Notes under the pieces: model-generated
Database searches by the model: none
The model's input: the letters and a program-made list of their open reading frames with translations, nothing else
Told to the model about the DNA's origin: nothing
Source of the DNA: Bdellovibrionia bacterium
GTDB taxonomy: Bacteria > Bdellovibrionota > Bdellovibrionia > Bdellovibrionales > JAGQZY01
Direction of reading: 5' to 3'
Length of the DNA stretch: 64,000 bases
Assembly: GCA_030424715.1 (NCBI GenBank)
Contig: JAUHWH010000009.1
Coordinates: forward strand, 1 to 64,000
Part shown: piece after piece, positions 1-64,000 of the stretch
Layout: each line of letters opens with the position of its first letter
How positions within the stretch are numbered: position 1 is the first letter of the stretch
Position numbers and translations under genes: made by a program

Positions 1-913
1 GGTTACCCATGTTAATGGCACCCGACATGGTTCCCCCCGCTAGAGCTAACTTTGTAGAGTCTCCTGCCGGAGCTCCTGCGGTCCATTGGTTGCCATCCCA
101 GTACATCACGTGGCCGGATTGACCAGCGGCGAGGCTTGTGATCGTGGTGTTGTCAGCCGCCGCACCACCAATGGAGTTATCAACATAATTTTTATTCGTG
201 GCATCGTTAGCCGCTGTTGGCGTTGCGACATTGGTGACCTTGTTAGAGTTCATTGAGAAGTCGCCACTGGGGCTGCTTTGCAAATACTGCGAGCTACTTC
301 CGCCAATAAGGGCTAAGAGTTCGGTGTGGTTGGCGCCATCGAAGACGTTTTGCAAGTTGGCTTGGGTTAAAACGTAAGAGCCATTGGTGTTTACGGTCAA
401 AAGGTCGGTCGGTGTTAAACCTGCGATGCTGGCAGCATTGGATGCATAAGGGACGCTGACGATATTGTGATCTTGGGTTAGGGTTTGAGGACCCGTGCCG
501 TCATCAAAAGTCACGCGAAGCTTGCGGCCATGGTCGGCGGCTGGCGTATAACTACCCACAGAAGCACATGTCGTTGGTGACACGACACCGGTGCTGTTGC
601 TCAAGGCTTTAGCGAGATCGTTGGGTCCTAAATCTTCGTAGTCAGAACCACTTCGAGAGCCTTCACCCACTGTCAGTGCGAACACTCCGTTGGAACCTGA
701 CATGTTAAGAGTGTGCTTTTCTTCGTAGAGCACACATTCTTCAGCGCCAGGAGAAAGAACTTCAATAGTAAAGGTGACATTGTTGCCCTCTAGAGCTTGT
801 CCAGTGGGCGTGACGATTTGGCCTTGATAGGTGAACTTCGCAGGCGAAGCCAAACCGGTACAACTCCAAAAAAGGAGAATCAGAAAAAGGATAGAACGTT
901 CAATTTTCCTCAC
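1..913 (-). CDS. Fibre-like surface protein, N-terminal part (runs off window start)
   Basis: About 304 N-terminal residues are visible. A signal-like hydrophobic stretch (residues 5-19) is followed by a beta-rich region beginning AKFTYQGQIVTPTG. Further on it reads NKVTNVATPTAANDATNKNYVDN and then LALAGGTMSGAINMGN, the repeat style of phage tail-fibre-like and trimeric surface proteins that are common in Bdellovibrio. The start is inferred as GTG at 911-913, because an in-frame stop lies three codons upstream and no ATG precedes the signal sequence. Binding to other cells or surfaces would be inference. Bases 301-622 have a decayed, gap-free second copy at 61805-62126. The C-terminus lies outside the window, so the total length and any anchor domain are unknown. 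Confidence 0.75.
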   Translation of the reverse strand, partial: MRKIERSILFLILLFWSCTGLASPAKFTYQGQIVTPTGQALEGNNVTFTIEVLSPGAEECVLYEEKHTLNMSGSNGVFALTVGEGSRSGSDYEDLGPNDLAKALSNSTGVVSPTTCASVGSYTPAADHGRKLRVTFDDGTGPQTLTQDHNIVSVPYASNAASIAGLTPTDLLTVNTNGSYVLTQANLQNVFDGANHTELLALIGGSSSQYLQSSPSGDFSMNSNKVTNVATPTAANDATNKNYVDNSIGGAAADNTTITSLAAGQSGHVMYWDGNQWTAGAPAGDSTKLALAGGTMSGAINMGN

Positions 914-1359
914 ATCTTCTTATCGGAAAAAAGAGCCAGCACTAGAGGAAGTAATAGACAAATAAATCCTAAAATATAACTTTAATGTCTCAATTTCAGA
1001 AACGACTCCTTCGACAGATTCAGGCCATCAGCAATTGTCTTGAAACGATACAAATGCATCCAAAGTCAAATGCAAGTTAACTAATAAATGATTCTCAAAA
1101 GGATTGGTTCGAATTCATCAGCACGATCATCTTTTGGGCGAGCCTTTAGTGTGATTTCGAGAGTTCATTTTCCCTGAATATCGCAAGAGCTGAATTGCCG
1201 AGAAAATGGCGATCTTTTTGACAATCTCAAATTGAGACGGATGTCTCCCAAGTAATAAAAAATTGTGAGTCTTATTTACGGGGTTTTTAGGGATTCGACT
1301 TAAGAAGCCATATGTTTGATCCGAGAAGAGGTTAGTTGAACATCATGGGAGAATCAGAA
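914..1359. other. Divergent intergenic region, no gene seen
   Basis: This AT-rich spacer lies between the fibre-like gene on the minus strand and the pentapeptide lipoprotein on the plus strand. It should hold promoters for both. A TTGACA at 1218-1223 has no good -10 box at normal spacing. A short dyad, TCTCAAATTGAGA, lies just after it. No ORF with a credible ribosome binding site was found. Confidence 0.4.
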
Positions 1360-2064
1360 ATGAAAATGAAAGTATTCCTTTTACTAGGTGCGATAGCGAT
1401 TCTTTGTTCTTGTGAGAAATCTTCCATGGAAAATGTCAGCAAACCCAAATACTTCTTCAGTTGGTCTGAAGACTCGAAAACAGGTTCATGCAAAAATAAA
1501 GAGGGCGTGGAAGGCTACAATCCCCGTTTCATTGGCCCATGTGGCGACTTACGAGGCTACAACTTCAGCATCAACTCCTTGGACGGTGTCGACCTTCGCG
1601 GCGCCATTCTCGATGGCATGAACCTTGGTGGAATATCTCTTAACGGAGCCAACCTTATGGCCGTCAAAGCCCGAGGGACCGTTTTTAGCGACAGCCAGCT
1701 CAATGGTGCGAAGCTCAGGTATGGACACTTTGAAGGCTCAAAGTTCAGCAACACCCAGCTCAACGGTGCTGATCTTCGCAATGGCTTTTTTAGTGGAGTG
1801 ATTTTAGACGAAGCCAGTCTGTTTGGCGCGAATCTTTCTGAGTCCGATTTGGGTGGTGCCGTTTTCACTGAGAAACTCGATACCGCCAACCTAAAGAACG
1901 CACGGGTCACCTACGGCACCCGGCTCCCCTTCGATGAGAAGATGGCGAGCAACTACGGTATGAAGCAAGCCAACGCCCACAATGATGAAATCGCTAAAAA
2001 ACAGAGTGCAAAAAAGGAAGAGCGAGCTCCCGCCAGCCAAGACGAGGTCTCACTCACACCCTAA
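1360..2064 (+). CDS. Pentapeptide-repeat lipoprotein
   Basis: The start is ATG 1360, with GGGAG eight bases upstream; a TTG 24 bases earlier has no such site. The N-terminus MKMKVFLLLGAIAILCSC is a signal peptide ending in a lipobox-like LCSC, so export and lipidation are likely. Residues about 60-180 are built of A(D/N)LxG-type pentapeptide units (for example LRGAILDGMNLGGISLNGANL), which form right-handed quadrilateral beta-helices in this family. The C-terminus is a charged Lys/Glu-rich tail. Such proteins are usually scaffolds or binding proteins rather than enzymes; the partner here is unknown. It stands alone between two intergenic regions. Confidence 0.8.
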   Translation: MKMKVFLLLGAIAILCSCEKSSMENVSKPKYFFSWSEDSKTGSCKNKEGVEGYNPRFIGPCGDLRGYNFSINSLDGVDLRGAILDGMNLGGISLNGANLMAVKARGTVFSDSQLNGAKLRYGHFEGSKFSNTQLNGADLRNGFFSGVILDEASLFGANLSESDLGGAVFTEKLDTANLKNARVTYGTRLPFDEKMASNYGMKQANAHNDEIAKKQSAKKEERAPASQDEVSLTP

Positions 2065-2400
2065 AGGCCTGATAAATAGATTCGCCTTTCCAAACACTCC
2101 CCCTCCTTAAGTCTAAAAACTTGTTTTATTTCGGCAAGGCTGCTGAACAACCCGAGTGAAGGACCACACTCCACACTGAAGTAAGGTCCCATGAGTGTGT
2201 AACTTCAACAAGATCGAGATTGAAACTATTGCAGCCTCAGAGAGGAAATCCCAGTTTTTGGACGACATCTAGTATAACCCCTGTGGGACAACAAATGGGT
2301 TTTGGGATCTTTCGATTTTCTATGGTGTTATCGACTCTCAGTCGACAAACTCCTGACAGAACTCATTTTCAAATATTTAGGACTTATTAAAGGGGTGTCT
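2065..2400 (+). other. Intergenic region upstream of the VWA-like gene
   Basis: About 336 bases without a supported gene. A weak stem, AAAGGC (2063-2068) with GCCTTT about 15 bases on, follows the lipoprotein stop but lacks a U-tract. TATAAC at 2273-2278 could be a -10 box for the next gene, with no convincing -35. The open frame reaching upstream of 2401 has no ribosome binding site or protein-like composition. Confidence 0.35.
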
Positions 2401-3303
2401 ATGTTTCTTCTCAGATGTTTTCTTCTATTGTGTTTCACTTTCCAGGGAGCCGATAGCTTCGCCAACGAGCAGAGCAAACCCAAAGTGTCGCTTCATATCC
2501 AAGTGGATCGCAGCGCCTCGGTGTTTGGTCCAGACCCAGGTAGCTACCCGGCCACCCAGAAGCGCGACTGGCTTTACCCCATGGAAAAAATCAGAGGATT
2601 GGCCTCTGAAATCAGTCGAATCTTGAAGGATTCCCACTGCGACTATGAAATCTCCGTAGGTGGCATTCTCTACAATGATTCACAGTGGAACAATCTTGAG
2701 CCTTTTGCGCAACCAGGAACACCCCAGGTGATCACACAAGATGTTGATAACGAAGTGGCGGCTAGCCTGATTCAACAGCGACTGACAAACCCCACTTTTG
2801 CCGATCCAGGAGTCATGCTCCCCTACGGTAGTAGCGAAATCCTATACACCAGTACAGTAGAGTTCATTAAACAGTATCGAAGCCGATTTGCCAATAAGGC
2901 CGTTGTCGGCACTCTGCTGATCACCGATGCCGGGCCCGCGTTTGAACGCTACACCCCCGAGGAGGCCATCAATGAGATCCATAGCGTTTTGGGCGAGAAC
3001 ACCATTTACGTGCCGGGCGCTCTAGCCTACCCCTTTCTGGGTGACTCCAATAGAGAGAAAAACACGGCCTCTTGCAAAAGAGATCCAGACACTGTCGATG
3101 GAGAGGGCATGATCAACTATAATAAAGACACCCACAAAATGACCTACTTCGACTGGTCACAAACCAAGGTCCTTGATCTACACCGCTTTAATAGAATTGG
3201 GCGTGGCTACACCTGGGATATCTGCAGCCCAAACTACAAAGAATCCTTGCGAGATTTTCTGATCATGTTTCTGGATGCCGGAAGCTGCAACCTACGAGTT
3301 TAG
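2401..3303 (+). CDS. Exported von Willebrand factor A-like protein
   Basis: ATG 2401 is preceded by AAAGGGG at suitable spacing. The frame extends further upstream, but that part is not signal-like. The first 19 residues (MFLLRCFLLLCFTFQGADS) form a signal peptide. The mature protein begins with a beta strand and D-R-S-A-S (VSLHIQVDRSASV), matching the DxSxS metal site of VWA folds. Later come TLLITDAGPAFERYTPEEAINEI, typical of the second metal-site region, and several cysteines suited to periplasmic disulfides. About 300 residues in total. The family commonly mediates protein contacts. The target is unknown and no operon partner is evident. Confidence 0.65.
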   Translation: MFLLRCFLLLCFTFQGADSFANEQSKPKVSLHIQVDRSASVFGPDPGSYPATQKRDWLYPMEKIRGLASEISRILKDSHCDYEISVGGILYNDSQWNNLEPFAQPGTPQVITQDVDNEVAASLIQQRLTNPTFADPGVMLPYGSSEILYTSTVEFIKQYRSRFANKAVVGTLLITDAGPAFERYTPEEAINEIHSVLGENTIYVPGALAYPFLGDSNREKNTASCKRDPDTVDGEGMINYNKDTHKMTYFDWSQTKVLDLHRFNRIGRGYTWDICSPNYKESLRDFLIMFLDAGSCNLRV

Positions 3304-3424
3304 CACTCACGCTGTGTCTCCATCGGCATAGCCGCAACCAAAGCCAGCTGTGTCTCTTGCCAGCAGTAGGGACCCGGCTTTGCTTAGCGATGTGAAAGGA
3401 CTTTAAAAGCTCACAATCGCGCCC

Positions 3425-3445
3425 CCTCACTGAGAATCAGTGAGG
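3425..3445. other. Perfect 9-bp hairpin between convergent genes
   Basis: CCTCACTGA and TCAGTGAGG form a perfect 9-bp stem with a GAA loop. It lies between the VWA-like gene and the end of smc, which converge on it. Neither strand has a U-tract directly after the stem, so it is not a canonical intrinsic terminator. Its position suggests a transcript-end structure. Confidence 0.4.
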
Positions 3446-3476
3446 CTTATGGAAAAATACGATGAATGATAAGTTC

Positions 3477-6400
3477 TTAACGAATCGAGGGCATGGTTGT
3501 GTCGCCAAGATTGACGGAAACCATTTTCGACACCCCTTTTTCTTCCATAGTGACGCCATAAAGCTTCTCGGCAATCTCCATAGTGTACTTGTTGTGGGTC
3601 ACAACGATGATCTGTGAACGCTTGGCCATTTCTTTCACAAGGTCGTTAAAGCGCATCACGTTCGCGTCATCCAGTGGGGCATCAACCTCATCCAGTAGAC
3701 AATAAGGCGACGGCTTCACCAAAAAGATAGAGAACACTAGCGAGACCGCGGTCAGAGCTTTTTCTCCACCCGAGAGGAGCGACACGCTTTGCAGCTTTTT
3801 GCCCGGTGGTTTTGAAACAATATCAATACCCATTTCGTCTTTCTCAGGATCTTCGATAAGGATCAAACGAGCTTCACCCCCACCAAAAAGAACCGGAAAC
3901 ACTCGCTGAAAGCGGTCGTTCACAGCCTCAAAAGTCTCTTTAAAACGTTTTGAGCAAATACGATTGATACGATCAATCACCTTTGTTAGCTGCGACTTCG
4001 CATCTGTTAGATCGGTGTACTGTTTGCTCAAAAACTCATAGCGATCGGCCAACTCATCGTATTCTTCGATGGCGGAGAGATTCACTTCACCAATACGATT
4101 GAGTTTTTCCTTTAAAATTTTGATTTGCTGTTGAGAGTCCTTGAGATCACCTTCGCGCTGCGCATACTCATCAGCGATTTGGCTGAGATCTTTTTGGTAC
4201 TTCTCTTCAATGTGCGATGTCAGGTTTTCCTCTTTCATCTTAGCTTGCTCAAGAACCAGCTGACTTTCGTTCATAATGGACTGCTGCTTGTTTTTGTCAG
4301 TCATCATGGCTGAAAGCTTCTCTTGCAGTTCAAACATGCGGGAGTTGGACTCTTCGAACTCATTGCGCATTTTGGCCAACTGCGCCTCTTGCTCTTCAAC
4401 CTTTTGAATCAAGATTTCGAGCTCAACCTTTTTCTCTTCCATTAGAATCTGGCTCTCTGTCATCACTTGAGAGTTTTTAGAAGACTCCGCGTCCATTTTG
4501 TTCATCTGTTCACGAACATCAGAGAGTGAGCGTTCCAAGCGCTCGTGCTCGGCGCGAACACCAATAAGCTCTTGTTGCTTTTTGGCGCTCTCGACCTGCA
4601 AGTGAGTCACGCTCTCTTGCAACCCATCAATTCCCATTTTTTCGGTTTCGAGGGTATTGGTGAGCTCTTCGATACGAGCTTCGAGGGTTTCTCTCTTTAA
4701 CGCCATCTCTTCGATGTGCTGAACTAACTCGGCCAATTCATTTTGCTTGTTTTTTTGCCGATCCAGAACGCTATCCATTTCTTTTTCTTGTTTTTCAAAA
4801 GCCACTTTAACGTTACTCAGTTCGGCTTCAGCGCGCTCAAAGTCTTTTTTCAAGCCAGCGACCAAAATCTCTTTTTCTGTTTGATCTTTTTTAGCATTGG
4901 TCAAATTTTCTTCGACATGCTTGAGTTGCGAAGTCACAGATTTGAGTGCCGTCGTAGCCAAAGCAAGTTTGCCGGACCATTCTTCTTTTTGGGTGCGTAA
5001 TTCGTCGATTTCGCGCTCCCGCTTTAACACACCAGTGGAGGCATCCCCTTTATGGCCACCACTCAGCATGCCCTCGCGGGTGAGCACATCGCCCTCAAGG
5101 GTTACGAAGGTCCAAGCCGGGAATTGCGAACGTAGATTCATACCCTCACGGATGTTTTCAACAACAGCAACATCGGCAAGCAAACTGTGGATGGTTTCTT
5201 TGTGTTTTTCAGGAACCTCTATGACTTCATTAAGCAGACCTTCAACCCCATTGCAATTCTTTAGCATGGAGACTTCTGAACCATCGTGGCTTTGTAGAGC
5301 ACCGCCTGCAGAGTAAAAAGTGGAGCGCCCGGACTTCTGTTCTTTTAAATAGTCCACAGCTTCTAGGGATTTTTGCTGGTCTTGTGACACTAGCATCTGT
5401 AGCTTTGGACCGAGGGCCGCCTCGAGAGCGACTTCATACTTTTCTGGAACCCGCACGATATCGGAGACCGGTTGAAAGCTCTTGCGAGCCTCCTGTTCTT
5501 CTGGCGTCAAACCTTCGAGGCTCTCTTTTTGCCAGAACATCACCGATTTCACGCCTTCTTGAAAACCCTCAAAGTTGTCTCTGAGATTTTCTAGTCCGTA
5601 GAGGCGAGAAACCACCTCGTTGAGTTTATCTTTAAACTCGGCCACTTCTGATTCTTTATTTTGTAAATTCCCATGGAGTTCTTTTTTCTGCGCTTCAAGC
5701 GCGTCGACATCGTTGAGAATTTCCATCTGCATTTGACGTTCTTGCTCGTAAGTTCCAAAAACTTTTTTGTGAGCTTGTTCAAACTCTTGCTTTTTGTCTT
5801 GCAACTCGTCCATGGCATTGCGGACCTGATTGACCTCGCGCTCGAGATTGGCAACGGCCTCTTCGAGGCTCCCCTGCTTTGAACGGGTTTGAGTTTCAGC
5901 ACCAGATAACGACAACAGCTCACGACGCTTGTCACTGAGCTCATTGTCACTGGCTTCGATAACAGATTTGCGTTCGTCAAAGTGGCTGTTTTGAGTTTCG
6001 TACTCGCTTTTTAGCTCATTAGCTAAACGCTCGACATCGGCCAGGCGTTGGGTCACTTGATTGAAGTCATTAAGTAAAGTCTGTTCACGAATTTGGTTTT
6101 CACCAATGAGAGAACCCGCCATTTCGTTGGATCGCTTGGCTTGTTCGATTTCGAAACGCAATTCTTGAATTTCGTTTTCACGGGTGCGTACCTTATCTTG
6201 ATTTTCTTTTAGAGTGACACGAAAGTCTTCAATGACTTTTTCGCCTTCAACAGCGCCTCCGCGAAGCTGAGCGACCTCGGCTTCGAGAGTGGCCACTTGA
6301 GCTTCGCTTTCGACAGAGGTATTTTGAGCTTGTTCGAACTCGGCCTGGGCGTCCTCAACCTTTGCCTTAAGGTCAACATACTCTTTCGACGACACCCACA

Positions 6401-7088
6401 AATCGATGTCTTCAACTTCGGTTTTAAGTTTACGGTAACGTTCAGCACGCTGGGCTTGCCGCTGCAAACTGTCGAGCTGTCGCTTCAATTCTCCAATGAT
6501 GTCTTGCAAGCGAACCAGGTTGGCGTCAGTGGCCTTAAGCTTGCGCTGAGATTCTCTTTTCCGGGCCTTAAATTTTGTAATCCCCGCCGCTTCTTCTATA
6601 AGAACTCTTCGCTCTTCGGGCTTTGACGTAACAATTCGTCCGATCATCCCCTGCTGAATAATAGAAAAACCTTTGGAGCCCGCCCCAGTGTCCATGAAGA
6701 TTTCATGAATATCACGCAAACGAGCCGGCTCTTTATTGACCAAATACTCCGACTCACCGGAGCGATGCAAACGACGAGTCACCATGACCTCGGAATGATT
6801 GAGGTACTTCACCGGAAATGGGCCACCATCGTTTTCAAGGGTCAAGGACACCTCGCACATACCGAGTGAGGCGTAGCCTTCGGCTCCAGCAAAAATCACG
6901 TCTTCCATACTAGAACCACGCAAATGCTTGGCTGACATTTCACCCATGACCCAAACCAAAGCGTCCACGATATTGGATTTTCCACAACCGTTGGGACCGA
7001 CAACACCGGTGATACCGGCGTCGAAATGAATAACTGTACGATCTTTAAATGACTTGAACCCAACCAGTTCTAATTTTTTAATCCGCAA
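3477..7088 (-). CDS. smc: Chromosome segregation protein SMC
   Basis: 1203 residues, a normal full length for bacterial SMC. The N-terminal ATPase half has the Walker A GPNGCGKSN at residues 31-39. Long coiled coils rich in Glu, Gln and Lys flank a hinge at roughly residues 520-680. The C-terminal half carries the ABC signature LLSGGEKAL and Walker B YCLLDEVDAPLDD. SMC dimers with ScpA/ScpB organise the nucleoid and promote chromosome segregation in the cytoplasm. The start ATG has GAGGGG seven bases upstream. It is the last gene of an apparent glyS-ppdK-smc run, 21 bases after ppdK, so cotranscription is likely. scpA and scpB are not in this window. Confidence 0.97.
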   Translation of the reverse strand: MRIKKLELVGFKSFKDRTVIHFDAGITGVVGPNGCGKSNIVDALVWVMGEMSAKHLRGSSMEDVIFAGAEGYASLGMCEVSLTLENDGGPFPVKYLNHSEVMVTRRLHRSGESEYLVNKEPARLRDIHEIFMDTGAGSKGFSIIQQGMIGRIVTSKPEERRVLIEEAAGITKFKARKRESQRKLKATDANLVRLQDIIGELKRQLDSLQRQAQRAERYRKLKTEVEDIDLWVSSKEYVDLKAKVEDAQAEFEQAQNTSVESEAQVATLEAEVAQLRGGAVEGEKVIEDFRVTLKENQDKVRTRENEIQELRFEIEQAKRSNEMAGSLIGENQIREQTLLNDFNQVTQRLADVERLANELKSEYETQNSHFDERKSVIEASDNELSDKRRELLSLSGAETQTRSKQGSLEEAVANLEREVNQVRNAMDELQDKKQEFEQAHKKVFGTYEQERQMQMEILNDVDALEAQKKELHGNLQNKESEVAEFKDKLNEVVSRLYGLENLRDNFEGFQEGVKSVMFWQKESLEGLTPEEQEARKSFQPVSDIVRVPEKYEVALEAALGPKLQMLVSQDQQKSLEAVDYLKEQKSGRSTFYSAGGALQSHDGSEVSMLKNCNGVEGLLNEVIEVPEKHKETIHSLLADVAVVENIREGMNLRSQFPAWTFVTLEGDVLTREGMLSGGHKGDASTGVLKREREIDELRTQKEEWSGKLALATTALKSVTSQLKHVEENLTNAKKDQTEKEILVAGLKKDFERAEAELSNVKVAFEKQEKEMDSVLDRQKNKQNELAELVQHIEEMALKRETLEARIEELTNTLETEKMGIDGLQESVTHLQVESAKKQQELIGVRAEHERLERSLSDVREQMNKMDAESSKNSQVMTESQILMEEKKVELEILIQKVEEQEAQLAKMRNEFEESNSRMFELQEKLSAMMTDKNKQQSIMNESQLVLEQAKMKEENLTSHIEEKYQKDLSQIADEYAQREGDLKDSQQQIKILKEKLNRIGEVNLSAIEEYDELADRYEFLSKQYTDLTDAKSQLTKVIDRINRICSKRFKETFEAVNDRFQRVFPVLFGGGEARLILIEDPEKDEMGIDIVSKPPGKKLQSVSLLSGGEKALTAVSLVFSIFLVKPSPYCLLDEVDAPLDDANVMRFNDLVKEMAKRSQIIVVTHNKYTMEIAEKLYGVTMEEKGVSKMVSVNLGDTTMPSIR

Positions 7089-7109
7089 TGTTGATCCCCT
7101 CTGGTGAAG

Positions 7110-9767
7110 TTAGCTCAATGCGGCTTGGGCAGCAGCCAGACGCGCAATGGGCACTCGGAATGGCGAGCAGCTCACATAGTCCATACCCGCCTGGGCAAAG
7201 AACTCGATGCTAGCGGGGTCTCCGCCATGCTCTCCACATATCCCGACTTTTAAGTCTGTCTTGGAGCCTCGACCAAGGTCAACTCCCATTTTTACCAATT
7301 TCCCGACTCCGCTCTGATCAAGGGAGACGAAGGGGTCACAGGCGTAAATGCCTTTAGAAACGTAGGTATTGAGGAAGCGTCCAGAATCGTCGCGAGACAG
7401 ACCCAAGGTGGTCTGCGTCAAGTCGTTCGTGCCAAAGCTAAAAAAGTCAGCATATTCAGCCACTTCGTCCGCAGTGACAGCCGCACGAGGCAACTCAATC
7501 ATGGTGCCTATTTGGTAATCAAAGTTCACATCCTGCTCACGCTTTACATTCTCCAGAGTTTGCACAACCAGCTCTCGTAGCAACGATAGCTCTTTGGCTT
7601 CGCCCACCAAAGGAATCATAATCTCAGGGACCAACTTGTTACCCTCTTTGGTCAACTGCGCGGTGGCCTCAGCAATGGCCTTAGCCTGCATCACATAGAC
7701 CTCGGGATAAGTGATGGCCAGGCGGCAGCCCCGATGCCCCAACATGGGGTTGAACTCGTGCAGCACCTTCACTTTGGTGCGAAGATCACTAAAAGGAACG
7801 TCCAAACGCTGAGCCAGCTCTTTGGCTTCTTCATCGTTATGAGGCAAAAATTCGTGGAGAGGAGGGTCCAGCAGGCGAATTGTCACCGGACGGTCACCCA
7901 TCACCTTTAAGATTCCGTAAAAGTCTTCACGCTGCATGGGCAGCAATTGCGATAAAGCTCGTTCGCGCTCTTCTTTGTTTTCCGCAAGGATCATGCGTCG
8001 GACCCAATCGATTCTTTCGGCAGCAAAAAACATATGCTCAGTTCGGCAAAGACCAATCCCTTCGGCTCCGAACTCAATTGCTGTTTGAGCATCAGCCGGT
8101 GTGTCCGCATTGGTGCGAACCTTCAGTTTGCGATAACGATCGGCAATTTCCATAATGCGCTCAAAAGGCCCATCCACTTGAGGCGGGATGGTTTTTACTT
8201 CACCAAGAAACAGTTCACCGGTACTACCATCCAACGTGACAATCTCTCCCTCTTTAACCACATAGCCATTGGCTCGAAATTCTTTTTCAAGCTCGTTAAC
8301 ACTGACATCACCGCAACCGGCGACACAGCACTTGCCCATGCCTCGGGCCACAACAGCAGCGTGAGAGGTCATCCCACCCCGAGAGGTTAAGATCCCTTCG
8401 GCAGCAATCATGCCCTCGATGTCTTCAGGGGATGTTTCGACTCGTACAAGAATCACCTTTTCGCCATTTTCTTTGCCGGCGACCGCGGCTTCACTGGTGA
8501 AAACCACCTTTCCGGAAACACCACCGGGGCTGGCAGGTAAACCTTTGGCCACCGTGGTGCGCTCACTGTCGGGGTCGAGGGTGGGATGCAATAGTTGATC
8601 TAAACTGGCCGGCTCCACCCGCATGACTGCTTCTTTCTCAGTAATGAGTTTTTCATCGATCATCTCAACAGCGATGCGCAAAGCGGCCCGGGCCGTTCTT
8701 TTACCGGTGCGGGTTTGCAACATCCAAAGCTTGCCATTTTCCATGGTGAACTCGATGTCTTGCATGTCGCGATAATGCTTTTCCAATTTTTGATAAGTGG
8801 CGACCAGCTCTTTGTAAACCTCGGGGCACTCATCTTCAAGAGAGCGTAAGCCCGTGCCTTCTGCCGCGACCCGAGTGATGGGCTGGGGTGTGCGAATCCC
8901 GGCGACCACGTCTTCCCCTTGGGCGTTCATCAGGTACTCACCAAAAAAGACTTTCTCACCGGTGGATGGATCCCGCGTGAAGGCCACGCCCGTTCCAGAC
9001 GTCTCACCGAGGTTTCCGAAGACCATGGACTGCACATTCACAGCCGTTCCCCACTCATCGGGGATGCCGTTAAGGCGACGGTAAGTAAAAGCGCGGTCGT
9101 TGTTCCAGCTGGCAAAAACAGCCTCGATGGCTCCCCAGAGTTGCTCTTCGGGATCCATGGGAAAAGTTTTTGAGGTGGTCTCTGAAATTTGAGTTTTGAA
9201 TTGCTCCACTAAAGACTGCAGGTCTTGAACAGTCAGATCGGTGTCTTTTTGATAACCCTTGGCATCTTTAAGATCCTCTAAAGTCATTTCTAAAAGAGAG
9301 GTGTTCATGTTGAGCACCACATTGGAATACATCTGAATGAATCGTCGATAAGAATCCCAGGCAAAACGCTCGTTGTTAGAGCTCTTCGCAAGGCCCTGTA
9401 CGGTCTCGTCGTTCAAGCCGAGGTTAAGAATGGTGTCCATCATTCCGGGCATGGAAGCTCTCGCCCCCGATCGCACACTGACTAACAGCGGATTGCTGGT
9501 GTCCCCAAATTTTTTGCCAATCTTTTTTTCAACTCTGGTAAGAGCTTCGGACACTTGCTTGCGAACCGCATCTGGTAACTTTTCACCGGCGCTGTAGAAC
9601 TCTGCGCAGACGTCAGTCGCAATGGTAAAGCCCGGCGGCACCGGTATGTCTAAGTTGGTCATCTCGGCAAGGTTGGCACCTTTGCCGCCCAAAGTGTTCT
9701 TCATGGTCGCATCGCCCTCGGACTCTCCTTGGGCAAAAAAGTAAACGTATTTTTGAGAATCATTCAT
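7110..9767 (-). CDS. ppdK: Pyruvate, phosphate dikinase
   Basis: 885 residues, the usual family size. The enzyme interconverts pyruvate, ATP and phosphate with phosphoenolpyruvate, AMP and pyrophosphate. The N-terminal ATP-binding part opens with GGKGANLAEM. The central phosphohistidine domain has the signature SRGGMTSHAAVVARGMGK, whose His carries the phosphate. The C-terminal PEP/pyruvate barrel has GIGLCRTEHMFF and ends with CGEHGGDP and the catalytic-loop Cys-Ser-Pro-Phe. All key motifs are intact. It lies between glyS and smc with 9- and 21-base gaps, suggesting one transcript. A role at the PEP-pyruvate node during growth on amino acids is inference. Confidence 0.97.
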   Translation of the reverse strand: MNDSQKYVYFFAQGESEGDATMKNTLGGKGANLAEMTNLDIPVPPGFTIATDVCAEFYSAGEKLPDAVRKQVSEALTRVEKKIGKKFGDTSNPLLVSVRSGARASMPGMMDTILNLGLNDETVQGLAKSSNNERFAWDSYRRFIQMYSNVVLNMNTSLLEMTLEDLKDAKGYQKDTDLTVQDLQSLVEQFKTQISETTSKTFPMDPEEQLWGAIEAVFASWNNDRAFTYRRLNGIPDEWGTAVNVQSMVFGNLGETSGTGVAFTRDPSTGEKVFFGEYLMNAQGEDVVAGIRTPQPITRVAAEGTGLRSLEDECPEVYKELVATYQKLEKHYRDMQDIEFTMENGKLWMLQTRTGKRTARAALRIAVEMIDEKLITEKEAVMRVEPASLDQLLHPTLDPDSERTTVAKGLPASPGGVSGKVVFTSEAAVAGKENGEKVILVRVETSPEDIEGMIAAEGILTSRGGMTSHAAVVARGMGKCCVAGCGDVSVNELEKEFRANGYVVKEGEIVTLDGSTGELFLGEVKTIPPQVDGPFERIMEIADRYRKLKVRTNADTPADAQTAIEFGAEGIGLCRTEHMFFAAERIDWVRRMILAENKEERERALSQLLPMQREDFYGILKVMGDRPVTIRLLDPPLHEFLPHNDEEAKELAQRLDVPFSDLRTKVKVLHEFNPMLGHRGCRLAITYPEVYVMQAKAIAEATAQLTKEGNKLVPEIMIPLVGEAKELSLLRELVVQTLENVKREQDVNFDYQIGTMIELPRAAVTADEVAEYADFFSFGTNDLTQTTLGLSRDDSGRFLNTYVSKGIYACDPFVSLDQSGVGKLVKMGVDLGRGSKTDLKVGICGEHGGDPASIEFFAQAGMDYVSCSPFRVPIARLAAAQAALS

Positions 9768-9776
9768 AATAAAACC

Positions 9777-11111
9777 TCAGCTCTGAAAGTTTCGTAAATT
9801 TTCTTTTAAATAGTTGTTTAATTGATCGATGGCCACCCGCTCTTGCTTCATGGAGTCGCGATGACGAACGGTGACAGCCTTGTCTTCAAGCGTTTCAAAA
9901 TCCACGGTCACGCAAAAAGGCGTGCCGATTTCATCTTGTCTGCGATAGCGCTTTCCGATGCTCTGGGATTCATCGTATTGAACTCGCAATGCTTTGTCTC
10001 TTAGGTCGTCGTCGATTTTGTAACAGACCTCTTGCAAGTCAGGCTTTTTGCTTAGAGGCAACACTGCCACTTGCACAGGGGCTAGCAAAGGTGAAAAGCC
10101 AAACACCACGCGCACGTCTTTTTTGCCTTCTTTCTCGGTATGCTCTTCGCGATAGGCATCACAAAGAACGGTCAAGGCCAGACGATCGCAGCCGATGGCC
10201 GTTTCGATAACGTAAGGGATGTATTTTTTGTTTTGGGCTTGATCGAAATACTCAAGAGACTTTCCGCTCAGGTTCTGATGCTGGGTAAGATCAAAATCAC
10301 CTCGATTGTGTATGCCTTCAAGTTCTTGCCAGCCTATGGGCAAATTGTATTCAAAGTCTCCGGCTTCCTTGGCGTAATGGGCCAACTCACCCTCACCATG
10401 GGGATGAAAGCGAATGTTATCCGTGTTTAACCCGATGTCTTTGTAAAACTGCAACCGAGTCTCTCGCCATTCTTCGTAGAACTTTGAGTCTTGCCCCGGC
10501 TCAACAAAATACTGCATCTCCATTTGCTCAAACTCGCGGGTTCGAAAAATAAAGTTTCCGGGAGTGATCTCATTTCGAAAAGACTTCCCGATTTGGGCGA
10601 TACCAAAAGGGACCTTCATGCGCTGGGTGCTTTGCACGTTCTCGAAATTAACAAAAATCCCTTGAGCGGTCTCGGGCCGCAAATAGACAACCGAGCCCTC
10701 GTCGGCCACCGGGCCCATATGGGTTTGAAACATGAGGTTGAAAGAGCGAGGCTCCGTTAAATTTTTAGATCCACACTTGGGACAAACCATTTCTTCGAGG
10801 TGATCGGCACGGTGGCGCGCCTTGCAGTCTTTACAGTCCACCATCGGGTCTGAAAAATTATCCACGTGTCCAGAGGCCTTCCAAACATTGGGATGCATTA
10901 AAATGGAAGCATCCAACCCCACCACATCACGACGACGGGTCATGGTTCTCCACCAGGCATTTTTGATGTTTCTTTTCAGCTCAACCCCGAGAGGGCCATA
11001 ATCCCAACAGGAGTTCAGCCCGCCATAGATCTCTGAACTTTGAAACACGAAACCCCGTCGCTTACACAGGGACACCAACGTCTGCATGCTGTCTAATCTT
11101 TTAATCTCCAA
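9777..11111 (-). CDS. glyS: Glycyl-tRNA synthetase (single-chain, homodimeric type)
   Basis: 444 residues, a class II synthetase of the eukaryote/Gram-positive-like alpha2 type rather than the E. coli alpha2beta2 type. Visible are [20 protein letters not shown] near the N-terminus, a four-cysteine zinc knuckle (CKDC and CPKC, about residues 92-118), motif 2 ([22 protein letters not shown]) and a C-terminal anticodon-binding domain. The start appears to be TTG 11111, because AAGGAG lies six bases upstream; the first in-frame ATG, eight codons later, lacks a site. It is the first gene of the glyS-ppdK-smc run, with a possible weak promoter (TTGACT, 17-base spacer) in the 136-base gap upstream. 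Confidence 0.95.
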
Positions 11112-11247
11112 AGAGGGCTCCTTGAGTCATGGAAAGTAGGGCTGCAGGAGTACCCGTGAGAGGCCTTTTAGTCAATAAAAGGTGTAGGAATTTCAGTGAA
11201 TTAAAGCTTTTGAAAGAGATGAAATTGAAGCCTGCTTAAACAGCAGC

Positions 11248-11601
11248 TTAACTGCCCTGGCCTTCTTTCTCGATAATGGCGGAATAGGCCATTTCCAGAA
11301 TTTCTTTGGATTCGTCGTCAATGCGCATTCTCGATTTTAGGTAAGCCATTTCTACATCGCTCATTGGAGCCCCGGCCGGAACACCGATAATATCAAAAGC
11401 ATCCCACATATAGCCGTTATGCATAAAATACACGTTCAACTCTTCTTCATCGTTGATATCAACATCGGTGACCGGTGTGAAGTTGGCCTTCTTCAAGTTG
11501 AGCTTCGCAGGCTTGAGCTTCTTATTTTTACCACTCAAAAAAAAGGCCACCAAGACAGTGACAATAATGGCATTAAAGATTAGGAACTTAACTGCGCTCA
11601 T
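11248..11601 (-). CDS. Small membrane protein with a J-domain-like tail
   Basis: 117 residues from ATG 11601; a longer frame would run over the mrp start and is not signal-like. Residues 5-23 (KFLIFNAIIVTVLVAFFLS) form one membrane helix, followed by a basic stretch. The C-terminal part, WDAFDIIGVPAGAPMSDVEMAYLKS and then EILEMAYSAI, resembles helices of DnaJ-type J-domains (compare YEVLGVPAGAS..EIKKAYR), but the HPD tripeptide that activates DnaK is absent. A J-like binding module at the inner membrane is inference. The gene is divergent from mrp, so the two share a short promoter region. No other family was recognised. Confidence 0.6.
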   Translation of the reverse strand: MSAVKFLIFNAIIVTVLVAFFLSGKNKKLKPAKLNLKKANFTPVTDVDINDEEELNVYFMHNGYMWDAFDIIGVPAGAPMSDVEMAYLKSRMRIDDESKEILEMAYSAIIEKEGQGS

Positions 11602-11666
11602 AAGAACAAGTGTCTCATGAGTCTGTAAAAAAGTAAGGTACTTAACGCTTTGTGTTGGAGGTCTCC

Positions 11667-12461
11667 ATGAGCAGCCCAAACCCCTTTGATCAGCAAAAAC
11701 CCATCCCTGGAGTTCACAAAATTATCGCGGTCAGCTCTGGTAAAGGTGGGGTTGGCAAAAGCACGGTGTCTTCAAATTTAGCGGTTTCCTTGGCCCAAGC
11801 GGGCAAAAGAGTGGGACTGCTCGATGCCGATATTTATGGCCCGAGCCAGCCTCGAATGATGGGGGCGCTCAATCAAAAACCAGAGATCACCAAAGATAAC
11901 AAGATCAAACCCATTGAACGCCATGGCATTAAAGTCATGAGCATGGGCTTTCTTGTGGATGAAGATATGGCGGTGGCTTGGCGCGGCCCCATGCTCTTTA
12001 AAGCTATGAACCAGTTGTTCTACGATGTGGAATGGGGTGAGCTTGACTACCTGCTCATCGACCTGCCTCCGGGTACCGGTGATGTGCAGCTCTCCATGGT
12101 GCAAAAGGTGCCCGTGGATGGGGCCATCACTGTGTGCACCCCTCAGAACATTGCGCTTGCGGATGTTAAAAAATCTCTCGACATGTTTCAGCGGGTCAAT
12201 GTGCCGCTATTGGGTGTCATCGAAAATATGGCCTACTTTATTAACCCGGCCAACCCCGACGAAAAGTTGCAGATCTTTCCGAAGGGAGATCTCTTAAGCT
12301 TTTTGGACTCAAAACAAATCACCCATATTGCAGAGATTCCGATGATGACTGAAATTGCTCTGGCGAGTGAAATGGGTATCCCCCACACAGCACAAAAAAG
12401 TGGTGACCCCGTCAGCGAAGCCTACAAGCTTGTTGCCGAAAAAATCATGCAGCAGGTTTAG
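11667..12461 (+). CDS. mrp: Mrp/NBP35-family P-loop ATPase (Fe-S carrier type)
   Basis: 264 residues from ATG 11667, which has GGAGG five bases upstream; GTG and TTG codons a few bases earlier are part of that site. It has the deviant Walker A SSGKGGVGKST near residue 26, the switch region LLDADIYGPSQPRMMG, the Walker B-like YLLIDLPPGTGD and the family motif GVIENMAYF. Mrp proteins bind and transfer iron-sulfur clusters in the cytoplasm. The protein lacks the N-terminal MIP18-like domain of longer Mrp proteins. The usual CxxC cluster-binding pair after the Asn-Met-Ala motif is not visible (it reads FINPANPDEK), so cluster chemistry is uncertain. Confidence 0.9.
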   Translation: MSSPNPFDQQKPIPGVHKIIAVSSGKGGVGKSTVSSNLAVSLAQAGKRVGLLDADIYGPSQPRMMGALNQKPEITKDNKIKPIERHGIKVMSMGFLVDEDMAVAWRGPMLFKAMNQLFYDVEWGELDYLLIDLPPGTGDVQLSMVQKVPVDGAITVCTPQNIALADVKKSLDMFQRVNVPLLGVIENMAYFINPANPDEKLQIFPKGDLLSFLDSKQITHIAEIPMMTEIALASEMGIPHTAQKSGDPVSEAYKLVAEKIMQQV

Positions 12462-12621
12462 CAAAACCGGCCACTCACCCTATTAACAGCGGCTTCTCCG
12501 ACCACTGGCTCCTGGGATTGAGTGGATAACCCAGCGTCTCGTTTTGAGAATCTTTTTTCATTTTTCATGACCGAAGATAAGACACTCGGAAACTAAAAAC
12601 TAGGTCCCACAAAAAAGCCTT

Positions 12622-12629
12622 GCTATACT
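12622..12629 (+). promoter_or_regulatory. Extended -10 promoter of the riboswitch RNA
   Basis: TGC-TATACT matches an extended -10 element (TGnTATAAT). It lies about 18-20 bases before the base of the c-di-GMP aptamer, so the transcript would start near 12636. No good -35 hexamer is present, as expected for extended -10 promoters. Confidence 0.55.
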
Positions 12630-12646
12630 GAACGTGTTCAAGAGAT

Positions 12647-12745
12647 CCTTTCTTTGCCAAAGGCAGTCCTGGGGAAACCCAGGGTTCGCAAAGCTAAAGG
12701 GACTAAGGCACTTGCTGCTATGTCAGCCAGCTACCAATGAAAGAG
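12647..12745 (+). promoter_or_regulatory. c-di-GMP-I (GEMM) riboswitch aptamer
   Basis: The sequence follows the GEMM-I pattern. A closing helix pairs CTTTC (12648-12652) with GAAAG (12739-12743). An inner arm CCTGGG-GAAA-CCCAGG carries a GNRA tetraloop. The conserved CGCAAAGCTA leads into GGGACTAAGG, and a second arm contains GCTATGTCAGC, the usual tetraloop-receptor arm. This class binds cyclic di-GMP. In Bdellovibrio such RNAs are known to be very abundant in attack-phase cells, although no expression can be read from sequence. Downstream come a strong ribosome binding site (AAGGAGG, 12765-12771), a tiny ORF and an intrinsic terminator. Short GGTA/TACC segments between aptamer and SD could form the switch, but the expression platform is not resolved. 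Confidence 0.9.
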
Positions 12746-12776
12746 ACCTTTTTTGGTAACCGGTAAGGAGGACATC

Positions 12777-12845
12777 ATGGACACAATGCCCATTTTTAGC
12801 CCGCCTACCCCCCCCCCCAAGGCGGGCTTCTTTTTTTTCTTTTAA
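12777..12845 (+). CDS. 22-residue leader peptide overlapping the terminator
   Basis: ATG 12777 sits five bases after a near-perfect AAGGAGG, a much better site than most genes here have. The peptide is MDTMPIFSPPTPPPKAGFFFFF. Its codons run through the whole terminator stem, the poly-C loop and the U-tract, stopping at TAA 12843-12845. It contains a Pro-Pro-Thr-Pro-Pro-Pro run of the type that slows ribosomes without EF-P. Translation would place ribosomes over the hairpin and could prevent termination, linking the riboswitch to the gene at 12870. This is inference. The peptide could instead be a chance product of the low-complexity sequence. Confidence 0.5.
   Translation: MDTMPIFSPPTPPPKAGFFFFF
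12798..12838 (+). terminator. Strong intrinsic terminator of the riboswitch RNA
   Basis: AGCCCGCCT (12798-12806) pairs with AGGCGGGCT (12820-12828) around a loop containing eleven C residues, followed by a U-rich tract from 12828. The RNA ended here would be about 200 nt. The terminator lies wholly inside the leader ORF. Confidence 0.9.
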
Positions 12846-12869
12846 GAAGCCGCAGGATTTAGTGCCGTC

Positions 12870-13253
12870 ATGTCGATTGTCGTTAAACTATTAATGAGCT
12901 TGTTACTGGCTCATGCCACCCCAGAGGGTGTGCCAGAGTCAAAGCCGACTTCATTTGTCCCTTTTTTTCAGAACCTACAGAGTTTGAAGCCAGAAAAGTC
13001 CCAGAGTTACCTCGCAAAACTGGGCAAAGCTTTTAAAGAATCCCAAGAGCCCGAGCTTCTTAGTATTTTACAAACATCCTTCCCAAACCAAAAGGGGTTA
13101 CCAACGGGCCCCTTTAACGAACCTGTTTTTCAGCGAATCTCATGGAACACCTTTGCCTTAAAGGTCACTCTTTATTGCAACAAAAAGCCTTCAAAAACCT
13201 GCCTAAAGATTTTCGAGATCCATAATGAGACTCTGCAGGGTCAAAATCCGTAA
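12870..13253 (+). CDS. Small exported protein downstream of the riboswitch
   Basis: 127 residues. The N-terminus MSIVVKLLMSLLLAHA is a likely signal peptide, cleaved before TPEG. The rest is a helical, Lys/Ser-rich region followed by a short stretch with two cysteines (YCNKKPSKTC) that could form a disulfide. No family was recognised. It begins 24 bases after the leader ORF stop, beyond the terminator, so its expression may depend on read-through from the c-di-GMP riboswitch transcript. Its own ribosome binding site is weak (AGGA, 13 bases from ATG). It converges with the PHP gene, only seven bases away at the 3' ends. Confidence 0.6.
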   Translation: MSIVVKLLMSLLLAHATPEGVPESKPTSFVPFFQNLQSLKPEKSQSYLAKLGKAFKESQEPELLSILQTSFPNQKGLPTGPFNEPVFQRISWNTFALKVTLYCNKKPSKTCLKIFEIHNETLQGQNP

Positions 13254-13260
13254 TCTCCGA

Positions 13261-14028
13261 TCAGCCACCAAGTGACGAACCCAACAAGTCTGGCATAAGC
13301 CATGATGCCTTTTTGTGCTTTTGGTCGGCCTGCCAAGGAAATGGGTTTTCGTAATATGTAAAATCAAGCTCTTGCTTTTTAATCCCGGAGAACACATTTT
13401 GTAGGGTGCGCGGTCCATCAAGAACCGTTTTCCAAGAACTCATCTGCCTCGGCTGGTGAAGGTCTGAATTGGCGATCATCGGAAGCCCACTTTCAAAAAC
13501 TTCTGTAAAAAGATGGGCGCCACTGGCAACCTCCCAGGCATCGAACTGAGTCGACAACTCATCACGGTGATCCCACAAATGATAGGTTTGTGGCTCCATC
13601 TTTCTTGTCGATACTGGATGGGCGGCAATCACCAATCCCTGTTGCCCGTGAACCTCATCCACAATTCTGCTGATCGACAAATCCGGGTCAATAAAACTAT
13701 GGATTCCGAGCCCTAAGATATGGGCCGAATCCCTATGGGAGAATGAGTTCTTGGTAAACTCCACGCCAGGAATAACAATCATATTGTAACGCCTGAGAGC
13801 TCGCTCCGCCTGCGTTCGGATCTCTTTGATATACCTATTGAAATTGTTCTTCAGTAAGGTTTTTTGCAAAACTCTGGCTGATTGTCCTAAAAAAGTGCGT
13901 GTCTCACACAGATGATCGGTGATCGCGATGGCTCCAAACCCCCTGGCGCCATAAAAATCCACAAGTTCAGCCACAGAGAGTTTGCCGTCGCTGTAACAAC
14001 TATGGATGTGAAAGTCGCAAAGAAACAT
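13261..14028 (-). CDS. PHP-domain metal-dependent phosphoesterase
   Basis: 255 residues. The PHP metal-binding signature DFHIHSCYSDG is at residues 5-15, followed by ITDH (about residues 37-40), a glutamate in VIPGVEFT, histidines in LGLGIH and VIAAHP, and NSDLH near the C-terminus. All expected metal ligands for a trinuclear site are present. Members hydrolyse phosphoesters of nucleotides, histidinol phosphate or oligonucleotides; the substrate cannot be read here. The start has AGAGGGGG upstream. It follows the GT4 glycosyltransferase with a nine-base gap, so the two are probably cotranscribed. Confidence 0.85.
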   Translation of the reverse strand: MFLCDFHIHSCYSDGKLSVAELVDFYGARGFGAIAITDHLCETRTFLGQSARVLQKTLLKNNFNRYIKEIRTQAERALRRYNMIVIPGVEFTKNSFSHRDSAHILGLGIHSFIDPDLSISRIVDEVHGQQGLVIAAHPVSTRKMEPQTYHLWDHRDELSTQFDAWEVASGAHLFTEVFESGLPMIANSDLHQPRQMSSWKTVLDGPRTLQNVFSGIKKQELDFTYYENPFPWQADQKHKKASWLMPDLLGSSLGG

Positions 14029-14037
14029 TTTCCCCCT

Positions 14038-15033
14038 CTATTGAGCCAACAACAAATTGTTAAAAAACTGTTGAGTGCATTTTGCCCACGAAAATTCCAG
14101 GGCATAATTGCGGCATTTCTTTCTGGATTTGCGAAGGGCCATCATGGTCGCCGTCTTCAAGTCTTTATCGAGGCAACCCACCTCAGAACTCTTCACCACA
14201 TCGATGGGGCCTTCTACGGGGTAGGCCGCCACTGGTGTGCCGCAAGCCAAAGCCTCGAGCATCACCAGACCGAACGTGTCGGTGCGACTGGGAAACACAA
14301 AGGCATCTGCCATTGAATAGTACTGAATCAGCTCAGCACCGAACTTTGCCCCTGCAAACAAGACGTCGGGGTATTTGTGCTTGAGGTATGCCAACTGAGG
14401 TCCATCCCCCACCACAATCTTTACGGCGTCGATATCCATCGTCAGAAAAGCCTCTAAGTTTTTTTCAACGGCCACTCGCCCGACGTAAAGGAGCTTTGGT
14501 TTGCAACCAATGACCGTGCGACTCTGGGGACGAAACAAGTCGGTGTCCACCCCACGAGACCATTTGATAAGATTGTTAAAGCCGGCGGATGCCAATTTCT
14601 TTTCCATAGAAAGAGTGGTCACCATCACCTTTCGCGCCAATGAATGAAACCTTCGCAACACGTTGTAGGTCAACCGGCGAGGGAAGCCGGTTCGAGCGTA
14701 AATGTATTCTGGAAACTGGGTGTGAAAAGAGGTGGTAAATCGCAGGTCATTCTTTTTACAAAATCGGCGCGCCGACCACCCCAACGGCCCCTCAGTAGCG
14801 ATATGAATCACATCGGGTTGAAATTTCTCAAAAGCCCCTTTCACCAATCGCTGGGGTGATAACACCAGAGAAATCTCACTGTAAGTCGGACAAGGTATAG
14901 ACTTGCTACCCAGAGGGGTTACCATCTCCACATCATGCCCCATGGTGATCAGTTGTTTACCAGTGGATTCTAAGGTGCGAACCACACCGTTGACTTGCGG
15001 CTTCCATGCATCGGTCACGATCATAATCTTCAT
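14038..15033 (-). CDS. GT4-family glycosyltransferase
   Basis: 331 residues from ATG 15033, with AAGGAG six bases upstream; a TTG one codon earlier is not needed. The N-terminal Rossmann half begins MKIMIVTDAWKPQVNGVVRTLEST, typical of GT4 enzymes related to mannosyl/glucosyl diacylglycerol transferases. The C-terminal half has LLYVGRVAVEKNLEAFL and the nucleotide-sugar site FVFPSRTDTFGLVMLEALACGTPV with its E-x7-E-like pattern. It probably transfers a sugar from a nucleotide donor to a lipid at the inner face of the membrane. Donor and acceptor are unknown. The PHP gene follows immediately. Confidence 0.88.
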   Translation of the reverse strand: MKIMIVTDAWKPQVNGVVRTLESTGKQLITMGHDVEMVTPLGSKSIPCPTYSEISLVLSPQRLVKGAFEKFQPDVIHIATEGPLGWSARRFCKKNDLRFTTSFHTQFPEYIYARTGFPRRLTYNVLRRFHSLARKVMVTTLSMEKKLASAGFNNLIKWSRGVDTDLFRPQSRTVIGCKPKLLYVGRVAVEKNLEAFLTMDIDAVKIVVGDGPQLAYLKHKYPDVLFAGAKFGAELIQYYSMADAFVFPSRTDTFGLVMLEALACGTPVAAYPVEGPIDVVKSSEVGCLDKDLKTATMMALRKSRKKCRNYALEFSWAKCTQQFFNNLLLAQ

Positions 15034-15196
15034 CAATCACTCCTTGATTGAATTTAATGCTAACACTGCAGTGTCAGTATTAAATTCCCCAGAGATTTTG
15101 AATCGGTTAACGGTGAGTCAGGATTTCGTTGCAAGAGCCTATCTCCCCGACCAAAGTGACGCAGAGGCGACAACCAGCAAAGAGGGAAACTCACTT

Positions 15197-16534
15197 TTAT
15201 TTTGCGGCGGGAATGATTAGGACTTTTCCTATATTCAAAAGGCTTCGGCGCCCGAGCTGATTACGACTTTTTATTTTTGATAGGCTTACATTGAACCGCT
15301 TGGCGATGGTGTATAAGTTGTCACCTTCGCGCACCACGTATGATTTTTCACCATTTTTTAGGTCGCTAACTTGCGCTTGCTGTCTTTTCTGAGAAGAACG
15401 CCCCCCAGGGATTATGATTTTTTTACCTGGGTATAGGACCGAGCGGCGCCTCAAATTGTTCGCAGATCGCAGACTTCGAATACTGGTATTGAAACGTCGA
15501 GCGATGTGACTAAGAGTATCGCCGCGACGGATGCGGTAGGTTCTATCAGCACCCGAAGCCATATTTAAGGTGACCTTACTTAAGCTCTTACCTAAAGCCA
15601 CTTCCACTTTACTGTCCACAATATGGGAGGGCACCCGCATTTTGACCACTTGCTTACGCTTTGGAATGATCCCACGCTTGAAAGAGGGGTTAAGGTCACG
15701 CAGGACTTCGTATGAGACTCCGAGGTGCTTCGCCATCGTGCGTAGGTTCACGCCTTTGTTGTTGAGTTCGACCTCTTTAAAATCCAGAGGGGCTCGCCAG
15801 TCAATATTTTCAAAGCCATATTTCTGAGGATGCTTGGCAATTAATCGAGCTGCCAAAAACTTTGGTACATAGTTGATGGTCTCGCGCGGAAGGTGCTTGT
15901 TCGCTGCGAGCTCCCAGAAACTCCGAGTGTAATGCTTCATGACCATGCGTTTGATTCTATTTTCACCAACGTTGTACGAGGCGATGGCCAGATACCAGGA
16001 ACCAAACAAGTTATAGAGAGCCTTAAGGTACTTCGCCGCCGCCTCGGTGGAAGCTTCGAAATCTCTCCTCTCATCAATGTAGTAATTCTGCTCAAGCCCG
16101 TAGCGCCTGCCAGTCCCACGGATAAATTGCCAGTACCCCACCGCTTGCGCACTGGAATGGGCTTTTGAATTGAAACCAGATTCGATGAGCGCGATGTAAA
16201 CCAAATCTTCTGGTAAGCCATGAGATTTTAATATTTCTTTCATCCGCGCCAAATAACGCGACGAACGAGATAAATATCTTTGCATATTCGGACGGCCGCG
16301 ACCTTGAAAATACTCGATCCACATCGTGACTCGGTCGTTCATATCCTCCGGCAAATTGAGCATGTCAGATTCGTTATCATTGAGATCGGTACCCTTGACC
16401 GGCACCGCCCCCTGCTGCATCTGAGCCATCGCCGGCGACCCCGGGGCCATCGGCAAGACCACACCCTGATTTTTCGACTTGGACGAGCACCCAAGCATCA
16501 CGACGCAAAAGCATACAGAAAAAAGCAATTTCAT
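15197..16534 (-). CDS. MltD-like lytic transglycosylase lipoprotein with LysM domains
   Basis: 445 residues from ATG 16534, with GGGAGG upstream; 16 residues before it in the open frame are not signal-like. MKLLFSVCFCVVMLGCSS is a lipoprotein signal with lipobox MLGC. The SLT catalytic domain contains YIALIESGFNSKAHSSAQAVG, in which the Glu of IESGF is the catalytic acid, and AIASYNVGENRIKR. Two clear LysM modules (YRIRRGDTLSHIARRFN and YVVREGDNLYTIAKRFN) close the protein, and a weaker one lies before them. It would cleave glycan strands of peptidoglycan in the periplasm, forming 1,6-anhydroMurNAc ends. In a predator-type organism, a role in prey or self wall remodelling is inference. Confidence 0.93.
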   Translation of the reverse strand: MKLLFSVCFCVVMLGCSSKSKNQGVVLPMAPGSPAMAQMQQGAVPVKGTDLNDNESDMLNLPEDMNDRVTMWIEYFQGRGRPNMQRYLSRSSRYLARMKEILKSHGLPEDLVYIALIESGFNSKAHSSAQAVGYWQFIRGTGRRYGLEQNYYIDERRDFEASTEAAAKYLKALYNLFGSWYLAIASYNVGENRIKRMVMKHYTRSFWELAANKHLPRETINYVPKFLAARLIAKHPQKYGFENIDWRAPLDFKEVELNNKGVNLRTMAKHLGVSYEVLRDLNPSFKRGIIPKRKQVVKMRVPSHIVDSKVEVALGKSLSKVTLNMASGADRTYRIRRGDTLSHIARRFNTSIRSLRSANNLRRRSVLYPGKKIIIPGGRSSQKRQQAQVSDLKNGEKSYVVREGDNLYTIAKRFNVSLSKIKSRNQLGRRSLLNIGKVLIIPAAK

Positions 16535-16762
16535 CGGGGCCTCCCAAAGGTCCACTTTAACCAAAATCCAGTGACGCCGCAAACCAAATCAGGGGGCGGC
16601 AAAGCACAAGCCCAATAGGACTGAGGACGGACGCCTTAAGAAGGCCGATCGCGCCAGTTGGTCAGAAAGAAGCCCTAAAATGCATCAAATAAGGAATAAA
16701 GGACCAGCCCTCATAGACCGCACAAGAGAGGCCAACAAATGTCTGCCTACTAAATAAGAAGC

Positions 16763-18985
16763 TTATTTCGAAACCACAGCCTCACTCCAGGGAATGGTCG
16801 GCAGTTTTTCTGCTTTTTCATGGATGATTTTATACAACAGGTAGTTGCGCATCACTGCTTTTACGTAAAAACTGGTTTCCTCCCACGGGAGTTCGTCCAT
16901 CCAAATGTCATCGTCTCGATCGGGACCGATCTTCTCCCACTCTGATAGGTCACTACGATGGGAGAGCCAACGATCAAGATTACCCGGCCCCACATTGTAA
17001 GAGGCCACAGCCAGAGGAACCACATTTTTATATTTGCGAGTCATACGGGATAAAAAATGGGTACCAAACCGAATGTTTACCGCTGGGTCAAACACATCGG
17101 AGGTCACACTAAAGTTTTTAACCCTCAGCCATTTTGCGGTTTCTTTTGCGGTGCCGGCCAACATCTGCATCAAACCATAGGCATTTGAAGGACTGACTGC
17201 TCGTGGGCGAAAGGCACTCTCTTGTCGCATGATTGACCAGATCAAACTCGTCGATAGCGAAAATTCGTCCTCCGCTTTTTCCACGGCCTCTTTGTAGGCT
17301 TGGGGAAAGGTCTCCACCAAAACCGCTGGATTGATATACTTGGGATCCAAATCAATAGCGGACGCATAGTCTTGGATGGCTCGATTCGGTCGGTGTATCG
17401 CACGCCACAATTCGGCTCGCACCAAAAAACCTTCTGCTAATTGGGGGTCCGGCAAATAGTCCACTTCGGTTTCGGCTTCGTCGAGCCAGCCACTGGCAGC
17501 GAGGGCACGAATACGCTGCCACCGTTTTTCGGTATACTTGGTCCACCAATACTGGGTAGACACCACTTTTGTTGGCCCTTGCATGAGCCCTTCCCAAGTC
17601 CCCTTCTCTTCCATACGCACGATCAAACCATAATAGGTCAATGGAAAGGTTTTAAAAATGGTCTCGGCTACATCTTTCGCTCGGGAGGATTCAATCTTTC
17701 GTAGGGAACGCCATAGCCAGTAGCGCACCTGCAGCTCCCATTTGTCTGAACTTGAGCTTGTTAAAAAACTGTCATAGAGATTGATGACCTTTTTGTACTC
17801 TCGCTCTCGATAATACAGGAGTCCCAACAAATAGTGAGCTTCGTGACTGGCTTCATGCCCGCTGTATTTTTCGATGAGAGTGTTCAAGTAAACCTTGGCG
17901 GCTGATCTTTTCACTAAGTAGTAGGCCGATCTGGCCGCTAGAAGTAAAGCATCAGCAGCCTCTCGGCTTCCCTCCCAACTGTCGGCGGCCTGATCGGCCA
18001 ACCGATAACTTGAATCGTGATACCCACGTGCATAAGCCTCCTTGGCCCAAAACAGAATATGCTGGGGAGGGGCTTTTGAGAGCTGCTTCTCAAAATCTTT
18101 CTTGATAGAAACATATTTACTACCACGACGATAAAGCAGTCTTTTATGGTATCGCCCCATCAACTGTTCAACGTCATCAACGCGCCGAGACCCTGGAAAC
18201 TGATTGAGAAACTGGGCGCCGTATTTCGCCACCTTATAGGTTTGCCCGCGCTTGTTGGCCGATGAAAAAATGTCCCACAGTTTGGCTTCCTCCGCAGACT
18301 CATTGGAATCGAGGCTGTATTTAGAGAGTTCAAGGTCTTCATCGACCTTCAAGGTCTTGATCCGCCCCAGTACCTCAGCATCTTTAGCAAAACCATAGCT
18401 CCGCAAAAAGTTTGCGGCGGCTACCGTATTTTTTTGGCGCAACCAGGCAATCTCTCCCATGATTTTATAATATTTTGCTCTCTGCCTCTCATCCATATAG
18501 TCCACAAGCCCGTGATTGCGCTCGATGAATTCGTCGAACTCGTTGCGAGCATTTTCTGATGCCAACTGAGCAAGGTCTAAAAACACATTGAGCAAGCGAT
18601 CCCGATGCCCAGAAAAGGGCGAATTTAATAGCTCAACCTTGTTGTGCTCAATTTTCTGAAAAGAACTGAGGAAACGACCCACCTTCCAGCGGGTCTTGGT
18701 GGTGTATGCTTTGTTTAAACACCAAAGGTGATTGAAGGGTAACCACACCCCAAGAGAGGTGTCTCGATGCAAAGATTCTGAAAGTTCCACACAATTGGTC
18801 CAATTGCTATTTTGAGTATGCCATTGGATTTGTGCTGTTTTCGCTAGGGACTTTACATTTTTGACCGAATGAATATCTAAGCCCGGAGGAAAAACGTCGG
18901 TGTTTTTTAACTCTTTGTCTTTTATGGACAGAGCGGAAACCGAAAACACGACGACACCAGCAATAACGGCAAACTTAGCTTTCAT
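16763..18985 (-). CDS. Soluble lytic transglycosylase (Slt-type), last gene of the Bat operon
   Basis: About 740 residues. A signal peptide (MKAKFAVIAGVVVFSVSALS) leads into a long alpha-helical superhelix with TPR-like repeats, and then a C-terminal SLT domain with SIMRQESAFRPRAVSPSNAYGLMQM, where the Glu of RQESAF is the catalytic acid, and VASYNVGPGN. The size and order match Slt70-type enzymes, which release anhydromuropeptides in the periplasm. ATG 18985 has GGGG a few bases upstream; an ATG 12 bases earlier has its AAGGGA directly abutting and is less likely. The 5' end overlaps the BatD gene by 11 bases, so translation is probably coupled. This linkage to Bat genes is noteworthy. Confidence 0.92.
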   Translation of the reverse strand: MKAKFAVIAGVVVFSVSALSIKDKELKNTDVFPPGLDIHSVKNVKSLAKTAQIQWHTQNSNWTNCVELSESLHRDTSLGVWLPFNHLWCLNKAYTTKTRWKVGRFLSSFQKIEHNKVELLNSPFSGHRDRLLNVFLDLAQLASENARNEFDEFIERNHGLVDYMDERQRAKYYKIMGEIAWLRQKNTVAAANFLRSYGFAKDAEVLGRIKTLKVDEDLELSKYSLDSNESAEEAKLWDIFSSANKRGQTYKVAKYGAQFLNQFPGSRRVDDVEQLMGRYHKRLLYRRGSKYVSIKKDFEKQLSKAPPQHILFWAKEAYARGYHDSSYRLADQAADSWEGSREAADALLLAARSAYYLVKRSAAKVYLNTLIEKYSGHEASHEAHYLLGLLYYREREYKKVINLYDSFLTSSSSDKWELQVRYWLWRSLRKIESSRAKDVAETIFKTFPLTYYGLIVRMEEKGTWEGLMQGPTKVVSTQYWWTKYTEKRWQRIRALAASGWLDEAETEVDYLPDPQLAEGFLVRAELWRAIHRPNRAIQDYASAIDLDPKYINPAVLVETFPQAYKEAVEKAEDEFSLSTSLIWSIMRQESAFRPRAVSPSNAYGLMQMLAGTAKETAKWLRVKNFSVTSDVFDPAVNIRFGTHFLSRMTRKYKNVVPLAVASYNVGPGNLDRWLSHRSDLSEWEKIGPDRDDDIWMDELPWEETSFYVKAVMRNYLLYKIIHEKAEKLPTIPWSEAVVSK

Positions 18986-20873
18986 CTTTCCCCACATTCC
19001 CTTTGCTCAAGCGACAAGCTGTCAACAATAGCAACTTCAATTCATCGACCTTAGTTTTTAGACCCTCTTGATCATTAAACTCTGTGACGTACTTCTTGGG
19101 GCCGAAACCCAAAACACCAAAGTAGTCGACTAACTTTTGCAAGGGCACTTCGATCTCTCTACGCACACTCGGAATTGTCTTTGCGAGAAGTTTGTCCAAC
19201 TCTTCACTGGCGCCGCCTTCTCCAGAGATGTCACCGAGCACCTGGTAGACTGTATTGGTGGCAGCGATCCCGACTTTTCGAATCTGATTCTTCGCTATCA
19301 GTTTATCGATGTTGGAAAAACGAATTTTTATGATTTCTTCGAGACTCAAGTTTTTAACGAGCAAGCCCGAGTCCCACAAAGCTTTACCGATTATCACAAG
19401 AACGGCAATCCCAAAAAGAAAGGGCCAGAGAAACAAGCTACGGCTGGCTGGCCGATAATCGGGATTCCACTCTGATAAAATTCCGGGAAGAGTCTTTTTC
19501 TCTTTCGCCTTCAGCCTTTCTTCACCAATGGACTGCTGCTTGCTCCCGGGTAAGACCGTCAACTGAATCGGCTCTGATTGCAGAGAGATGTATTCGCCTT
19601 TTTTAGGATCGAAAAAACTGGAGCGAAGCGAGTCGATCACCAGAGGACCGGCTTTTTTCGGGATCAAAAGCACCTCAAACTCTTTAAAGCTTTGGCCATT
19701 TTTAAAGAACTTTGATTCATTTTTGATATCGTAAATCTCGAGGGTGTCTCCCAGAGGCAACTGAGGCAGCTCAATCAATTTCGCATTTCCCCGCCCCTCA
19801 AAGCGAATCTTTAACGGAAACGGCTGATGGGTCACGATTGATTTATTAGGAGCATCGACAGTCATTTGAAAAACACCCACCGCACCGGTGTAGTCTTTGG
19901 GTTTGCCCTCTTTGGGCAACGGCTTGATCAAGATGGGTATGTTATCGCTCGCCTTTGTGGCCTGAAAACCACGACCAAAACCAAATCCCCCAACGATGGT
20001 GGCCTTGGCCTTATAAGGGTCGACCTGCTGCTTGCCCTCATCGATGGGGAACAGAGCATAAGAGGCCAGCAAGGCTCTGTTGTAGGGAATGCCATTGATC
20101 ACATCTTGTTCAAAATTCAGATGAGTTGAAATCTGAATGTCCTCTTTCCAGAAGCCTTTCAGAGTCGGGTATTTTAAGGTATCGATATCTCGCACTCGAC
20201 CTCGCGTGTAGAGGTACCAGGAGGCCACAATTTGTTCACCTTTATAGGCCTCGGTCTTATCCACTTCGGCCAATATAAAAAAGGCTTCTTTGGCATTACG
20301 AGGCTCCGTCATATAGCTGTCCGCCCCTGGAACCCCACCAAACTGCCGCTGCAGCAGTTGATTGAAACGATCTTCTAACTGATCAATGGGGTCTTTCGGC
20401 CATTGGGGTTGGCCAGGCTGCCCCGTGCCACCGGGTTGCGGGTTTTGCTGTTGAGCCAAGCCGCCGGCCACCACCTGTATCTCGATGGCTTCGGTTTGAT
20501 AATCTTTGCCCCCAGCATTCACCTGAATCGGGTCAATTTGCAAGACACCCTCTTTTTGAGTGGCATATTGGAAACTGTATATTTTAGTTTTCACCGTTTT
20601 AAAGTCGATGCCTTGCCCGGTGGACACCACCGATGACCGTGACTGACTGCTTGTCCAATTATGCATCAACTGAACATCAGCAATAACCGGCAGACTGGGG
20701 GGCGCGATCGCCACCGATTGGTCCGAAGAGACATTCACCTTGAGAGTAAAAGTCCCTCCCACAGGGACCTGATTACGGTCGACGGTCGCGGACACAGTTA
20801 TCTCTGCCCAACTCGCAGAGAAAGAAAACAGCACGCACAATAGAACTCCAATGATTTTACCAGGCTTTGTCAC
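18975..20873 (-). CDS. BatD-like protein
   Basis: About 632 residues from GTG 20873, preceded by GGAGGGAGGGAAG; upstream ATG codons inside the previous gene give no signal peptide. The signal sequence is KIIGVLLCVLFSFSASWA. The mature part begins EITVSATVDRNQVPVGGTFTLKV, the Ig-like opening typical of BatD, with a membrane helix near residue 480 (LFLWPFLFGIAVLVIIG) and a C-terminal cytoplasmic helical tail. A Pro/Gln/Gly-rich linker lies at about residues 140-165. Bat proteins of Bacteroides and Leptospira are linked to stress or aerotolerance, but their biochemical role is unsettled. It overlaps the TPR gene by 17 bases and Slt by 11. Confidence 0.85.
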   Translation of the reverse strand: MTKPGKIIGVLLCVLFSFSASWAEITVSATVDRNQVPVGGTFTLKVNVSSDQSVAIAPPSLPVIADVQLMHNWTSSQSRSSVVSTGQGIDFKTVKTKIYSFQYATQKEGVLQIDPIQVNAGGKDYQTEAIEIQVVAGGLAQQQNPQPGGTGQPGQPQWPKDPIDQLEDRFNQLLQRQFGGVPGADSYMTEPRNAKEAFFILAEVDKTEAYKGEQIVASWYLYTRGRVRDIDTLKYPTLKGFWKEDIQISTHLNFEQDVINGIPYNRALLASYALFPIDEGKQQVDPYKAKATIVGGFGFGRGFQATKASDNIPILIKPLPKEGKPKDYTGAVGVFQMTVDAPNKSIVTHQPFPLKIRFEGRGNAKLIELPQLPLGDTLEIYDIKNESKFFKNGQSFKEFEVLLIPKKAGPLVIDSLRSSFFDPKKGEYISLQSEPIQLTVLPGSKQQSIGEERLKAKEKKTLPGILSEWNPDYRPASRSLFLWPFLFGIAVLVIIGKALWDSGLLVKNLSLEEIIKIRFSNIDKLIAKNQIRKVGIAATNTVYQVLGDISGEGGASEELDKLLAKTIPSVRREIEVPLQKLVDYFGVLGFGPKKYVTEFNDQEGLKTKVDELKLLLLTACRLSKGNVGKDES

Positions 20874-21543
20874 GATCAGCTTCCCTCCCTCCTTTACGCT
20901 CATGTTTGGCACGAATTCTCTGTTCTTGCTTTTTCAACTCCTCCAGGATTTTCTTTACATCACCCTTGGACATGTCTTTGCTTTTGAACTGATCCGGCTG
21001 TTTGTTTTGAAAGCTTTGAGGTTCTTTTTGTTGTTCACCCTCTTCAGACTCATCTTTGTTCTTTTTATCCTTGTTCTTGTCTTTGTTTTCACCTTTGCCA
21101 CCCTTGCCCTGAGATTGCATCAACAGCTCGATGTTTGTTTTGATCTCTTGCGATTCGGGCTGCAGAGCTAAAGCTTTTTGATAGTGAGCCAGCGCTTTTT
21201 CAGTATCGCCGCCCTTTGTTGAGTTGAGCACACCCAAGTTGTATTGAACCGCAAATTCGAGCTCCGGTGGCAAGGGATTTTGCTTGAGAATCTCAGCGTA
21301 CATCTGTTTGGCCTTTTCCATTTCTTCAATTCCAATAAAAGACGACCCCATATTGAACTGATAGAGTGGATGAAAAGGCTTTTCGCTGAGCAGTTCGGTG
21401 AACTCTTCATGGGCTTCTAGAACCTTTTTCTGTTTTAGGTGCTCCACGGCCTCATTGTTACGCCAAATATCGCGAAGATCGTTGGTCGCAAGTCCCACAG
21501 TGGAAAAACAAAAAACTAAAGCTCCTAAAACGAATCTACTCAT
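20857..21543 (-). CDS. TPR protein of the Bat operon (BatC-like)
   Basis: 228 residues from ATG 21543, which overlaps the end of BatB. The signal peptide is MSRFVLGALVFCFSTVGLA. TPR repeats follow (EEFTELLSEKPFHPLYQFNMGSSFIGIEEMEKA and ALAHYQKALALQPESQE), and then a strikingly charged low-complexity region of Lys, Asp, Glu and Gln (about residues 145-190). The C-terminus is a basic helix, LEELKKQEQRIRAKHERKGGRE. TPR units of this operon type probably hold the BatA/BatB/BatD complex together at the outer face of the inner membrane; this is inference from the family. The 3' end overlaps the BatD start. Confidence 0.82.
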   Translation of the reverse strand: MSRFVLGALVFCFSTVGLATNDLRDIWRNNEAVEHLKQKKVLEAHEEFTELLSEKPFHPLYQFNMGSSFIGIEEMEKAKQMYAEILKQNPLPPELEFAVQYNLGVLNSTKGGDTEKALAHYQKALALQPESQEIKTNIELLMQSQGKGGKGENKDKNKDKKNKDESEEGEQQKEPQSFQNKQPDQFKSKDMSKGDVKKILEELKKQEQRIRAKHERKGGREADRDKAW

Positions 21544-22594
21544 TGGTGGTGAACCTCCCCGTCCATTGCCCACCGGACCTCTTGCGGGTTCCAATGAAAA
21601 GCTCACACAGAGCTAGCAAAAAACCGAAGAACAGTAAAATTTGATACTTTTCGTCGAAACTCTCTGAAGTCAGGGAGTCAAACTCGGCTTTCTCGAGCTT
21701 ATCAAGATCCTCTTTGAGTCGTCGCATCTGACTGCCACCAAAGGTCACATGATAAAAGCTCCCCTTACCAGCGCGAGCGATCTGCTTTAGAGATTCGGCA
21801 TTCACTTTGGTGATGACCTCTTTGCCGCTTTTGTCTTTCACATAACTTTTGAGCAATCCACGAGCGTCCCGCTTGGGAATCTTACCCCCACGTTCAGAAC
21901 CAAAAGCCATGGTGAAAACTCGAATCCCCTCTTTGGCCAGCTCGGTTGCGGTCTTGATCGCTCCTTCTTCATGGTCTTCACCATCAGAGATGAGGATCAC
22001 CACCCGAGTCATGCTCTCGTTGGGCCCAACCTCTTCGCCCCCACGCTTGAAGGCCTCTTTCGCTTCGCTCAAAGCTTTTGCCAATTCTGTCCCCTGGGTT
22101 TCTACACTTCTCGGAGACAGTGTCTCTAAAAACATTTTAAGGGCCGACTTGTCGGTGGTCATTGGAGATAGAAGAACGGCGGAGCCTGCGAAGGCGAGAA
22201 TCCCGACCTTATCTCCCCCTAAAATATTGAGCAGATGAGAGATCTCTTTTTTGGCGTGCTCCAAACGCGATGGTTTCACATCTTCTGACAACATACTGTT
22301 GGAAACATCAACGGCCACCATAAGCTCCACACCTTGGCTGGTGATTTGACGTTTTCCTTTACCCATCTGTGGGCGCGCCAGGGCCAAAATCATAAAACAG
22401 AGGGCGAGAGTAATAAGAACGAACTTTGTGTTCTTTTTGAAGCGAGAAAATTTGCCTGTGAAAAAAGGCAGCATCTTTTGCCCGAAGGTCTTTTGCAGCT
22501 TGCGCTCAAGCAGTTTACTGCTCACGACATAGTAGACCACCAGCACTGCGAGAACCACAAAAGCCATAAACCAGGATTGATTTGCAAAACGCAT
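21536..22594 (-). CDS. BatB-like membrane VWA protein
   Basis: 352 residues. An N-terminal membrane helix (FMAFVVLAVLVVYYVVS) and a second near residue 55 precede a VWA domain with an intact metal site, MVAVDVSNSMLSEDV, a threonine in FAGSAVLLSPMTTD and the aspartate in VILISDGEDHEEG. A C-terminal helix (ILLFFGFLLALCELFIG) anchors the domain so that it faces the cytoplasm or periplasm between helices. It is paralogous to the neighbouring BatA and starts one base after that gene ends. VWA pairs encoded beside MoxR ATPases are thought to act as MoxR-dependent assembly factors or adaptors. Confidence 0.9.
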   Translation of the reverse strand: MRFANQSWFMAFVVLAVLVVYYVVSSKLLERKLQKTFGQKMLPFFTGKFSRFKKNTKFVLITLALCFMILALARPQMGKGKRQITSQGVELMVAVDVSNSMLSEDVKPSRLEHAKKEISHLLNILGGDKVGILAFAGSAVLLSPMTTDKSALKMFLETLSPRSVETQGTELAKALSEAKEAFKRGGEEVGPNESMTRVVILISDGEDHEEGAIKTATELAKEGIRVFTMAFGSERGGKIPKRDARGLLKSYVKDKSGKEVITKVNAESLKQIARAGKGSFYHVTFGGSQMRRLKEDLDKLEKAEFDSLTSESFDEKYQILLFFGFLLALCELFIGTRKRSGGQWTGRFTTNE

Positions 22595-22595
22595 G

Positions 22596-23600
22596 TTACA
22601 ACCCCCTTCTTAAAACAGTGAACTGCAAAATAAAGCCAAGAAAGTACAACAGCACACCCCAGCGGAGATACTTCTCGAACATTTCTGTGTAGCGAGTGTA
22701 ACGACTTTCTTCGATTTTGGTTTTCTCAAGATTGTCGATATCTGTAAAAACGCCGGCTAAGCTTTGGGTGTTTGTGGCGCGATAAAACTTACCGCCCGTC
22801 TCTCGAGCCAGCTGGGTCAGGAGAGGCTCATTCACCTTCGAATGAATCGGTTGGTAGCGCTTCACCTTGCGACCGAACATATCCGTCGAGTATATGGGCA
22901 GTTGCGCTTGCCCGTCTCTCCCTACGCCGATCGTGTAGATACGAACGCCGTAGCCTTTGGCAATTTTCAAAGCCGTTTGTGGATCGATAAGACCCGTGTT
23001 GTTTTCTCCGTCGGTCAATAGAATAACAACCCGTGACTCCGCCGTGGACTCGTTGAGCCGTGAGACCGCATTACCCAGGGCGACCCCGATGGCCGTCCCC
23101 ATCTTAATATTCGTGGAAGTTTCCACCGCTTTTAGGTTTTGCTTGAGAAGGGCGTAATCGAGAGTCAGGGGCACCCGCGTGTAGGACTCTCCAGAAAACA
23201 CGACCATACCGATACGATCGGAAACCCGCTTTTCGACAAACTCTCGAATGGTTTTCTTTGCCGACTCAAGGCGATTTTCGGGTTTCATATCTTCAATGAG
23301 CATGGAGTGAGAAATGTCCAAGGCAATCATAATATCGATACCCTCGACATTGCGATTGACCTTTTCGTCAGTCTTTTGGGGCCGTGCCAGTGCAATCACT
23401 ACTAGAATCAATCCCAAATACTTTAGAACATCCGGTAGATACTTGAGTCGGGCCCGCAAGCTGGTCTGTAGACCTTGCACAATAGACAGGGTACTCAATG
23501 GGAGAGCACCGTAGCGCTTCTTGCGCTTCACAAACTGCAGGACAGCCGCCAGAAGCAAGAAAAACAGCAGAATAAAGGCCCAAGCGGAATACCAGATCAT
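22596..23600 (-). CDS. BatA-like membrane VWA protein
   Basis: 334 residues from ATG 23600 (MIWYSAWAFILLFFLLLAAV); 23 residues upstream in the same frame overlap the previous gene and are not signal-like. Two N-terminal helices, a VWA domain with D-I-S-H-S (IMIALDISHSMLIEDM), the Thr-bearing loop FSGESYTRVPLT and VILLTDGENNTGLIDP, and a C-terminal helix follow in the BatA order. The metal site is complete. It starts two bases after the DUF4381-like gene ends and is followed directly by batB. Its partner is probably the MoxR ATPase at 25447-26436. Confidence 0.9.
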   Translation of the reverse strand: MIWYSAWAFILLFFLLLAAVLQFVKRKKRYGALPLSTLSIVQGLQTSLRARLKYLPDVLKYLGLILVVIALARPQKTDEKVNRNVEGIDIMIALDISHSMLIEDMKPENRLESAKKTIREFVEKRVSDRIGMVVFSGESYTRVPLTLDYALLKQNLKAVETSTNIKMGTAIGVALGNAVSRLNESTAESRVVILLTDGENNTGLIDPQTALKIAKGYGVRIYTIGVGRDGQAQLPIYSTDMFGRKVKRYQPIHSKVNEPLLTQLARETGGKFYRATNTQSLAGVFTDIDNLEKTKIEESRYTRYTEMFEKYLRWGVLLYFLGFILQFTVLRRGL

Positions 23601-23602
23601 AG

Positions 23603-24571
23603 TTAGACTTTCCTCGTCTTCCAAATTCGCTGTGAAACTCTCTTCGCCATTTGAGTCAATTGCTTGCAATCGTGGACTTGTAGTTTATGAGTATCACTTT
23701 TAGCTCGGTCCAATTCTTTTAAAAATTTTTGTAGCTCGTCACCATAACGAACAAAACGTCGCTTGTCTTGTTTGGCGATGGTTTTCAGGATCAGGTTCGA
23801 ATTCCACTCGAGTGCCGGCACGAAAAACTCTCGCAGCAGAAACATGCGAAACACCTCGTCGAGGCTTTCAATATAGCGCTGCTTTTTGGCGTCATCCCAG
23901 TCCCGTTTTTCCCCAAATATGTACTGTCTCCCCAGAAGACGAACGTCTTTATTGAACTGATTGAACGGACCCAATGCGGTGTTGTGCTGTTTGAGCTCTT
24001 CGATCACCCGTCGCATTTGCGCCCGCCGATTGATACGGATCAATCCAAAAAAAACAGTGGTGATTAAGACAGACCCCAATACTAGCCAAATCCAAAAGGG
24101 ATAGGTCAAACTCAAGCCACCAATAGGGCCGTAAGGTTTCTGTTGCGGGTTTTTGATGACGCTTTTTACCGGCAACACAAAGGGCTCAACGGCCACGACA
24201 GCTTCACCTTGATCATAAATAAACAGCTTTTTAAAATCATGGGGCTTGGGAACATAGGAGGTGGCTTTGAGCTCTAAAGCATTATCCGTTTGTTTGGTAA
24301 CCTCCAAAGCCCGCAACTCAAAACCCGTAAGGCCTTCAGCCTTAAACGTAAGTTCAGTGGAAAGAAAATCGGCCTTCGGACCTTCACAACTCAGGTAAAA
24401 CAATTCGCCCACGGTCCACTGCTGATCTTTGGGAGTTCCCTCCACTCGGCACGACCACTTCGGGAGCTTGGTCAGGTCTTTCGGTTTTTCTGGAGACGCC
24501 TCCACGACGGCATCAGGACCTGTTGGCTCCGTTGTGTTTTGGGCGAGAATATATTGAGCCGATTGCGCCAT
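23603..24571 (-). CDS. Bat-operon membrane protein (DUF4381-like position)
   Basis: 322 residues. The N-terminal 150 residues form a beta-rich extracytoplasmic-type domain containing SCRVEGTPKD and LFYLSCEG (two Cys). One membrane helix (FWIWLVLGSVLITTVFFGLI, about residues 160-180) is followed by a basic cytoplasmic helical region of about 130 residues ending near KRVSQRIWKTRKV. The position between the DUF58 and BatA genes and the topology match the DUF4381-type genes of other Bat/MoxR operons, but sequence similarity could not be tested here. Its ATG overlaps the stop of the DUF58 gene (ATGA). No catalytic motif is visible. Confidence 0.7.
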   Translation of the reverse strand: MAQSAQYILAQNTTEPTGPDAVVEASPEKPKDLTKLPKWSCRVEGTPKDQQWTVGELFYLSCEGPKADFLSTELTFKAEGLTGFELRALEVTKQTDNALELKATSYVPKPHDFKKLFIYDQGEAVVAVEPFVLPVKSVIKNPQQKPYGPIGGLSLTYPFWIWLVLGSVLITTVFFGLIRINRRAQMRRVIEELKQHNTALGPFNQFNKDVRLLGRQYIFGEKRDWDDAKKQRYIESLDEVFRMFLLREFFVPALEWNSNLILKTIAKQDKRRFVRYGDELQKFLKELDRAKSDTHKLQVHDCKQLTQMAKRVSQRIWKTRKV

Positions 24572-25446
24572 CAGCCCTTCCTCTTTTTAAAATAATTGGC
24601 GAGGGGCTGGACGAAATCTTCTCCGTTATGGACCTCGATTAAGTCCACCCGAGATTTTTTCAATTCAGCACCGACTTGTTCTCGGTAGGCGTTGTAACTT
24701 TTAGTGTAATGTCTTTTGAACACCGGCGAAGAGGTGTCGACGGTCATGATTTCACCGGATTCAGGATCAATAAAATCGAGAAGCCCCAACGACGGGATTT
24801 TTGCTTCGATGGGATCAGAGATTTGGACAGCAATGGTTTCATGCCGACGTGACAAACGTTTTAACGACGTGGCAAAGGGGTTCGGGTCCATAAAATCGCT
24901 AAACAGAAAAACAGTGCCCCGCTTTTTCAACACTCCCGAGAGGTACTCCACCACTGCGGCGATGTTGGTCATTTTACTTTTGGGTTCGTGAAAATAAAGG
25001 TCCCTTAAAATTCTCTGTAGGTGCCCTCTCCCCTTCTTAGGAGGTACATAATGCTCCACTTGATCTGAAAACAGCAACAGTCCCACGTTGTCGTTGTTCT
25101 TTGAAGCGCTATAACCCAAAAGAGCCGACAGATGGGTCAGTACCTCACCTTTAAAATAAGACTCCGACCCAAAGTTCACTGAACCACTCACGTCCACCGC
25201 AAGGATCATGGTGAGCTCGCGCTCTTCCTCATACTTCTTGATGTAGGTGTTGCCCGTGCGAGCGGTAAGACTCCATGAGATATCACGAACATCATCACCA
25301 GGCACGTACTCCCGAAAATCCGAGAAGGTCATCCCCTGCCCTTTAAAGCGAGAGTGATATTGACCGGCAAAGGTGGAGTTCACGAGCTTCTTAGTGTTGA
25401 CCTCGAGAAGTTTGATCTTTTTAAGGACTTCAGCTGGGATTGACAA
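24571..25446 (-). CDS. DUF58 protein (VWA-like, MoxR partner)
   Basis: 291 residues. The DUF58 signature region FKGQGMTFSDFREYVPGDDVRDISWSLTARTG is at about residues 33-65, followed by the VWA-like metal site ILAVDVSGSVNFGS and FLFSDFMDPNPFATSLKRLSRRH. DUF58 proteins nearly always neighbour MoxR ATPases and are thought to be their adaptors or substrates-recruiters at the membrane. It begins directly after the moxR stop, with no gap, and overlaps the next gene by an ATGA, so the operon is tightly coupled. Confidence 0.92.
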   Translation of the reverse strand: MSIPAEVLKKIKLLEVNTKKLVNSTFAGQYHSRFKGQGMTFSDFREYVPGDDVRDISWSLTARTGNTYIKKYEEERELTMILAVDVSGSVNFGSESYFKGEVLTHLSALLGYSASKNNDNVGLLLFSDQVEHYVPPKKGRGHLQRILRDLYFHEPKSKMTNIAAVVEYLSGVLKKRGTVFLFSDFMDPNPFATSLKRLSRRHETIAVQISDPIEAKIPSLGLLDFIDPESGEIMTVDTSSPVFKRHYTKSYNAYREQVGAELKKSRVDLIEVHNGEDFVQPLANYFKKRKG

Positions 25447-26436
25447 CTAGGGCACCTCGATTTGACCTAGCATGTCCTTGATGACCATCTCACTGACAAC
25501 TTCTTCAGCTTCTGCCTCGAAAGTTAAAATCAATCGATGGCGAAGGACGTTGTAGGCCACCGCCTTCACATCCTCGGCCGTGACATAACCACGGCCTCGA
25601 ATAAAAGCATGGGCCTTTGAAGCGCGCATCAAACTGATGGTGGCGCGAGGCGAGCCGCCCACTTGAATCATGTTTTCCAGTTGGCCCAGTCCGTACTCGC
25701 TGGGGCTCCGGGTGGCCATCACCAAATCAACGATATAAGTTTTGATATTGTCATCGACATAAATCTGATCGGTCATCTCGCGAGCCTTCAGTAAGTTCTC
25801 TTTACTGATCACCGAGTTGATCGATGGCGTGTTATCTGTGGCCATGCGATTCATGATCTCAAGCTCTTCACCCTTGTTAGGATAATCCACCATGATCTTA
25901 AACATAAAACGATCCATCTGCGCTTCAGGCAAAGGATAGGTCCCCTCTTGCTCTAGCGGGTTTTGGGTCGCTAAAACCAGAAAAGGCTTTTCTAAGCGAT
26001 AAGTCGTATCACCAATGGTCACCTGCTTCTCGGCCATGGACTCGAGCAAGGCACTTTGCACCTTGGCCGGCGCACGGTTGATCTCATCGGCCAATAAGAT
26101 GTTTGTGAAGATCGGGCCTTTTTTAGGGCTGAACTCCCCTGACTTGGGATTAAAGATCATGGTCCCGATTAAATCCGACGGCAGAAGATCCGGAGTGAAC
26201 TGCACCCGCTGAAAATTCAGCGAGATGGCCTGGGACACCGAGGATATGGTCAGGGTTTTGGCCAATCCCGGCACTCCCTCAAGCAGCACATGACCACCTG
26301 TGAGCAAACCCATGACGATCCCCTCAACCATTTCTTTTTGACCAACCACGACTTTGCTCACTTCAACGAGCATTTGCTCAACGAAAACGCTTTCTTTTTT
26401 GACAGCGGCGTTGAGCGCCATTACATCTACGTCCAC
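25447..26436 (-). CDS. moxR: MoxR-family AAA+ ATPase, first gene of the Bat operon
   Basis: 329 residues from GTG 26436, preceded by GGGGG six bases upstream; an internal ATG five codons later has no site. It has the Walker A LLEGVPGLAKT, Walker B ILLADEINRAPAKVQSALLESMAEKQV, sensor 1 FLVLATQNPLEQEGTYPLPEAQMDRFMF and the C-terminal lid domain. MoxR ATPases act as chaperone-like remodelers with VWA-domain partners, here DUF58, BatA and BatB. It is the first gene of an eight-gene minus-strand operon (26436 to 16763). The 176-base gap to the divergent DUF1844 gene should contain its promoter. Confidence 0.95.
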   Translation of the reverse strand: MDVDVMALNAAVKKESVFVEQMLVEVSKVVVGQKEMVEGIVMGLLTGGHVLLEGVPGLAKTLTISSVSQAISLNFQRVQFTPDLLPSDLIGTMIFNPKSGEFSPKKGPIFTNILLADEINRAPAKVQSALLESMAEKQVTIGDTTYRLEKPFLVLATQNPLEQEGTYPLPEAQMDRFMFKIMVDYPNKGEELEIMNRMATDNTPSINSVISKENLLKAREMTDQIYVDDNIKTYIVDLVMATRSPSEYGLGQLENMIQVGGSPRATISLMRASKAHAFIRGRGYVTAEDVKAVAYNVLRHRLILTFEAEAEEVVSEMVIKDMLGQIEVP

Positions 26437-26576
26437 GAGCGACCCCCTATTATATAGATAGACTCTTCTATTCTGATTTTAGACTCCGTGTTAATCAATC
26501 ATTTTAACTATTTGCGCCCCGCAAAAGGCACCGGCTGGCAACATTGACAGCTTTAACTGCAAACACATACTTTCCT

Positions 26577-26582
26577 TATAAT
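26577..26582 (+). promoter_or_regulatory. Possible -10 box upstream of the DUF1844-htrA pair
   Basis: A perfect TATAAT lies 30 bases upstream of the DUF1844 start. A TTGACA at 26544-26549 is too far away (27 bases) to be its -35, but is 16 bases from an alternative -10, CATACT (26566-26571). Either pair could drive the DUF1844-htrA operon. Confidence 0.4.
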
Positions 26583-26612
26583 AACTAAAAACCTCTCATC
26601 TAGGAGATGACC

Positions 26613-26861
26613 TTGGAACAACAATTAGAAGCAAACTTCTCGACCCTTGTCTTATCTGTGGCCTCCTCTGCCGCTATGAGTTTAGGCATGGCGCCAGACC
26701 CCGCAACTGGTGAGACAGCCGTGGATAAAAAAATGGCACAATTCAACATCGATCTCCTCGAAGTGCTAAAAACCAAATCTGAGAACAATCGCAGCGCTGA
26801 AGAAGAGCAGCTGATCAACCAGCTCATCTCTGACTTAAAGATGAAGTTTGTGTCTTTATGA
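26613..26861 (+). CDS. DUF1844-family protein
   Basis: 82 residues from TTG 26613, chosen because AGGAG (26602-26606) is six bases upstream. The ATG at 26607 abuts AGGAG directly, though it remains possible. The sequence FSTLVLSVASSAAMSLG, then the Asp/Pro linker PDPATGETAVD and LAQFNIDLLEVLKTKSENNRSAEEEQLINQLISDLKMKF-type helices match the DUF1844 family of small alpha-helical proteins found in Deltaproteobacteria-like lineages. Function is unknown. It overlaps the htrA start by an ATGA, so the two are translationally coupled. Confidence 0.8.
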   Translation: MEQQLEANFSTLVLSVASSAAMSLGMAPDPATGETAVDKKMAQFNIDLLEVLKTKSENNRSAEEEQLINQLISDLKMKFVSL

Positions 26862-28324
26862 GAGCTTGGGTCTTTTTTCTTATTGTTGGCTTTCAATTTG
26901 TGGCCTCGGCAAGAGCTCCTATGGAGGACGCCAACTTGGCAGCCCCCCTACCGGCCAACATTTGGATCGAAATGTCTCGCATCACCCAACCGGGTGTGGT
27001 GGGTATTTTTCTCGATGTGAACATGAAGACGGCCCGCCTGAGAAGAGACCCCCTATTTGACTTTATCGAAGAATTTTTTGGACACGGCTTTGAATACGAA
27101 GACCCAAGATCGAAAGAAGAATCCACGCCCATCGGCACGGGATTTATCATCGACAAAGAAGGCCACATCGTCACCAACTACCATGTGGTCGAGGCCACGG
27201 AAGACCGTCGCCTGCAAACCAAGCTGCAAGTGCAAATCAACGGCGAAGGCAAATTGTTGGATGTCGAAGTCCTTGGTCGCGACAAACGCGGTGACCTTGC
27301 TCTATTAAAATTAAAAAAACCGCCCAAAACTATTTCTCCTTTGCAATTTGGAGACAGCAACCAGTTGAAAGTCGGAGAATATGTTGCCGCCTTTGGGAAC
27401 CCCTATGGTCACAGCAACTCTATGACCGTTGGCGTGGTTTCGGCAAAAGGACGGGCGATCAAAGAGATCAACCGCTTTCCCTTTATCCAAACCGACGCCA
27501 GTATCAATCCGGGCAACTCCGGCGGGCCTTTGCTAAACACCCAAGGCTACGTCATTGGCGTGAACACCGCTATTGATGCCAGAGCCCAAGGGATTGGCTT
27601 TGCTATCCCTTCAAACTATGTAAAGAAAATCGTCAACACCTTGAAGGCCGGAGGCACCATCAAACGAGGGTACCTCGGCATTGGCTTGGCCACCCTGCAC
27701 CCTCGAGTGGCTCTCTCCTATGGTATTAAAAAACGCGGCGTCGTCGTGGCACAGGTGGAGCCAGGCCAAGCCGCCGCTAAAGCAGGGCTGCAGGAGAACG
27801 ATATTATTTTTGAATTCGATGGAAAATCGATCTCCCATGCCGAAGACCTTGTCGCCCATGTTCAAGACACCGAGGTGGGCCGCACTGTAAAAGTGAAAGT
27901 GCTTCGCCCTACCGACAACGACTTCAAAGAGATGACTTTTCCCGTCACCCTGGGCGCCTATCCAGGGTCTGCTCGCGCCCAAAAGCCAATGGCGCCAAAA
28001 AGCTTTCCTAAACCATTAGATCCTAAATACGCCGGCCAGCCGGATCCTTTGAAATTAGGTTTCTCTGTGGTGGACAGCTCTTCGGGCGCCCGCCGCGCCT
28101 TAGACGTGCCCATCCGCTTTCCTTTTGGTCCGGTGGTCACACAAGTGACGCCAGACTCCCCCGCTTATCGCGGAGGCTTTCGCTCTGGACACATTATCCT
28201 GCAGGTGAACGGACAGGGAGCGAACTCGGCAAAAGAAGTGTTCGAGCTTTTGCGCCCTGGAGTGAATCGTTTTTGGATTCACACGTCTCGCGGTGAAAAG
28301 AAAATCTCGCTCAAGCCAGAATAA
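26858..28324 (+). CDS. HtrA/DegP-type serine protease with two PDZ domains
   Basis: 488 residues. A signal peptide (MRAWVFFLIVGFQFVASARA) is followed by a trypsin-like domain with the catalytic triad His109 (VTNYHVVE), Asp146 (RGDLALLKL) and Ser221 (NPGNSGGPLL). PDZ1 begins near residue 265 (IKRGYLGIGLA..VVVAQVEPGQAAAKAGLQENDIIFEFDG). A Pro/Lys linker and a second PDZ (VTQVTPDSPAYRGGFRSGHIILQVNG) end the protein. HtrA proteases degrade or refold misfolded proteins in the periplasm. The triad is complete, so it should be active. Translation is coupled to the DUF1844 gene through an overlapping ATGA. Confidence 0.95.
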   Translation: MRAWVFFLIVGFQFVASARAPMEDANLAAPLPANIWIEMSRITQPGVVGIFLDVNMKTARLRRDPLFDFIEEFFGHGFEYEDPRSKEESTPIGTGFIIDKEGHIVTNYHVVEATEDRRLQTKLQVQINGEGKLLDVEVLGRDKRGDLALLKLKKPPKTISPLQFGDSNQLKVGEYVAAFGNPYGHSNSMTVGVVSAKGRAIKEINRFPFIQTDASINPGNSGGPLLNTQGYVIGVNTAIDARAQGIGFAIPSNYVKKIVNTLKAGGTIKRGYLGIGLATLHPRVALSYGIKKRGVVVAQVEPGQAAAKAGLQENDIIFEFDGKSISHAEDLVAHVQDTEVGRTVKVKVLRPTDNDFKEMTFPVTLGAYPGSARAQKPMAPKSFPKPLDPKYAGQPDPLKLGFSVVDSSSGARRALDVPIRFPFGPVVTQVTPDSPAYRGGFRSGHIILQVNGQGANSAKEVFELLRPGVNRFWIHTSRGEKKISLKPE

Positions 28325-28437
28325 GCATTTTTTTCGTTTCGTATTGAGACAAACTCTCAACTTTAGTCTAGGTTTTTTAAGAATTCATGTAGAATGAGGT
28401 TTACGGTCAACACCAGAACGACACCAAGGAGACCTCA

Positions 28438-28743
28438 ATGAATATGGAACTCACCGAGATCAAGATATTCCCCGTCAATGAAGAAAGACTGAAAGCCTAC
28501 GTCACAATCACACTCAATGACTGCTTTGTTATCCGAGACCTGAAGATCATTCAGGGGCACACCGGCCTATTTGTGGCCATGCCGAGTAAAAAGCGCAAAG
28601 ACGGTCAGTTTCGCGATATTGCCCACCCCCTCAACCAAGACACCCGCGAAGAAGTGGAAAAACTGGTGTTCAAGGCCTATGAGGACGAACTCAAAGGGCT
28701 TGGTGACTCTTTGGGCGAGGTGTCTAAAAAACTCAATTCTTAA
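28438..28743 (+). CDS. spoVG: SpoVG-family RNA/DNA-binding regulator
   Basis: 101 residues from ATG 28438, with AAGGAG six bases upstream. It has the SpoVG pattern: [34 protein letters not shown], then [29 protein letters not shown], a highly conserved core. SpoVG proteins bind nucleic acids and regulate gene expression post-transcriptionally in Firmicutes, spirochaetes and Bdellovibrio-type bacteria; they are not limited to spore formers. The gene is monocistronic, between htrA (113-base gap) and an intrinsic terminator. A possible -10, TAGAAT, lies at 28390-28395. Confidence 0.93.
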
Positions 28744-28808
28744 TTTTACTTTTGATACTTAATTGATTAAAAAAAATGCAATTCGGGGTCCCTGCTCCGG
28801 CTTTGGTT

Positions 28809-28840
28809 GCCTCTGAAACTTCAGAGGCGGCTATTTTTTA
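28809..28840 (+). terminator. Intrinsic terminator after spoVG
   Basis: GCCTCTGA (28809-28816) and TCAGAGGC (28821-28828) form an 8-bp stem with an AACT loop, followed shortly by six T residues (28834-28839). It lies 66 bases after the spoVG stop and before the tRNA. Confidence 0.85.
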
Positions 28841-28886
28841 CTTGATCCCCAACCCACTTCTCGATAATTTAGCGGCTCAAATTTAA

Positions 28887-28962
28887 TGGGGTATCGCCAA
28901 GTTGGTAAGGCACTAGATTTTGATTCTAGTATTCGCAGGTTCGAGTCCTGCTACCCCATCCA
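28887..28962 (+). tRNA. tRNA-Gln (anticodon TTG)
   Basis: A complete cloverleaf can be drawn. The acceptor stem pairs TGGGGTA (28887-28893) with TACCCCA (28952-28958). The anticodon arm is CTAGA-TTTTGAT-TCTAG, giving anticodon TTG (Gln, codon CAA). The T-arm is GCAGG-TTCGAGT-CCTGC. The CCA end is encoded (28960-28962). It has its own downstream hairpin terminator, and its 3' end borders the repeat-rich region, a common integration target. Confidence 0.95.
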
Positions 28963-28970
28963 TTTTATAA

Positions 28971-29002
28971 CCCAAACATTTGAAATGTTTGGGATTTTTT
29001 TT
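28971..29002 (+). terminator. Terminator after tRNA-Gln
   Basis: CCCAAACATTT and AAATGTTTGGG form a near-perfect stem (28971-28993), followed by eight T residues. A second, weaker hairpin (CCCAAAATT/AATTTGGG) follows directly. Confidence 0.85.
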
Positions 29003-29073
29003 GCCCAAAATTCAAAATTTGGGTTTTGCGAAACTCTGGCGGAACTTTCGCGGAACTTTTAAAAAAAAAGGAT

Positions 29074-29093
29074 GGGTCAAATTTGACCCGACC
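29074..29093. promoter_or_regulatory. Perfect 16-bp palindrome, operator-like (copy 1)
   Basis: GGGTCAAATTTGACCC is a perfect dyad, followed by GACC. It has a second related copy at 29161-29180. The form suits a dimeric helix-turn-helix repressor site. No linked regulator is seen. Confidence 0.5.
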
Positions 29094-29160
29094 ATGATTT
29101 TTTGAGTTCCGCAAAAAGTTCCGCATCAACAATTTTAATTACTTATGCAAGAAATTGGAC

Positions 29161-29180
29161 GAGTCATTTTTGACTCGACC
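29161..29180. promoter_or_regulatory. Imperfect palindrome, operator-like (copy 2)
   Basis: GAGTCATTTTTGACTC followed by GACC, 87 bases after copy 1. The outer arms have changed in a compensatory way (GGG..CCC in copy 1, GAG..CTC here), so the symmetry is preserved. Confidence 0.5.
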
Positions 29181-29213
29181 GTTTTGAAATTTCATCGATT
29201 TTAAGAGGTAAAG

Positions 29214-29384
29214 TTGAGTAAAAGTCTTTCAAAGAATAAAAATGAAGTTAAAAACTTTGACTTCTTAAGTTCAGCTCAAACAAAAGCGCAGTACACACGA
29301 AACGGTCGCGTCTCCCGGACCCATCCATTTTTAGATTTTTGCAGTTCTAAAGAGGCTTGCGGAACTTTCCAAATAAACAACTGA
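29214..29384 (+). CDS. Possible 56-residue ORF in the tRNA-adjacent region
   Basis: The frame starts at TTG 29214 with AAGAGG upstream and reads LSKSLSKNKNEVKNFDFLSS and on to a Cys-containing end, stopping at TGA 29382-29384. The composition is Lys/Asn/Ser-rich, in keeping with the AT-rich region. It spans one GCGGAACTTT repeat and a CCCATCCATTTTT match to the tRNA 3' flank. No family was recognised, and it may be only an open stretch in a decayed element. Confidence 0.25.
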   Translation: MSKSLSKNKNEVKNFDFLSSAQTKAQYTRNGRVSRTHPFLDFCSSKEACGTFQINN

Positions 29385-29391
29385 CCCAACA

Positions 29392-29565
29392 GTGGCTCTC
29401 AATTCTCAAAGGTGGTTCGTGACAGTTTATAGGTGCTCAAATAAGATTGTTAATGACTTTGAAAAAGGAGAGGAGTTGTGGAGCCACGTTGGTTTTTATG
29501 CAAAATGTACTTTAGAACAAGTTCATTTTATGTCTCAAAAAACCGATAAAATTCTAGAGTTATGA
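29392..29565 (+). CDS. 57-residue protein coupled to the subtilase fragment
   Basis: The frame begins at GTG 29392 (alternative GTG 29419) and ends in an ATGA overlap with the subtilase-like ORF at 29562. The sequence contains QRWFVTVYRCSNKIVNDF, GEELWSHVGFYAKC and EQVHFMSQKTDKILEL, which has a balanced protein-like composition. The overlap suggests the two were translated together. A small partner such as an inhibitor or propeptide-like chaperone of the protease is possible, but this is inference. No family was recognised and no strong ribosome binding site is present. Confidence 0.4.
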   Translation: MALNSQRWFVTVYRCSNKIVNDFEKGEELWSHVGFYAKCTLEQVHFMSQKTDKILEL

Positions 29566-30125
29566 AATCAGTAATTATTTTATCCTTTTTATCAACCCTC
29601 CCCTCCTGCACATGGCACAAAGGTCCTATTCGCGACCGTAAACTTGCTTCTGAAGTTACTCAAACTGATAACACTCAGTTTTTTAACAACAACTGTTCTA
29701 AGTATGACTCAGGTCTAGTTCAAGGCCTAACAGATAAGTGGTCAATGGAGTACGTTGGAGCAGATTTAGCAAAAGAATTAATGCAACAAAATGGCGTTTC
29801 AAAAAAAATCCCAATAGGAGTCATGGATACTCCACTACCTAAAGGTTATAGATATTTCTCTGACGATCACCTTAGAATCACCAAACTCATAGATAGTAAA
29901 TACGACTCTTGCGATAGTTCTCATGGGACATGCGTCTCTAACCTCATAGTAGATTCTGAGATTGGTTATGGTAAAAATTTGGAAATTTCCGCTGGAATTG
30001 ATTACAACTCTATACCTGAGTTTTTAAAAGAACTACCTGATCTAAAAAGAAATGGAACTGCACCTTGGGTAATTAATAACTCTTGGGGGGCGGTACCCCC
30101 AATTCTTCGACGGGGGCAATCTTGA
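29562..30125 (+). pseudogene. Truncated subtilisin-like (S8) protease
   Basis: 187 codons. The N-terminus MKSVIILSFLSTLPSC resembles a lipoprotein signal. The catalytic Asp region (IPIGVMDTPLP) and His region (DSSHGTCVSNLI) of an S8 subtilase are recognisable, followed by PWVINNSWG. The serine region (GTSxAxP) is missing. After a run of six G at the NNSWG site the frame reads into a stop, whereas one G fewer would continue as GRYPQFFDGGNLEEPYFIYN. Even that frame soon meets the terminator of the opposing gene. The gene is therefore frameshifted and truncated, and cannot make an active protease. The low-GC, Asn/Lys-rich coding style differs from its neighbours, suggesting foreign origin. Confidence 0.65.
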
Positions 30126-30151
30126 GGAACCCTATTTTATCTATAACTGTG

Positions 30152-30180
30152 AAAAAGGCATCAATCAGCGGATTGATGCC
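30152..30180 (-). terminator. Intrinsic terminator of the 30198-30839 gene
   Basis: On the minus strand GGCATCAATC and GATTGATGCC form a perfect 10-bp stem with a CGCT loop, followed by TTTTT. It lies 17 bases after the stop of the minus-strand gene. Confidence 0.9.
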
Positions 30181-30197
30181 CTCAGTGTTCTTGAATT

Positions 30198-30839
30198 CTA
30201 TTGGCAGACTTTAAAATCATGGGTCTCGACGTATCCCATTGGTGATGTTAACGAGTATTCCTGCCGGATGCTCTGTTTGGCTTTAAGCCGGTTGAACTCC
30301 AAATCATCGGCCTGAACATCCATAATTGTCATGTCAAACTTGAATACATAACCAGAAACGCATTGCCGGCGGAAATCACCATTTTCGCCATGCTTTACCA
30401 AAGCCACCTTGTCTAGAGTTTCTAGCCGAAAGTTATCAAATACAACTGTGATCTCATGAGGCTTTTTGAGGTTAATATTGCGATTGTAGTATTCCCAAAC
30501 TTTAGATTCAGCGGGAATCCCACCCTTGTAACCAAAAAGCTTTTCAGCGAAGCTCGTGTCAAAAAATAATTCCAGAGCCGTCGGCTCGATAGAAATGATG
30601 GGGTTATCGATCGACAACAAAGTGTCTATTATTGCCTCTCTGAGCTCAGATAGACCCTCTGGCATGGCTCTCTTCAAAGTCAGAATGGGCGCGCGATCAG
30701 GACCTAATGACGGGAAGAACCTGAAATCAGCGGCTGGTAGACTGACTCTTTCTTGTATTTTTAAATCCAATGAAACAACGTCCTGAGCCTGGCTCCAGAC
30801 GCTGGTCAGTAGTAATAGAATCATTGATAAACTCTTCAT
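30198..30839 (-). CDS. Exported protein of unknown function
   Basis: 213 residues, with a signal peptide MKSLSMILLLLTSVWSQAQ. The start has an excellent AAAGGAGG six bases upstream. The mature protein is mixed alpha/beta with few cysteines (RRQCVSGYVF, FKVCQ at the C-terminus), which may form one disulfide. No family was recognised. It is monocistronic, with its own terminator directly downstream, and its 3' end abuts the broken subtilase region. Export to the periplasm or beyond is the only property that can be supported. Confidence 0.7.
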   Translation of the reverse strand: MKSLSMILLLLTSVWSQAQDVVSLDLKIQERVSLPAADFRFFPSLGPDRAPILTLKRAMPEGLSELREAIIDTLLSIDNPIISIEPTALELFFDTSFAEKLFGYKGGIPAESKVWEYYNRNINLKKPHEITVVFDNFRLETLDKVALVKHGENGDFRRQCVSGYVFKFDMTIMDVQADDLEFNRLKAKQSIRQEYSLTSPMGYVETHDFKVCQ

Positions 30840-31077
30840 AAAAATCCTCCTTTAGGTAAATTCTGCTTCATCATCTGTGCCGTGGTGAGAACTTTGCTTC
30901 ATTTCGCGATCATTCGCAACAGAAGTCGTTTACAATAAAGGGGAATACTGTCAGGCTTTCCACTGGGCAAAATGGCCCCACTTCTCTAATATGACCAAAA
31001 CACTAAGGATTTTGCCCTGCTTGTCTGACAGGCCTATTTCAGAATCTCGGTGTTTAAGAAACTGAAGGAGAACTCTT

Positions 31078-31998
31078 ATGAAAGAAAAACAACTATTTCG
31101 AATCTTTACCGTTTGTTTTGTGCTTTCCTTGCCGATGGTTTCCATGGGCACTACCCAGGAAAGAACACAGGACTACGAGAACTGTCGAGCGATGCAAGAG
31201 CCATCGGTTGATTGTATAAAATTGTTGTTCCAACCCTTAAAAAAGTTCAAAACTTTCTCAACCGCCAGAGCTTCTCGATCTTACAAAGAAAATGGATTTT
31301 ATATCGCTAAAGATTTTAAAATGACCGCTATCCATGTTCTTGAAGGGAATAGCGCGTTTCCCTCACGATGCTTTTATGACCGTTTTCAGTTTTTCAATGA
31401 GTTAACGTCTACTCCTGGATGTGGCGAAGTCCTTTTTATTGGCGGGGACTCGGTGACGAAGGAATGTGTGGAAAATGGTATTCCCATGTCTGGTTGTGCT
31501 GATTTAGTCGATCTCGACCACAGCTTTGACGTGGCTTTAAGTTTTAACCCTACCGCTCTTGACGAGGCCAAGGATGATAACTTTTTACAAATTTCAAAAG
31601 AAAGCCCCAAAGTTGGAGACCGAGTGTACACGGTGGGTGACCCCATATTTTTATGGTTAAGCGACCAAGACCGAGATGAACTACAAAGACATTGGGCTCC
31701 CAATGGTACATACGGCGATATTTTCCCACTGGTTTCTGAAGGAGAAATCACCACGATTACCTCTCGCTCCATAGTCTCAACGGCCCCCGTTTTTAAAGGG
31801 AACTCGGGAGGCCCACTACTCAACCAGAAAGGTGAAGTTGTTGGAATCTTATATAGTAAGACCTCTCATAATCAAGTAACGCAAAACACGGACGAGGGTG
31901 CCATATCTGTCAATCTTTCTCCCAGCTTTGATTTTTTTAGGCAGCTGCAAGAGTCGATCCGCAGAGCCAAGCAAATCTCTCAAGGTGATGATTTATAA
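31078..31998 (+). CDS. Exported trypsin-like serine protease
   Basis: 306 residues with AAGGAG upstream of the ATG. The signal peptide spans residues 1-24 (ends SLPMVSMG). The trypsin-like triad is visible as His86 (MTAIHVLEG), Asp151 (DHSFDVALSF) and Ser243 (FKGNSGGPLLNQKGEVVGI), in the order and spacing of the S1/HtrA-like fold. Five or six cysteines between residues 36 and 140 suggest disulfides. It lacks PDZ domains, unlike the HtrA protein at 26858. It is likely secreted to degrade extracellular or prey protein, although that target is inference. It is monocistronic. Confidence 0.85.
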   Translation: MKEKQLFRIFTVCFVLSLPMVSMGTTQERTQDYENCRAMQEPSVDCIKLLFQPLKKFKTFSTARASRSYKENGFYIAKDFKMTAIHVLEGNSAFPSRCFYDRFQFFNELTSTPGCGEVLFIGGDSVTKECVENGIPMSGCADLVDLDHSFDVALSFNPTALDEAKDDNFLQISKESPKVGDRVYTVGDPIFLWLSDQDRDELQRHWAPNGTYGDIFPLVSEGEITTITSRSIVSTAPVFKGNSGGPLLNQKGEVVGILYSKTSHNQVTQNTDEGAISVNLSPSFDFFRQLQESIRRAKQISQGDDL

Positions 31999-32212
31999 TC
32001 ATCTTTGAGATTCTATCGGATCGATGGTTCTCTGCAGTGCTTCTGGCTTCTTGAGAGAACAACCTCTCTGGCAACAGCAGCGTTACTTTAACACTGAACA
32101 AAGGAGTCAGGTGATGGCTTGTGGTGAAACTTCTGCAAACTTACCAGCAGTCGGGGTTGTCGGGTATTGTGTCTGATGTGGTGGAACTAAGGGAGTGGCA
32201 AAGGCTAGCTAT

Positions 32213-32250
32213 GCGGGCTTTGGGGAGGAGCCCCTCCCCCTTTTGCCCGC
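32213..32250 (+). terminator. Two-tier hairpin between convergent genes
   Basis: An outer stem GCGGGC (32213-32218)/GCCCGC (32245-32250) encloses an inner stem GGGGAGG (32222-32228)/CCTCCCC (32233-32239) with an AGCC loop. The inner stem is followed by CTTTT. It lies between the 31078 protease and the convergent 32283 gene and probably ends transcripts, although the T-tract is short. Confidence 0.5.
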
Positions 32251-32282
32251 GATGATAGAGACTCAGAAGAATGCAACAGAAA

Positions 32283-32804
32283 TTAATTCCACTGATTGCA
32301 GCTCATACCCATAATCAGTGGGGCTCTGCCGCCTTTGATGTGCACTGCCATGCTCAGCGGTTCTCCGAGGTCATTGCTTTTGAAGACTAGAGACACCGGT
32401 TTGTTGAGCTTCTCTGCCTCTGGGCTTTTCACGATGAGGTGGTTCGCAATCCCAACACTGGTGTTTGCAAATCCTTGGTAAATGGCTCCAAAAGCCTTCA
32501 CAGTATACTGGTCATTTCGAACAATGTTCTTGTTAATGGACATAAGCTCGCCATCCTCTAGCTCGCATAAATACTGCTCAACAAGCCACCCAAACAGATG
32601 CCCAGTATAAAACACGTGGGCCTCGGGGTCATTTTCAGACAGTAAGCAAAGGTCATTCTTGCCGTTACCCGAATCAACCCATCCATCGGAATGGACAACA
32701 CTACACACTAATTGGGCCGGGTCGACATGGGGTATGCTGAGAGCCTCAACACTCACAACCCCCGATAACACCATCAATCCGATCACCTTTACAAACATAT
32801 TCAT
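32283..32804 (-). CDS. Exported protein of unknown function
   Basis: 173 residues from ATG 32804, with AAGGGGG five bases upstream. A signal peptide (MNMFVKVIGLMVLSGVVSVEA) precedes a small domain with cysteines at about 34, 53, 80 and 169, consistent with disulfides in the periplasm. The C-terminal half reads as beta strands (LVFKSNDLGEPLSMAVHI). No family was recognised. It is divergent from the LysR gene (100 bases), so that regulator may control it, in the usual LysR arrangement; this is inference. Confidence 0.7.
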   Translation of the reverse strand: MNMFVKVIGLMVLSGVVSVEALSIPHVDPAQLVCSVVHSDGWVDSGNGKNDLCLLSENDPEAHVFYTGHLFGWLVEQYLCELEDGELMSINKNIVRNDQYTVKAFGAIYQGFANTSVGIANHLIVKSPEAEKLNKPVSLVFKSNDLGEPLSMAVHIKGGRAPLIMGMSCNQWN

Positions 32805-32904
32805 TCTAACCCCCTTGCTTGGTTTACTTTCTACACAAAGACAAATACCAATCCCTTAGGTATGTGTAAAATTGATTGATTTAATGGTATGATCGATTTA
32901 ATAG

Positions 32905-33762
32905 ATGACTATGGATCTATCAACAATACAACTCAGAGCCTTTTATCAGCTCTCACAAGATAGAAATTTCACCAAAGCGGCTGAGACCCTAGCCATCACA
33001 CAATCGGCCTTCTCTCACCGTATTATGGGTTTAGAAAAAGAGTTAGAAACTACACTGTTCTCTAGAGAAAAAGGCAATATCCAGTTAACCGAAGCCGGTG
33101 AAAGCCTGTTGCGGTACTGTGAGAAAGTCTACCGACTGCAGGATGAAGTCCTAGAGACTCTCTACGATAGCAGCTCGAAAGATCTGGTCGGCACCGTCAG
33201 AATCGGTGGGTTTTCATCGATCAATCGCTCGTGCGTCCTACCGGCTTTGGCCCCACTGCTGAGAGAAAATCCTCGACTGTCGCTCACCATTCACTCTGTG
33301 GAACTCGACGAGTTGCTCGACTTGATGAAGGCCTCGAAAGTAGACTTTGTGATAAGTAATAGGCCGTCTCCTCATAATGGCATTCATGGAGAATTTCTGG
33401 GGTACGAAGAGAATGTGCTCGTTGAATCGAAAAAACACAAATTCAATGGGCACTATCTTGACCATGATTCACGGGACGTCACCACTAGCTCGTACTTTAA
33501 ACTCAAGCCAGAGCTCGATAAGAAGGTAAAAAGAAGATACCTTGATGATGTCTATGGTCTGATCGAGGGTGTTAAGCTCGGCTTGGGCAGAGCCGTTCTC
33601 CCGCTCCACCTAATCGCCAACGAGAGGGACCTTAAGGTTTTGTATCCTAAAACCAAAATGCGGGTTCCGCTGTATCTGCTCTATTACCAAAACAGCTACC
33701 ACACCAAAGTTGAAAAAGCCGTTATTACAGTCATCACGGAACACTTCCAAAAAATGTTCTAA
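32905..33762 (+). CDS. LysR-family transcriptional regulator
   Basis: 285 residues. The winged helix-turn-helix is at residues 6-65 (LRAFYQLSQDRNFTKAAETLAITQSAFSHRIMGLEKELETTLFSR), the typical LysR opening. A linker helix leads into a periplasmic-binding-protein-like effector domain beginning GTVRIGGFSSINRSCVLPALAPLL. The effector cannot be predicted. It faces the exported protein at 32283-32804 across a 100-base divergent region, and the ADH/ALDH pair lies downstream on the opposite strand; either could be a target. The start may be ATG 32905 or 32911. Confidence 0.92.
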   Translation: MTMDLSTIQLRAFYQLSQDRNFTKAAETLAITQSAFSHRIMGLEKELETTLFSREKGNIQLTEAGESLLRYCEKVYRLQDEVLETLYDSSSKDLVGTVRIGGFSSINRSCVLPALAPLLRENPRLSLTIHSVELDELLDLMKASKVDFVISNRPSPHNGIHGEFLGYEENVLVESKKHKFNGHYLDHDSRDVTTSSYFKLKPELDKKVKRRYLDDVYGLIEGVKLGLGRAVLPLHLIANERDLKVLYPKTKMRVPLYLLYYQNSYHTKVEKAVITVITEHFQKMF

Positions 33763-33850
33763 CCCGCTCGAACGAACCAGGACTCTTTTTGAGCTAAAAT
33801 AAGGGAGCCTGATCCCGAGCTGTTTTTAGCTCTTGAACGAATTTTAATCA

Positions 33851-34963
33851 TTATTCGTGACGAACCGGGTCCGCGATGCTGTCTGCACCGTCGAGCTTGT
33901 CTGATCCAAGACTATGAAGCGAGTCCATATCGATGACGTGCCGGTAGTTCGAACTTTTACCATTTCTGAGTTCATCAAAGGTGTCATTGATGTCACCGAT
34001 TTTGATACTTTTTATGGAGGGTTTGATCTCGTACTTCGCACACAGATCGATGACTTCTTGGGTCTCCTTGATCCCTCCGATTAAAGAGCCGGAAATAGAG
34101 ATTCGATTGAAGACCATGGGGCCTGATTTAAATTCAGGGATTTTTTCTAAGTTCCCCACGATGACCATGGCGGAGTCGGGTTTCATCAATGGTAGCCTTT
34201 CATCTAAACCATGGGGCACAGGTATGGTGTCGATCATTAGATCAATTTTACCTCTAACGTCCTTCATGGCGTCTTCATCGCTGGTGACGACAACACGGTC
34301 GGCTCCCATTTCTGAAATTTGGTCGACCTTGTCTTCGCTTCTGGTAAAGGCGATCACTTCTGCATCAAGAGCTTTTCCAAGCTTGATGGCCATATGACCC
34401 AATCCACCGATTCCAGAAACGCCCAAGACTTTGCCTTTCTCCAAACCCCAGTGCTTCATCGGCGAGTAGACCGTGATGCCGGCACATAAAATGGGGCCGA
34501 CATACTCTGAGGGTAGGCTGTCTGGGACCTGAATCGCAAAGTCTTCTGGAACCACCAGATGGGTCGAATACCCACCGTAGGTTCTTATTTTGTCGCTCAT
34601 CGGAGCTCCGCCGTAGGTGAGAGTCGGTCCCAGGGGGCCCTGACAATAGTTCTCAAGGTCGTCTTCGCACTTCTCACACTCTCGACAGCTGTCGATCATG
34701 CAGCCCACGCCAATGCGATCGCCCTTCTTAAAGTTTTTCACCTTCGAGCCAACGGAAGTCACCTCACCGACGACTTCGTGACCAGGAACGCAGGGGTAAC
34801 TCCCTCCGCCCCAGTCGTTATCGACGCTGTGAACATCGGAGTGGCAGACCCCGCAGTGAGTGATCTTAAACTCAATCTCAGTTTCGTTCGGTTTCTCCCG
34901 ATTGAAAACAACAAGATTCAGTTTTCCCGCTTCTTCTTGTGCTCCATAGCCATATACTTGCAT
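33851..34963 (-). CDS. Zinc-dependent alcohol dehydrogenase (YahK/CAD-like)
   Basis: 370 residues. Medium-chain dehydrogenase with the catalytic zinc ligands Cys40 (CGVCHSDVHS) and His62 (PGHEVVGEV), and structural zinc cysteines 93, 96, 99 and 107 (SCRECEKCEDDLENYC). The Rossmann motif GVSGIGGLGHMAIKLGKALDAEVI follows. The closest family pattern is the NADP-dependent aldehyde reductases (YahK, cinnamyl alcohol dehydrogenase). It has GGAGAGACA before the ATG and lies 22 bases after the aldehyde dehydrogenase, so both act in one operon, probably interconverting aldehydes, acids and alcohols. The C-terminal 20 residues (LHSLGSDKLDGADSIADPV) extend past the usual end. Confidence 0.92.
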   Translation of the reverse strand: MQVYGYGAQEEAGKLNLVVFNREKPNETEIEFKITHCGVCHSDVHSVDNDWGGGSYPCVPGHEVVGEVTSVGSKVKNFKKGDRIGVGCMIDSCRECEKCEDDLENYCQGPLGPTLTYGGAPMSDKIRTYGGYSTHLVVPEDFAIQVPDSLPSEYVGPILCAGITVYSPMKHWGLEKGKVLGVSGIGGLGHMAIKLGKALDAEVIAFTRSEDKVDQISEMGADRVVVTSDEDAMKDVRGKIDLMIDTIPVPHGLDERLPLMKPDSAMVIVGNLEKIPEFKSGPMVFNRISISGSLIGGIKETQEVIDLCAKYEIKPSIKSIKIGDINDTFDELRNGKSSNYRHVIDMDSLHSLGSDKLDGADSIADPVRHE

Positions 34964-34985
34964 TGTCTCTCCGTTTCGTTTGATT

Positions 34986-36428
34986 TTATTTGTCTTGCTT
35001 TAGCACTCGTACCGACTTCACATTCACGTATTCGTGAAACCCGAAGCGGCCGTGCTCGCGACCGTAACCACTCTCCTTCACTCCACCAAAGGGTAATTGT
35101 GCCTTGGAGTTCGAGTAGCCGTTGACGTTAACCATGCCCGTGTCCAAGCGACGAGAGGCTGTCTCAATGGCTTTATCCACATCTTTACTAAAGATCCCCC
35201 CACCCAAGCCAAATTTTGAGCTATTGGAGACTTCGATGGCCTCATCCAAATCTTTAACCTTGATTAAGCTAGCCACTGGGCCAAATAGTTCATCATCATA
35301 AGCTGGCATCCCTGGCTTTAAGTTCTCAAGAATCGTTGGCTGAAAGAAGTAGCCTTCACGCTTATCTATGTTTCCTCCCACAAGGCAGCTCGCACCTTTG
35401 TCCAGGGACTCTTGCACCTGATCGTCTAATTTTTTCAGTAAATCTTTACGAGCCATTGGCCCCACTTTCGTGGCCTTGTCGTTGGGGTCGCCGATTTGCA
35501 CTTCTTTAACGGCGGCAACAAACTTTTCTTTAAACTCGTCATAAACCGAATCCACAACCAGGAAGCGTTTTGCAGCAGTACAAGTCTCGCCATTATTGAT
35601 CATTCGACCCATGACACAGGCCTCGACTGCTTGATCGATATCAGCATCTTCTAGCACTAAGTAGGCATCGTTGCCTCCGAGTTCAAGCACTGACTTTTTC
35701 AAGTTTTTGGCAGCTTTTTCAGCAACAACCTTCCCGGTTTCTGGACTTCCTGTGAAGGTGACCACTCGGACTTCGCGCGCTTCATACAAGAATTCAATAT
35801 CTTCATGTTTTGCGTAAAGGTGGGCAAACACACCATCCGGCAATCCGGCTTCGCTGTACAGCTCTTCGATACGCTGAGCAGAACCCCAGACATTCGATGC
35901 ATGTCTCAAGAGCGTTGCATTACCTGCTAGGATAGCTGGCACCGAGTAGCGGATCACTTGGTAAAATGGAAAGTTCCAGGGTTGAATCGAGAAAATCACA
36001 CCTTGAGGAGAAAACACGTTGTAGGCAACGCCCTCATCCATCTCGATCGTCTCAGAGCCCAAGGCATCCTCGACATTTTCACAACACCAATTGACAATCT
36101 CGACGCATTTATCGATCTCGGCTAATCCGGTGCGATGGGTTTTTCCCATTTCCTCGGTCATCAGTTTCGCAAGGTCGCTTTTATTGTCAGACATCAATTT
36201 GCCAAATTTCTTAATTATTTTAATTCTATCCTCAAGTGGCTGTTGCGACCAAGACTTGAAGGCGTTTTGCGCTTCGTTGAGTTTGTCTTTAACTTGGCTC
36301 TGGCTCTCGTAGTCAAATTCACGGACGACCTTTTCTGTGAAGGGATTAATTATGGAAACCTTCGATTGGTCCGACTGACTTTGACTCTTTGTGCTTTCTG
36401 AATTTTGTTTAGAAATATTCTCCTGCAT
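34986..36428 (-). CDS. NAD(P)-dependent aldehyde dehydrogenase (succinate-semialdehyde type)
   Basis: 480 residues from ATG 36428, preceded by GAGGAG eight bases upstream; 20 further residues in the open frame lack a site. A Ser/Gln-rich leader (about 20 residues) precedes the ALDH fold. VFSPQGVIFSIQPWNFPFYQ, the cofactor loop FTGSPETGKVV, the general-base Glu in VLELGGNDAYLV and the nucleophile Cys in NNGETCTAAKRF are all present. The pattern resembles succinate-semialdehyde dehydrogenases without a decisive substrate mark. It is the first gene of an operon with the alcohol dehydrogenase. Confidence 0.92.
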   Translation of the reverse strand: MQENISKQNSESTKSQSQSDQSKVSIINPFTEKVVREFDYESQSQVKDKLNEAQNAFKSWSQQPLEDRIKIIKKFGKLMSDNKSDLAKLMTEEMGKTHRTGLAEIDKCVEIVNWCCENVEDALGSETIEMDEGVAYNVFSPQGVIFSIQPWNFPFYQVIRYSVPAILAGNATLLRHASNVWGSAQRIEELYSEAGLPDGVFAHLYAKHEDIEFLYEAREVRVVTFTGSPETGKVVAEKAAKNLKKSVLELGGNDAYLVLEDADIDQAVEACVMGRMINNGETCTAAKRFLVVDSVYDEFKEKFVAAVKEVQIGDPNDKATKVGPMARKDLLKKLDDQVQESLDKGASCLVGGNIDKREGYFFQPTILENLKPGMPAYDDELFGPVASLIKVKDLDEAIEVSNSSKFGLGGGIFSKDVDKAIETASRRLDTGMVNVNGYSNSKAQLPFGGVKESGYGREHGRFGFHEYVNVKSVRVLKQDK

Positions 36429-36562
36429 CTGGGTGACTCCTCTTTGTGGTTTGTCTAATTTAATCATCATAACAAAATCAGGACGCAAAGATGTCTACCT
36501 AAAGACAAGAAAGTATGTGGAAATCTAAACTTATGATCTCCTCTGATCAAAACTAGAGGGTG

Positions 36563-36670
36563 CTAATGAGAAATCTTTGGGTCCTGACTCTCCTCCCGGA
36601 TGATGAGATTCCCGTTTTCGTCACGAAAAACATGCATTCGCTCGTAATTGGCTGTGTGATAAAGATCCAC
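36563..36670 (-). CDS. Possible 35-residue ORF upstream of the dehydrogenases
   Basis: A minus-strand frame from GTG 36670 reads VDLYHTANYERMHVFRDENG and then NLIIREESQDPKISH, ending at TAG 36563-36565. The codons continue upstream as IRYLDSR, with GAGGAGGT close to an ATT codon. The amino acid pattern looks protein-like (RMHVFRDENGNLII), but the start is unclear. It may be a small gene or a relic. No family was recognised. Confidence 0.25.
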   Translation of the reverse strand: MDLYHTANYERMHVFRDENGNLIIREESQDPKISH

Positions 36671-36840
36671 GCGAGAATCTAGATATCGAATACCTCCTCA
36701 CCAGAAAATGAGCCGAAACTGTCGATCTTTTACTTAGGCCGTATCGTCGTAAGACACCTAAACCTCTAATATTTTTCAAAATCTCATGAGCGTGATAGCC
36801 TGATCATATCAGTCCAATTTCTCATCAAGGTTTATTCAGC

Positions 36841-37650
36841 ATGAAACTTTTTTCTTTAATGGTATTGTCCCCCCTTCTAATCACGGCTTGTGGATCAAAC
36901 GAGGCTTTAGACTTAGCAAAGATGCCAGAAGTCGCGGCTTCTCAGGTCTACCAGAATGACTCTCCTGATGCAGAGACTGCTTCCGAAAACACTTCGAACT
37001 CAAACAATCAGACAACTGGGTCTAATGATCCGACCAATCTCTGTGAACCTGTTGCCGAACCAAGATGTGCAGCAGGACGCAAACCTGTGGCAATTCGCGA
37101 CACCCGTGGTTGCGGCGAATTCGTATGCGCTCTGGATCAAGAGGCAAAGCCAGCGCCATCATTTGACGACGAAGAGGGGGACTTACAGAGCCTTCCTAAA
37201 GAACCGGTGGTCGAGACCAATCAAACCTGCCGTATTCATATCCGGAGCGGCGACTATCGCTACATCGCACCGAACATTGGGTACACTCGCTACAGCCCCC
37301 TAGTGACCTCTCGATTCTCACCTGAAAAAGGGCGCTATCGGGAGGGCGTCAGTATGGTCTGTGAGCGAAGCACCGTGGTTTGTGGTGTATCCGGCAAAGT
37401 GTTCTCCTATCCGAGACAAGCGCGATACCTGGTCAATAGAAACAGGAGCCGATGCAACGCCCAAATTTTTCACAACAAGCCTCTCCACAATTATCAACAA
37501 TACGGCCAGTGGTATCTCTGGGTGAAAGATCTTTTCGAAGTGTGTAGGAACCGTAAGCCCACGGACGCTGAAGTCACTCAACACCTCGAGGACTTTGTGG
37601 AGCGAGGAAAAAGCGAGTCCACCATCGCGACCGCGATCTGCTCACAATAA
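36841..37650 (+). CDS. Lipoprotein of unknown function
   Basis: 269 residues. MKLFSLMVLSPLLITACGS is a lipoprotein signal with lipobox ITAC. A Ser/Asn/Thr-rich linker (about residues 35-65) precedes a Cys-rich segment (CEPVAEPRCAAGRKPVAIRDTRGCGEFVC), reminiscent of small disulfide-knit inhibitor or binding modules, and then a second acidic linker. The C-terminal domain (residues 120-269) has six cysteines. No family was recognised for the whole protein. It would sit in the outer or inner membrane facing the periplasm or outside. It converges with the glycosidase-like gene 37742-39532. Confidence 0.7.
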   Translation: MKLFSLMVLSPLLITACGSNEALDLAKMPEVAASQVYQNDSPDAETASENTSNSNNQTTGSNDPTNLCEPVAEPRCAAGRKPVAIRDTRGCGEFVCALDQEAKPAPSFDDEEGDLQSLPKEPVVETNQTCRIHIRSGDYRYIAPNIGYTRYSPLVTSRFSPEKGRYREGVSMVCERSTVVCGVSGKVFSYPRQARYLVNRNRSRCNAQIFHNKPLHNYQQYGQWYLWVKDLFEVCRNRKPTDAEVTQHLEDFVERGKSESTIATAICSQ

Positions 37651-37741
37651 GTCATCTGAAAAAGGCGCGGACGGAAAAAAGAAGAACCCCTCAATGCTAG
37701 AAGCTCAGGAGCTCTTTCTTTTTTCGCGAGCAAACAGTCGG

Positions 37742-39532
37742 TTAATCCTCGGACCACCAAGGTCGCACGGTGCGGTTCATCATAAATAGAAATTCAGCTC
37801 TCGGGTTGTTGTCTTCAAGGTGGCTCAACGGAGAGAATGACCCCCATCGACTGGGACTACTCACAGAACCAAACTGCATAAAGGGTCCGTCGCCTACAGA
37901 CTCCCAAATATCCCAAAGACGCTCGTACAACGTCGCCATGTGACGACTGCGAACGTAGGAGATCATGAAGTTGGTTAAAGCGTTCGTGTCCTGCTCACTA
38001 ATTCCTCCAATAAAGGCTAGATGGTGCACATGCTGTCCGCCCTCATAACAAATCATTCGTAGCCCATGACTTTGAGCTACAGCTTTGTTCTCACGAAGTT
38101 GCTGCGCCACCCTGGGTATTGAGGATTCCATATTTGAATCAAGTAGACGATTTGTGAGAAACACTTGTGCGTCGACATTGGAGTTTCGAATGGCATTGAT
38201 GAGTTGAGCCCTTAGTGCATCCTCAGCAATGTGAGCCCCTCCGAAGTATGTGGTCACCGCCAAGGCATCAAAAACAGTCGCCGGATTCACCGCTTGATTG
38301 GGCTCGTAGACAAACCATTTGTCGGCGTTGACCAACTGTTCAGCCACCCAAGGGTTTCCTGTCTGAGTGGCAAGAGTCTTGACCAACCTGGCCTTGGCTT
38401 GTGAACCAAAAACTGAATCGAATATCAAAGCCATATTTGTGGCCCGCTTCGTATAATAGCTCAGGGTGGCACCGAAATCGGAATCTCCCCAATCGCGACC
38501 AGCCATCGCTGATAGGTCTTGGGTTTGTTGAAAGCTGTAGTTCCAAGTTTCATTTGATAGTTCAATAGTAGCCACCAGCCCCGGATGAAGGTTGTCTCGA
38601 ATATAAAGAGCAAACTGCCGAATGTAGTTGTCTGAGGCGTGCAATGGCAAACTGAACCAAGGATTCACCTGAATCTGGTTCGCCAAACGAACCATGGTTT
38701 CTAAGGGGACTCCGGCTTCTGTCCCCCAACTAAAATCACTGGGTTTGGGACGATCGGCCCAATCGGATTGGGTGGAGTTGTTTGTATGCATCCAATCCAT
38801 AAAGCGGATCTGTCGCAAGTCTCTAAGAATAGCCAAATATTGTGGGTTAAAAACTTCGCCAGCATTGTAAAGACCCAACCAATCTTCGCGGACGATTCGG
38901 ATATTGCGAATGTAGTCACCAGCACCCCGAGGATCGGTCATGGTGATTTTTAAACCAATGGCATCGCCCCTTGCGTTTCGAAAGACAATTCGATTTCTAG
39001 ACTGGCTTACAATACTTGTGTCACCTGACAGCTCAATGTCCCCTTCGCCTTCATAGGTCAATTGATAGGTGCCGATGCGGCTGGACGCCGCACCAGAGTT
39101 CGAGTCCCAGTCCCAAACGGTGGCAATGCCATTGAGATCGTTGGGTATGTAACGCGGCCACCGGTTTTGATCCAAAACACCGGCCTGCCGTAGCTGTTCG
39201 TAACTCCGGGCCATGAATTGCCCGGAGGACTGGCCAAACCAGGGTCTCGCAATCTTCATAAGGTCTAAGAATGGCATCTGCGGGCCCCAGTCGTTCACAC
39301 CGTCAAGCCCAAGTGCCAGCGTCGCATTCGACACTTTTGAAGTCCCGCCGGGAATTGCATTCATTCCGCCACCAGGAATAATGCTCGCTCCATGACCATG
39401 GACTAAATCTTGTTGCTCAAAGCCATTCTCATCGCCAGAGAGAACAACCGACTCAAACCGACTGTTGCATGCCGTAAGAAAACTGAAACATAGAATGAAA
39501 AGAAAAGAATGTCGAATCCCCAAGGGCTCCAT
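37742..39532 (-). CDS. Glycoside-hydrolase-like lipoprotein
   Basis: 596 residues from ATG 39532, which has GGAG six bases upstream. The N-terminus (HSFLFILCFSFLTAC) is a lipoprotein signal. A Gly-rich linker (GHGASIIPGGGMNAIPGG) follows, then a beta-type region, and a TIM-barrel-like domain containing IRFMDWMHTNNS, NPWFSLPLHASDNYIRQFA and IELSNETWNYSF, where N-E-T-W-N resembles the acid/base Asn-Glu pair of clan GH-A enzymes. A second Glu in MICYEGGQH (about residue 495) could be the nucleophile. It probably hydrolyses a polysaccharide at the cell surface. The exact family and substrate cannot be set from sequence alone. Confidence 0.7.
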   Translation of the reverse strand: MEPLGIRHSFLFILCFSFLTACNSRFESVVLSGDENGFEQQDLVHGHGASIIPGGGMNAIPGGTSKVSNATLALGLDGVNDWGPQMPFLDLMKIARPWFGQSSGQFMARSYEQLRQAGVLDQNRWPRYIPNDLNGIATVWDWDSNSGAASSRIGTYQLTYEGEGDIELSGDTSIVSQSRNRIVFRNARGDAIGLKITMTDPRGAGDYIRNIRIVREDWLGLYNAGEVFNPQYLAILRDLRQIRFMDWMHTNNSTQSDWADRPKPSDFSWGTEAGVPLETMVRLANQIQVNPWFSLPLHASDNYIRQFALYIRDNLHPGLVATIELSNETWNYSFQQTQDLSAMAGRDWGDSDFGATLSYYTKRATNMALIFDSVFGSQAKARLVKTLATQTGNPWVAEQLVNADKWFVYEPNQAVNPATVFDALAVTTYFGGAHIAEDALRAQLINAIRNSNVDAQVFLTNRLLDSNMESSIPRVAQQLRENKAVAQSHGLRMICYEGGQHVHHLAFIGGISEQDTNALTNFMISYVRSRHMATLYERLWDIWESVGDGPFMQFGSVSSPSRWGSFSPLSHLEDNNPRAEFLFMMNRTVRPWWSED

Positions 39533-39932
39533 GAATGTCTCCAAAGGCGTGAATTTGATCTGAAACGGATGAATTAAAAAGCATCGTCCTCACAGCTTTA
39601 CATTCAATAGGAGTGCCAACTTTTATTCTACTTAGTTCCCCGTCATTTATCGAATAGGAGTCTCAGTATGGGGCAGATAAACCTCACTCGTTGTCATTGA
39701 CAGCGGACACGGCGGAAAGGCGCTAAAACAAAAGATATTAAAGAAAACGGGAGTGTCGAAAAAGTCTTTGAGTGTAAAAGACTCTATCGTATCAAATCGA
39801 GACGGAGCGCGTGAACCGGTCAAAAGCCGCCTCCTCCCCTAAAACATTCCCTATCAAGACCTTAACGAACTCCGGGGACAAAAAGATAGGTTTTCAACAG
39901 AACTTGCGGTACAGATCTAGTAAGGGGATTTC
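39533..39932. other. 400-base intergenic region with a possible amidase relic
   Basis: The region separates the glycosidase-like lipoprotein and the ATP-grasp gene, which are divergent, so it should hold both promoters. Apart from the relic at 39681-39842, no gene, strong promoter pair or terminator was identified. GTAAGGGG just before 39933 is the ribosome binding site of the ATP-grasp gene. Confidence 0.4.
39681..39842 (+). pseudogene. Possible N-acetylmuramoyl-L-alanine amidase (Amidase_3) relic
   Basis: A 53-codon open stretch reads LVVIDSGHGGKALKQK and ends at TAA 39840-39842. VVIDxGHGG is the hallmark metal-binding start of zinc Amidase_3 (AmiABC) domains. There is no start codon before it (the frame is closed by TAA at 39678-39680), and the remainder of the domain is absent. 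It is either a deletion relic of an amidase or a chance match. Confidence 0.3.
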
Positions 39933-41234
39933 ATGACAGATTCAAAAAAACCAAATTTCTTATTTATTTCTTGGTCCGGACTCATCAGCGACATCGCGTG
40001 GCAAACGGTGAAAGAGGGTCACGAGGTTAAATACTATATCGATGCCCAGTCTGAAAAAGAAATCGGTGATGGCTTTGTCAACAAAGTGGACAATTGGCAG
40101 GAGCATGTGGATTGGGCTGATGTTATTGTCTTTGACGATGTTCTAGGGCACGGAGAATTAGCCAGTGAACTGCGAGCCAAGGGAAAAAAGGTGATCGGTG
40201 GAACTCCTTACACCGACAAACTAGAGGATGATCGATCTTTCGGCCAAGATGAACTCAAGAAGCATGGGGTGAACATCATCCCGTACTCCGATTACAACTC
40301 TTTTGATGATGCCATCGCCTATGTCAAAGAAAACCCTCACCCCTACGTGATAAAGCCCAGCGGCGAAGCTCAAAATACGAAACGCCTTTTGTTTGTTGGA
40401 GAAGAAGATGATGGGAGTGACGTCGTGCGGATGCTCGAGGCCTACAAAAAGTCATTCCTCGACAAAATCAAACAATTTCAACTCCAAAGACGGGTTCTTG
40501 GCGTTGAAGTGGCGGTGGGCGCTTTTTTTAATGGCGAAGAGTTCATTTATCCCATCAATATAAATTTTGAACACAAAAAGCTATTCCCTGGAAACCTCGG
40601 ACCACCCACCGGCGAGATGGGAACAGCCATGTTTTGGTGCGGCCCCAACAAGCTGTTCAATCAAACATTAAAAAAAATGGAAGCCACTCTGAAAGAGGAA
40701 AATTTTTGTGGATATATCGATCTCAACTGCATTGTAAACCACAAGGGTGTGTACCCCCTTGAGTTCACGTCTCGCTTTGGCTACCCCACGATCAGTATTC
40801 AACAAGATTCCATACTAAACCCCATCGGAGAGTTTTTTACAGAACTCGCCAATGGTAAAAAAACGAAACTCAGAGCGCGCTCTGGGTTTCATATTGGCGT
40901 GAGAATCTGTGTCCCACCCTTCCCCTTTGACGACCCAAAGACCTTTCAGTCGTACTCAAAAGACGCGGCTATCGTTTTTAAGAAATCCAATAAAGAGGGG
41001 GTCCACATTGAGGATGTTCGGCAAATGGATGGCCAATGGATGGTGTCGGGAACATCCGGAGTCATTCTTGTTGTTGTCGGAAGCGGCCCCTCGATGAAGC
41101 AGGCCCAGACCCAGGCCTACAACCGGGTCAAAAATATTTTGATTCCCAATATGTACTATCGCAAAGACATCGGCGACCGCTGGCTTGAGGATAGCGATAA
41201 GCTACACAACTGGGGCTACCTGCGAGACAGCTGA
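39933..41234 (+). CDS. PurD-like ATP-grasp ligase of uncertain substrate
   Basis: 433 residues, with AAGGGG five bases before the ATG. The overall order follows phosphoribosylamine-glycine ligase: an N-terminal Rossmann-like domain (DWADVIVFDDVLGHGELASELRAKGKKVIGG), an ATP-grasp domain (HPYVIKPSGEAQNTKRLLF, VEVAVGAFFNGEEF, YIDLNCIVNHKGVYPLEFTSRFGYP) and a C-terminal PurD-C-like domain. The N-terminal GxGGREHA motif of genuine PurD is missing (it reads LFISWSGLISDIAW), so glycinamide ribotide synthesis is doubtful. The Glu of PLEFTSRFG fits the metal-binding site. It may ligate another amine-carboxylate pair. No other purine gene is nearby. Its 3' end overlaps the convergent SDR by 19 bases. 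Confidence 0.75.
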   Translation: MTDSKKPNFLFISWSGLISDIAWQTVKEGHEVKYYIDAQSEKEIGDGFVNKVDNWQEHVDWADVIVFDDVLGHGELASELRAKGKKVIGGTPYTDKLEDDRSFGQDELKKHGVNIIPYSDYNSFDDAIAYVKENPHPYVIKPSGEAQNTKRLLFVGEEDDGSDVVRMLEAYKKSFLDKIKQFQLQRRVLGVEVAVGAFFNGEEFIYPININFEHKKLFPGNLGPPTGEMGTAMFWCGPNKLFNQTLKKMEATLKEENFCGYIDLNCIVNHKGVYPLEFTSRFGYPTISIQQDSILNPIGEFFTELANGKKTKLRARSGFHIGVRICVPPFPFDDPKTFQSYSKDAAIVFKKSNKEGVHIEDVRQMDGQWMVSGTSGVILVVVGSGPSMKQAQTQAYNRVKNILIPNMYYRKDIGDRWLEDSDKLHNWGYLRDS

Positions 41235-42169
41235 CGCTTGCGTGAAAGAAGCGTCTTGTCAGCTGATGGGTTGTGCCCATCCCCCTGACGCCCCCATATC
41301 TCAATCTCAGGCAGCATCCGGTACAACAGTCCGTGATACAGCCTTCGGGGTAAGAGTCTTCGTAGTAAGCTAAAGAAGTGGGCGTCCCACGTGGCGGAAA
41401 CTCTGAGCGGAGGTCTTTTTTTGTTCATATTTTTTAGAATAACCAGGGCCACCTTCTCAGGGGTCGCGCTGGAAAATCTCATCAAGTGATTGATAAAAGG
41501 CACCATGGAGTTGTAATGGTTGAAGTAGGGGTCGCTCTGGTTCTTGAGAGCTTTTAGACATTCGCGACTCTGCTTTACGTTCATGTGACTTTCTGAGTTG
41601 ATAAAACCCGGCTGCACCAGGGTCACTGAAATATTCCAAGGTCTTACCTCATACCACAGGGCCTCAGAAGCGCCCTCTAGTGCAAACTTGGAGGCACTGT
41701 AAACAGACATGGTTGGCATCGCCATTGTTCCACCAACAGAGGAAATATTGATGATATGCCCAGACCTTTTCTGTCTCATCGTCGGAAGAACGGAGCGGAT
41801 CAGGGCCATGGGCGCTCGAAAGTTTGTCTCCATCTGTTTGAAACGCTCAACTTCACCAACATGCTCGACCACAGCCCTCAGCATATAGGCGGCATTGTTG
41901 ACTAAAACATCGACTCCACCCAATTTGAGATGTATTTCACTAAACAGCTGGTCCCGCTCTTTCTTTTTCAGAACATCGAGAGCACGAAGCCATAGGCTTT
42001 CATCTTCGACAAGGCCGTGCTCTGCAAACCTTAACAGAGAGGTCTCACGGGCCGTCGCCACGATGTGATACTCCCCAGTGCTTCTCAGAAGTTTTACGAG
42101 AGCAAGGCCAACACCAGTACTTGCACCTGTGATCAGTACGACTTTTCTATTCAGGGACCTGATTTTCAT
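41216..42169 (-). CDS. Short-chain dehydrogenase/reductase
   Basis: 317 residues from ATG 42169, where the SDR fold begins (RKVVLITGASTGVG); the open frame extends 23 residues further without SDR features. Cofactor motif TGASTGVG, structural NNAA, catalytic Ser (INISSVGG), Tyr and Lys (YSASKFALEG) are intact, with a C-terminal extension of about 60 basic residues (LLRRLLPRRLYHGLLYRML) that may contact membranes. Substrate unknown. The 5' end overlaps the small lipoprotein gene by 23 bases, so coupling is likely, and the 3' end overlaps the convergent ATP-grasp gene. Confidence 0.85.
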   Translation of the reverse strand: MKIRSLNRKVVLITGASTGVGLALVKLLRSTGEYHIVATARETSLLRFAEHGLVEDESLWLRALDVLKKKERDQLFSEIHLKLGGVDVLVNNAAYMLRAVVEHVGEVERFKQMETNFRAPMALIRSVLPTMRQKRSGHIINISSVGGTMAMPTMSVYSASKFALEGASEALWYEVRPWNISVTLVQPGFINSESHMNVKQSRECLKALKNQSDPYFNHYNSMVPFINHLMRFSSATPEKVALVILKNMNKKRPPLRVSATWDAHFFSLLRRLLPRRLYHGLLYRMLPEIEIWGRQGDGHNPSADKTLLSRKRQLSRR

Positions 42170-42389
42170 CTCCGTCGTTTTCACCCTCATCTGGGCTATT
42201 GACTGGATTGTCATCGGGATGGCTGCCCCCTTCATCATTCACAGGCTCCATTGATGGATCATCCATAGGGCTCGCCATCTCTTGGCTCTCCTCCATCTCC
42301 ACCGGAGACTGAACACCGCTCTTCTCTTCATCATCCCAACAACCGGTCAGTAAAATCATCACAATGGCTGCTACTAACATTTTCTTCAT
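42147..42389 (-). CDS. Small acidic lipoprotein
   Basis: 80 residues from ATG 42389, with GAGG six bases upstream; an ATG 12 bases earlier is part of the leader. MKKMLVAAIVMILLTGC is a lipoprotein signal with lipobox LTGC. The mature chain is disordered-looking, with many Glu, Asp, Pro, Ser, Asn and Gly residues and no Lys after the first few positions (MEESQEMASPMDDPSMEP and on). No fold is expected and no function can be assigned. It overlaps the SDR gene downstream. Confidence 0.65.
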   Translation of the reverse strand: MKKMLVAAIVMILLTGCWDDEEKSGVQSPVEMEESQEMASPMDDPSMEPVNDEGGSHPDDNPVNSPDEGENDGDENQVPE

Positions 42390-42458
42390 TTCGTACCTCA
42401 TAATAATTAAAAATTTGTTAACCGCCAGAAGACCTTCTTCTCACAGCATAAATTTACT

Positions 42459-42806
42459 TCAGTTAAAACTTTCGTCGACCCAGACAAGGTCTGAAGAATC
42501 AAAAGAATCGAAATCGGAGCTATCGGGATCAAAAAAATCGTCCTGGTTTTGAAATTTTGTGCCCTTCATCGAGAACCTTTGGACCTTGAAAACGCGTCTT
42601 CGTTCATTTCGGTTTCCGCTGGCTTCAACGTACACAACGCCCACGGCGTCGATGGTTTCAAAGCCAAGGTCTTTCAGTCGCTCCCAATTGCAGTTTTTTG
42701 CCAGAACGTACTCCCCGTTTTGAACGCTGGTGAAAACGAGCTCTTTTGGGCTCCCGCTTTTATCCACCTTCGAAACGTAGACATCACCGGTCATCTGCTT
42801 TTTCAT
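42459..42806 (-). CDS. Hypothetical protein with an acidic Ser/Asp/Phe tail
   Basis: 115 residues. No signal peptide or membrane helix is seen. The first 85 residues have a compact alpha/beta pattern (VYVSKVDKSGSPKELVFTSV, ERLKDLGFETIDAVGVVYVEA, RRRVFKVQRFSMKG). The C-terminal 30 residues are a low-complexity acidic tail rich in Asp, Ser and Phe (DFFDPDSSDFDSFDSSD). No family was recognised. It is separated from the small lipoprotein gene by 69 bases. Confidence 0.55.
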   Translation of the reverse strand: MKKQMTGDVYVSKVDKSGSPKELVFTSVQNGEYVLAKNCNWERLKDLGFETIDAVGVVYVEASGNRNERRRVFKVQRFSMKGTKFQNQDDFFDPDSSDFDSFDSSDLVWVDESFN

Positions 42807-43191
42807 TGTGTGTCACCCTCACAAAAAGTGCTTTCCCTTGAGTTAGAAAGCAAAGCCCAGGCCAAAAACTGATCTTTGTAATATTAGCCACTTAGAGGAT
42901 CGGTTGGCCACGTCGTCGGAACTGCAAAGTCCCGGGGTGGTATTGATCCAGGAACCAAAAGTTCCGACTTCCGACAGTCACTTGAACACATAGAGTTTCA
43001 AAACGCTTTGTTATACTCCTGATTAAAGATGCTAAAACTCATAAGCCTTTACATCTCCCCAAAAATCTTGCATTTTAAAAGCACGAGTGAAAATTGCTAG
43101 AGTGATATTATCCTTTGTCTTATGTTTGTGTTCTTGCCAACACAAAGTGTCCATCGAAGACGATTCCCAGCTGATTAAAGGAGCCTTAATT

Positions 43192-43641
43192 ATGAACAAA
43201 AAACCCCTCATCGAAGTTGGATGGCGAGAAGAGGTTTTAATACCCGAACTCACGAAGCACAAAATTAAAGCTAAAGTCGACACAGGAGCCAGAACCTCAG
43301 CCCTTCACGTCACAAACTTGGAGCTCATACCCCGTGGCACGAAAACCTACGCTCACTTCAAAATCCATCCTATGCAGGACTCGTCAACCCCCGCGATTAA
43401 GTGTGTGGCTAAAGTCCTTGAGCAGCGTAAGATCCGCAGCTCCACCGGGCATGCCAGCATCCGCCCCGTGATCTCTTTGGAGCTCAAAGTCGGCAGCGAA
43501 ACCTTTGAAACAGAGGTCACCCTCGTCAACCGAGACCTGATGGGGTTCCGAATGCTGCTCGGCCGCAAAGCCTTGAAAGGCCGATTCACGGTAAACGTGG
43601 CAAAGTCTTTTCGAACCAGCAAAAAGCTAAAGAAAAAGTAA
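43192..43641 (+). CDS. RimK/LysX-associated retropepsin-like protease (PF05618-type)
   Basis: 149 residues from ATG 43192, which has AAAGGAG eight bases upstream. The core reads IKAKVDTGARTSALHV, the D-T-G-A motif of the family once called ATP-dependent zinc protease and now grouped with retropepsin-like folds. It continues with RPVISLELKVGSETFETEVTLVNR and FRMLLGRKALKGRFTVNV, the usual second half. These genes neighbour RimK-type ligases and may trim ligated tails. The frame is open upstream to GTG 43087, giving a lipoprotein-like leader (VILSFVLCLCSC); this longer form lacks a good ribosome site, so the start is uncertain. rimK follows after 342 bases. Confidence 0.85.
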   Translation: MNKKPLIEVGWREEVLIPELTKHKIKAKVDTGARTSALHVTNLELIPRGTKTYAHFKIHPMQDSSTPAIKCVAKVLEQRKIRSSTGHASIRPVISLELKVGSETFETEVTLVNRDLMGFRMLLGRKALKGRFTVNVAKSFRTSKKLKKK

Positions 43642-43983
43642 CCTGTCACCGCCCCTCGGTTTCAGCTACTGTTTCCGGCCTTAAAAGACCCTGATGAATT
43701 GAGCAGTCCCTGGAAGTTGACAGTCTCCGTCAATCTCAAATTTCATAGGGACTCCAGAGGTCAATGCCCTAAAAAGTTTCATTGACACGACAGGGCCAGG
43801 CAACAACAATCAGAGCCGAACCGAAGGGTTCTATCGCGGAAAATTTGTGGTGGTTTAAATTGAGTTTTGACGAAATTCGTTAATCCCACAATAAGCCCTT
43901 GTTTGACAGATTGGAGCTCCAGAAAGCCGCATCGACTGACATCTCAAAGCGCGACTAAAATTAGCAATAAAAAAGGAACCCTT
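43642..43983 (+). other. Intergenic region upstream of rimK
   Basis: 342 bases without a supported gene. TTGACG at 43867-43872 with AATAAG 17 bases on is a weak promoter candidate, and isolated TTGACA hexamers occur at 43903-43908 and upstream. AAGGAA before ATG 43984 is the rimK ribosome site. The frame opening at 43867 lacks one and has no protein-like character before 43984. Confidence 0.35.
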
Positions 43984-45171
43984 ATGAAACTCGCAATATT
44001 ATCAAAAGAGCCCAAAAACTACAGCACCGGCCGCCTTCTTGCTGCTGCAAAGTCTCGTGGACATAAGGCTAAAGTGCTAAACACTTTAAAGTTTGCCATC
44101 GATATTGAAGACGGGAATCCACAGCTTTTTTACGCCCAGAAGCGCTTGGGCTCTTACGATGCCGTACTTCCTCGCGTCGGTGCCTCCATTACTTATTTTG
44201 GAACGGCCGTTGTCAGACAGTTCCAACAGATGGACGTGTACAGTCCCAACTCGGCAGACGGGATTCTGAATTCCCGAGATAAGCTACGCAGCTTTCAGAT
44301 CTTAAGCCGCCACAAGATTGGAATTCCCGCGACCAGCTACGTTAAAGACAAACAAGATGTGGTTGCTGCTATTGAAAGAGTCGGCGGCGTCCCCATTATT
44401 ATCAAGCTGCTTGAAGGCACTCAAGGAATCGGCGTTCTGCTTGCCCATAACCTTGAATCGGCGACGTCGATTATTGAGCTGTTGCAGAGTCAAAAACAGA
44501 ATATTCTTATCCAAAAATTTGTCGCTGAAAGCAAAGGCAAAGACATTCGCGCCATCGTGGTTGGCGACAGAGTGGTTGCCGCCATGAGGCGAGTGGCCCA
44601 AGGTCAGGAGTTTCGCAGTAATGTGCATCGCGGTGGTAAAACCGAACGAGTAGAGCTCGATGAAGCCTACAAAGAAGCCGCCATCCGTGCGGCTCGCATC
44701 ATGGGCGTTGGCATCGCCGGAGTCGACATGCTAGAGGGAAAAGACGGCCCCCAGATCATGGAGATTAACTCTTCTCCTGGCCTCGAAGGCATCGAAAGCT
44801 GCACCGGATTGGATATCGCCGGCTCCTTCATCGATTACATAGCCGCACAAGTGGACTTTCCAGATGTGGATTTAAGACAACGTCTATCAGTCAGTAAAGG
44901 TTACGGAGTGACTGAAATTCTTATCCCCAAAGAATCTCAACTCGTTGGTCAGACTCTCGACGACGGTGGTTTTAAAGAAAAAGACATCAATGCTCTCACC
45001 TTACATCGAGACGGAAAGATTATTCCCAATCCAAAGGCTGAAAGAGTGATCGAAGCCAACGACAGAATATTGTGCTTCGGAAAGCTTGAGGAAATGAAAA
45101 AACTGATTCCGCCCAAAACAGTTTCTCGACGTCGACCAAAACTACAGAAGTTAACCGATCGCCCACTATGA
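43984..45171 (+). CDS. rimK: RimK-family ATP-grasp ligase fused to an RCK_C (TrkA-C) domain
   Basis: 395 residues from ATG 43984. Residues 1-290 follow E. coli RimK closely: MKLAILSKEPKNYSTGRLL, YDAVLPRVGASITYFGTAVVRQF, KLLEGTQGIGVLLA, DIRAIVVGDRVVAAMRR, FRSNVHRGGKTE and the metal site IMEINSSPGLEGIE. RimK adds glutamate to the C-terminus of ribosomal protein S6; related enzymes make other amide links. Residues about 305-385 (VTEILIPKESQLVGQTL, INALTLHRDGKIIPNPK, NDRILCFGKLEEM) are an RCK_C fold, a ligand-sensing module of K+ transporters that E. coli RimK lacks. The deacylase gene overlaps its stop (ATGA). Allosteric control of the ligase by a nucleotide or ion is inference. Confidence 0.92.
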   Translation: MKLAILSKEPKNYSTGRLLAAAKSRGHKAKVLNTLKFAIDIEDGNPQLFYAQKRLGSYDAVLPRVGASITYFGTAVVRQFQQMDVYSPNSADGILNSRDKLRSFQILSRHKIGIPATSYVKDKQDVVAAIERVGGVPIIIKLLEGTQGIGVLLAHNLESATSIIELLQSQKQNILIQKFVAESKGKDIRAIVVGDRVVAAMRRVAQGQEFRSNVHRGGKTERVELDEAYKEAAIRAARIMGVGIAGVDMLEGKDGPQIMEINSSPGLEGIESCTGLDIAGSFIDYIAAQVDFPDVDLRQRLSVSKGYGVTEILIPKESQLVGQTLDDGGFKEKDINALTLHRDGKIIPNPKAERVIEANDRILCFGKLEEMKKLIPPKTVSRRRPKLQKLTDRPL

Positions 45172-46187
45172 ACAGACTGAACAAAGAGCTCATCACCGTT
45201 GGCTCCGAGAAAATTGCGAAAGGGGAACGCAAAATCATCCAGCTTGAAGTGGGCAGCTTGTACGACTACACCCCGCTATCGATCCCTGTAGAGATCATCC
45301 GAGGAAAAGATGACGGCCCCTCCCTTTTCATAAGTGCCGCGATTCATGGTGACGAGATCAACGGGGTGGAGGCCATTGGTCGAATCTCCAAAAGAAGTGC
45401 TCTAAAAAAAATAAAGGGCACGCTCTTTCTTATTCCCATCGTTAATGTTTTTGGGTTCAACAACAAATCAAGATACCTCCCCGATCGCCGAGATCTCAAT
45501 CGCTGCTTCCCCGGAAGCAAGTCGGGCCCCCTCGGCAACCGCTTGGCCCATGTGTTTTTAAAAGAAATTGTGTCGAAATGCACCCATGGCATCGATCTTC
45601 ATACCGGGGCGATCCATCGATCTAATCTGCCTCAAATCAGAGCCTGTATTGACAACGAAGAGACAAAGGCTTTGGCCGAAAGCTTTGGTGTTCCGGTGAT
45701 TATCCACTCGCAAACTAAAGATGGGTCACTGCGAGAAGCGGCTCGTAAAAAAGGAGTGCGGACCCTTCTTTATGAGGGGGGAGAAGCCCTGCGGTTCGAA
45801 GAAGACGCCATTCGGAGTGCTGAGAGAGGCTGCCTTTCTACAATGCGTTCCATTGGCATGCTTCCAAAACTGAAAAACAGTAAAAACAAAAGCCGCCCCC
45901 ACATTGGCAAATCAAGTTACTGGGTGCGTGCGCCCCATGGTGGTTCCTTTCGAGCAATGAAGAAACTGGGGGACAAAGTTGCAAAAGGCGATGTTTTAGC
46001 GATCATCTCGGATCCCTTTGGAGAACAGCGCCACGAGGCTGTTGTACAGCACGAGGGCATCATCATAGGCTGTAGTATGATCCCTTTGGTGAACCGAGGA
46101 GATGCAATGTTTCACATCGCCTCCTTCGACAACCTATCAAAGACCAAACAGGCCCTTGATGATTTTGACGAAACATTTTCAGGTTAA
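45168..46187 (+). CDS. Succinylglutamate desuccinylase/aspartoacylase-family deacylase
   Basis: 339 residues. The zinc site is intact: His60 and Glu63 (AAIHGDEINGVE) and His145 (IDLHTGAIH). The substrate loop RYLPDRRDLNRCFPG is present. Residues about 185-220 carry LLYEGGEALRF, with the candidate general base Glu. A C-terminal beta domain (WVRAPHGGSFRAMKKLGDKV) resembles the lipoyl-like tail of this family. The ATG overlaps the rimK stop, so it forms a coupled ligase-hydrolase pair. It probably removes an amide-linked amino acid or acyl group; the substrate is unknown. A paralog lies at 62239-63234. Confidence 0.9.
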   Translation: MNRLNKELITVGSEKIAKGERKIIQLEVGSLYDYTPLSIPVEIIRGKDDGPSLFISAAIHGDEINGVEAIGRISKRSALKKIKGTLFLIPIVNVFGFNNKSRYLPDRRDLNRCFPGSKSGPLGNRLAHVFLKEIVSKCTHGIDLHTGAIHRSNLPQIRACIDNEETKALAESFGVPVIIHSQTKDGSLREAARKKGVRTLLYEGGEALRFEEDAIRSAERGCLSTMRSIGMLPKLKNSKNKSRPHIGKSSYWVRAPHGGSFRAMKKLGDKVAKGDVLAIISDPFGEQRHEAVVQHEGIIIGCSMIPLVNRGDAMFHIASFDNLSKTKQALDDFDETFSG

Positions 46188-46248
46188 CAAACCAACTGAC
46201 TCCCATCGATGGAAAGCCACTCAATGGGAGATTTACTAGGACGGACTC

Positions 46249-47502
46249 ATGGACCCCTTTTCATATATAGTCATTGTGATTGTTTGCATTTTTCTTTCGG
46301 CATTTTTCTCAAGCAGTGAAACCGCGCTGCTACGAATGACGAAAGAGCAGGTTGACAAAGACATCGAACAGAACTCTCAACTATCAACTCTCGCAGCAAA
46401 AGAACTGATACGAACACCGGCCAGGCTTTTAGTCACAATCCTTTTGGGGAACAATGTCGTCAACATTCTTGGTGCCGCCTGCGCGTCTTCTCTGGGCGTG
46501 TACTATTTGGGTGAGAAAGAAGGGCTGCTCGTCTCAACGATTTCCATGACACTGATTATTCTTATTTTCTCAGAGATTCTGCCAAAATCGGTGGCCGCTA
46601 AAAACCCTGCGAAAGTGGGCTACCTGTTTGCACTGCCTCTTTTTATCATCCACAAGATTGCCTTTCCCGCCCACCTCTTTTACTCCAGCGTGCTAGAACC
46701 TTTGGTAAAGAAAATCTCCGGTGGTGAGCCTGAAGGCGCAGCCCCACAGATGAATATTGCCGACTCCATTATTCAAATGGCCAATCAAATAAAGACTAAG
46801 AAGCACGACGGCACGCCCATACCCATCATTGGTCAAGCTGTGAAAGCGGCCAACCTTAATTGTGAAGACATCATGATCCCTCGCGGTGAGTTTTTTTCTA
46901 TTCGAATGAGCACCAGCCCTGAAGAGGCTGAAAAGAATCTTGCCCTGTCAAGATATACACGGGCTCTGGTGTTCGATGACAACAACGATAAAATTAAAGG
47001 TTTTATTCACCTTAAAGATTTGGTTCGACTTAACAACAGCGATGAACAGAAACCCATAAAAGCTCTTATTAAACCAGTCTTAACCGTGCCTGGAAAAATG
47101 AATATTCTTGGTCTTCTGCCAAAGATGCAAAAAGCATTTATTCACATAGCAATTGTCACCGACCCTTTTGGCAATGCCGAAGGCATTGTCACCCAAGAGG
47201 ATATTCTCGAAGAGATTGTGGGAGAGATTCGCGATGAGTTTGACCGAGAAGAACTAAAGCGCATCCGTAAAAAAGGCCCCAACAAATATGAAGTGCTCGG
47301 CAATGTGTCGATCCATGACTTTAACAAAGAAACTTTGTGGGACCTGGGTGGAGAAAAAAATGACTCCATCTTCGAGGCTATTTACAATGAGCTTGGCCAG
47401 TTACCCCACGGTGGAGATGAGGTGCAACTCGGAGACTTCAATCTAAAGGTCCTCGACACCTCCGGGCGACGGATCACTCGAGTGGAAATCACGAAAGCAT
47501 AA
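46249..47502 (+). CDS. CNNM/CorC-family transporter (DUF21-CBS-CorC_HlyC)
   Basis: 417 residues. The DUF21 membrane domain (residues 1-150, four hydrophobic segments) opens with FLSAFFSSSETALLRMT, the family hallmark. A CBS pair follows (IMIPRGEFFSIRMSTSPEEAEK, TRALVFDDNNDKIKGFIHLKDL, IAIVTDPFGNAEGIVTQEDILEEIVGEIRDEF), and the C-terminal CorC_HlyC domain (GDFNLKVLDTSGRRITRVEI) closes it. CNNM/CorC proteins export Mg2+ or Na+-coupled divalent ions. The CBS pair may bind ATP-Mg. It follows the deacylase by 61 bases and precedes the barrel-like gene by 10, suggesting one operon from rimK on. Confidence 0.93.
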   Translation: MDPFSYIVIVIVCIFLSAFFSSSETALLRMTKEQVDKDIEQNSQLSTLAAKELIRTPARLLVTILLGNNVVNILGAACASSLGVYYLGEKEGLLVSTISMTLIILIFSEILPKSVAAKNPAKVGYLFALPLFIIHKIAFPAHLFYSSVLEPLVKKISGGEPEGAAPQMNIADSIIQMANQIKTKKHDGTPIPIIGQAVKAANLNCEDIMIPRGEFFSIRMSTSPEEAEKNLALSRYTRALVFDDNNDKIKGFIHLKDLVRLNNSDEQKPIKALIKPVLTVPGKMNILGLLPKMQKAFIHIAIVTDPFGNAEGIVTQEDILEEIVGEIRDEFDREELKRIRKKGPNKYEVLGNVSIHDFNKETLWDLGGEKNDSIFEAIYNELGQLPHGGDEVQLGDFNLKVLDTSGRRITRVEITKA

Positions 47503-47512
47503 GGCCCTCAAC

Positions 47513-48577
47513 GTGTTTCGAAAGGGTCCCATTCTTTTCTTCATACTTCTCGTTGCTTATACAGCGTCGGCGACTCCCCGATCGGTGGAGTGGGATTTCA
47601 ACTATATTCTCGACACCTATCAAGTCTCTACCCCCTCGGTCTCCAAAACTCTAAGTATTGGGTCTCTCATGACCTCTGGAGAGGTCACCTCCGGTGAGCA
47701 TCGCTATCATATGTCCGCGCAAGGAGCGCACAGTAATGGGTCTCCCTCAGAGGTGGCACAGGACATTCAGATTCTATCGAATATTGATATGGAGGGCGAA
47801 GAGACCCTAAAAATATATGAACTTTACTACAGCTATCAAATTCAGGATTTTGAATTGTCTCTTGGGTGGCAAGATCTGTCGAACCACTTCAATCGGCTTG
47901 CGGCAAGCGAGCTTTTGATTCATTCCTCCTTCGGGACCTCCGCCGACCTAGGGAATACTGGTTTTTATGGTCCCTCGATTTACCCGTTCCCAGGCTTTGG
48001 CCTAAAGGCCAATCATAGAATTAACGAGAAGTATCAGCTTCGATTTGCGATCTCCGACCCACTCAACCCGCAAAGTTTTCGCTCTCGCAGCCTTCAATCA
48101 CAAGTGAACATCGATCCAGACAACTATTTTGCTATTTTTGAAATAAAGAAATCAGTGACCAATTATCAGTGGAACATGGGGGCTTGGACATATCGTGCCG
48201 AAGCCTCGTCGTTTTTAGATTTTCAGCAGTCCGGCATCTACTTCGATTGGGAATACTATATCGCTCGGTGGACCCCCTTTGCTAAAATTGGTCTCGCGAA
48301 TAAGCGCCCCCTTCGGGTTCACCAAAGCTGGGTCTTGGGCCTAAAACGCTCACAAGTCTTTAATTCCCGAGACTGGATCTCCATCGGTATTGTCATCGCT
48401 CCTATTGATCAGCAAGAGACCCATGAAAAAGTTTTTGAAGTCCTCTACAAACGACAGTTGGCAAAGGGCCTTGCCGCTCTTCTCAGCTTTCAAAGCATCG
48501 AACAGGCTTTTTTTAGCCAACAGAGAGCTCAAGCACTGACCCTTAGAATTGAAATTGGCAAGGCGCTTTTTTTATAA
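47513..48577 (+). CDS. Outer-membrane beta-barrel-like protein
   Basis: 354 residues from GTG 47513. The signal peptide is FRKGPILFFILLVAYTASA. The mature chain has many alternating strands with aromatic girdles (YELYYSYQIQDFELSLGWQ, YQWNMGAWTYRAEAS, GIYFDWEYYIARWTPFAKI) and ends in RIEIGKALFL with a C-terminal hydrophobic-aromatic residue pattern. These features fit a porin-type barrel. No specific family was recognised. It lies ten bases after the CNNM/CorC gene, so it may be cotranscribed as its outer-membrane partner. Confidence 0.7.
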   Translation: MFRKGPILFFILLVAYTASATPRSVEWDFNYILDTYQVSTPSVSKTLSIGSLMTSGEVTSGEHRYHMSAQGAHSNGSPSEVAQDIQILSNIDMEGEETLKIYELYYSYQIQDFELSLGWQDLSNHFNRLAASELLIHSSFGTSADLGNTGFYGPSIYPFPGFGLKANHRINEKYQLRFAISDPLNPQSFRSRSLQSQVNIDPDNYFAIFEIKKSVTNYQWNMGAWTYRAEASSFLDFQQSGIYFDWEYYIARWTPFAKIGLANKRPLRVHQSWVLGLKRSQVFNSRDWISIGIVIAPIDQQETHEKVFEVLYKRQLAKGLAALLSFQSIEQAFFSQQRAQALTLRIEIGKALFL

Positions 48578-48604
48578 ATGGGCTCCAGTTGGCATCGGCC
48601 TGGA

Positions 48605-50524
48605 TTAATAAATCAGAATGATTTTCTCACGCTCAATGTTTGTAAACACAGAGTCCGTTGCTGGGTTGATTTTGGGAGTCATTGAATCATCGAGCATCAC
48701 CCCAAGAGCAATGGCTCCTCGTTGATAAGCGCCATCGATGATCTCTTGAAACCTCACGGCCCCTGCCAGCCCTAATTTTTTAGGGTCAATAAAGGAGATC
48801 TCGGGCCCCTGGGAGTAAAACAGTTCATCGAGAACGCGATTCAGTTCAGGACGAAGAGCAACGTTTGCTAAAATATTACTAATCACGATGGGACTTATGA
48901 TGATCTCCCCCGCCTTTTTCACAAAAAGGTTTTCGTTCTCAGGATCAACCAACTCTATCAACACCGGAATATCAGAGCTTTCCGGAACAAGTTCTCGTAA
49001 TTGCAAATAGCCCATGAGGGAGCGGGCATCCGCCTCAACATTATCATTGAGCCAGTTACTGGCTAAAAATATAATGTTGCTGTAAGCCCGCAGGTCGGTT
49101 TTTTTGAGATCCTCCGCAACCGTATAGTCACCCACAATATGATGAACCGAATTTCTAAAACCACTGGCTAAATGAGCGGGCATAGAATTCATTCGCTGCT
49201 CCACTGACATCACCGTCATGACATCGACCGAGGTTTCACCCTTACCACCACTCAGTAGTTCATTCACTAATCTTGGAACCTTTTGGCTCCACCCCAGGAT
49301 CAAGACTTTTTTCGAGGGAAACTCTTTCTGCATCGGATGGGTGACAACCTCTAGACCATTGGTAGGCTTCGCCCCTTTGACACGACATCTCTCAATACCT
49401 TCAAAAGACTCAGCGATAAAAACGATGAGATCTTCTTTCTGTATCTTAAACTTAGCGGGAGGGTTGATGACGCACGCCTTTTCTCTCTTGGGATTCACCA
49501 CTCCGATAGCAATGGCTCCGCGAAACGACTTTCGAATATACCCCCAAGCCAGTCCGTCGAAAGCCTCATATTTTCGCAAATATATTTCGTTGCCATCGTC
49601 TTGTGACAAGAGGTCAGCAAAAACAAACGACAGCCCCGGGTGTATGGTGTTTTGGGCAATCATCCGCGATATAAAGAGGTGACCGGCAACAATGTGGATA
49701 TTTTCTCCGTAGGCTTTCTCTGCAATGGCTATTTTCTTTTCGTCTAAGATCTCAACCACCACAGAGGGCGCCGGCACATTGTTGAGATCCACCAAATGGC
49801 GGATAGACAAAAGGGACTTGATGGCAGTGATGTCGGACCTCTCGTATCCGCTGGCCCCGAAGGCGACGGCTGGAATGATGACGGTAGCGCATTGCTCAAC
49901 GTTCACTCTCTCAAGATCGTCGACCTTCATCAAAGAACCCGTCCTTAAAATAATTCGACTGCTCTTTGATGGGTCATCAAGATGGGAGTTGATGTCGTTA
50001 CGTAACTCATAGCCGATCGTCGGACTAAGGATTGCAATATTGGTTTTCTTTTGGTTTCTCTTTTTCAAAAAACGCTTGAGACGCCCCGTTGAGCTTAGGA
50101 TCTCATTGAGAATCAATGGCGTGCGACTGGTGTATCCAAGAACACAGATGTGTCCGGTGAGGGTGATGGGCGTCAAGCCAGCTTCCAGTTGTTGCATCTT
50201 TCTATAAAGCCACTGGGTCATGATGGCCACGAAAGAACCCATAAACAAAACATAGCCGAGAACGGTCAAAACCGTGGAGAGGATCCTTTTCGCAGTGCCA
50301 TTATCGTCACCGAGATATCCAGGATCACTCATCCGTAAGAAGGCCCACCAAGAGCTCTCGGGTAAGCCTCCTGGCACTTTTTCTATCCAAAGTAAAATTT
50401 GACCACTCAGTAAGGCGATCACTCCGATAACGCAGGCAATAAAAAAAACCTGATAAAAGGGGCCGCGGATCAAGAGTCGCTCGACTTTATACTTCAGATA
50501 TCCCATCACATCTTTTGAAAACAT
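48605..50524 (-). CDS. CASTOR/POLLUX-type ion channel with two RCK domains
   Basis: 639 residues from ATG 50524, with AGAGGAG upstream; 38 residues before it are low-confidence. Hydrophobic segments at about 21-45 (FYQVFFIACVIGVIALLSGQ) and 83-105 (LSTVLTVLGYVLFMGSFVAIM) flank a pore loop WWAFLRMSDPGYLGDDNG that lacks the TVGYG K+ filter. Two tandem TrkA-N/RCK regions follow (HICVLGYTSRTPLILNEIL and KVLILGWSQKVPRLVNELL). This order matches CASTOR/POLLUX/SYM8 channels, which conduct K+ or Ca2+ and are gated by cytosolic ligands. It converges with the barrel-like gene, 27 bases away. Confidence 0.88.
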   Translation of the reverse strand: MFSKDVMGYLKYKVERLLIRGPFYQVFFIACVIGVIALLSGQILLWIEKVPGGLPESSWWAFLRMSDPGYLGDDNGTAKRILSTVLTVLGYVLFMGSFVAIMTQWLYRKMQQLEAGLTPITLTGHICVLGYTSRTPLILNEILSSTGRLKRFLKKRNQKKTNIAILSPTIGYELRNDINSHLDDPSKSSRIILRTGSLMKVDDLERVNVEQCATVIIPAVAFGASGYERSDITAIKSLLSIRHLVDLNNVPAPSVVVEILDEKKIAIAEKAYGENIHIVAGHLFISRMIAQNTIHPGLSFVFADLLSQDDGNEIYLRKYEAFDGLAWGYIRKSFRGAIAIGVVNPKREKACVINPPAKFKIQKEDLIVFIAESFEGIERCRVKGAKPTNGLEVVTHPMQKEFPSKKVLILGWSQKVPRLVNELLSGGKGETSVDVMTVMSVEQRMNSMPAHLASGFRNSVHHIVGDYTVAEDLKKTDLRAYSNIIFLASNWLNDNVEADARSLMGYLQLRELVPESSDIPVLIELVDPENENLFVKKAGEIIISPIVISNILANVALRPELNRVLDELFYSQGPEISFIDPKKLGLAGAVRFQEIIDGAYQRGAIALGVMLDDSMTPKINPATDSVFTNIEREKIILIY

Positions 50525-50788
50525 ACTCTCCTCTTTTTTGACCCTATAGTTATCTCTCGTTCCGACGGCGAATACAAACAGCAATAAGAAGACACGGCAA
50601 GGTCTCTTCCATCGCACCGGTGGCCATAAAGCTGGCAAAAGTCAGAGTCTTGGTAATGAAAACGCCTGCTTGTGTACATTTTCCAGTCTGCTGGAAAAGG
50701 TCACCTGAAGACTTTTCAGCTTTCAAATGAATCATTCCCGGTTCTCACCGCCTCAAGTAAAACGATGGCATCCAACCGGGGGGTGGCA

Positions 50789-51619
50789 ATGTTTAACTTC
50801 ATTTCAATCCAAGAAAAAATTTTAGTGTCTTTAATCATTTTCTTCGCGATGACATCAAAATCATTCGCCGTATTCAATGGTGAAGCCACCTCTGAAGAAA
50901 TCACTTCTAAAATCGTTAACATAAAGTTTTTCAATGGCGCGTGCTCTGCAGTGGTTCTTTCTCCAAGGGTTCTCTTAACCGCGGCCCATTGCCAAGATCG
51001 GTTTGGTGCGCCCGAGTTGGCTGCGTTTATCCAACCCAGCGTCAAAACAAAAGCTTGCGACATTGCAGAAGTTGGCGACTCTGCTTACGAGCCCTCAGCC
51101 TCTCCGACCCTGCCGATGAACATTCACGCTCCTGACATCTTAATGATTCGCTTGAAAACACCCCTCTGTAGCGTTACGAGTGCAAAGCTGCAGCCCAGCC
51201 CACTGCAACCGGGGGACAAGATCTTGCAAGCAGGACACGGCGGAGGCAGTAAAGTGTTTGGCCAATCTCACCAGGTCCTTTTGCAAATTGTCGACTCGTC
51301 ACAAACGGCATCTTTAACAACGCCGCGAAACAATATTGAAAGACGCCTGTTAAAAGCAAGTGCGGAGGCCTACCTAGCGGCCATACCGGTGGTTCCCTTC
51401 AGCAGTGTTTGTCACGGCGACAGCGGTGGCCCGAGCTTCGTTGAACAAGATGGAGAAATGCTCCTTTATGGCGTGAACGGAGCCGTGTTACCCAATACAG
51501 AACTGGGGTCAAAATGCAGCCAAGCCTATGTTCATCTGATCACTCCGGTGCAGCCCTACTTTTCATGGATCAAAGACACCTTGCTCGAATGGAATGAAGC
51601 TTTCAACAATCAACCCTAG
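50789..51619 (+). CDS. Secreted trypsin-family (S1) serine protease
   Basis: 276 residues from ATG 50789, which has GGGGGG upstream; an in-frame ATG at 50765 lengthens the protein without improving the signal. The signal peptide is KILVSLIIFFAMTSKSFA. The fold starts VFNGEATSEEIT (a possible zymogen activation point), then His67 (LLTAAHCQD), Asp116 (APDILMIRL) and Ser212 (CHGDSGGPSF) complete the triad. At least six cysteines are in S1-like positions. The residue six before the nucleophile Ser is Ser (SSVCHGDSGGP), where trypsin has Asp, so trypsin-type Lys/Arg specificity is not supported. Confidence 0.9.
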   Translation: MFNFISIQEKILVSLIIFFAMTSKSFAVFNGEATSEEITSKIVNIKFFNGACSAVVLSPRVLLTAAHCQDRFGAPELAAFIQPSVKTKACDIAEVGDSAYEPSASPTLPMNIHAPDILMIRLKTPLCSVTSAKLQPSPLQPGDKILQAGHGGGSKVFGQSHQVLLQIVDSSQTASLTTPRNNIERRLLKASAEAYLAAIPVVPFSSVCHGDSGGPSFVEQDGEMLLYGVNGAVLPNTELGSKCSQAYVHLITPVQPYFSWIKDTLLEWNEAFNNQP

Positions 51620-51724
51620 TGGGCTGACTTGTATCCCAAGCCCAGCAAGCGAAGTGGTACAAAACCACTTTATGGGCTTTATGTACGAGCTGTGATGGAC
51701 ACTCATCTAATTAAAGATATGCTG

Positions 51725-52531
51725 TTAAAGCGAGGACCAAAACCCGGTAAGCTCGGTGACAAAGGCCTGGGGGTCTTCCATATTCATAGAGTGTCCATGC
51801 CCTGGTATCACCTTAAGACTTGAATGGGGGATTTGCTCGTGGAGGCGCTCGGCTGTTTTCAGTGGCAAAACCACGTCATTTTCACCATGTAAAATAAGGG
51901 TTGGACAAACAATTTCGTTAAGTCGTGGGCGAATGTCTATTGAGCCACTCAACACGTCGATCACACCTTGGAACATTGCTTTGTCCGCCTGCCAGGTGAT
52001 TTCAAACAGTTTCTGAAACTGGGGTGATTGCGGATCGCAACCTTGAATGGTTGCCGCCAAAACCGCCTGGCTGTAGTCTTTATCTAGGGACATCTTCGCG
52101 AAATGGGCTAAGACTTGCTCTTTGGGAAGTTCTAGCTCAAGACCCGTAGCCCCGACACTATCAAGAAGCACCAAACTTTCAAAAAGCGATGGTTTTTCGA
52201 GCAACATTAGCATCGCAATCAAGCCACCGGTTGAGTGTCCCACCAGGTGAACATTATTGAGTCCTTCGGATTCTAACAAATTTAAAAAATCGTTGGCGAA
52301 GGTCGAAAAGTCGATCTGGTCACGACTCTCAATGCCCTTGGAAGCTCCATAACCTCGCCAATCAGCAGCGATCACAGTGCCTTTGCCAGACTGCTGCTGC
52401 AAATTTTCTATCGCGGGATACCACCACTCTTTACTGGCTAAATTGCCATGGATAAATAGCACATTCTTGGAACCGCAAGTTTCAACTTTTTCAAATCCAA
52501 TATTGAATCCATCACTATTAAAAAAGGCCAT
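51725..52531 (-). CDS. Alpha/beta hydrolase
   Basis: 268 residues without a signal peptide, so probably cytoplasmic. The fold is complete: oxyanion region FIHGNLASKEWW, nucleophile Ser100 in VGHSTGG, the acid in HGENDVVLP and the His in GHGHSMNMEDP. It resembles esterases, lactonases and C-C hydrolases such as MhpC, without a substrate mark. It lies 15 bases after the FabG-like gene, so both are likely cotranscribed from the divergent promoter at 53317-53371 and belong to the lipid-type cluster. Confidence 0.9.
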   Translation of the reverse strand: MAFFNSDGFNIGFEKVETCGSKNVLFIHGNLASKEWWYPAIENLQQQSGKGTVIAADWRGYGASKGIESRDQIDFSTFANDFLNLLESEGLNNVHLVGHSTGGLIAMLMLLEKPSLFESLVLLDSVGATGLELELPKEQVLAHFAKMSLDKDYSQAVLAATIQGCDPQSPQFQKLFEITWQADKAMFQGVIDVLSGSIDIRPRLNEIVCPTLILHGENDVVLPLKTAERLHEQIPHSSLKVIPGHGHSMNMEDPQAFVTELTGFWSSL

Positions 52532-52546
52532 GGCTCTGTTACTCCG

Positions 52547-53296
52547 CTAAAGGGTGACGCCGCCATCAACACTGATCACTGTACCATTGATGTAAGAGGC
52601 CTCCTCAGAGGATAGAAACAAACAGGTATTGGCAATATCATCCACTTTTCCCATTCTTTGCACAGGTACTTTTTGGGCCATGGCTTCTAACACTTCTGCT
52701 GGCATGGCGGCGGTCATTTTTGTTTCGATAAATCCCGGAGCAATAGCGTTACTGGTAAAACCTTTGCGCCCCAACTCTTTGGCCCAGGTCTTGGTAAGGC
52801 CAATCACCCCGGCTTTAGCGGCGACATAATTGGTCTGTCCAAAGTTTCCGTATAAGGCCACGACACTGGACATATTAATAATACGGTTTTGCTTCGACTC
52901 TTGATTAAAAAGTTTTTGATCTAAAAACGCTTTCGTCACATTGAACAGTCCCGTGAGATTGGTATCGATGACGGCTCGAAAATCTTCGTGGGTCATTTTG
53001 CCAAAACTTTTATCACGGGTGATGCCTGCATTGTTGACAAGAATATCAATGGCTCCAGTTTGTTGAGCCGTGTCAAACGTGCTCTGCCAATCCGTGACGT
53101 CCACTTTATGAGTCCTCAGTTGAGAGCCGAAGTTCGACAATTCGCTTTGGGCTGAGGCTAGAGTCTCTTCATTGTAATCCCAGAGGCTTACATTGGCCCC
53201 AGATTCAAGAAATTGTTTGGATATCGCCCAGCCAATGCCCTGTGCGCCACCTGTAACGACGACGCTCTTGTTTGAAAAATCAAATTTTGTGGCCAT
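52547..53296 (-). CDS. FabG-like 3-oxoacyl-(ACP/CoA) reductase (SDR)
   Basis: 249 residues. Classical SDR: TGGAQGIGWAIS at the N-terminus, NNAGITRD, Ser in IINMSSVVALYG, the catalytic Tyr-x3-Lys in NYVAAKAGVIG and the C-terminal YINGTVISVDGGVTL, typical of FabG/PhaB enzymes. It would reduce a 3-oxoacyl thioester with NADPH. GGGGAGAGATC before the ATG is its ribosome site. It is divergent from the KASIII-like gene across a 99-base region with overlapping promoters, linking the two in one pathway. It is probably not the primary FabG, because acpP, fabD and fabF are not adjacent. Confidence 0.92.
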   Translation of the reverse strand: MATKFDFSNKSVVVTGGAQGIGWAISKQFLESGANVSLWDYNEETLASAQSELSNFGSQLRTHKVDVTDWQSTFDTAQQTGAIDILVNNAGITRDKSFGKMTHEDFRAVIDTNLTGLFNVTKAFLDQKLFNQESKQNRIINMSSVVALYGNFGQTNYVAAKAGVIGLTKTWAKELGRKGFTSNAIAPGFIETKMTAAMPAEVLEAMAQKVPVQRMGKVDDIANTCLFLSSEEASYINGTVISVDGGVTL

Positions 53297-53316
53297 GATC
53301 TCTCCCCTAGAAAGAC

Positions 53317-53371
53317 AAGTTTGATATGTTTGTTTTAGGAAATTGTCAAACTTTTGTGGGTATTGTATAAG
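53317..53371. promoter_or_regulatory. Overlapping divergent sigma70-type promoters with an inverted repeat
   Basis: Plus strand: -35 TTGTCA (53343-53348), 17-base spacer, -10 TATAAG (53366-53371), serving the KASIII-like operon. Minus strand: -35 TTGACA (53349-53344), 17-base spacer, -10 TATCAA (53326-53321), serving the FabG-hydrolase operon. An 8-bp inverted repeat, AAGTTTGA (53317-53324) and TCAAACTT (53346-53353), covers the minus -10 and both -35 boxes, so one regulator could control both directions. Confidence 0.75.
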
Positions 53372-53395
53372 CGCCTTTCTGCTCAGGGGGGCTCA

Positions 53396-54400
53396 ATGAA
53401 TCAAGTGCATGCTCATATTTCTGGCGTTGGTCACCACGTTCCCAGTCGCCTTGTGACCAACCAATACTTTAACGACCTTTACCAAAAAGACATCGACACT
53501 TTTCTAAAAGAACGACGAAACATTCATCAACGCTACTTTATGGAAGAGGGCGAATGCACCTCCGACCTCATCGTTCCGGCCTGCCAACGGGCTTTAGTGA
53601 TGGCCGGCAAGACTGTTGACGACATCGACTTGATTGTTGTCGCTACCGACACCCCTGACTACATCTCTCCGAGCACGGCCGCGGTGGTGCAACACAAACT
53701 CAAAGCCACAAAAGCCGGCTGCTTCGATGTGAACTCTGCCTGTGCCGGTTTTGTCACCGCTCTTGATATGGCAAACAAGTACATCGCTGCGGATGCCTCT
53801 TACCACAATATCCTGGTGGTGGGTGCCTACGGCATGAGCCGATACCTCGATTTTGATGATTACAAAATTGCCTCGATGTTTGCCGACGGTGCTGGCGCCT
53901 GTGTGGTGTCGCGCACCACCGAGGGCCACGGGTTTCTGGCATCAGAGCTCTATGCCGACGGACAGTACCACGACTATATGGGAATATACGCAGGTGGTAC
54001 AAGCCAACCTTTGTCTCAAGCCAGCCTCGACAACAAAGCTCATTTACTTAACTTCGCAAAAAAAATTCCGGTTGAAACCAACGCCGTTCATTGGCCAAGA
54101 CTGACTCACTCGATTCTTGATCGTATACAAAAAAAGCCAAAAGACATCGACACTTTTTTTCTGACCCAACTGAATATCGATACAATCAACGCCGCCCTGA
54201 CTTCGCTAGAACTTCCGAAAGAAAAATCTCATAATGTCATGGATCAATTCGGTTATACCGGTAGCGCCTGTATCCCCATGGCGATCTCAGACGCTGTAGC
54301 AAAGAAAAAGCTTAAAAAGGGAGACCTTATCTTTATGCTGGGCTCTGGTGGTGGGATGTCCATGGCTGCCCTTGCCATGACTTGGGGCTTTGACTCATGA
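53396..54400 (+). CDS. KASIII-like condensing enzyme with altered catalytic triad
   Basis: 334 residues from ATG 53396, with AGGGGGG upstream. The thiolase-fold core of FabH-type enzymes is intact, with nucleophile Cys116 in DVNSACAGFV, GAYGMSRY, FADGAGACVV and the C-terminal GSGGGMSMAALAMTW. The FabH His of HQAN is replaced by Thr257 (FLTQLNIDTI), and the Asn of GNTSAASIP by Tyr287 (FGYTGSACIP). The 30-residue distance between the two positions equals that in E. coli FabH. Without His and Asn, decarboxylative condensation is doubtful; acyl transfer or non-decarboxylative chemistry is possible (inference). Its stop overlaps the acyl-CoA synthetase start (ATGA). Confidence 0.88.
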   Translation: MNQVHAHISGVGHHVPSRLVTNQYFNDLYQKDIDTFLKERRNIHQRYFMEEGECTSDLIVPACQRALVMAGKTVDDIDLIVVATDTPDYISPSTAAVVQHKLKATKAGCFDVNSACAGFVTALDMANKYIAADASYHNILVVGAYGMSRYLDFDDYKIASMFADGAGACVVSRTTEGHGFLASELYADGQYHDYMGIYAGGTSQPLSQASLDNKAHLLNFAKKIPVETNAVHWPRLTHSILDRIQKKPKDIDTFFLTQLNIDTINAALTSLELPKEKSHNVMDQFGYTGSACIPMAISDAVAKKKLKKGDLIFMLGSGGGMSMAALAMTWGFDS

Positions 54401-55914
54401 CAGACGCCCCCACCTTGGATTGGCTCGGACGCTGGAATCTCTACAGCCCAGACAAAGTTGCCTTGATGGATGTTATCCATGACCGCTCTTATAGTTACGG
54501 CGATTGTTTTAGAATCTCGAGCCACTTCGCGCATTATCTGTCTTCTCTTGAGGTCAAAGCCGGAGACCGGGTGGCTATTTTTGCTCACAATCGAATTGAG
54601 ACTGTTCTGTTGTTTTTTGCCCTTCAGCGCCTTGGTGCCATTTTGGTCCCCATTAACTTTCGCTTTACCGCCAGCGAAACTGACTATGTGTTGAGCGATT
54701 CTGGTGCAACCCTACTTTTCTACGACCCGGAGTTCGAAGAACTCACTAAGAAATTAAAAACACCGGTTCAATGCCTTCCCACAGTCAACCTCACAACTTG
54801 CATGGAAGACGGAACCAAGGATTTTCAGGCACTGCCTTTTTTGGGAGACTTCGACAAACCTTGCAAAATTCTTTACACCTCAGGCACCACCGGCTTTCCC
54901 AAAGGGGTTGTGATCACCCCGAAAATACTTTTCTGGAATTCAATCAACACAACCATGAGTTTGAACCTCTCCAGTGATGACGTAACCGTCAACTTTTCTC
55001 CCTTTTTCCACACCGGCGGATGGAACGTGCTTCTCACGCCTTTTTTACATCGAGGAGGAACAACCCTACTCCTCCCCAAATTTGATGCTGAAAAGGTTTT
55101 AGAAGTGATCGAAGAACACCAAATCACTCTTTTCTTCGGTGTGCCTACCACCCTTAGTATGATGGCCCAAAACGACCGTTTTAAAGACACCAACCTGTCT
55201 TCGGTCCGCTTTGCCATTGTCGGTGGCGAACCCATGCCCCTTTCAATGATAAAACTGTGGCACGGTCGCGGGGTTTCCGTTCGTCAAGGCTTTGGCATGA
55301 CGGAATGTGGCCCCAACTGTTTTTCTTTGAGTGAGAATGATGCGGAAACAAAAATTGGCTCCATCGGTCGCCCCAACTTTTATGTTGAAACGCGGGTGGT
55401 TGATGAAAACAACGACACTGTCAACCCGGGCCAAGTGGGAGAACTTCTATTAAAAGGTCCGATGGCTATGCAGCAGTATTGGCAGAATGAAGAAGCCACT
55501 CACAATGCTTTCTCCGAGGGGTGGCTTAAGACCGGCGATTTGGTTCGATGCGACGAGCAGGGCTACTTCTATGTCGTCGGTCGTAAAAAAGAAATGTTTA
55601 TCAGTGGCGGAGAAAATGTTTACCCCGCTGAAGTTGAAAAAGTGATGAGTGCCCACCCAGACATTCGAGAGGTGGCAGTGCTCGGGGTCGAAGATCCGCA
55701 ATGGGGTGAGGTGGGCCGAGCCTTTGTGGTCAAGAGTCCGGAAGCCCCACTGACTGAAGAAGACCTGACTCGGTTTTGCCGCGCCCAACTGGCCGCCTTT
55801 AAGGTGCCCAAACGATTTGACTTTGTCGAGTCTCTCCCCAAAGGAGACTCCGGTAAAGTGCTAAAAAAAGAACTGAAGAATTTTATCCACAACAGCAAGG
55901 GAGTTTCTCTATGA
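54397..55914 (+). CDS. AMP-forming acyl-CoA synthetase/ligase
   Basis: 505 residues. The AMP-binding P-loop ILYTSGTTGFPKGVV is at about 157-171, followed by the A5 region RQGFGMTECGPN, the A7 motif WLKTGDLVR, the hinge RKKEMFISGGENVYPAEVE and the catalytic C-terminal Lys in PKGDSGKVLKKEL. All motifs are intact, so it should activate a carboxylic acid as acyl-AMP and pass it to CoA or a carrier. Coupled by ATGA overlaps to the KASIII-like gene upstream and the exported hydrolase downstream, it probably supplies acyl substrate for the cluster. Chain length cannot be read. Confidence 0.94.
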   Translation: MTDAPTLDWLGRWNLYSPDKVALMDVIHDRSYSYGDCFRISSHFAHYLSSLEVKAGDRVAIFAHNRIETVLLFFALQRLGAILVPINFRFTASETDYVLSDSGATLLFYDPEFEELTKKLKTPVQCLPTVNLTTCMEDGTKDFQALPFLGDFDKPCKILYTSGTTGFPKGVVITPKILFWNSINTTMSLNLSSDDVTVNFSPFFHTGGWNVLLTPFLHRGGTTLLLPKFDAEKVLEVIEEHQITLFFGVPTTLSMMAQNDRFKDTNLSSVRFAIVGGEPMPLSMIKLWHGRGVSVRQGFGMTECGPNCFSLSENDAETKIGSIGRPNFYVETRVVDENNDTVNPGQVGELLLKGPMAMQQYWQNEEATHNAFSEGWLKTGDLVRCDEQGYFYVVGRKKEMFISGGENVYPAEVEKVMSAHPDIREVAVLGVEDPQWGEVGRAFVVKSPEAPLTEEDLTRFCRAQLAAFKVPKRFDFVESLPKGDSGKVLKKELKNFIHNSKGVSL

Positions 55915-56960
55915 AACAATTAATAATAGTCGTCCAGATGTTACTGGCTTTAACGTCGGCCCAGGCCCTAGAAACAGGAGCTATTGAAATAAGTTCTGAT
56001 CATAAGGTTTTTTACAAATATCAAGCAGCAGAACAAGGGCAGCCCACTGTTGTTCTTATGAATGGACTGATCTACGCCATCGAGAACTGGGATGAATACT
56101 TTAAAGCCCTGGCCGACCAAGGTATCGGAGTGCTGCAGATCGCCTACAGCACTCAACCCGAGTCGTTGGCTCTTCTTGAAAATGAACCTCCTTACTATAT
56201 GGAAAGTACTTTTAGCCCTTTTTACGGCTGGACTCAGCGTGGAATCAGCACCCAAGACCTCATCGATGAGACAATCACGGCCACAGAATTGATGGGACTT
56301 AAAAAGTTTAGCGTGGTCTCGTTATCCTATGGCTCTATTGTGGCCTCACAGTTGGCCAATCAATATCCTGACAAGGTCGAAAACCTTTTATTGTTCGCCC
56401 CGGCCGTAATGACCTCGGGTCGTTACAACCCCTACGGAGCCTCTCGGCACTCCTGGTACAGCGCTTTGAAAAATGCCGGTAACCTTTATGCTGATTACAG
56501 CTACGATGCTGAGATTGGCAACACCCTGTCTATGCTTATCACAGCGAACAAGTACTCGTTCGACAATGTTGATTTTTTTACCTTTTACAGTGGCGTTTAC
56601 CAAATGGCTCGATCATCAAAGTGGTTTGACCTAAAGGACCTGGCAGAGGCTTTTCTCCCTGACACCTACCTTTTTGTGGCGAGCCTTGAAGACGGCCCCC
56701 TCCTTGCAGACCAAATGCAGTTTTGGAAACTGATGGAGAACAACCCTGCCAAGAAAAACCTAGTGGTTTTTGATGGCAGCTATCATGCAATCCCTGGCGT
56801 CGCTCCGAAAGAAGCCGCACGGTTCACTCGCTTAGCTCTGTCGAAAAATTTGAATGAAGACACCATCGTTGAAGTGGGTACGGGAAATCCTCCTGGGACT
56901 CTTAGCGAGAGCCTTCTTGATTACTCAGAACTGGCTGCCGATGCTTGGAAGGCTGATTAA
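55911..56960 (+). CDS. Exported alpha/beta hydrolase of the lipid-type cluster
   Basis: 349 residues. The N-terminus KQLIIVVQMLLALTSAQA is a signal peptide, unlike the cytoplasmic hydrolase at 51725. The fold shows VVLMNGLIYAIENWDEYF, a nucleophile elbow VVSLSYGSIVA (S-L-S-Y-G instead of G-x-S-x-G) and a His in DGSYHAIPGVAP. The residue before the nucleophile elbow's central Ser differs from the consensus, but the turn is plausible. It starts inside the synthetase stop codon, so it belongs to the same operon and could act on a product once it leaves the cytoplasm. Confidence 0.8.
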   Translation: MKQLIIVVQMLLALTSAQALETGAIEISSDHKVFYKYQAAEQGQPTVVLMNGLIYAIENWDEYFKALADQGIGVLQIAYSTQPESLALLENEPPYYMESTFSPFYGWTQRGISTQDLIDETITATELMGLKKFSVVSLSYGSIVASQLANQYPDKVENLLLFAPAVMTSGRYNPYGASRHSWYSALKNAGNLYADYSYDAEIGNTLSMLITANKYSFDNVDFFTFYSGVYQMARSSKWFDLKDLAEAFLPDTYLFVASLEDGPLLADQMQFWKLMENNPAKKNLVVFDGSYHAIPGVAPKEAARFTRLALSKNLNEDTIVEVGTGNPPGTLSESLLDYSELAADAWKAD

Positions 56961-57003
56961 TACGACGATCCCAAAAGTTCGATGACATTTTCTCGCCGTG
57001 GGG

Positions 57004-57120
57004 TTTTCTCCCCACTGGTGACTGGTCGGTCCGAAGAGAGTCAGTACTTTTCCACTCTGGTGGCTGGTCCGCCCCAATAGAGTCAGTGCTTCTCCCCACC
57101 GGTGGGTGGTCAATCAGAAT
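57004..57120. repeat. Imperfect tandem repeat, about 43 bases x 2.7
   Basis: Units begin at 57004 (44 bases), 57048 (42 bases) and 57090 (partial, about 30 bases). Each has the plan TTTTCTCCCCACTGGTGACT, then GGTC, then an AGAGTCAGT(A/G)C end. A damaged further copy may begin at about 56989 (TTTTCTCGCCGTGGGG). The last unit runs into the 3' end of the CBS-domain gene. On the minus strand the units read as repeated peptides, but no credible gene start exists. The repeat lies between two convergent genes. Confidence 0.7.
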
Positions 57121-57931
57121 AAGCCCAGAACTTCTCTAGAGAGAGAACAATTTTGGTGATATCGATGGGCTTTTTATAAAGGTGAACCACGCCCTGCTGC
57201 TCCAAGGCGCTCAAGATATCCAGGCGCTCGTCGGAGCTTTTCTCAGTCATTGCGATACCAAGAAACTCAAGGCCTTTATTTTTTGACATAAACTCTGCCG
57301 TCGGGCGCCAATACCTGTCCGGAGCATCGTCGATATCAAGAATCAAAGCATCACACTCTTCACTCACCGACTGCAAACTTGCGTTGTTCTGTAACTCCGC
57401 AAAACGGTATCGCCGCACGTCGATTTGTGGTGAATCCGAAAAAACTTTTTCCATCAACTGCCACAAACTACCATCGGGAGATGCCACCCCAAGCAATCGT
57501 CGTTTTTTATAATTGTTTGATGTCGGAAAGAGATTAGGCAGTCCTCGCAACCGAACAATCTGCTCATAGAGAGCACTCAACGTAACAATCCCCACAACCT
57601 CCAACACCTTTTTGGTGGTCTCCATATGGGTGATGGGAACATGCTTGAGCCCGTGATCTCTCATAAACTCCGGCGCGGTCTGAATTAGCCCAAGCGGGAG
57701 GGTTTTGAATTTTCGATTCATAAATTGCGACACCGGAAGATGGAGCCCCCCCTGGTCGACGATCTCTCTGATGGATTTTTTAAGATCGAGATCGGTAAAA
57801 ATACCGGAGATAACACCGCTGCTATTTTTAAGAAGAATGTAGTCGACTTCAAAAAAATTCATTTTTTCAATCGCTTGATCGATGGTGATGCTATCGAGTT
57901 CTACAAGACATGAGGTGGGTGTGATTTTCAT
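57110..57931 (-). CDS. CBS-pair protein with a degenerate receiver-like domain
   Basis: 273 residues. The N-terminal 120 residues form a CBS pair (ITIDQAIEKMNFFEVDYILLKNS..GIFTDLDLKKSI and VSQFMNRKFKTLPLG..MRDHGLKHVPITHM..GIVTLSALY), which usually binds adenylates. The C-terminal 125 residues have receiver-like topology: LLGVASPDGSLWQLMEKVF, DALILDIDD at the phospho-Asp position, and LYKKPID with the conserved Lys. The paired acidic residues after strand 1 are missing (A-S-P-D), so phosphorylation is doubtful. It likely senses energy state and passes it to an unknown partner. It is monocistronic and ends within the tandem repeat. Confidence 0.82.
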   Translation of the reverse strand: MKITPTSCLVELDSITIDQAIEKMNFFEVDYILLKNSSGVISGIFTDLDLKKSIREIVDQGGLHLPVSQFMNRKFKTLPLGLIQTAPEFMRDHGLKHVPITHMETTKKVLEVVGIVTLSALYEQIVRLRGLPNLFPTSNNYKKRRLLGVASPDGSLWQLMEKVFSDSPQIDVRRYRFAELQNNASLQSVSEECDALILDIDDAPDRYWRPTAEFMSKNKGLEFLGIAMTEKSSDERLDILSALEQQGVVHLYKKPIDITKIVLSLEKFWAYSD

Positions 57932-58021
57932 AAAGCCCTACGATGAAAGAGTATGATTAATCATAAAGACAAAACGCCTAATTTACAAACGATTGCGATT
58001 CATCAGCGAGCACATGGACAA

Positions 58022-58056
58022 TAAAAAAAACCCTCTTTTTTGGAAAAAGAGGGTTT
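58022..58056 (-). terminator. Terminator of the 58085-58645 gene
   Basis: A perfect 13-bp stem (AAACCCTCTTTTT / AAAAAGAGGGTTT, 58028-58056) with a three-base loop. On the minus strand it is followed by eight T residues. It lies 28 bases after the stop of the barrel gene. Confidence 0.9.
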
Positions 58057-58084
58057 CTCATTCTTTTGTTCAATTTTATTATCT

Positions 58085-58645
58085 CTAGAAAATGTAACCA
58101 ATTCTTAAGAACGTGATATTGAAGTAAGCGGTCTCTCCAAATTTTTCGGCGGCCTCAACAACATCGCGGTACTCTTGAGCTGTCGTGGGAAGGCCTGGTG
58201 CGGTCACTGAAACGTCGGCGCCCATTGGATTAATAAATGAGGCGTCAACACCGGCCCAAAAACCACCGTTGGATTTACCCCACATCCAACCGAGTCTTGC
58301 AGCGGCGGTTAAAGCATCAACGTCAGCGCGAGCCGTGATTCCTGTTGTGACGTCAGTTGAAGAAACTCCCAGGCTTTCTTGCCCGATGGCTAGTCCCACA
58401 AAAAAAGCACCTGAAAAAGGATGGTACAACAGTCCCACTTCAGGCAGGGTGAGATCGACTTTTGCTGTTCCCACGTCCACATTTAAAGCGTTGTAGGCCG
58501 CATAAAAAGTAAGATCCGGAGACGCTATGTAATTGACACCGGCCTGGGTCACAAAAGGAAAACCCACTCCGACGTTCAGTCCCCAACTGGCAAAACTCTG
58601 GGATGAAAAAAACATGACGACTATAAATAGAATTCTTGAAAACAC
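58085..58645 (-). CDS. Small outer-membrane barrel-like protein
   Basis: 186 residues. The signal peptide is FSRILFIVVMFFSSQSFA. The mature chain is Gly- and aromatic-rich with alternating strands (WGLNVGVGFPFVTQAGVNYIAS, LTFYAAYNALNVDVG, LGWMWGKSNGGFWAGVDASF) and ends in TFLRIGYIF, with a C-terminal Phe as in outer-membrane proteins assembled by BAM. It probably has eight or so strands. No specific family was recognised. It is monocistronic, with a strong terminator downstream. Confidence 0.75.
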   Translation of the reverse strand: MFSRILFIVVMFFSSQSFASWGLNVGVGFPFVTQAGVNYIASPDLTFYAAYNALNVDVGTAKVDLTLPEVGLLYHPFSGAFFVGLAIGQESLGVSSTDVTTGITARADVDALTAAARLGWMWGKSNGGFWAGVDASFINPMGADVSVTAPGLPTTAQEYRDVVEAAEKFGETAYFNITFLRIGYIF

Positions 58646-58886
58646 GGACCCCTCCCGAAATTTGATTGTGAGCCTTTAATGCTAAAGGTGTGCGAGACTT
58701 TTTACAAATTATTTTTGGGAAAGCGGCGGTTGAGCCAATTCCGACAATCGACAAATATTATGTAACAAAAAGTCCAATACGTTCTCTTTTGAACGAGAAG
58801 GCTCACAGGTTTCTGCATCGGGGAAAAGGGGGCTCTAAAGAACTTCCTGAACCCATCTCCTGCGGCGCAGATCGATTGCTGAAAGA

Positions 58887-60017
58887 TTAAAGTCCTGACT
58901 TGTGAGCCTGCTCCCAAAATTGCAGTAGGTCTTGCTTGCGTTGAAAGGCATCTTCATAACCCAGGGCCACCAATTTACGGGTGTAGACTGAGTCAAACAG
59001 CAAATAGCTCGCCAGTTCTGCCGAGTCATGATCGCTACCCAGTCCTCCCAAAAGGAACTCTAAAATACGGGGTAGAAATTTTGAAGCCAGATCTTCAGCG
59101 AATCGACCAAGATCTTGCGACGGCTGAATATGCAAATAGTTGATCTTCTTGGCCCCAGGAATCGTTAACCCATTGCTCTCCACAATTTGGTTTACATGGC
59201 GCAAACGCTCGATGTCGACATCGAGGTTGTCAAAGAACAATCCATTTAAGACGGTACCAAACACTTTTGCGATCGGTGGACTTTCGGTAAAAGTATCTAC
59301 AGTGACGGGCCCGCCATAGCGAACCCCCACAAAAATAATATTCTGACTCCCCATGTGGAGGATGGGGCTAATGGGTGCGGTGTTTCTTAGAGTCCCGTCG
59401 CCATAGTAAAATCCGTCGACCTTCACCGGTGAAAACAGAACCGGAATCGAGCAAGAAGCCAACACGTGGCGCGCAGTCAATGGGGTGCGACGCCCGTAAC
59501 GCTTGCTTCGGGTCCACTCTTGGACGCTGTCGGCAGCTTGGAAAAACGACACCACTTTTTGTTCGTCATAACGAAAGGCCGAACAGGTTACGGCTCGTAA
59601 ATGCCCCGCATCGATTTTTCGCCCGATGTTCGAAAAATCGATACCATCGTCCAGTAACTTTAACAAAGGACTCGCATCCAAGAGCTCTTTCGCCATTTTA
59701 TTTTTAAACAAGGATCCAAAAGAGAGATCTCGCATCCATCCCAAGCCGATTCGACTGTGAGAAACGATATCGGTGCGATAAACCTGATGCGGGTGTAAGT
59801 CACTCCAGAGCTCCGTGAGTCGCGCCGCCGTCTCTATGAGATTCACGGGACCCGCTGCACAGAAAGTCGTATTGATCGCTCCTGCACTGGTCCCGGCGTA
59901 ACAGTCAAAGGGATTGTTGTCTTCGGCAAGAGGACCAAGAATCTCGGCCAATCCTTGAATGACTCCCGCTTGGTAGGCGCCTCGAGCACCGCCACCAGAG
60001 AGTGACAATCCTAACAT
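58887..60017 (-). CDS. Patatin-like phospholipase
   Basis: 376 residues. The oxyanion motif SGGGARGAYQAGV is at 7-19, the nucleophile Ser44 in GTSAGAIN and the catalytic Asp207 in YGDGTLRN, so the Ser-Asp dyad is complete. No signal peptide is visible, so it acts in the cytoplasm or is exported by another path. Family members hydrolyse phospholipid acyl chains. In a predatory species it could process prey membrane lipid, which is inference. The C-terminal 100 residues are helical without a known domain. It is divergent from selO. Confidence 0.9.
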   Translation of the reverse strand: MLGLSLSGGGARGAYQAGVIQGLAEILGPLAEDNNPFDCYAGTSAGAINTTFCAAGPVNLIETAARLTELWSDLHPHQVYRTDIVSHSRIGLGWMRDLSFGSLFKNKMAKELLDASPLLKLLDDGIDFSNIGRKIDAGHLRAVTCSAFRYDEQKVVSFFQAADSVQEWTRSKRYGRRTPLTARHVLASCSIPVLFSPVKVDGFYYGDGTLRNTAPISPILHMGSQNIIFVGVRYGGPVTVDTFTESPPIAKVFGTVLNGLFFDNLDVDIERLRHVNQIVESNGLTIPGAKKINYLHIQPSQDLGRFAEDLASKFLPRILEFLLGGLGSDHDSAELASYLLFDSVYTRKLVALGYEDAFQRKQDLLQFWEQAHKSGL

Positions 60018-60201
60018 TCTTCACCCCTTTCGTTGGCATCAAGCTCAGTTGGATTTCGTAACTTTTCCATTATACGCCGTGCCCCGGTGACTGCGAAGGA
60101 AAAACCAGTGGGTATCAGACATCACAACCAAAGGTCGCCTATTGGCCACTATCCCCGACCGACTTTCGATGTTATGGGTGAGACTTGTATTGGGAGTTAT
60201 C

Positions 60202-61677
60202 ATGACCATTGATCCGCCATTTGAAAATACCTATGCCTCTCTACCCACCACTTTTTTTCACGAGGCCACCCCTGAGAAGGTGGATAGCCCGCAGCTTATT
60301 GGCTGGAACCAACCCTTGGCTGAAGAGCTCAATGTCGTCGGCAGCCCTTGGTCAGAATCGCTAAAAGGTGACCTGACCTTGGTTTTTTCAGGCAATAGAG
60401 TGCCGCCCCGATCCGAGCCCATTGCCATGGCCTATTCAGGGCATCAATTTGGTCACTTCTCCCCCTTGCTCGGTGACGGGCGGGCCCTCTTATTAGGAGA
60501 ACTCAGAGACACCAGTGGCGTCGCTTACGACGTTCAATTGAAAGGCTCCGGACGCACAGTGTTCTCCCGTGGCGGCGACGGAAAGTCCCCATTAGGCCCC
60601 GTGCTTCGCGAGTTTATTGTCAGCGAGGCCATGTATCATCTTGGTGTGCCGACAACACGCAGTCTGGCAGCTGTGTCTACCGGTGAAACGGTCTATCGTG
60701 AAGAGGCCCAGCCGGGGGGCGTTCTCACTCGTGTGGCCAAAAGCCATGTACGAGTCGGTACGTTTCAGTTATTTGCCTCTCAGAACGATAGAGAAAGCCT
60801 AAATACGCTTTTGCACTATCTTGCGGAGCGCTGCTTTCCTGAGTTGAAAAACTCAAAGGATCTCCCGTTGGATTTTTTGAAAAGCCTTGTGGCAAAGCAA
60901 ACCCGCTTGGTGGCCCAGTGGATGAGTTTAGGTTTTATCCACGGAGTGATGAACACCGACAATACCTCCGCCATTGGTATCACTCTCGATTACGGCCCCT
61001 GTGCTTTTTTGGACGAAACCGATTTTGATAAAGTCTTTAGCTCCATCGACCGTCGCGGGCGGTATGCCTATGGCAATCAACCCAAAATTTTACAGTGGAA
61101 CCTCACGCGACTGGCTGAGTGTCTGATTTTGCTCTACCCCGACGAGCAAAGAGAGAAGATGCTGCCTCTCTTTGAGCAGGCTTTGCATGCCGTGGATACA
61201 TTGTTTCAAGAAGAGTGGCAAAAGCTCATGCTCGCGAAACTCGGGCTGAAGGGGGGCGACACATCGAAACGCGCCCCGCTGCTGAACGATTGGATGAAAT
61301 ACATGAACTCAGAAAAGGTGGATTTCACAATGGGGTTTCGCAAACTCACAGAGTTACTGGCCCATGGAACCTCAGATATTCACCCCATGAACGAGGTTTT
61401 AAAAGACTTTATTCCCGGTTGGAAATCAGAGATTTTAAAGGATCACCCCTCTGTCGATGAAGCCTGTCTGGCATTGAATAAGACCAACCCCAACATCATT
61501 CCTCGCAATCACAAAATCGAGCAGATGATTCTGCAAGCCTACAATGGCGACTTCTCACTGTTCGAGAAAATGTCTGAAGCCATCAAAGATCCTTTTACTG
61601 AATCCGAACTATCAAAAGACTTCACTTCTCCCCCACATCCCAGCGAAAGGGTTCAAAAAACGTTTTGTGGCACCTAA
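60202..61677 (+). CDS. selO: SelO/YdiU-family protein adenylyltransferase
   Basis: 491 residues from ATG 60202, with GGGAG upstream; 20 residues before it in the frame are not needed. It follows the SelO plan: FHEATPEKVDSPQLIGWN, AYSGHQFGHFSPLLGDGRALLLGEL, YDVQLKGSGRTVFSRGGDGKSPLGPVLREF, MNTDNTSAIGITLDYGPCAFLD (the metal-binding DNxS..DYGP region) and a C-terminal FCGT. SelO proteins are pseudokinase-fold enzymes that AMPylate Ser/Thr/Tyr on target proteins, linked to redox stress. It is slightly longer than E. coli YdiU. It has an ordinary Cys, not selenocysteine, near the end. It is divergent from the patatin gene. Confidence 0.94.
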   Translation: MTIDPPFENTYASLPTTFFHEATPEKVDSPQLIGWNQPLAEELNVVGSPWSESLKGDLTLVFSGNRVPPRSEPIAMAYSGHQFGHFSPLLGDGRALLLGELRDTSGVAYDVQLKGSGRTVFSRGGDGKSPLGPVLREFIVSEAMYHLGVPTTRSLAAVSTGETVYREEAQPGGVLTRVAKSHVRVGTFQLFASQNDRESLNTLLHYLAERCFPELKNSKDLPLDFLKSLVAKQTRLVAQWMSLGFIHGVMNTDNTSAIGITLDYGPCAFLDETDFDKVFSSIDRRGRYAYGNQPKILQWNLTRLAECLILLYPDEQREKMLPLFEQALHAVDTLFQEEWQKLMLAKLGLKGGDTSKRAPLLNDWMKYMNSEKVDFTMGFRKLTELLAHGTSDIHPMNEVLKDFIPGWKSEILKDHPSVDEACLALNKTNPNIIPRNHKIEQMILQAYNGDFSLFEKMSEAIKDPFTESELSKDFTSPPHPSERVQKTFCGT

Positions 61678-61774
61678 GCTCTTAAGCGAACGCAGCCCCA
61701 TTTCACTCTGATTAATTTTAGAGAAAGCTTGGGTTTCTATGTTTGGGGGCTTTAAAACCGACATAGTGTGAATT

Positions 61775-62135
61775 GTCAGCCTTGCAAATTCTGTGAACTG
61801 CTTACGCCAATAAGGGCTAAGAGTTAAGTGCAATTGGCGCTATCATAAACGGTTTGTAGGTTGGCCTGGTTCGAAACGTAAAAGCCTGTGGTGTTCACGT
61901 TTAGAAGGTCGACTGGAGTTAGGCCGGCAATACCCCTAGCATTAGTCGCAGAAGGTACACTAACGACGTCGTGATTTTGAGTTAATGTTTGAGGAACCGT
62001 GCCATCATCACAAGTGACCCGCAATTGGCCACCGTGGTCGGCGGCTGGCTGGTAGCCACCAACAGAAGCACAAGTCGCCGAAGATTCCACGCTCGTGCTG
62101 CTGCTCAAGGCCTCAGCGAGATCGTTAGCAACCAA
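61775..62135 (-). pseudogene. Decayed segment of the fibre-like protein gene
   Basis: Bases 61805-62126 align without gaps to bases 301-622 of the fibre-like gene at the window start (constant offset 61504). Both encode NDLA(K/E)AL..CASVG.Y.PAADHG..LRVT.DDGT.PQTLTQ, then IAGLTP.DLL.VNT and QANLQ. Here a GAA codon has become TAA at 61824-61826 (minus strand), and the signal peptide and repeat region are absent. The part with homology ends near 61775 and 62130. It is a non-functional partial copy, or a silent cassette for gene conversion; the latter is inference. Confidence 0.75.
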
Positions 62136-62238
62136 AAGGGGGATCGAGACAACACTCAACATGTCTCATTCTAGAATTAAACAGACCCCCTGTACTTTAA
62201 GAACTTGAGCCCCAGAAAGTGCTATTCTGAAACATTCT

Positions 62239-63234
62239 CTAAAGGAATTCGTCGAGTTGCTCGGCAAAATCAACATTCTCTGATGTGGCGATATGAAAAA
62301 GGGCGTCTCCCCGATTCACCAATGGCAACCTGGTGCCACCAATAATAATGCCACTTGCTGGAGCGTCCACTCTTATTTCGGATTTTCCAAACAGATCTAA
62401 TATCAGTGCTAAACAGTCACCTTCTGCCACAACCTCTCCGGGCTTCTTTAGAACTCGCATTGAGCCACCATGGGGGGACCGAACCCAAAAGCTATTCTTC
62501 ACAAAAACCGGATCTGCCCCATCTTGCTTTTTCCCGACCTTTTCCAACATCCCCAAATGTTTCATTACCGCTAGACAACCTTGCACTCCGGCCTTGATCA
62601 CCGGCTCATCAAAGCGCAGAGCTTCTCCCCCTTCAAATAACAAAATTGGGATTTTCTTTTTTCGAGCGGCCTCTCGCAACGACCCATCCCTTAAACTCGA
62701 ATTGATCACAACTTGGGTTCCAAAGGCCTTTGCCATAGCTTTGGTTCGTGCCTCATCGATACAGGCTCGAACCTGGGGGATATTATAGCGATGAAGTGCG
62801 CCGGTATGAAAGTCGATGCCATGGGTGGACTTTGAAACCACCTCTTTCATAAAGACACGGGCCATCTGGGAAGCGAGAGACCCTTTTGTTGTTCCTGGGA
62901 AACATCGGTTCAAGTCACGACGATCAGGGAGATAGCGAGACCGAGTATTAAAACCAAAAACATTGACCACCGGCACAGCAAGCACAGTTCCTCGCAATTT
63001 CTTCACTCGCAATCGCTTAGACACCCTTCGAATAATTTCAACCCCATTTATTTCATCGCCGTGCAGAGCCCCCGACAAAAACAAAATGGGTCCGTCTTGA
63101 GTCCCTCGAATCACTTCGACAGGGATATTCATCTCGGTGAAATCATAAAGGTTACCCACCTCGACTTGCACAATTTTACGTCTTCCAAGGGGAAGACTTT
63201 CACCCGCTATTGATAAACTCGACTTCGTCGCCAC
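62239..63234 (-). CDS. Succinylglutamate desuccinylase/aspartoacylase-family deacylase (paralog)
   Basis: 331 residues, a clear paralog of the 45168-46187 enzyme along its full length (REGION: RKIVQVEVGNLYDFTEMNIP, NRCFPG). His58 and Glu61 (ALHGDEINGVE) and His143 (IDFHTGALH) form the zinc site, and LLFEGGEALRF matches the general-base region. Here it stands alone, without rimK or the retropepsin-like gene, so it may act on free metabolites or on products of the distant ligase. Which of the two copies is primary cannot be told. Confidence 0.9.
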   Translation of the reverse strand: MATKSSLSIAGESLPLGRRKIVQVEVGNLYDFTEMNIPVEVIRGTQDGPILFLSGALHGDEINGVEIIRRVSKRLRVKKLRGTVLAVPVVNVFGFNTRSRYLPDRRDLNRCFPGTTKGSLASQMARVFMKEVVSKSTHGIDFHTGALHRYNIPQVRACIDEARTKAMAKAFGTQVVINSSLRDGSLREAARKKKIPILLFEGGEALRFDEPVIKAGVQGCLAVMKHLGMLEKVGKKQDGADPVFVKNSFWVRSPHGGSMRVLKKPGEVVAEGDCLALILDLFGKSEIRVDAPASGIIIGGTRLPLVNRGDALFHIATSENVDFAEQLDEFL

Positions 63235-63450
63235 TGATCCCTCACAACTAATGCTCTATAAAGTGGAACTCTGGATGCAACAAAGATCAAACACTTTCAG
63301 GTCTTGAACTCGATTTGAGCCCTTCAGAATGGGCCCAATCTTCAACCTTAAGCTAACATTAAGATACAAAACCCTTTAATTTCAGCTATTTAAGGATATA
63401 GAATTTTCCTATGATTTGTTCTACAATAGTCCAGTTCCCCGGAGAAGGTG

Positions 63451-63819
63451 ATGATAAATATTTTAGTAGTAGACGATGAAATCGAGCTCTGTGAGTTGAT
63501 GGAAGACATCCTCGTTACCGAGCTCAACTGCCAAGTCAAGGTCGCCCATAATGGGGAAGACGCTCTTGCAATGACCGAGGCCGAAAAATTCGACCTCATT
63601 ATCACGGACTTTAAAATGCCTAGTATGAATGGAGGCGAGCTGATTGAAGCCGTTAAAAAATCCGGCAACGTTTCTGCACAAGCCACCATCTTTTTAATCT
63701 CTGGGCATCATGCCATTTCAGAAACAGAGTCTTCAAGCTTCCCTGATGTGTATTATTTTAATAAGCCATTATCCATTGAAAAAATGATCAAAAAAATTGA
63801 AGAAGTCACAAACCTTTAG
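63451..63819 (+). CDS. Single-domain response regulator (CheY-like)
   Basis: 122 residues from ATG 63451, with GGAG six bases upstream; a GTG one codon earlier is part of the leader. The receiver is complete: acidic pair Asp8/Asp9 (ILVVDDEIEL), phospho-Asp53 (LIITDFKMPSMNG), the switch Ser84 (FLISGHH) and Lys105 (YFNKPLS). No output domain is attached, so it works by protein contact, as in chemotaxis or a phosphorelay. No histidine kinase is nearby. Its stop overlaps that of the convergent DUF1684 gene by four bases. Confidence 0.93.
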   Translation: MINILVVDDEIELCELMEDILVTELNCQVKVAHNGEDALAMTEAEKFDLIITDFKMPSMNGGELIEAVKKSGNVSAQATIFLISGHHAISETESSSFPDVYYFNKPLSIEKMIKKIEEVTNL

Positions 63820-64000
63820 TTTTTCAAACCATTGTGAATTCTATCCCTGCGGTACTTCTCTCCACCCTCTACAGCGAACAGCAAAAGATCTTCAGGCAAG
63901 GGACAGTGAAAGCCCGTCGAGACGGCGCAAGGCGGGTTATACGAGTGGTTGAAATCAACCTCAACCAAATCGCCGTCGCGTAGCTTTGCTAATTCCTTCG
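63816..64000 (-). CDS. DUF1684-family protein, C-terminal end (runs off window end)
   Basis: The last 61 codons are visible. They contain VEVDFNHSYNPPCAVSTGFHC and PLPEDLLLFAVEGGEKYRRD, which match the signature C-terminus of DUF1684 (DFNRAYNPPCA..CPLPP..L...V.AGEK). Members of this family are small proteins of unknown function. Nothing can be said about the rest, which lies beyond the window. The stop, TAA at 63818-63816, overlaps the CheY-like stop on the other strand. Confidence 0.8.
   Translation of the reverse strand, partial: KELAKLRDGDLVEVDFNHSYNPPCAVSTGFHCPLPEDLLLFAVEGGEKYRRDRIHNGLKN

Follow-up and report, generated by a model that had tools for sequence, protein, structure and literature searches.

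In leader-peptide attenuators of the trp and tna type, the ribosome on a short ORF overlaps a termination signal, and the RNA described here resembles them in having a short ORF on which a ribosome is predicted to do likewise; unlike them, it has no conserved downstream operon and gives no sign of amino-acid sensing or ribosome arrest. merRNA, by far the strongest attack-phase RNA of Bdellovibrio, has been described as non-coding and is supposed to act as a store of c-di-GMP (PMC3627812); the 2013 paper reported no conserved ORF 3' of its riboswitch and no conservation beyond the Bdellovibrio lineage (PMC3627812). In the open-licence PMC papers that were searched, no report of an ORF in merRNA was found. 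The closest precedent found in the same literature for control of a short ORF by a riboswitch is the ppe2 B12 riboswitch of Mycobacterium tuberculosis, where the ligand turns expression OFF and the uORF is required by a real downstream gene (PMC11260477). As in ppe2, alternative pairing of the riboswitch is predicted here to hide or free the Shine-Dalgarno (SD) sequence of a short ORF; unlike ppe2, the predicted response is ON and no conserved gene follows (PMC11260477). The locus shares aptamer sequence and fold with GEMM-I riboswitches (RF01051) but differs from them in that it has no conserved regulated gene, its nearest target being a tiny ORF that the same short RNA carries. It would be an unusual design for a riboswitch to have, as its sole cis target, a tiny ORF placed at its own terminator.

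The locus lies in a window of 64,000 nucleotides from the genome of a Bdellovibrionia bacterium (G000). A sequence-only reading had proposed a GEMM-I aptamer, and this is borne out at 12652-12738 (+) by a full-length match (1-87) to the RF01051 covariance model at 62.1 bits against a gathering score of 35, which is above chance level; binding of c-di-GMP is predicted. This is the single GEMM-I copy in the 3.13-Mb genome, and at gathering score Rfam matches just one other feature of the window, a tRNA gene at 28887-28959 (+). GEMM-I matches occur in 5/5 genomes of the window's family, beyond which a pattern scan of genome contigs found no further members, and in 137 of 369 genomes of the phylum, always one per genome. 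One of them is in G137, presumably the genome of B. bacteriovorus HD100. The HD100 aptamer (1073868-1073951, minus strand) falls inside merRNA (1,073,741-1,074,185, minus strand; PMC3627812 coordinates), and the published 3' end of merRNA is just past the terminator T-run (PMC3627812). The window, G003 and HD100 all have mrp upstream of the RNA, while in the sister genome G001 the block is rearranged and mrp is convergent. The single aptamer, the mrp neighbour and the end at an intrinsic terminator thus identify the window element as the positional counterpart of HD100 merRNA, which it also resembles in lacking a conserved downstream gene (PMC3627812). Massive attack-phase expression is known from HD100 merRNA alone (PMC3627812).

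Sequence conservation between G000 and G001 begins at a putative promoter, continues to the T-run of the terminator and stops there. The promoter (12601-12629, +; TAGGTC at 12601-12606, 17 bases, TATACT at 12624-12629) is tentative because a sigma-70 consensus scan missed it; its counterpart in G001, TAGGCG-N17-TACACT, has equal spacing within an otherwise weakly conserved stretch. From this promoter the RNA is predicted to start near 12636, unlike HD100 merRNA, whose 5' part begins 234 bases ahead of the aptamer and includes an extra micro-ORF.

Behind the aptamer, the near-consensus SD AAGGAGG (12765-12771) is followed after five bases by the ATG (12777) of a 22-codon ORF, MDTMPIFSPPTPPPKAGFFFFF (12777-12845, +; stop TAA at 12843-12845), as had been read from the sequence. 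UAAGGAGG, the 5-base spacing and the ATG are common to G000, G001 and G002, three of the four lineages of the window's family, and the combination of SD and ATG is above chance level. The alignment of homologues, which the earlier reading had named as its own refutation test, goes partly against that reading: the start signals hold in G001 and G002, but in G003 and G004 the purine element is not followed by an ATG at the usual spacing, and in G002 the ORF stops in the stem's 3' arm. The ORF does span an intrinsic terminator (12798-12838, +), with stem arms AGCCCGCCT (12798-12806) and AGGCGGGCT (12820-12828), a 13-base C-rich loop and a T-run. The same stem is present in G001; a consensus terminator scan missed the window's terminator because it accepts loops of 3-8 only. 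An ORF running across a terminator is real but not unusual, since 75% of 165 control frames across 55 HD100 terminators are open, and it was rejected as a sign of design. Similarly, the Pro-rich stretch to which a stall-type role had been assigned exists but is a product of the C-rich stem arm and loop that encode it. Differences between G000 and G001 in the 22-codon ORF are mostly non-synonymous, and conservation of the peptide in the window's family was rejected on that basis.

Folds and family comparison indicate how these start signals could be gated. The 5' flank of the aptamer, Y1 (UCCUUUCUUUGCC, 12646-12658, +), has two possible partners: the 3' strand of an extended P1 (CAAUGAAAG, 12735-12743, +), which pairs with 12648-12656 through 8 of 9 pairs, or a purine element, R (GGUAAGGAGGA, 12762-12772, +), which contains the SD. 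In the folding model the Y1:P1 and Y1:R helices are mutually exclusive. Y1 pairs with R in the minimum-energy fold, and the SD element is sequestered in the free fold of both G000 (UCCUUUCUUUGCC with GGUAAGGAGGA) and G001. The extended P1 comprises 8 pairs in G000, 9 in G001, 7 in G003 and 6 in G002, and imposing it costs 11.9, 7.6, 3.1 and 3.1 kcal/mol, respectively. With P1 imposed, mean SD exposure rises from 0.05 to 0.24 in G000, from 0.02 to 0.22 in G001 and from 0.17 to 0.56 in G003, while in G002 it stays flat (0.31 to 0.32); in the window sequence most of the SD is still paired at that price of 11.9 kcal/mol. In G333, a member of family f26, the two folds are only 0.7 kcal/mol apart, and near iso-energetic two-state folds are seen in f22 and f26 (e.g. 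L006 and L039), where a same-strand queE-like radical-SAM gene usually follows the RNA closely.

Both helices are found in the window's family, and the Y1:R pairing was also compared across families. In 65 genus-level sequences from f3, f7, f9 and f22-f26, re-anchored with hand-chosen anchors, cognate partners form 5.92 of 7 pairs against 5.34 for swapped partners (p=0.0002, across families). Two-sided changes across families make pairs 3 and 4 either U-A or C-G, and pair 6 C-G, U-A or A-U. Within groups the signal is weak or absent: the cognate excess is slight within f3 (Bdellovibrionaceae) alone (p=0.03), and there is none within f22-f26 alone. An energy-based partner-swap test was only suggestive, because every partner is purine- or pyrimidine-rich. 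As judged from these alignments, an alternative Y1:R pairing that recurs across the phylum with two-sided changes is new here. The purine element is also present in families with no ATG behind it, so its likeness to an SD is partly structural. In f22-f26 the whole switch is enclosed by an outer helix, GAAGAGG:CCUCUUC, with one strand 5' of the aptamer and the other 3' of the purine element; in L056 it reads GAAGAAG:CUUCUUC.

An ORF of 127 codons with a signal-like N-terminus (12870-13253, +) does start 24 bases past the stop of the 22-codon ORF, and the sequence-only reading had made it the output of a relay in which c-di-GMP promotes leader translation, the ribosome blocks the terminator and transcription enters this gene. 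Its co-directional position, the entry of the 22-codon ORF into the terminator and the predicted gating of the SD by the aptamer flank all agree with such a relay, as does a codon score of 0.113, which lies between those of genes (mean 0.30, minimum 0.148) and of wrong frames (mean -0.125, maximum 0.137). However, searches with the 127-aa protein gave nothing in the remaining four genomes of the window's family, the sister genome included, two weak matches among 139 genomes of the order and no Pfam family, and the protein has no detectable similarity to the small exported protein behind the G003 RNA. The next gene in G001 is mrp on the opposite strand, the nearest gene of at least 100 aa is convergent in 43 of the 54 Bdellovibrionaceae loci having one, and open frames across terminators are the rule. 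A conserved cis target was rejected for these reasons, although one private to the window's genome may exist. The relay as a whole is improbable: an action of c-di-GMP on translation of the leader ORF is plausible, because the start signals behind a real aptamer would be hidden by the alternative helix, but antitermination into the exported-protein gene is not supported by the related genomes. Of the two features of an attenuator, a conserved structural gene behind the terminator is therefore lacking, while a conserved leader ORF placed so that its ribosome would overlap the terminator is present in the Bdellovibrionaceae, with start signals kept in three of the four lineages of the window's family.

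In the Bdellovibrionaceae, merRNA contains an ORF of 7-22 codons that usually ends in F(H/Y)SP-stop at the base of the terminator; in HD100 it is ATGGAAGGAACAAATACATACAAGGATTGGTTTCATTCCCCTTAG, with the peptide MEGTNTYKDWFHSP-stop. Some start codons lie within the purine element and others a few bases behind it, with the common ending in both cases. The frame is kept up to a stop where the C-rich block ends in 49 of 58 loci with a recognised start; counted by genus and length, this holds for 27 of 33 classes, where a free length would predict one third (p about 1e-8, a value that assumes independence of classes that are partly dependent). The stop usually falls 1-2 bases before the terminator stem, compared with a median of 22 in 55 long HD100 genes, and the C-rich block lies before the terminator rather than in it. 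The linker peptide is free of amino-acid constraint, and in the in-frame classes the DNA that encodes the tail DWFHSP is itself frozen; translation as such or its location, or else a role of the tail as RNA, therefore seems to outweigh the peptide. On the genomes compared, this conserved micro-ORF would be new with respect to the findings of the 2013 paper (PMC3627812). A candidate far-upstream partner for the C-rich block was noted in this family, and L099, L106, L094 and L093 (genus g7) have lost the stop after FHSP, so that their ORF, like that of the window, extends into the terminator.

These frames bear on whether merRNA is coding at all. If it were a non-coding reservoir of c-di-GMP, as the literature has proposed (PMC3627812), or a structural RNA, the purine strand would serve only as the closing helix of the aptamer, and the SD, ATG and frame in the window's family would be incidental. 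Conservation of the purine element in ATG-less families, the unconserved peptide of the window's family and the convergent neighbours are all in keeping with that account, but the retention of UAAGGAGG, 5-base spacing and ATG in three lineages, and of the frame in 27/33 Bdellovibrionaceae classes, speaks against it, and it is considered unlikely.

The explanation favoured here, with a probability of about 50%, is c-di-GMP-gated initiation of a micro-ORF on a stand-alone RNA, with a ribosome that overlaps the terminator. The transcript, from about 12636 to 12838, would combine a c-di-GMP-I aptamer with a tiny ORF and an intrinsic terminator. Without ligand, the strand 5' of the aptamer would pair with the SD-bearing purine element and hide the start signals; c-di-GMP would stabilise the aptamer, the 5' strand would close P1, and the SD would be partly freed for initiation at 12777. 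Since the ORF extends onto the terminator in the window's RNA and ends at its base in most Bdellovibrionaceae, a ribosome on it would cover the terminator's 5' arm and weaken termination. The aptamer, the alternative pairing, the start signals in three of four family lineages and the Bdellovibrionaceae frame emerge from comparison of the genomes; the ON direction of the ligand is deduced from the geometry of the modelled helices only, and translation of the micro-ORF and its effect on termination and 3' ends are likewise inferred. In Escherichia coli, a terminator a few bp behind a gene is almost fully repressed by ribosomes (PMC4824070). Because the downstream gene is not conserved, the RNA probably serves to control its own output or the micro-ORF rather than a neighbour. 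If a switch does gate conserved micro-ORFs, the role of merRNA in the change from attack to growth becomes testable by point mutations.

Several observations count against this explanation. The massive attack-phase termination of HD100 merRNA shows that its terminator works; P1 is costly in G000, exposure is unchanged in G002 and covariation within groups is slight or absent; and the family peptide is unconserved, the Bdellovibrionaceae linker is unconstrained and the purine element occurs in ATG-less families.

The terminator could also be opposed with no ribosome involved, if R, once freed by c-di-GMP, paired with the terminator's 5' arm and loop to give RNA-only antitermination. The complementarity is perfect in G001 (GGUAAGG:CCUUACC), shifted but kept in G002 (AUAAGG:CCUUAU) and interrupted by one bulge in G000, where the possible third partner of R is CCUACC in the stem arm and loop (12804-12809, +), a weak candidate resting on few sequences; moreover, the G001 fold cut before the 3' arm pairs the SD element with the CCUUACC region. 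Against this stand its absence in G003 and G004, the position of the Bdellovibrionaceae C-rich block ahead of the terminator and the presence of just one clear compensatory change, which leave such a switch with little probability. Less credible still is that the RNA acts as a sponge, dependent on c-di-GMP, for CsrA or another GGA-binding protein: csrA was found in 20/20 relatives searched, including the window's genome, and candidate GGA sites occur in HD100 hairpins and, in several families, within the purine element, but the purine element of f22-f26, AAAGGGGGG, is without GGA.

A broader generalisation of the gated micro-ORF explanation, that merRNA of the Bdellovibrionales is a c-di-GMP-gated micro-mRNA whose terminator ribosome sets its 3' ends in the absence of a target gene, with a second conserved micropeptide added in the Bdellovibrionaceae, is unlikely as a whole. 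That second micro-ORF, absent from the window's genome, is seen in HD100 merRNA (L096), where its ATG lies 170 bases before the aptamer behind a strong SD, and has counterparts in g7, g15 and g21. Its peptide is MRTHEHHDDELK in HD100, MKNRIHDHHDEPPK in most of g7 and MKRIFNHNDKSPK in g21. Single-base codon differences within g7 comprise 366 synonymous and 141 non-synonymous changes, an N/S of 0.39 against an expected 4.67, which is a sign of strong selection on the upstream peptide.
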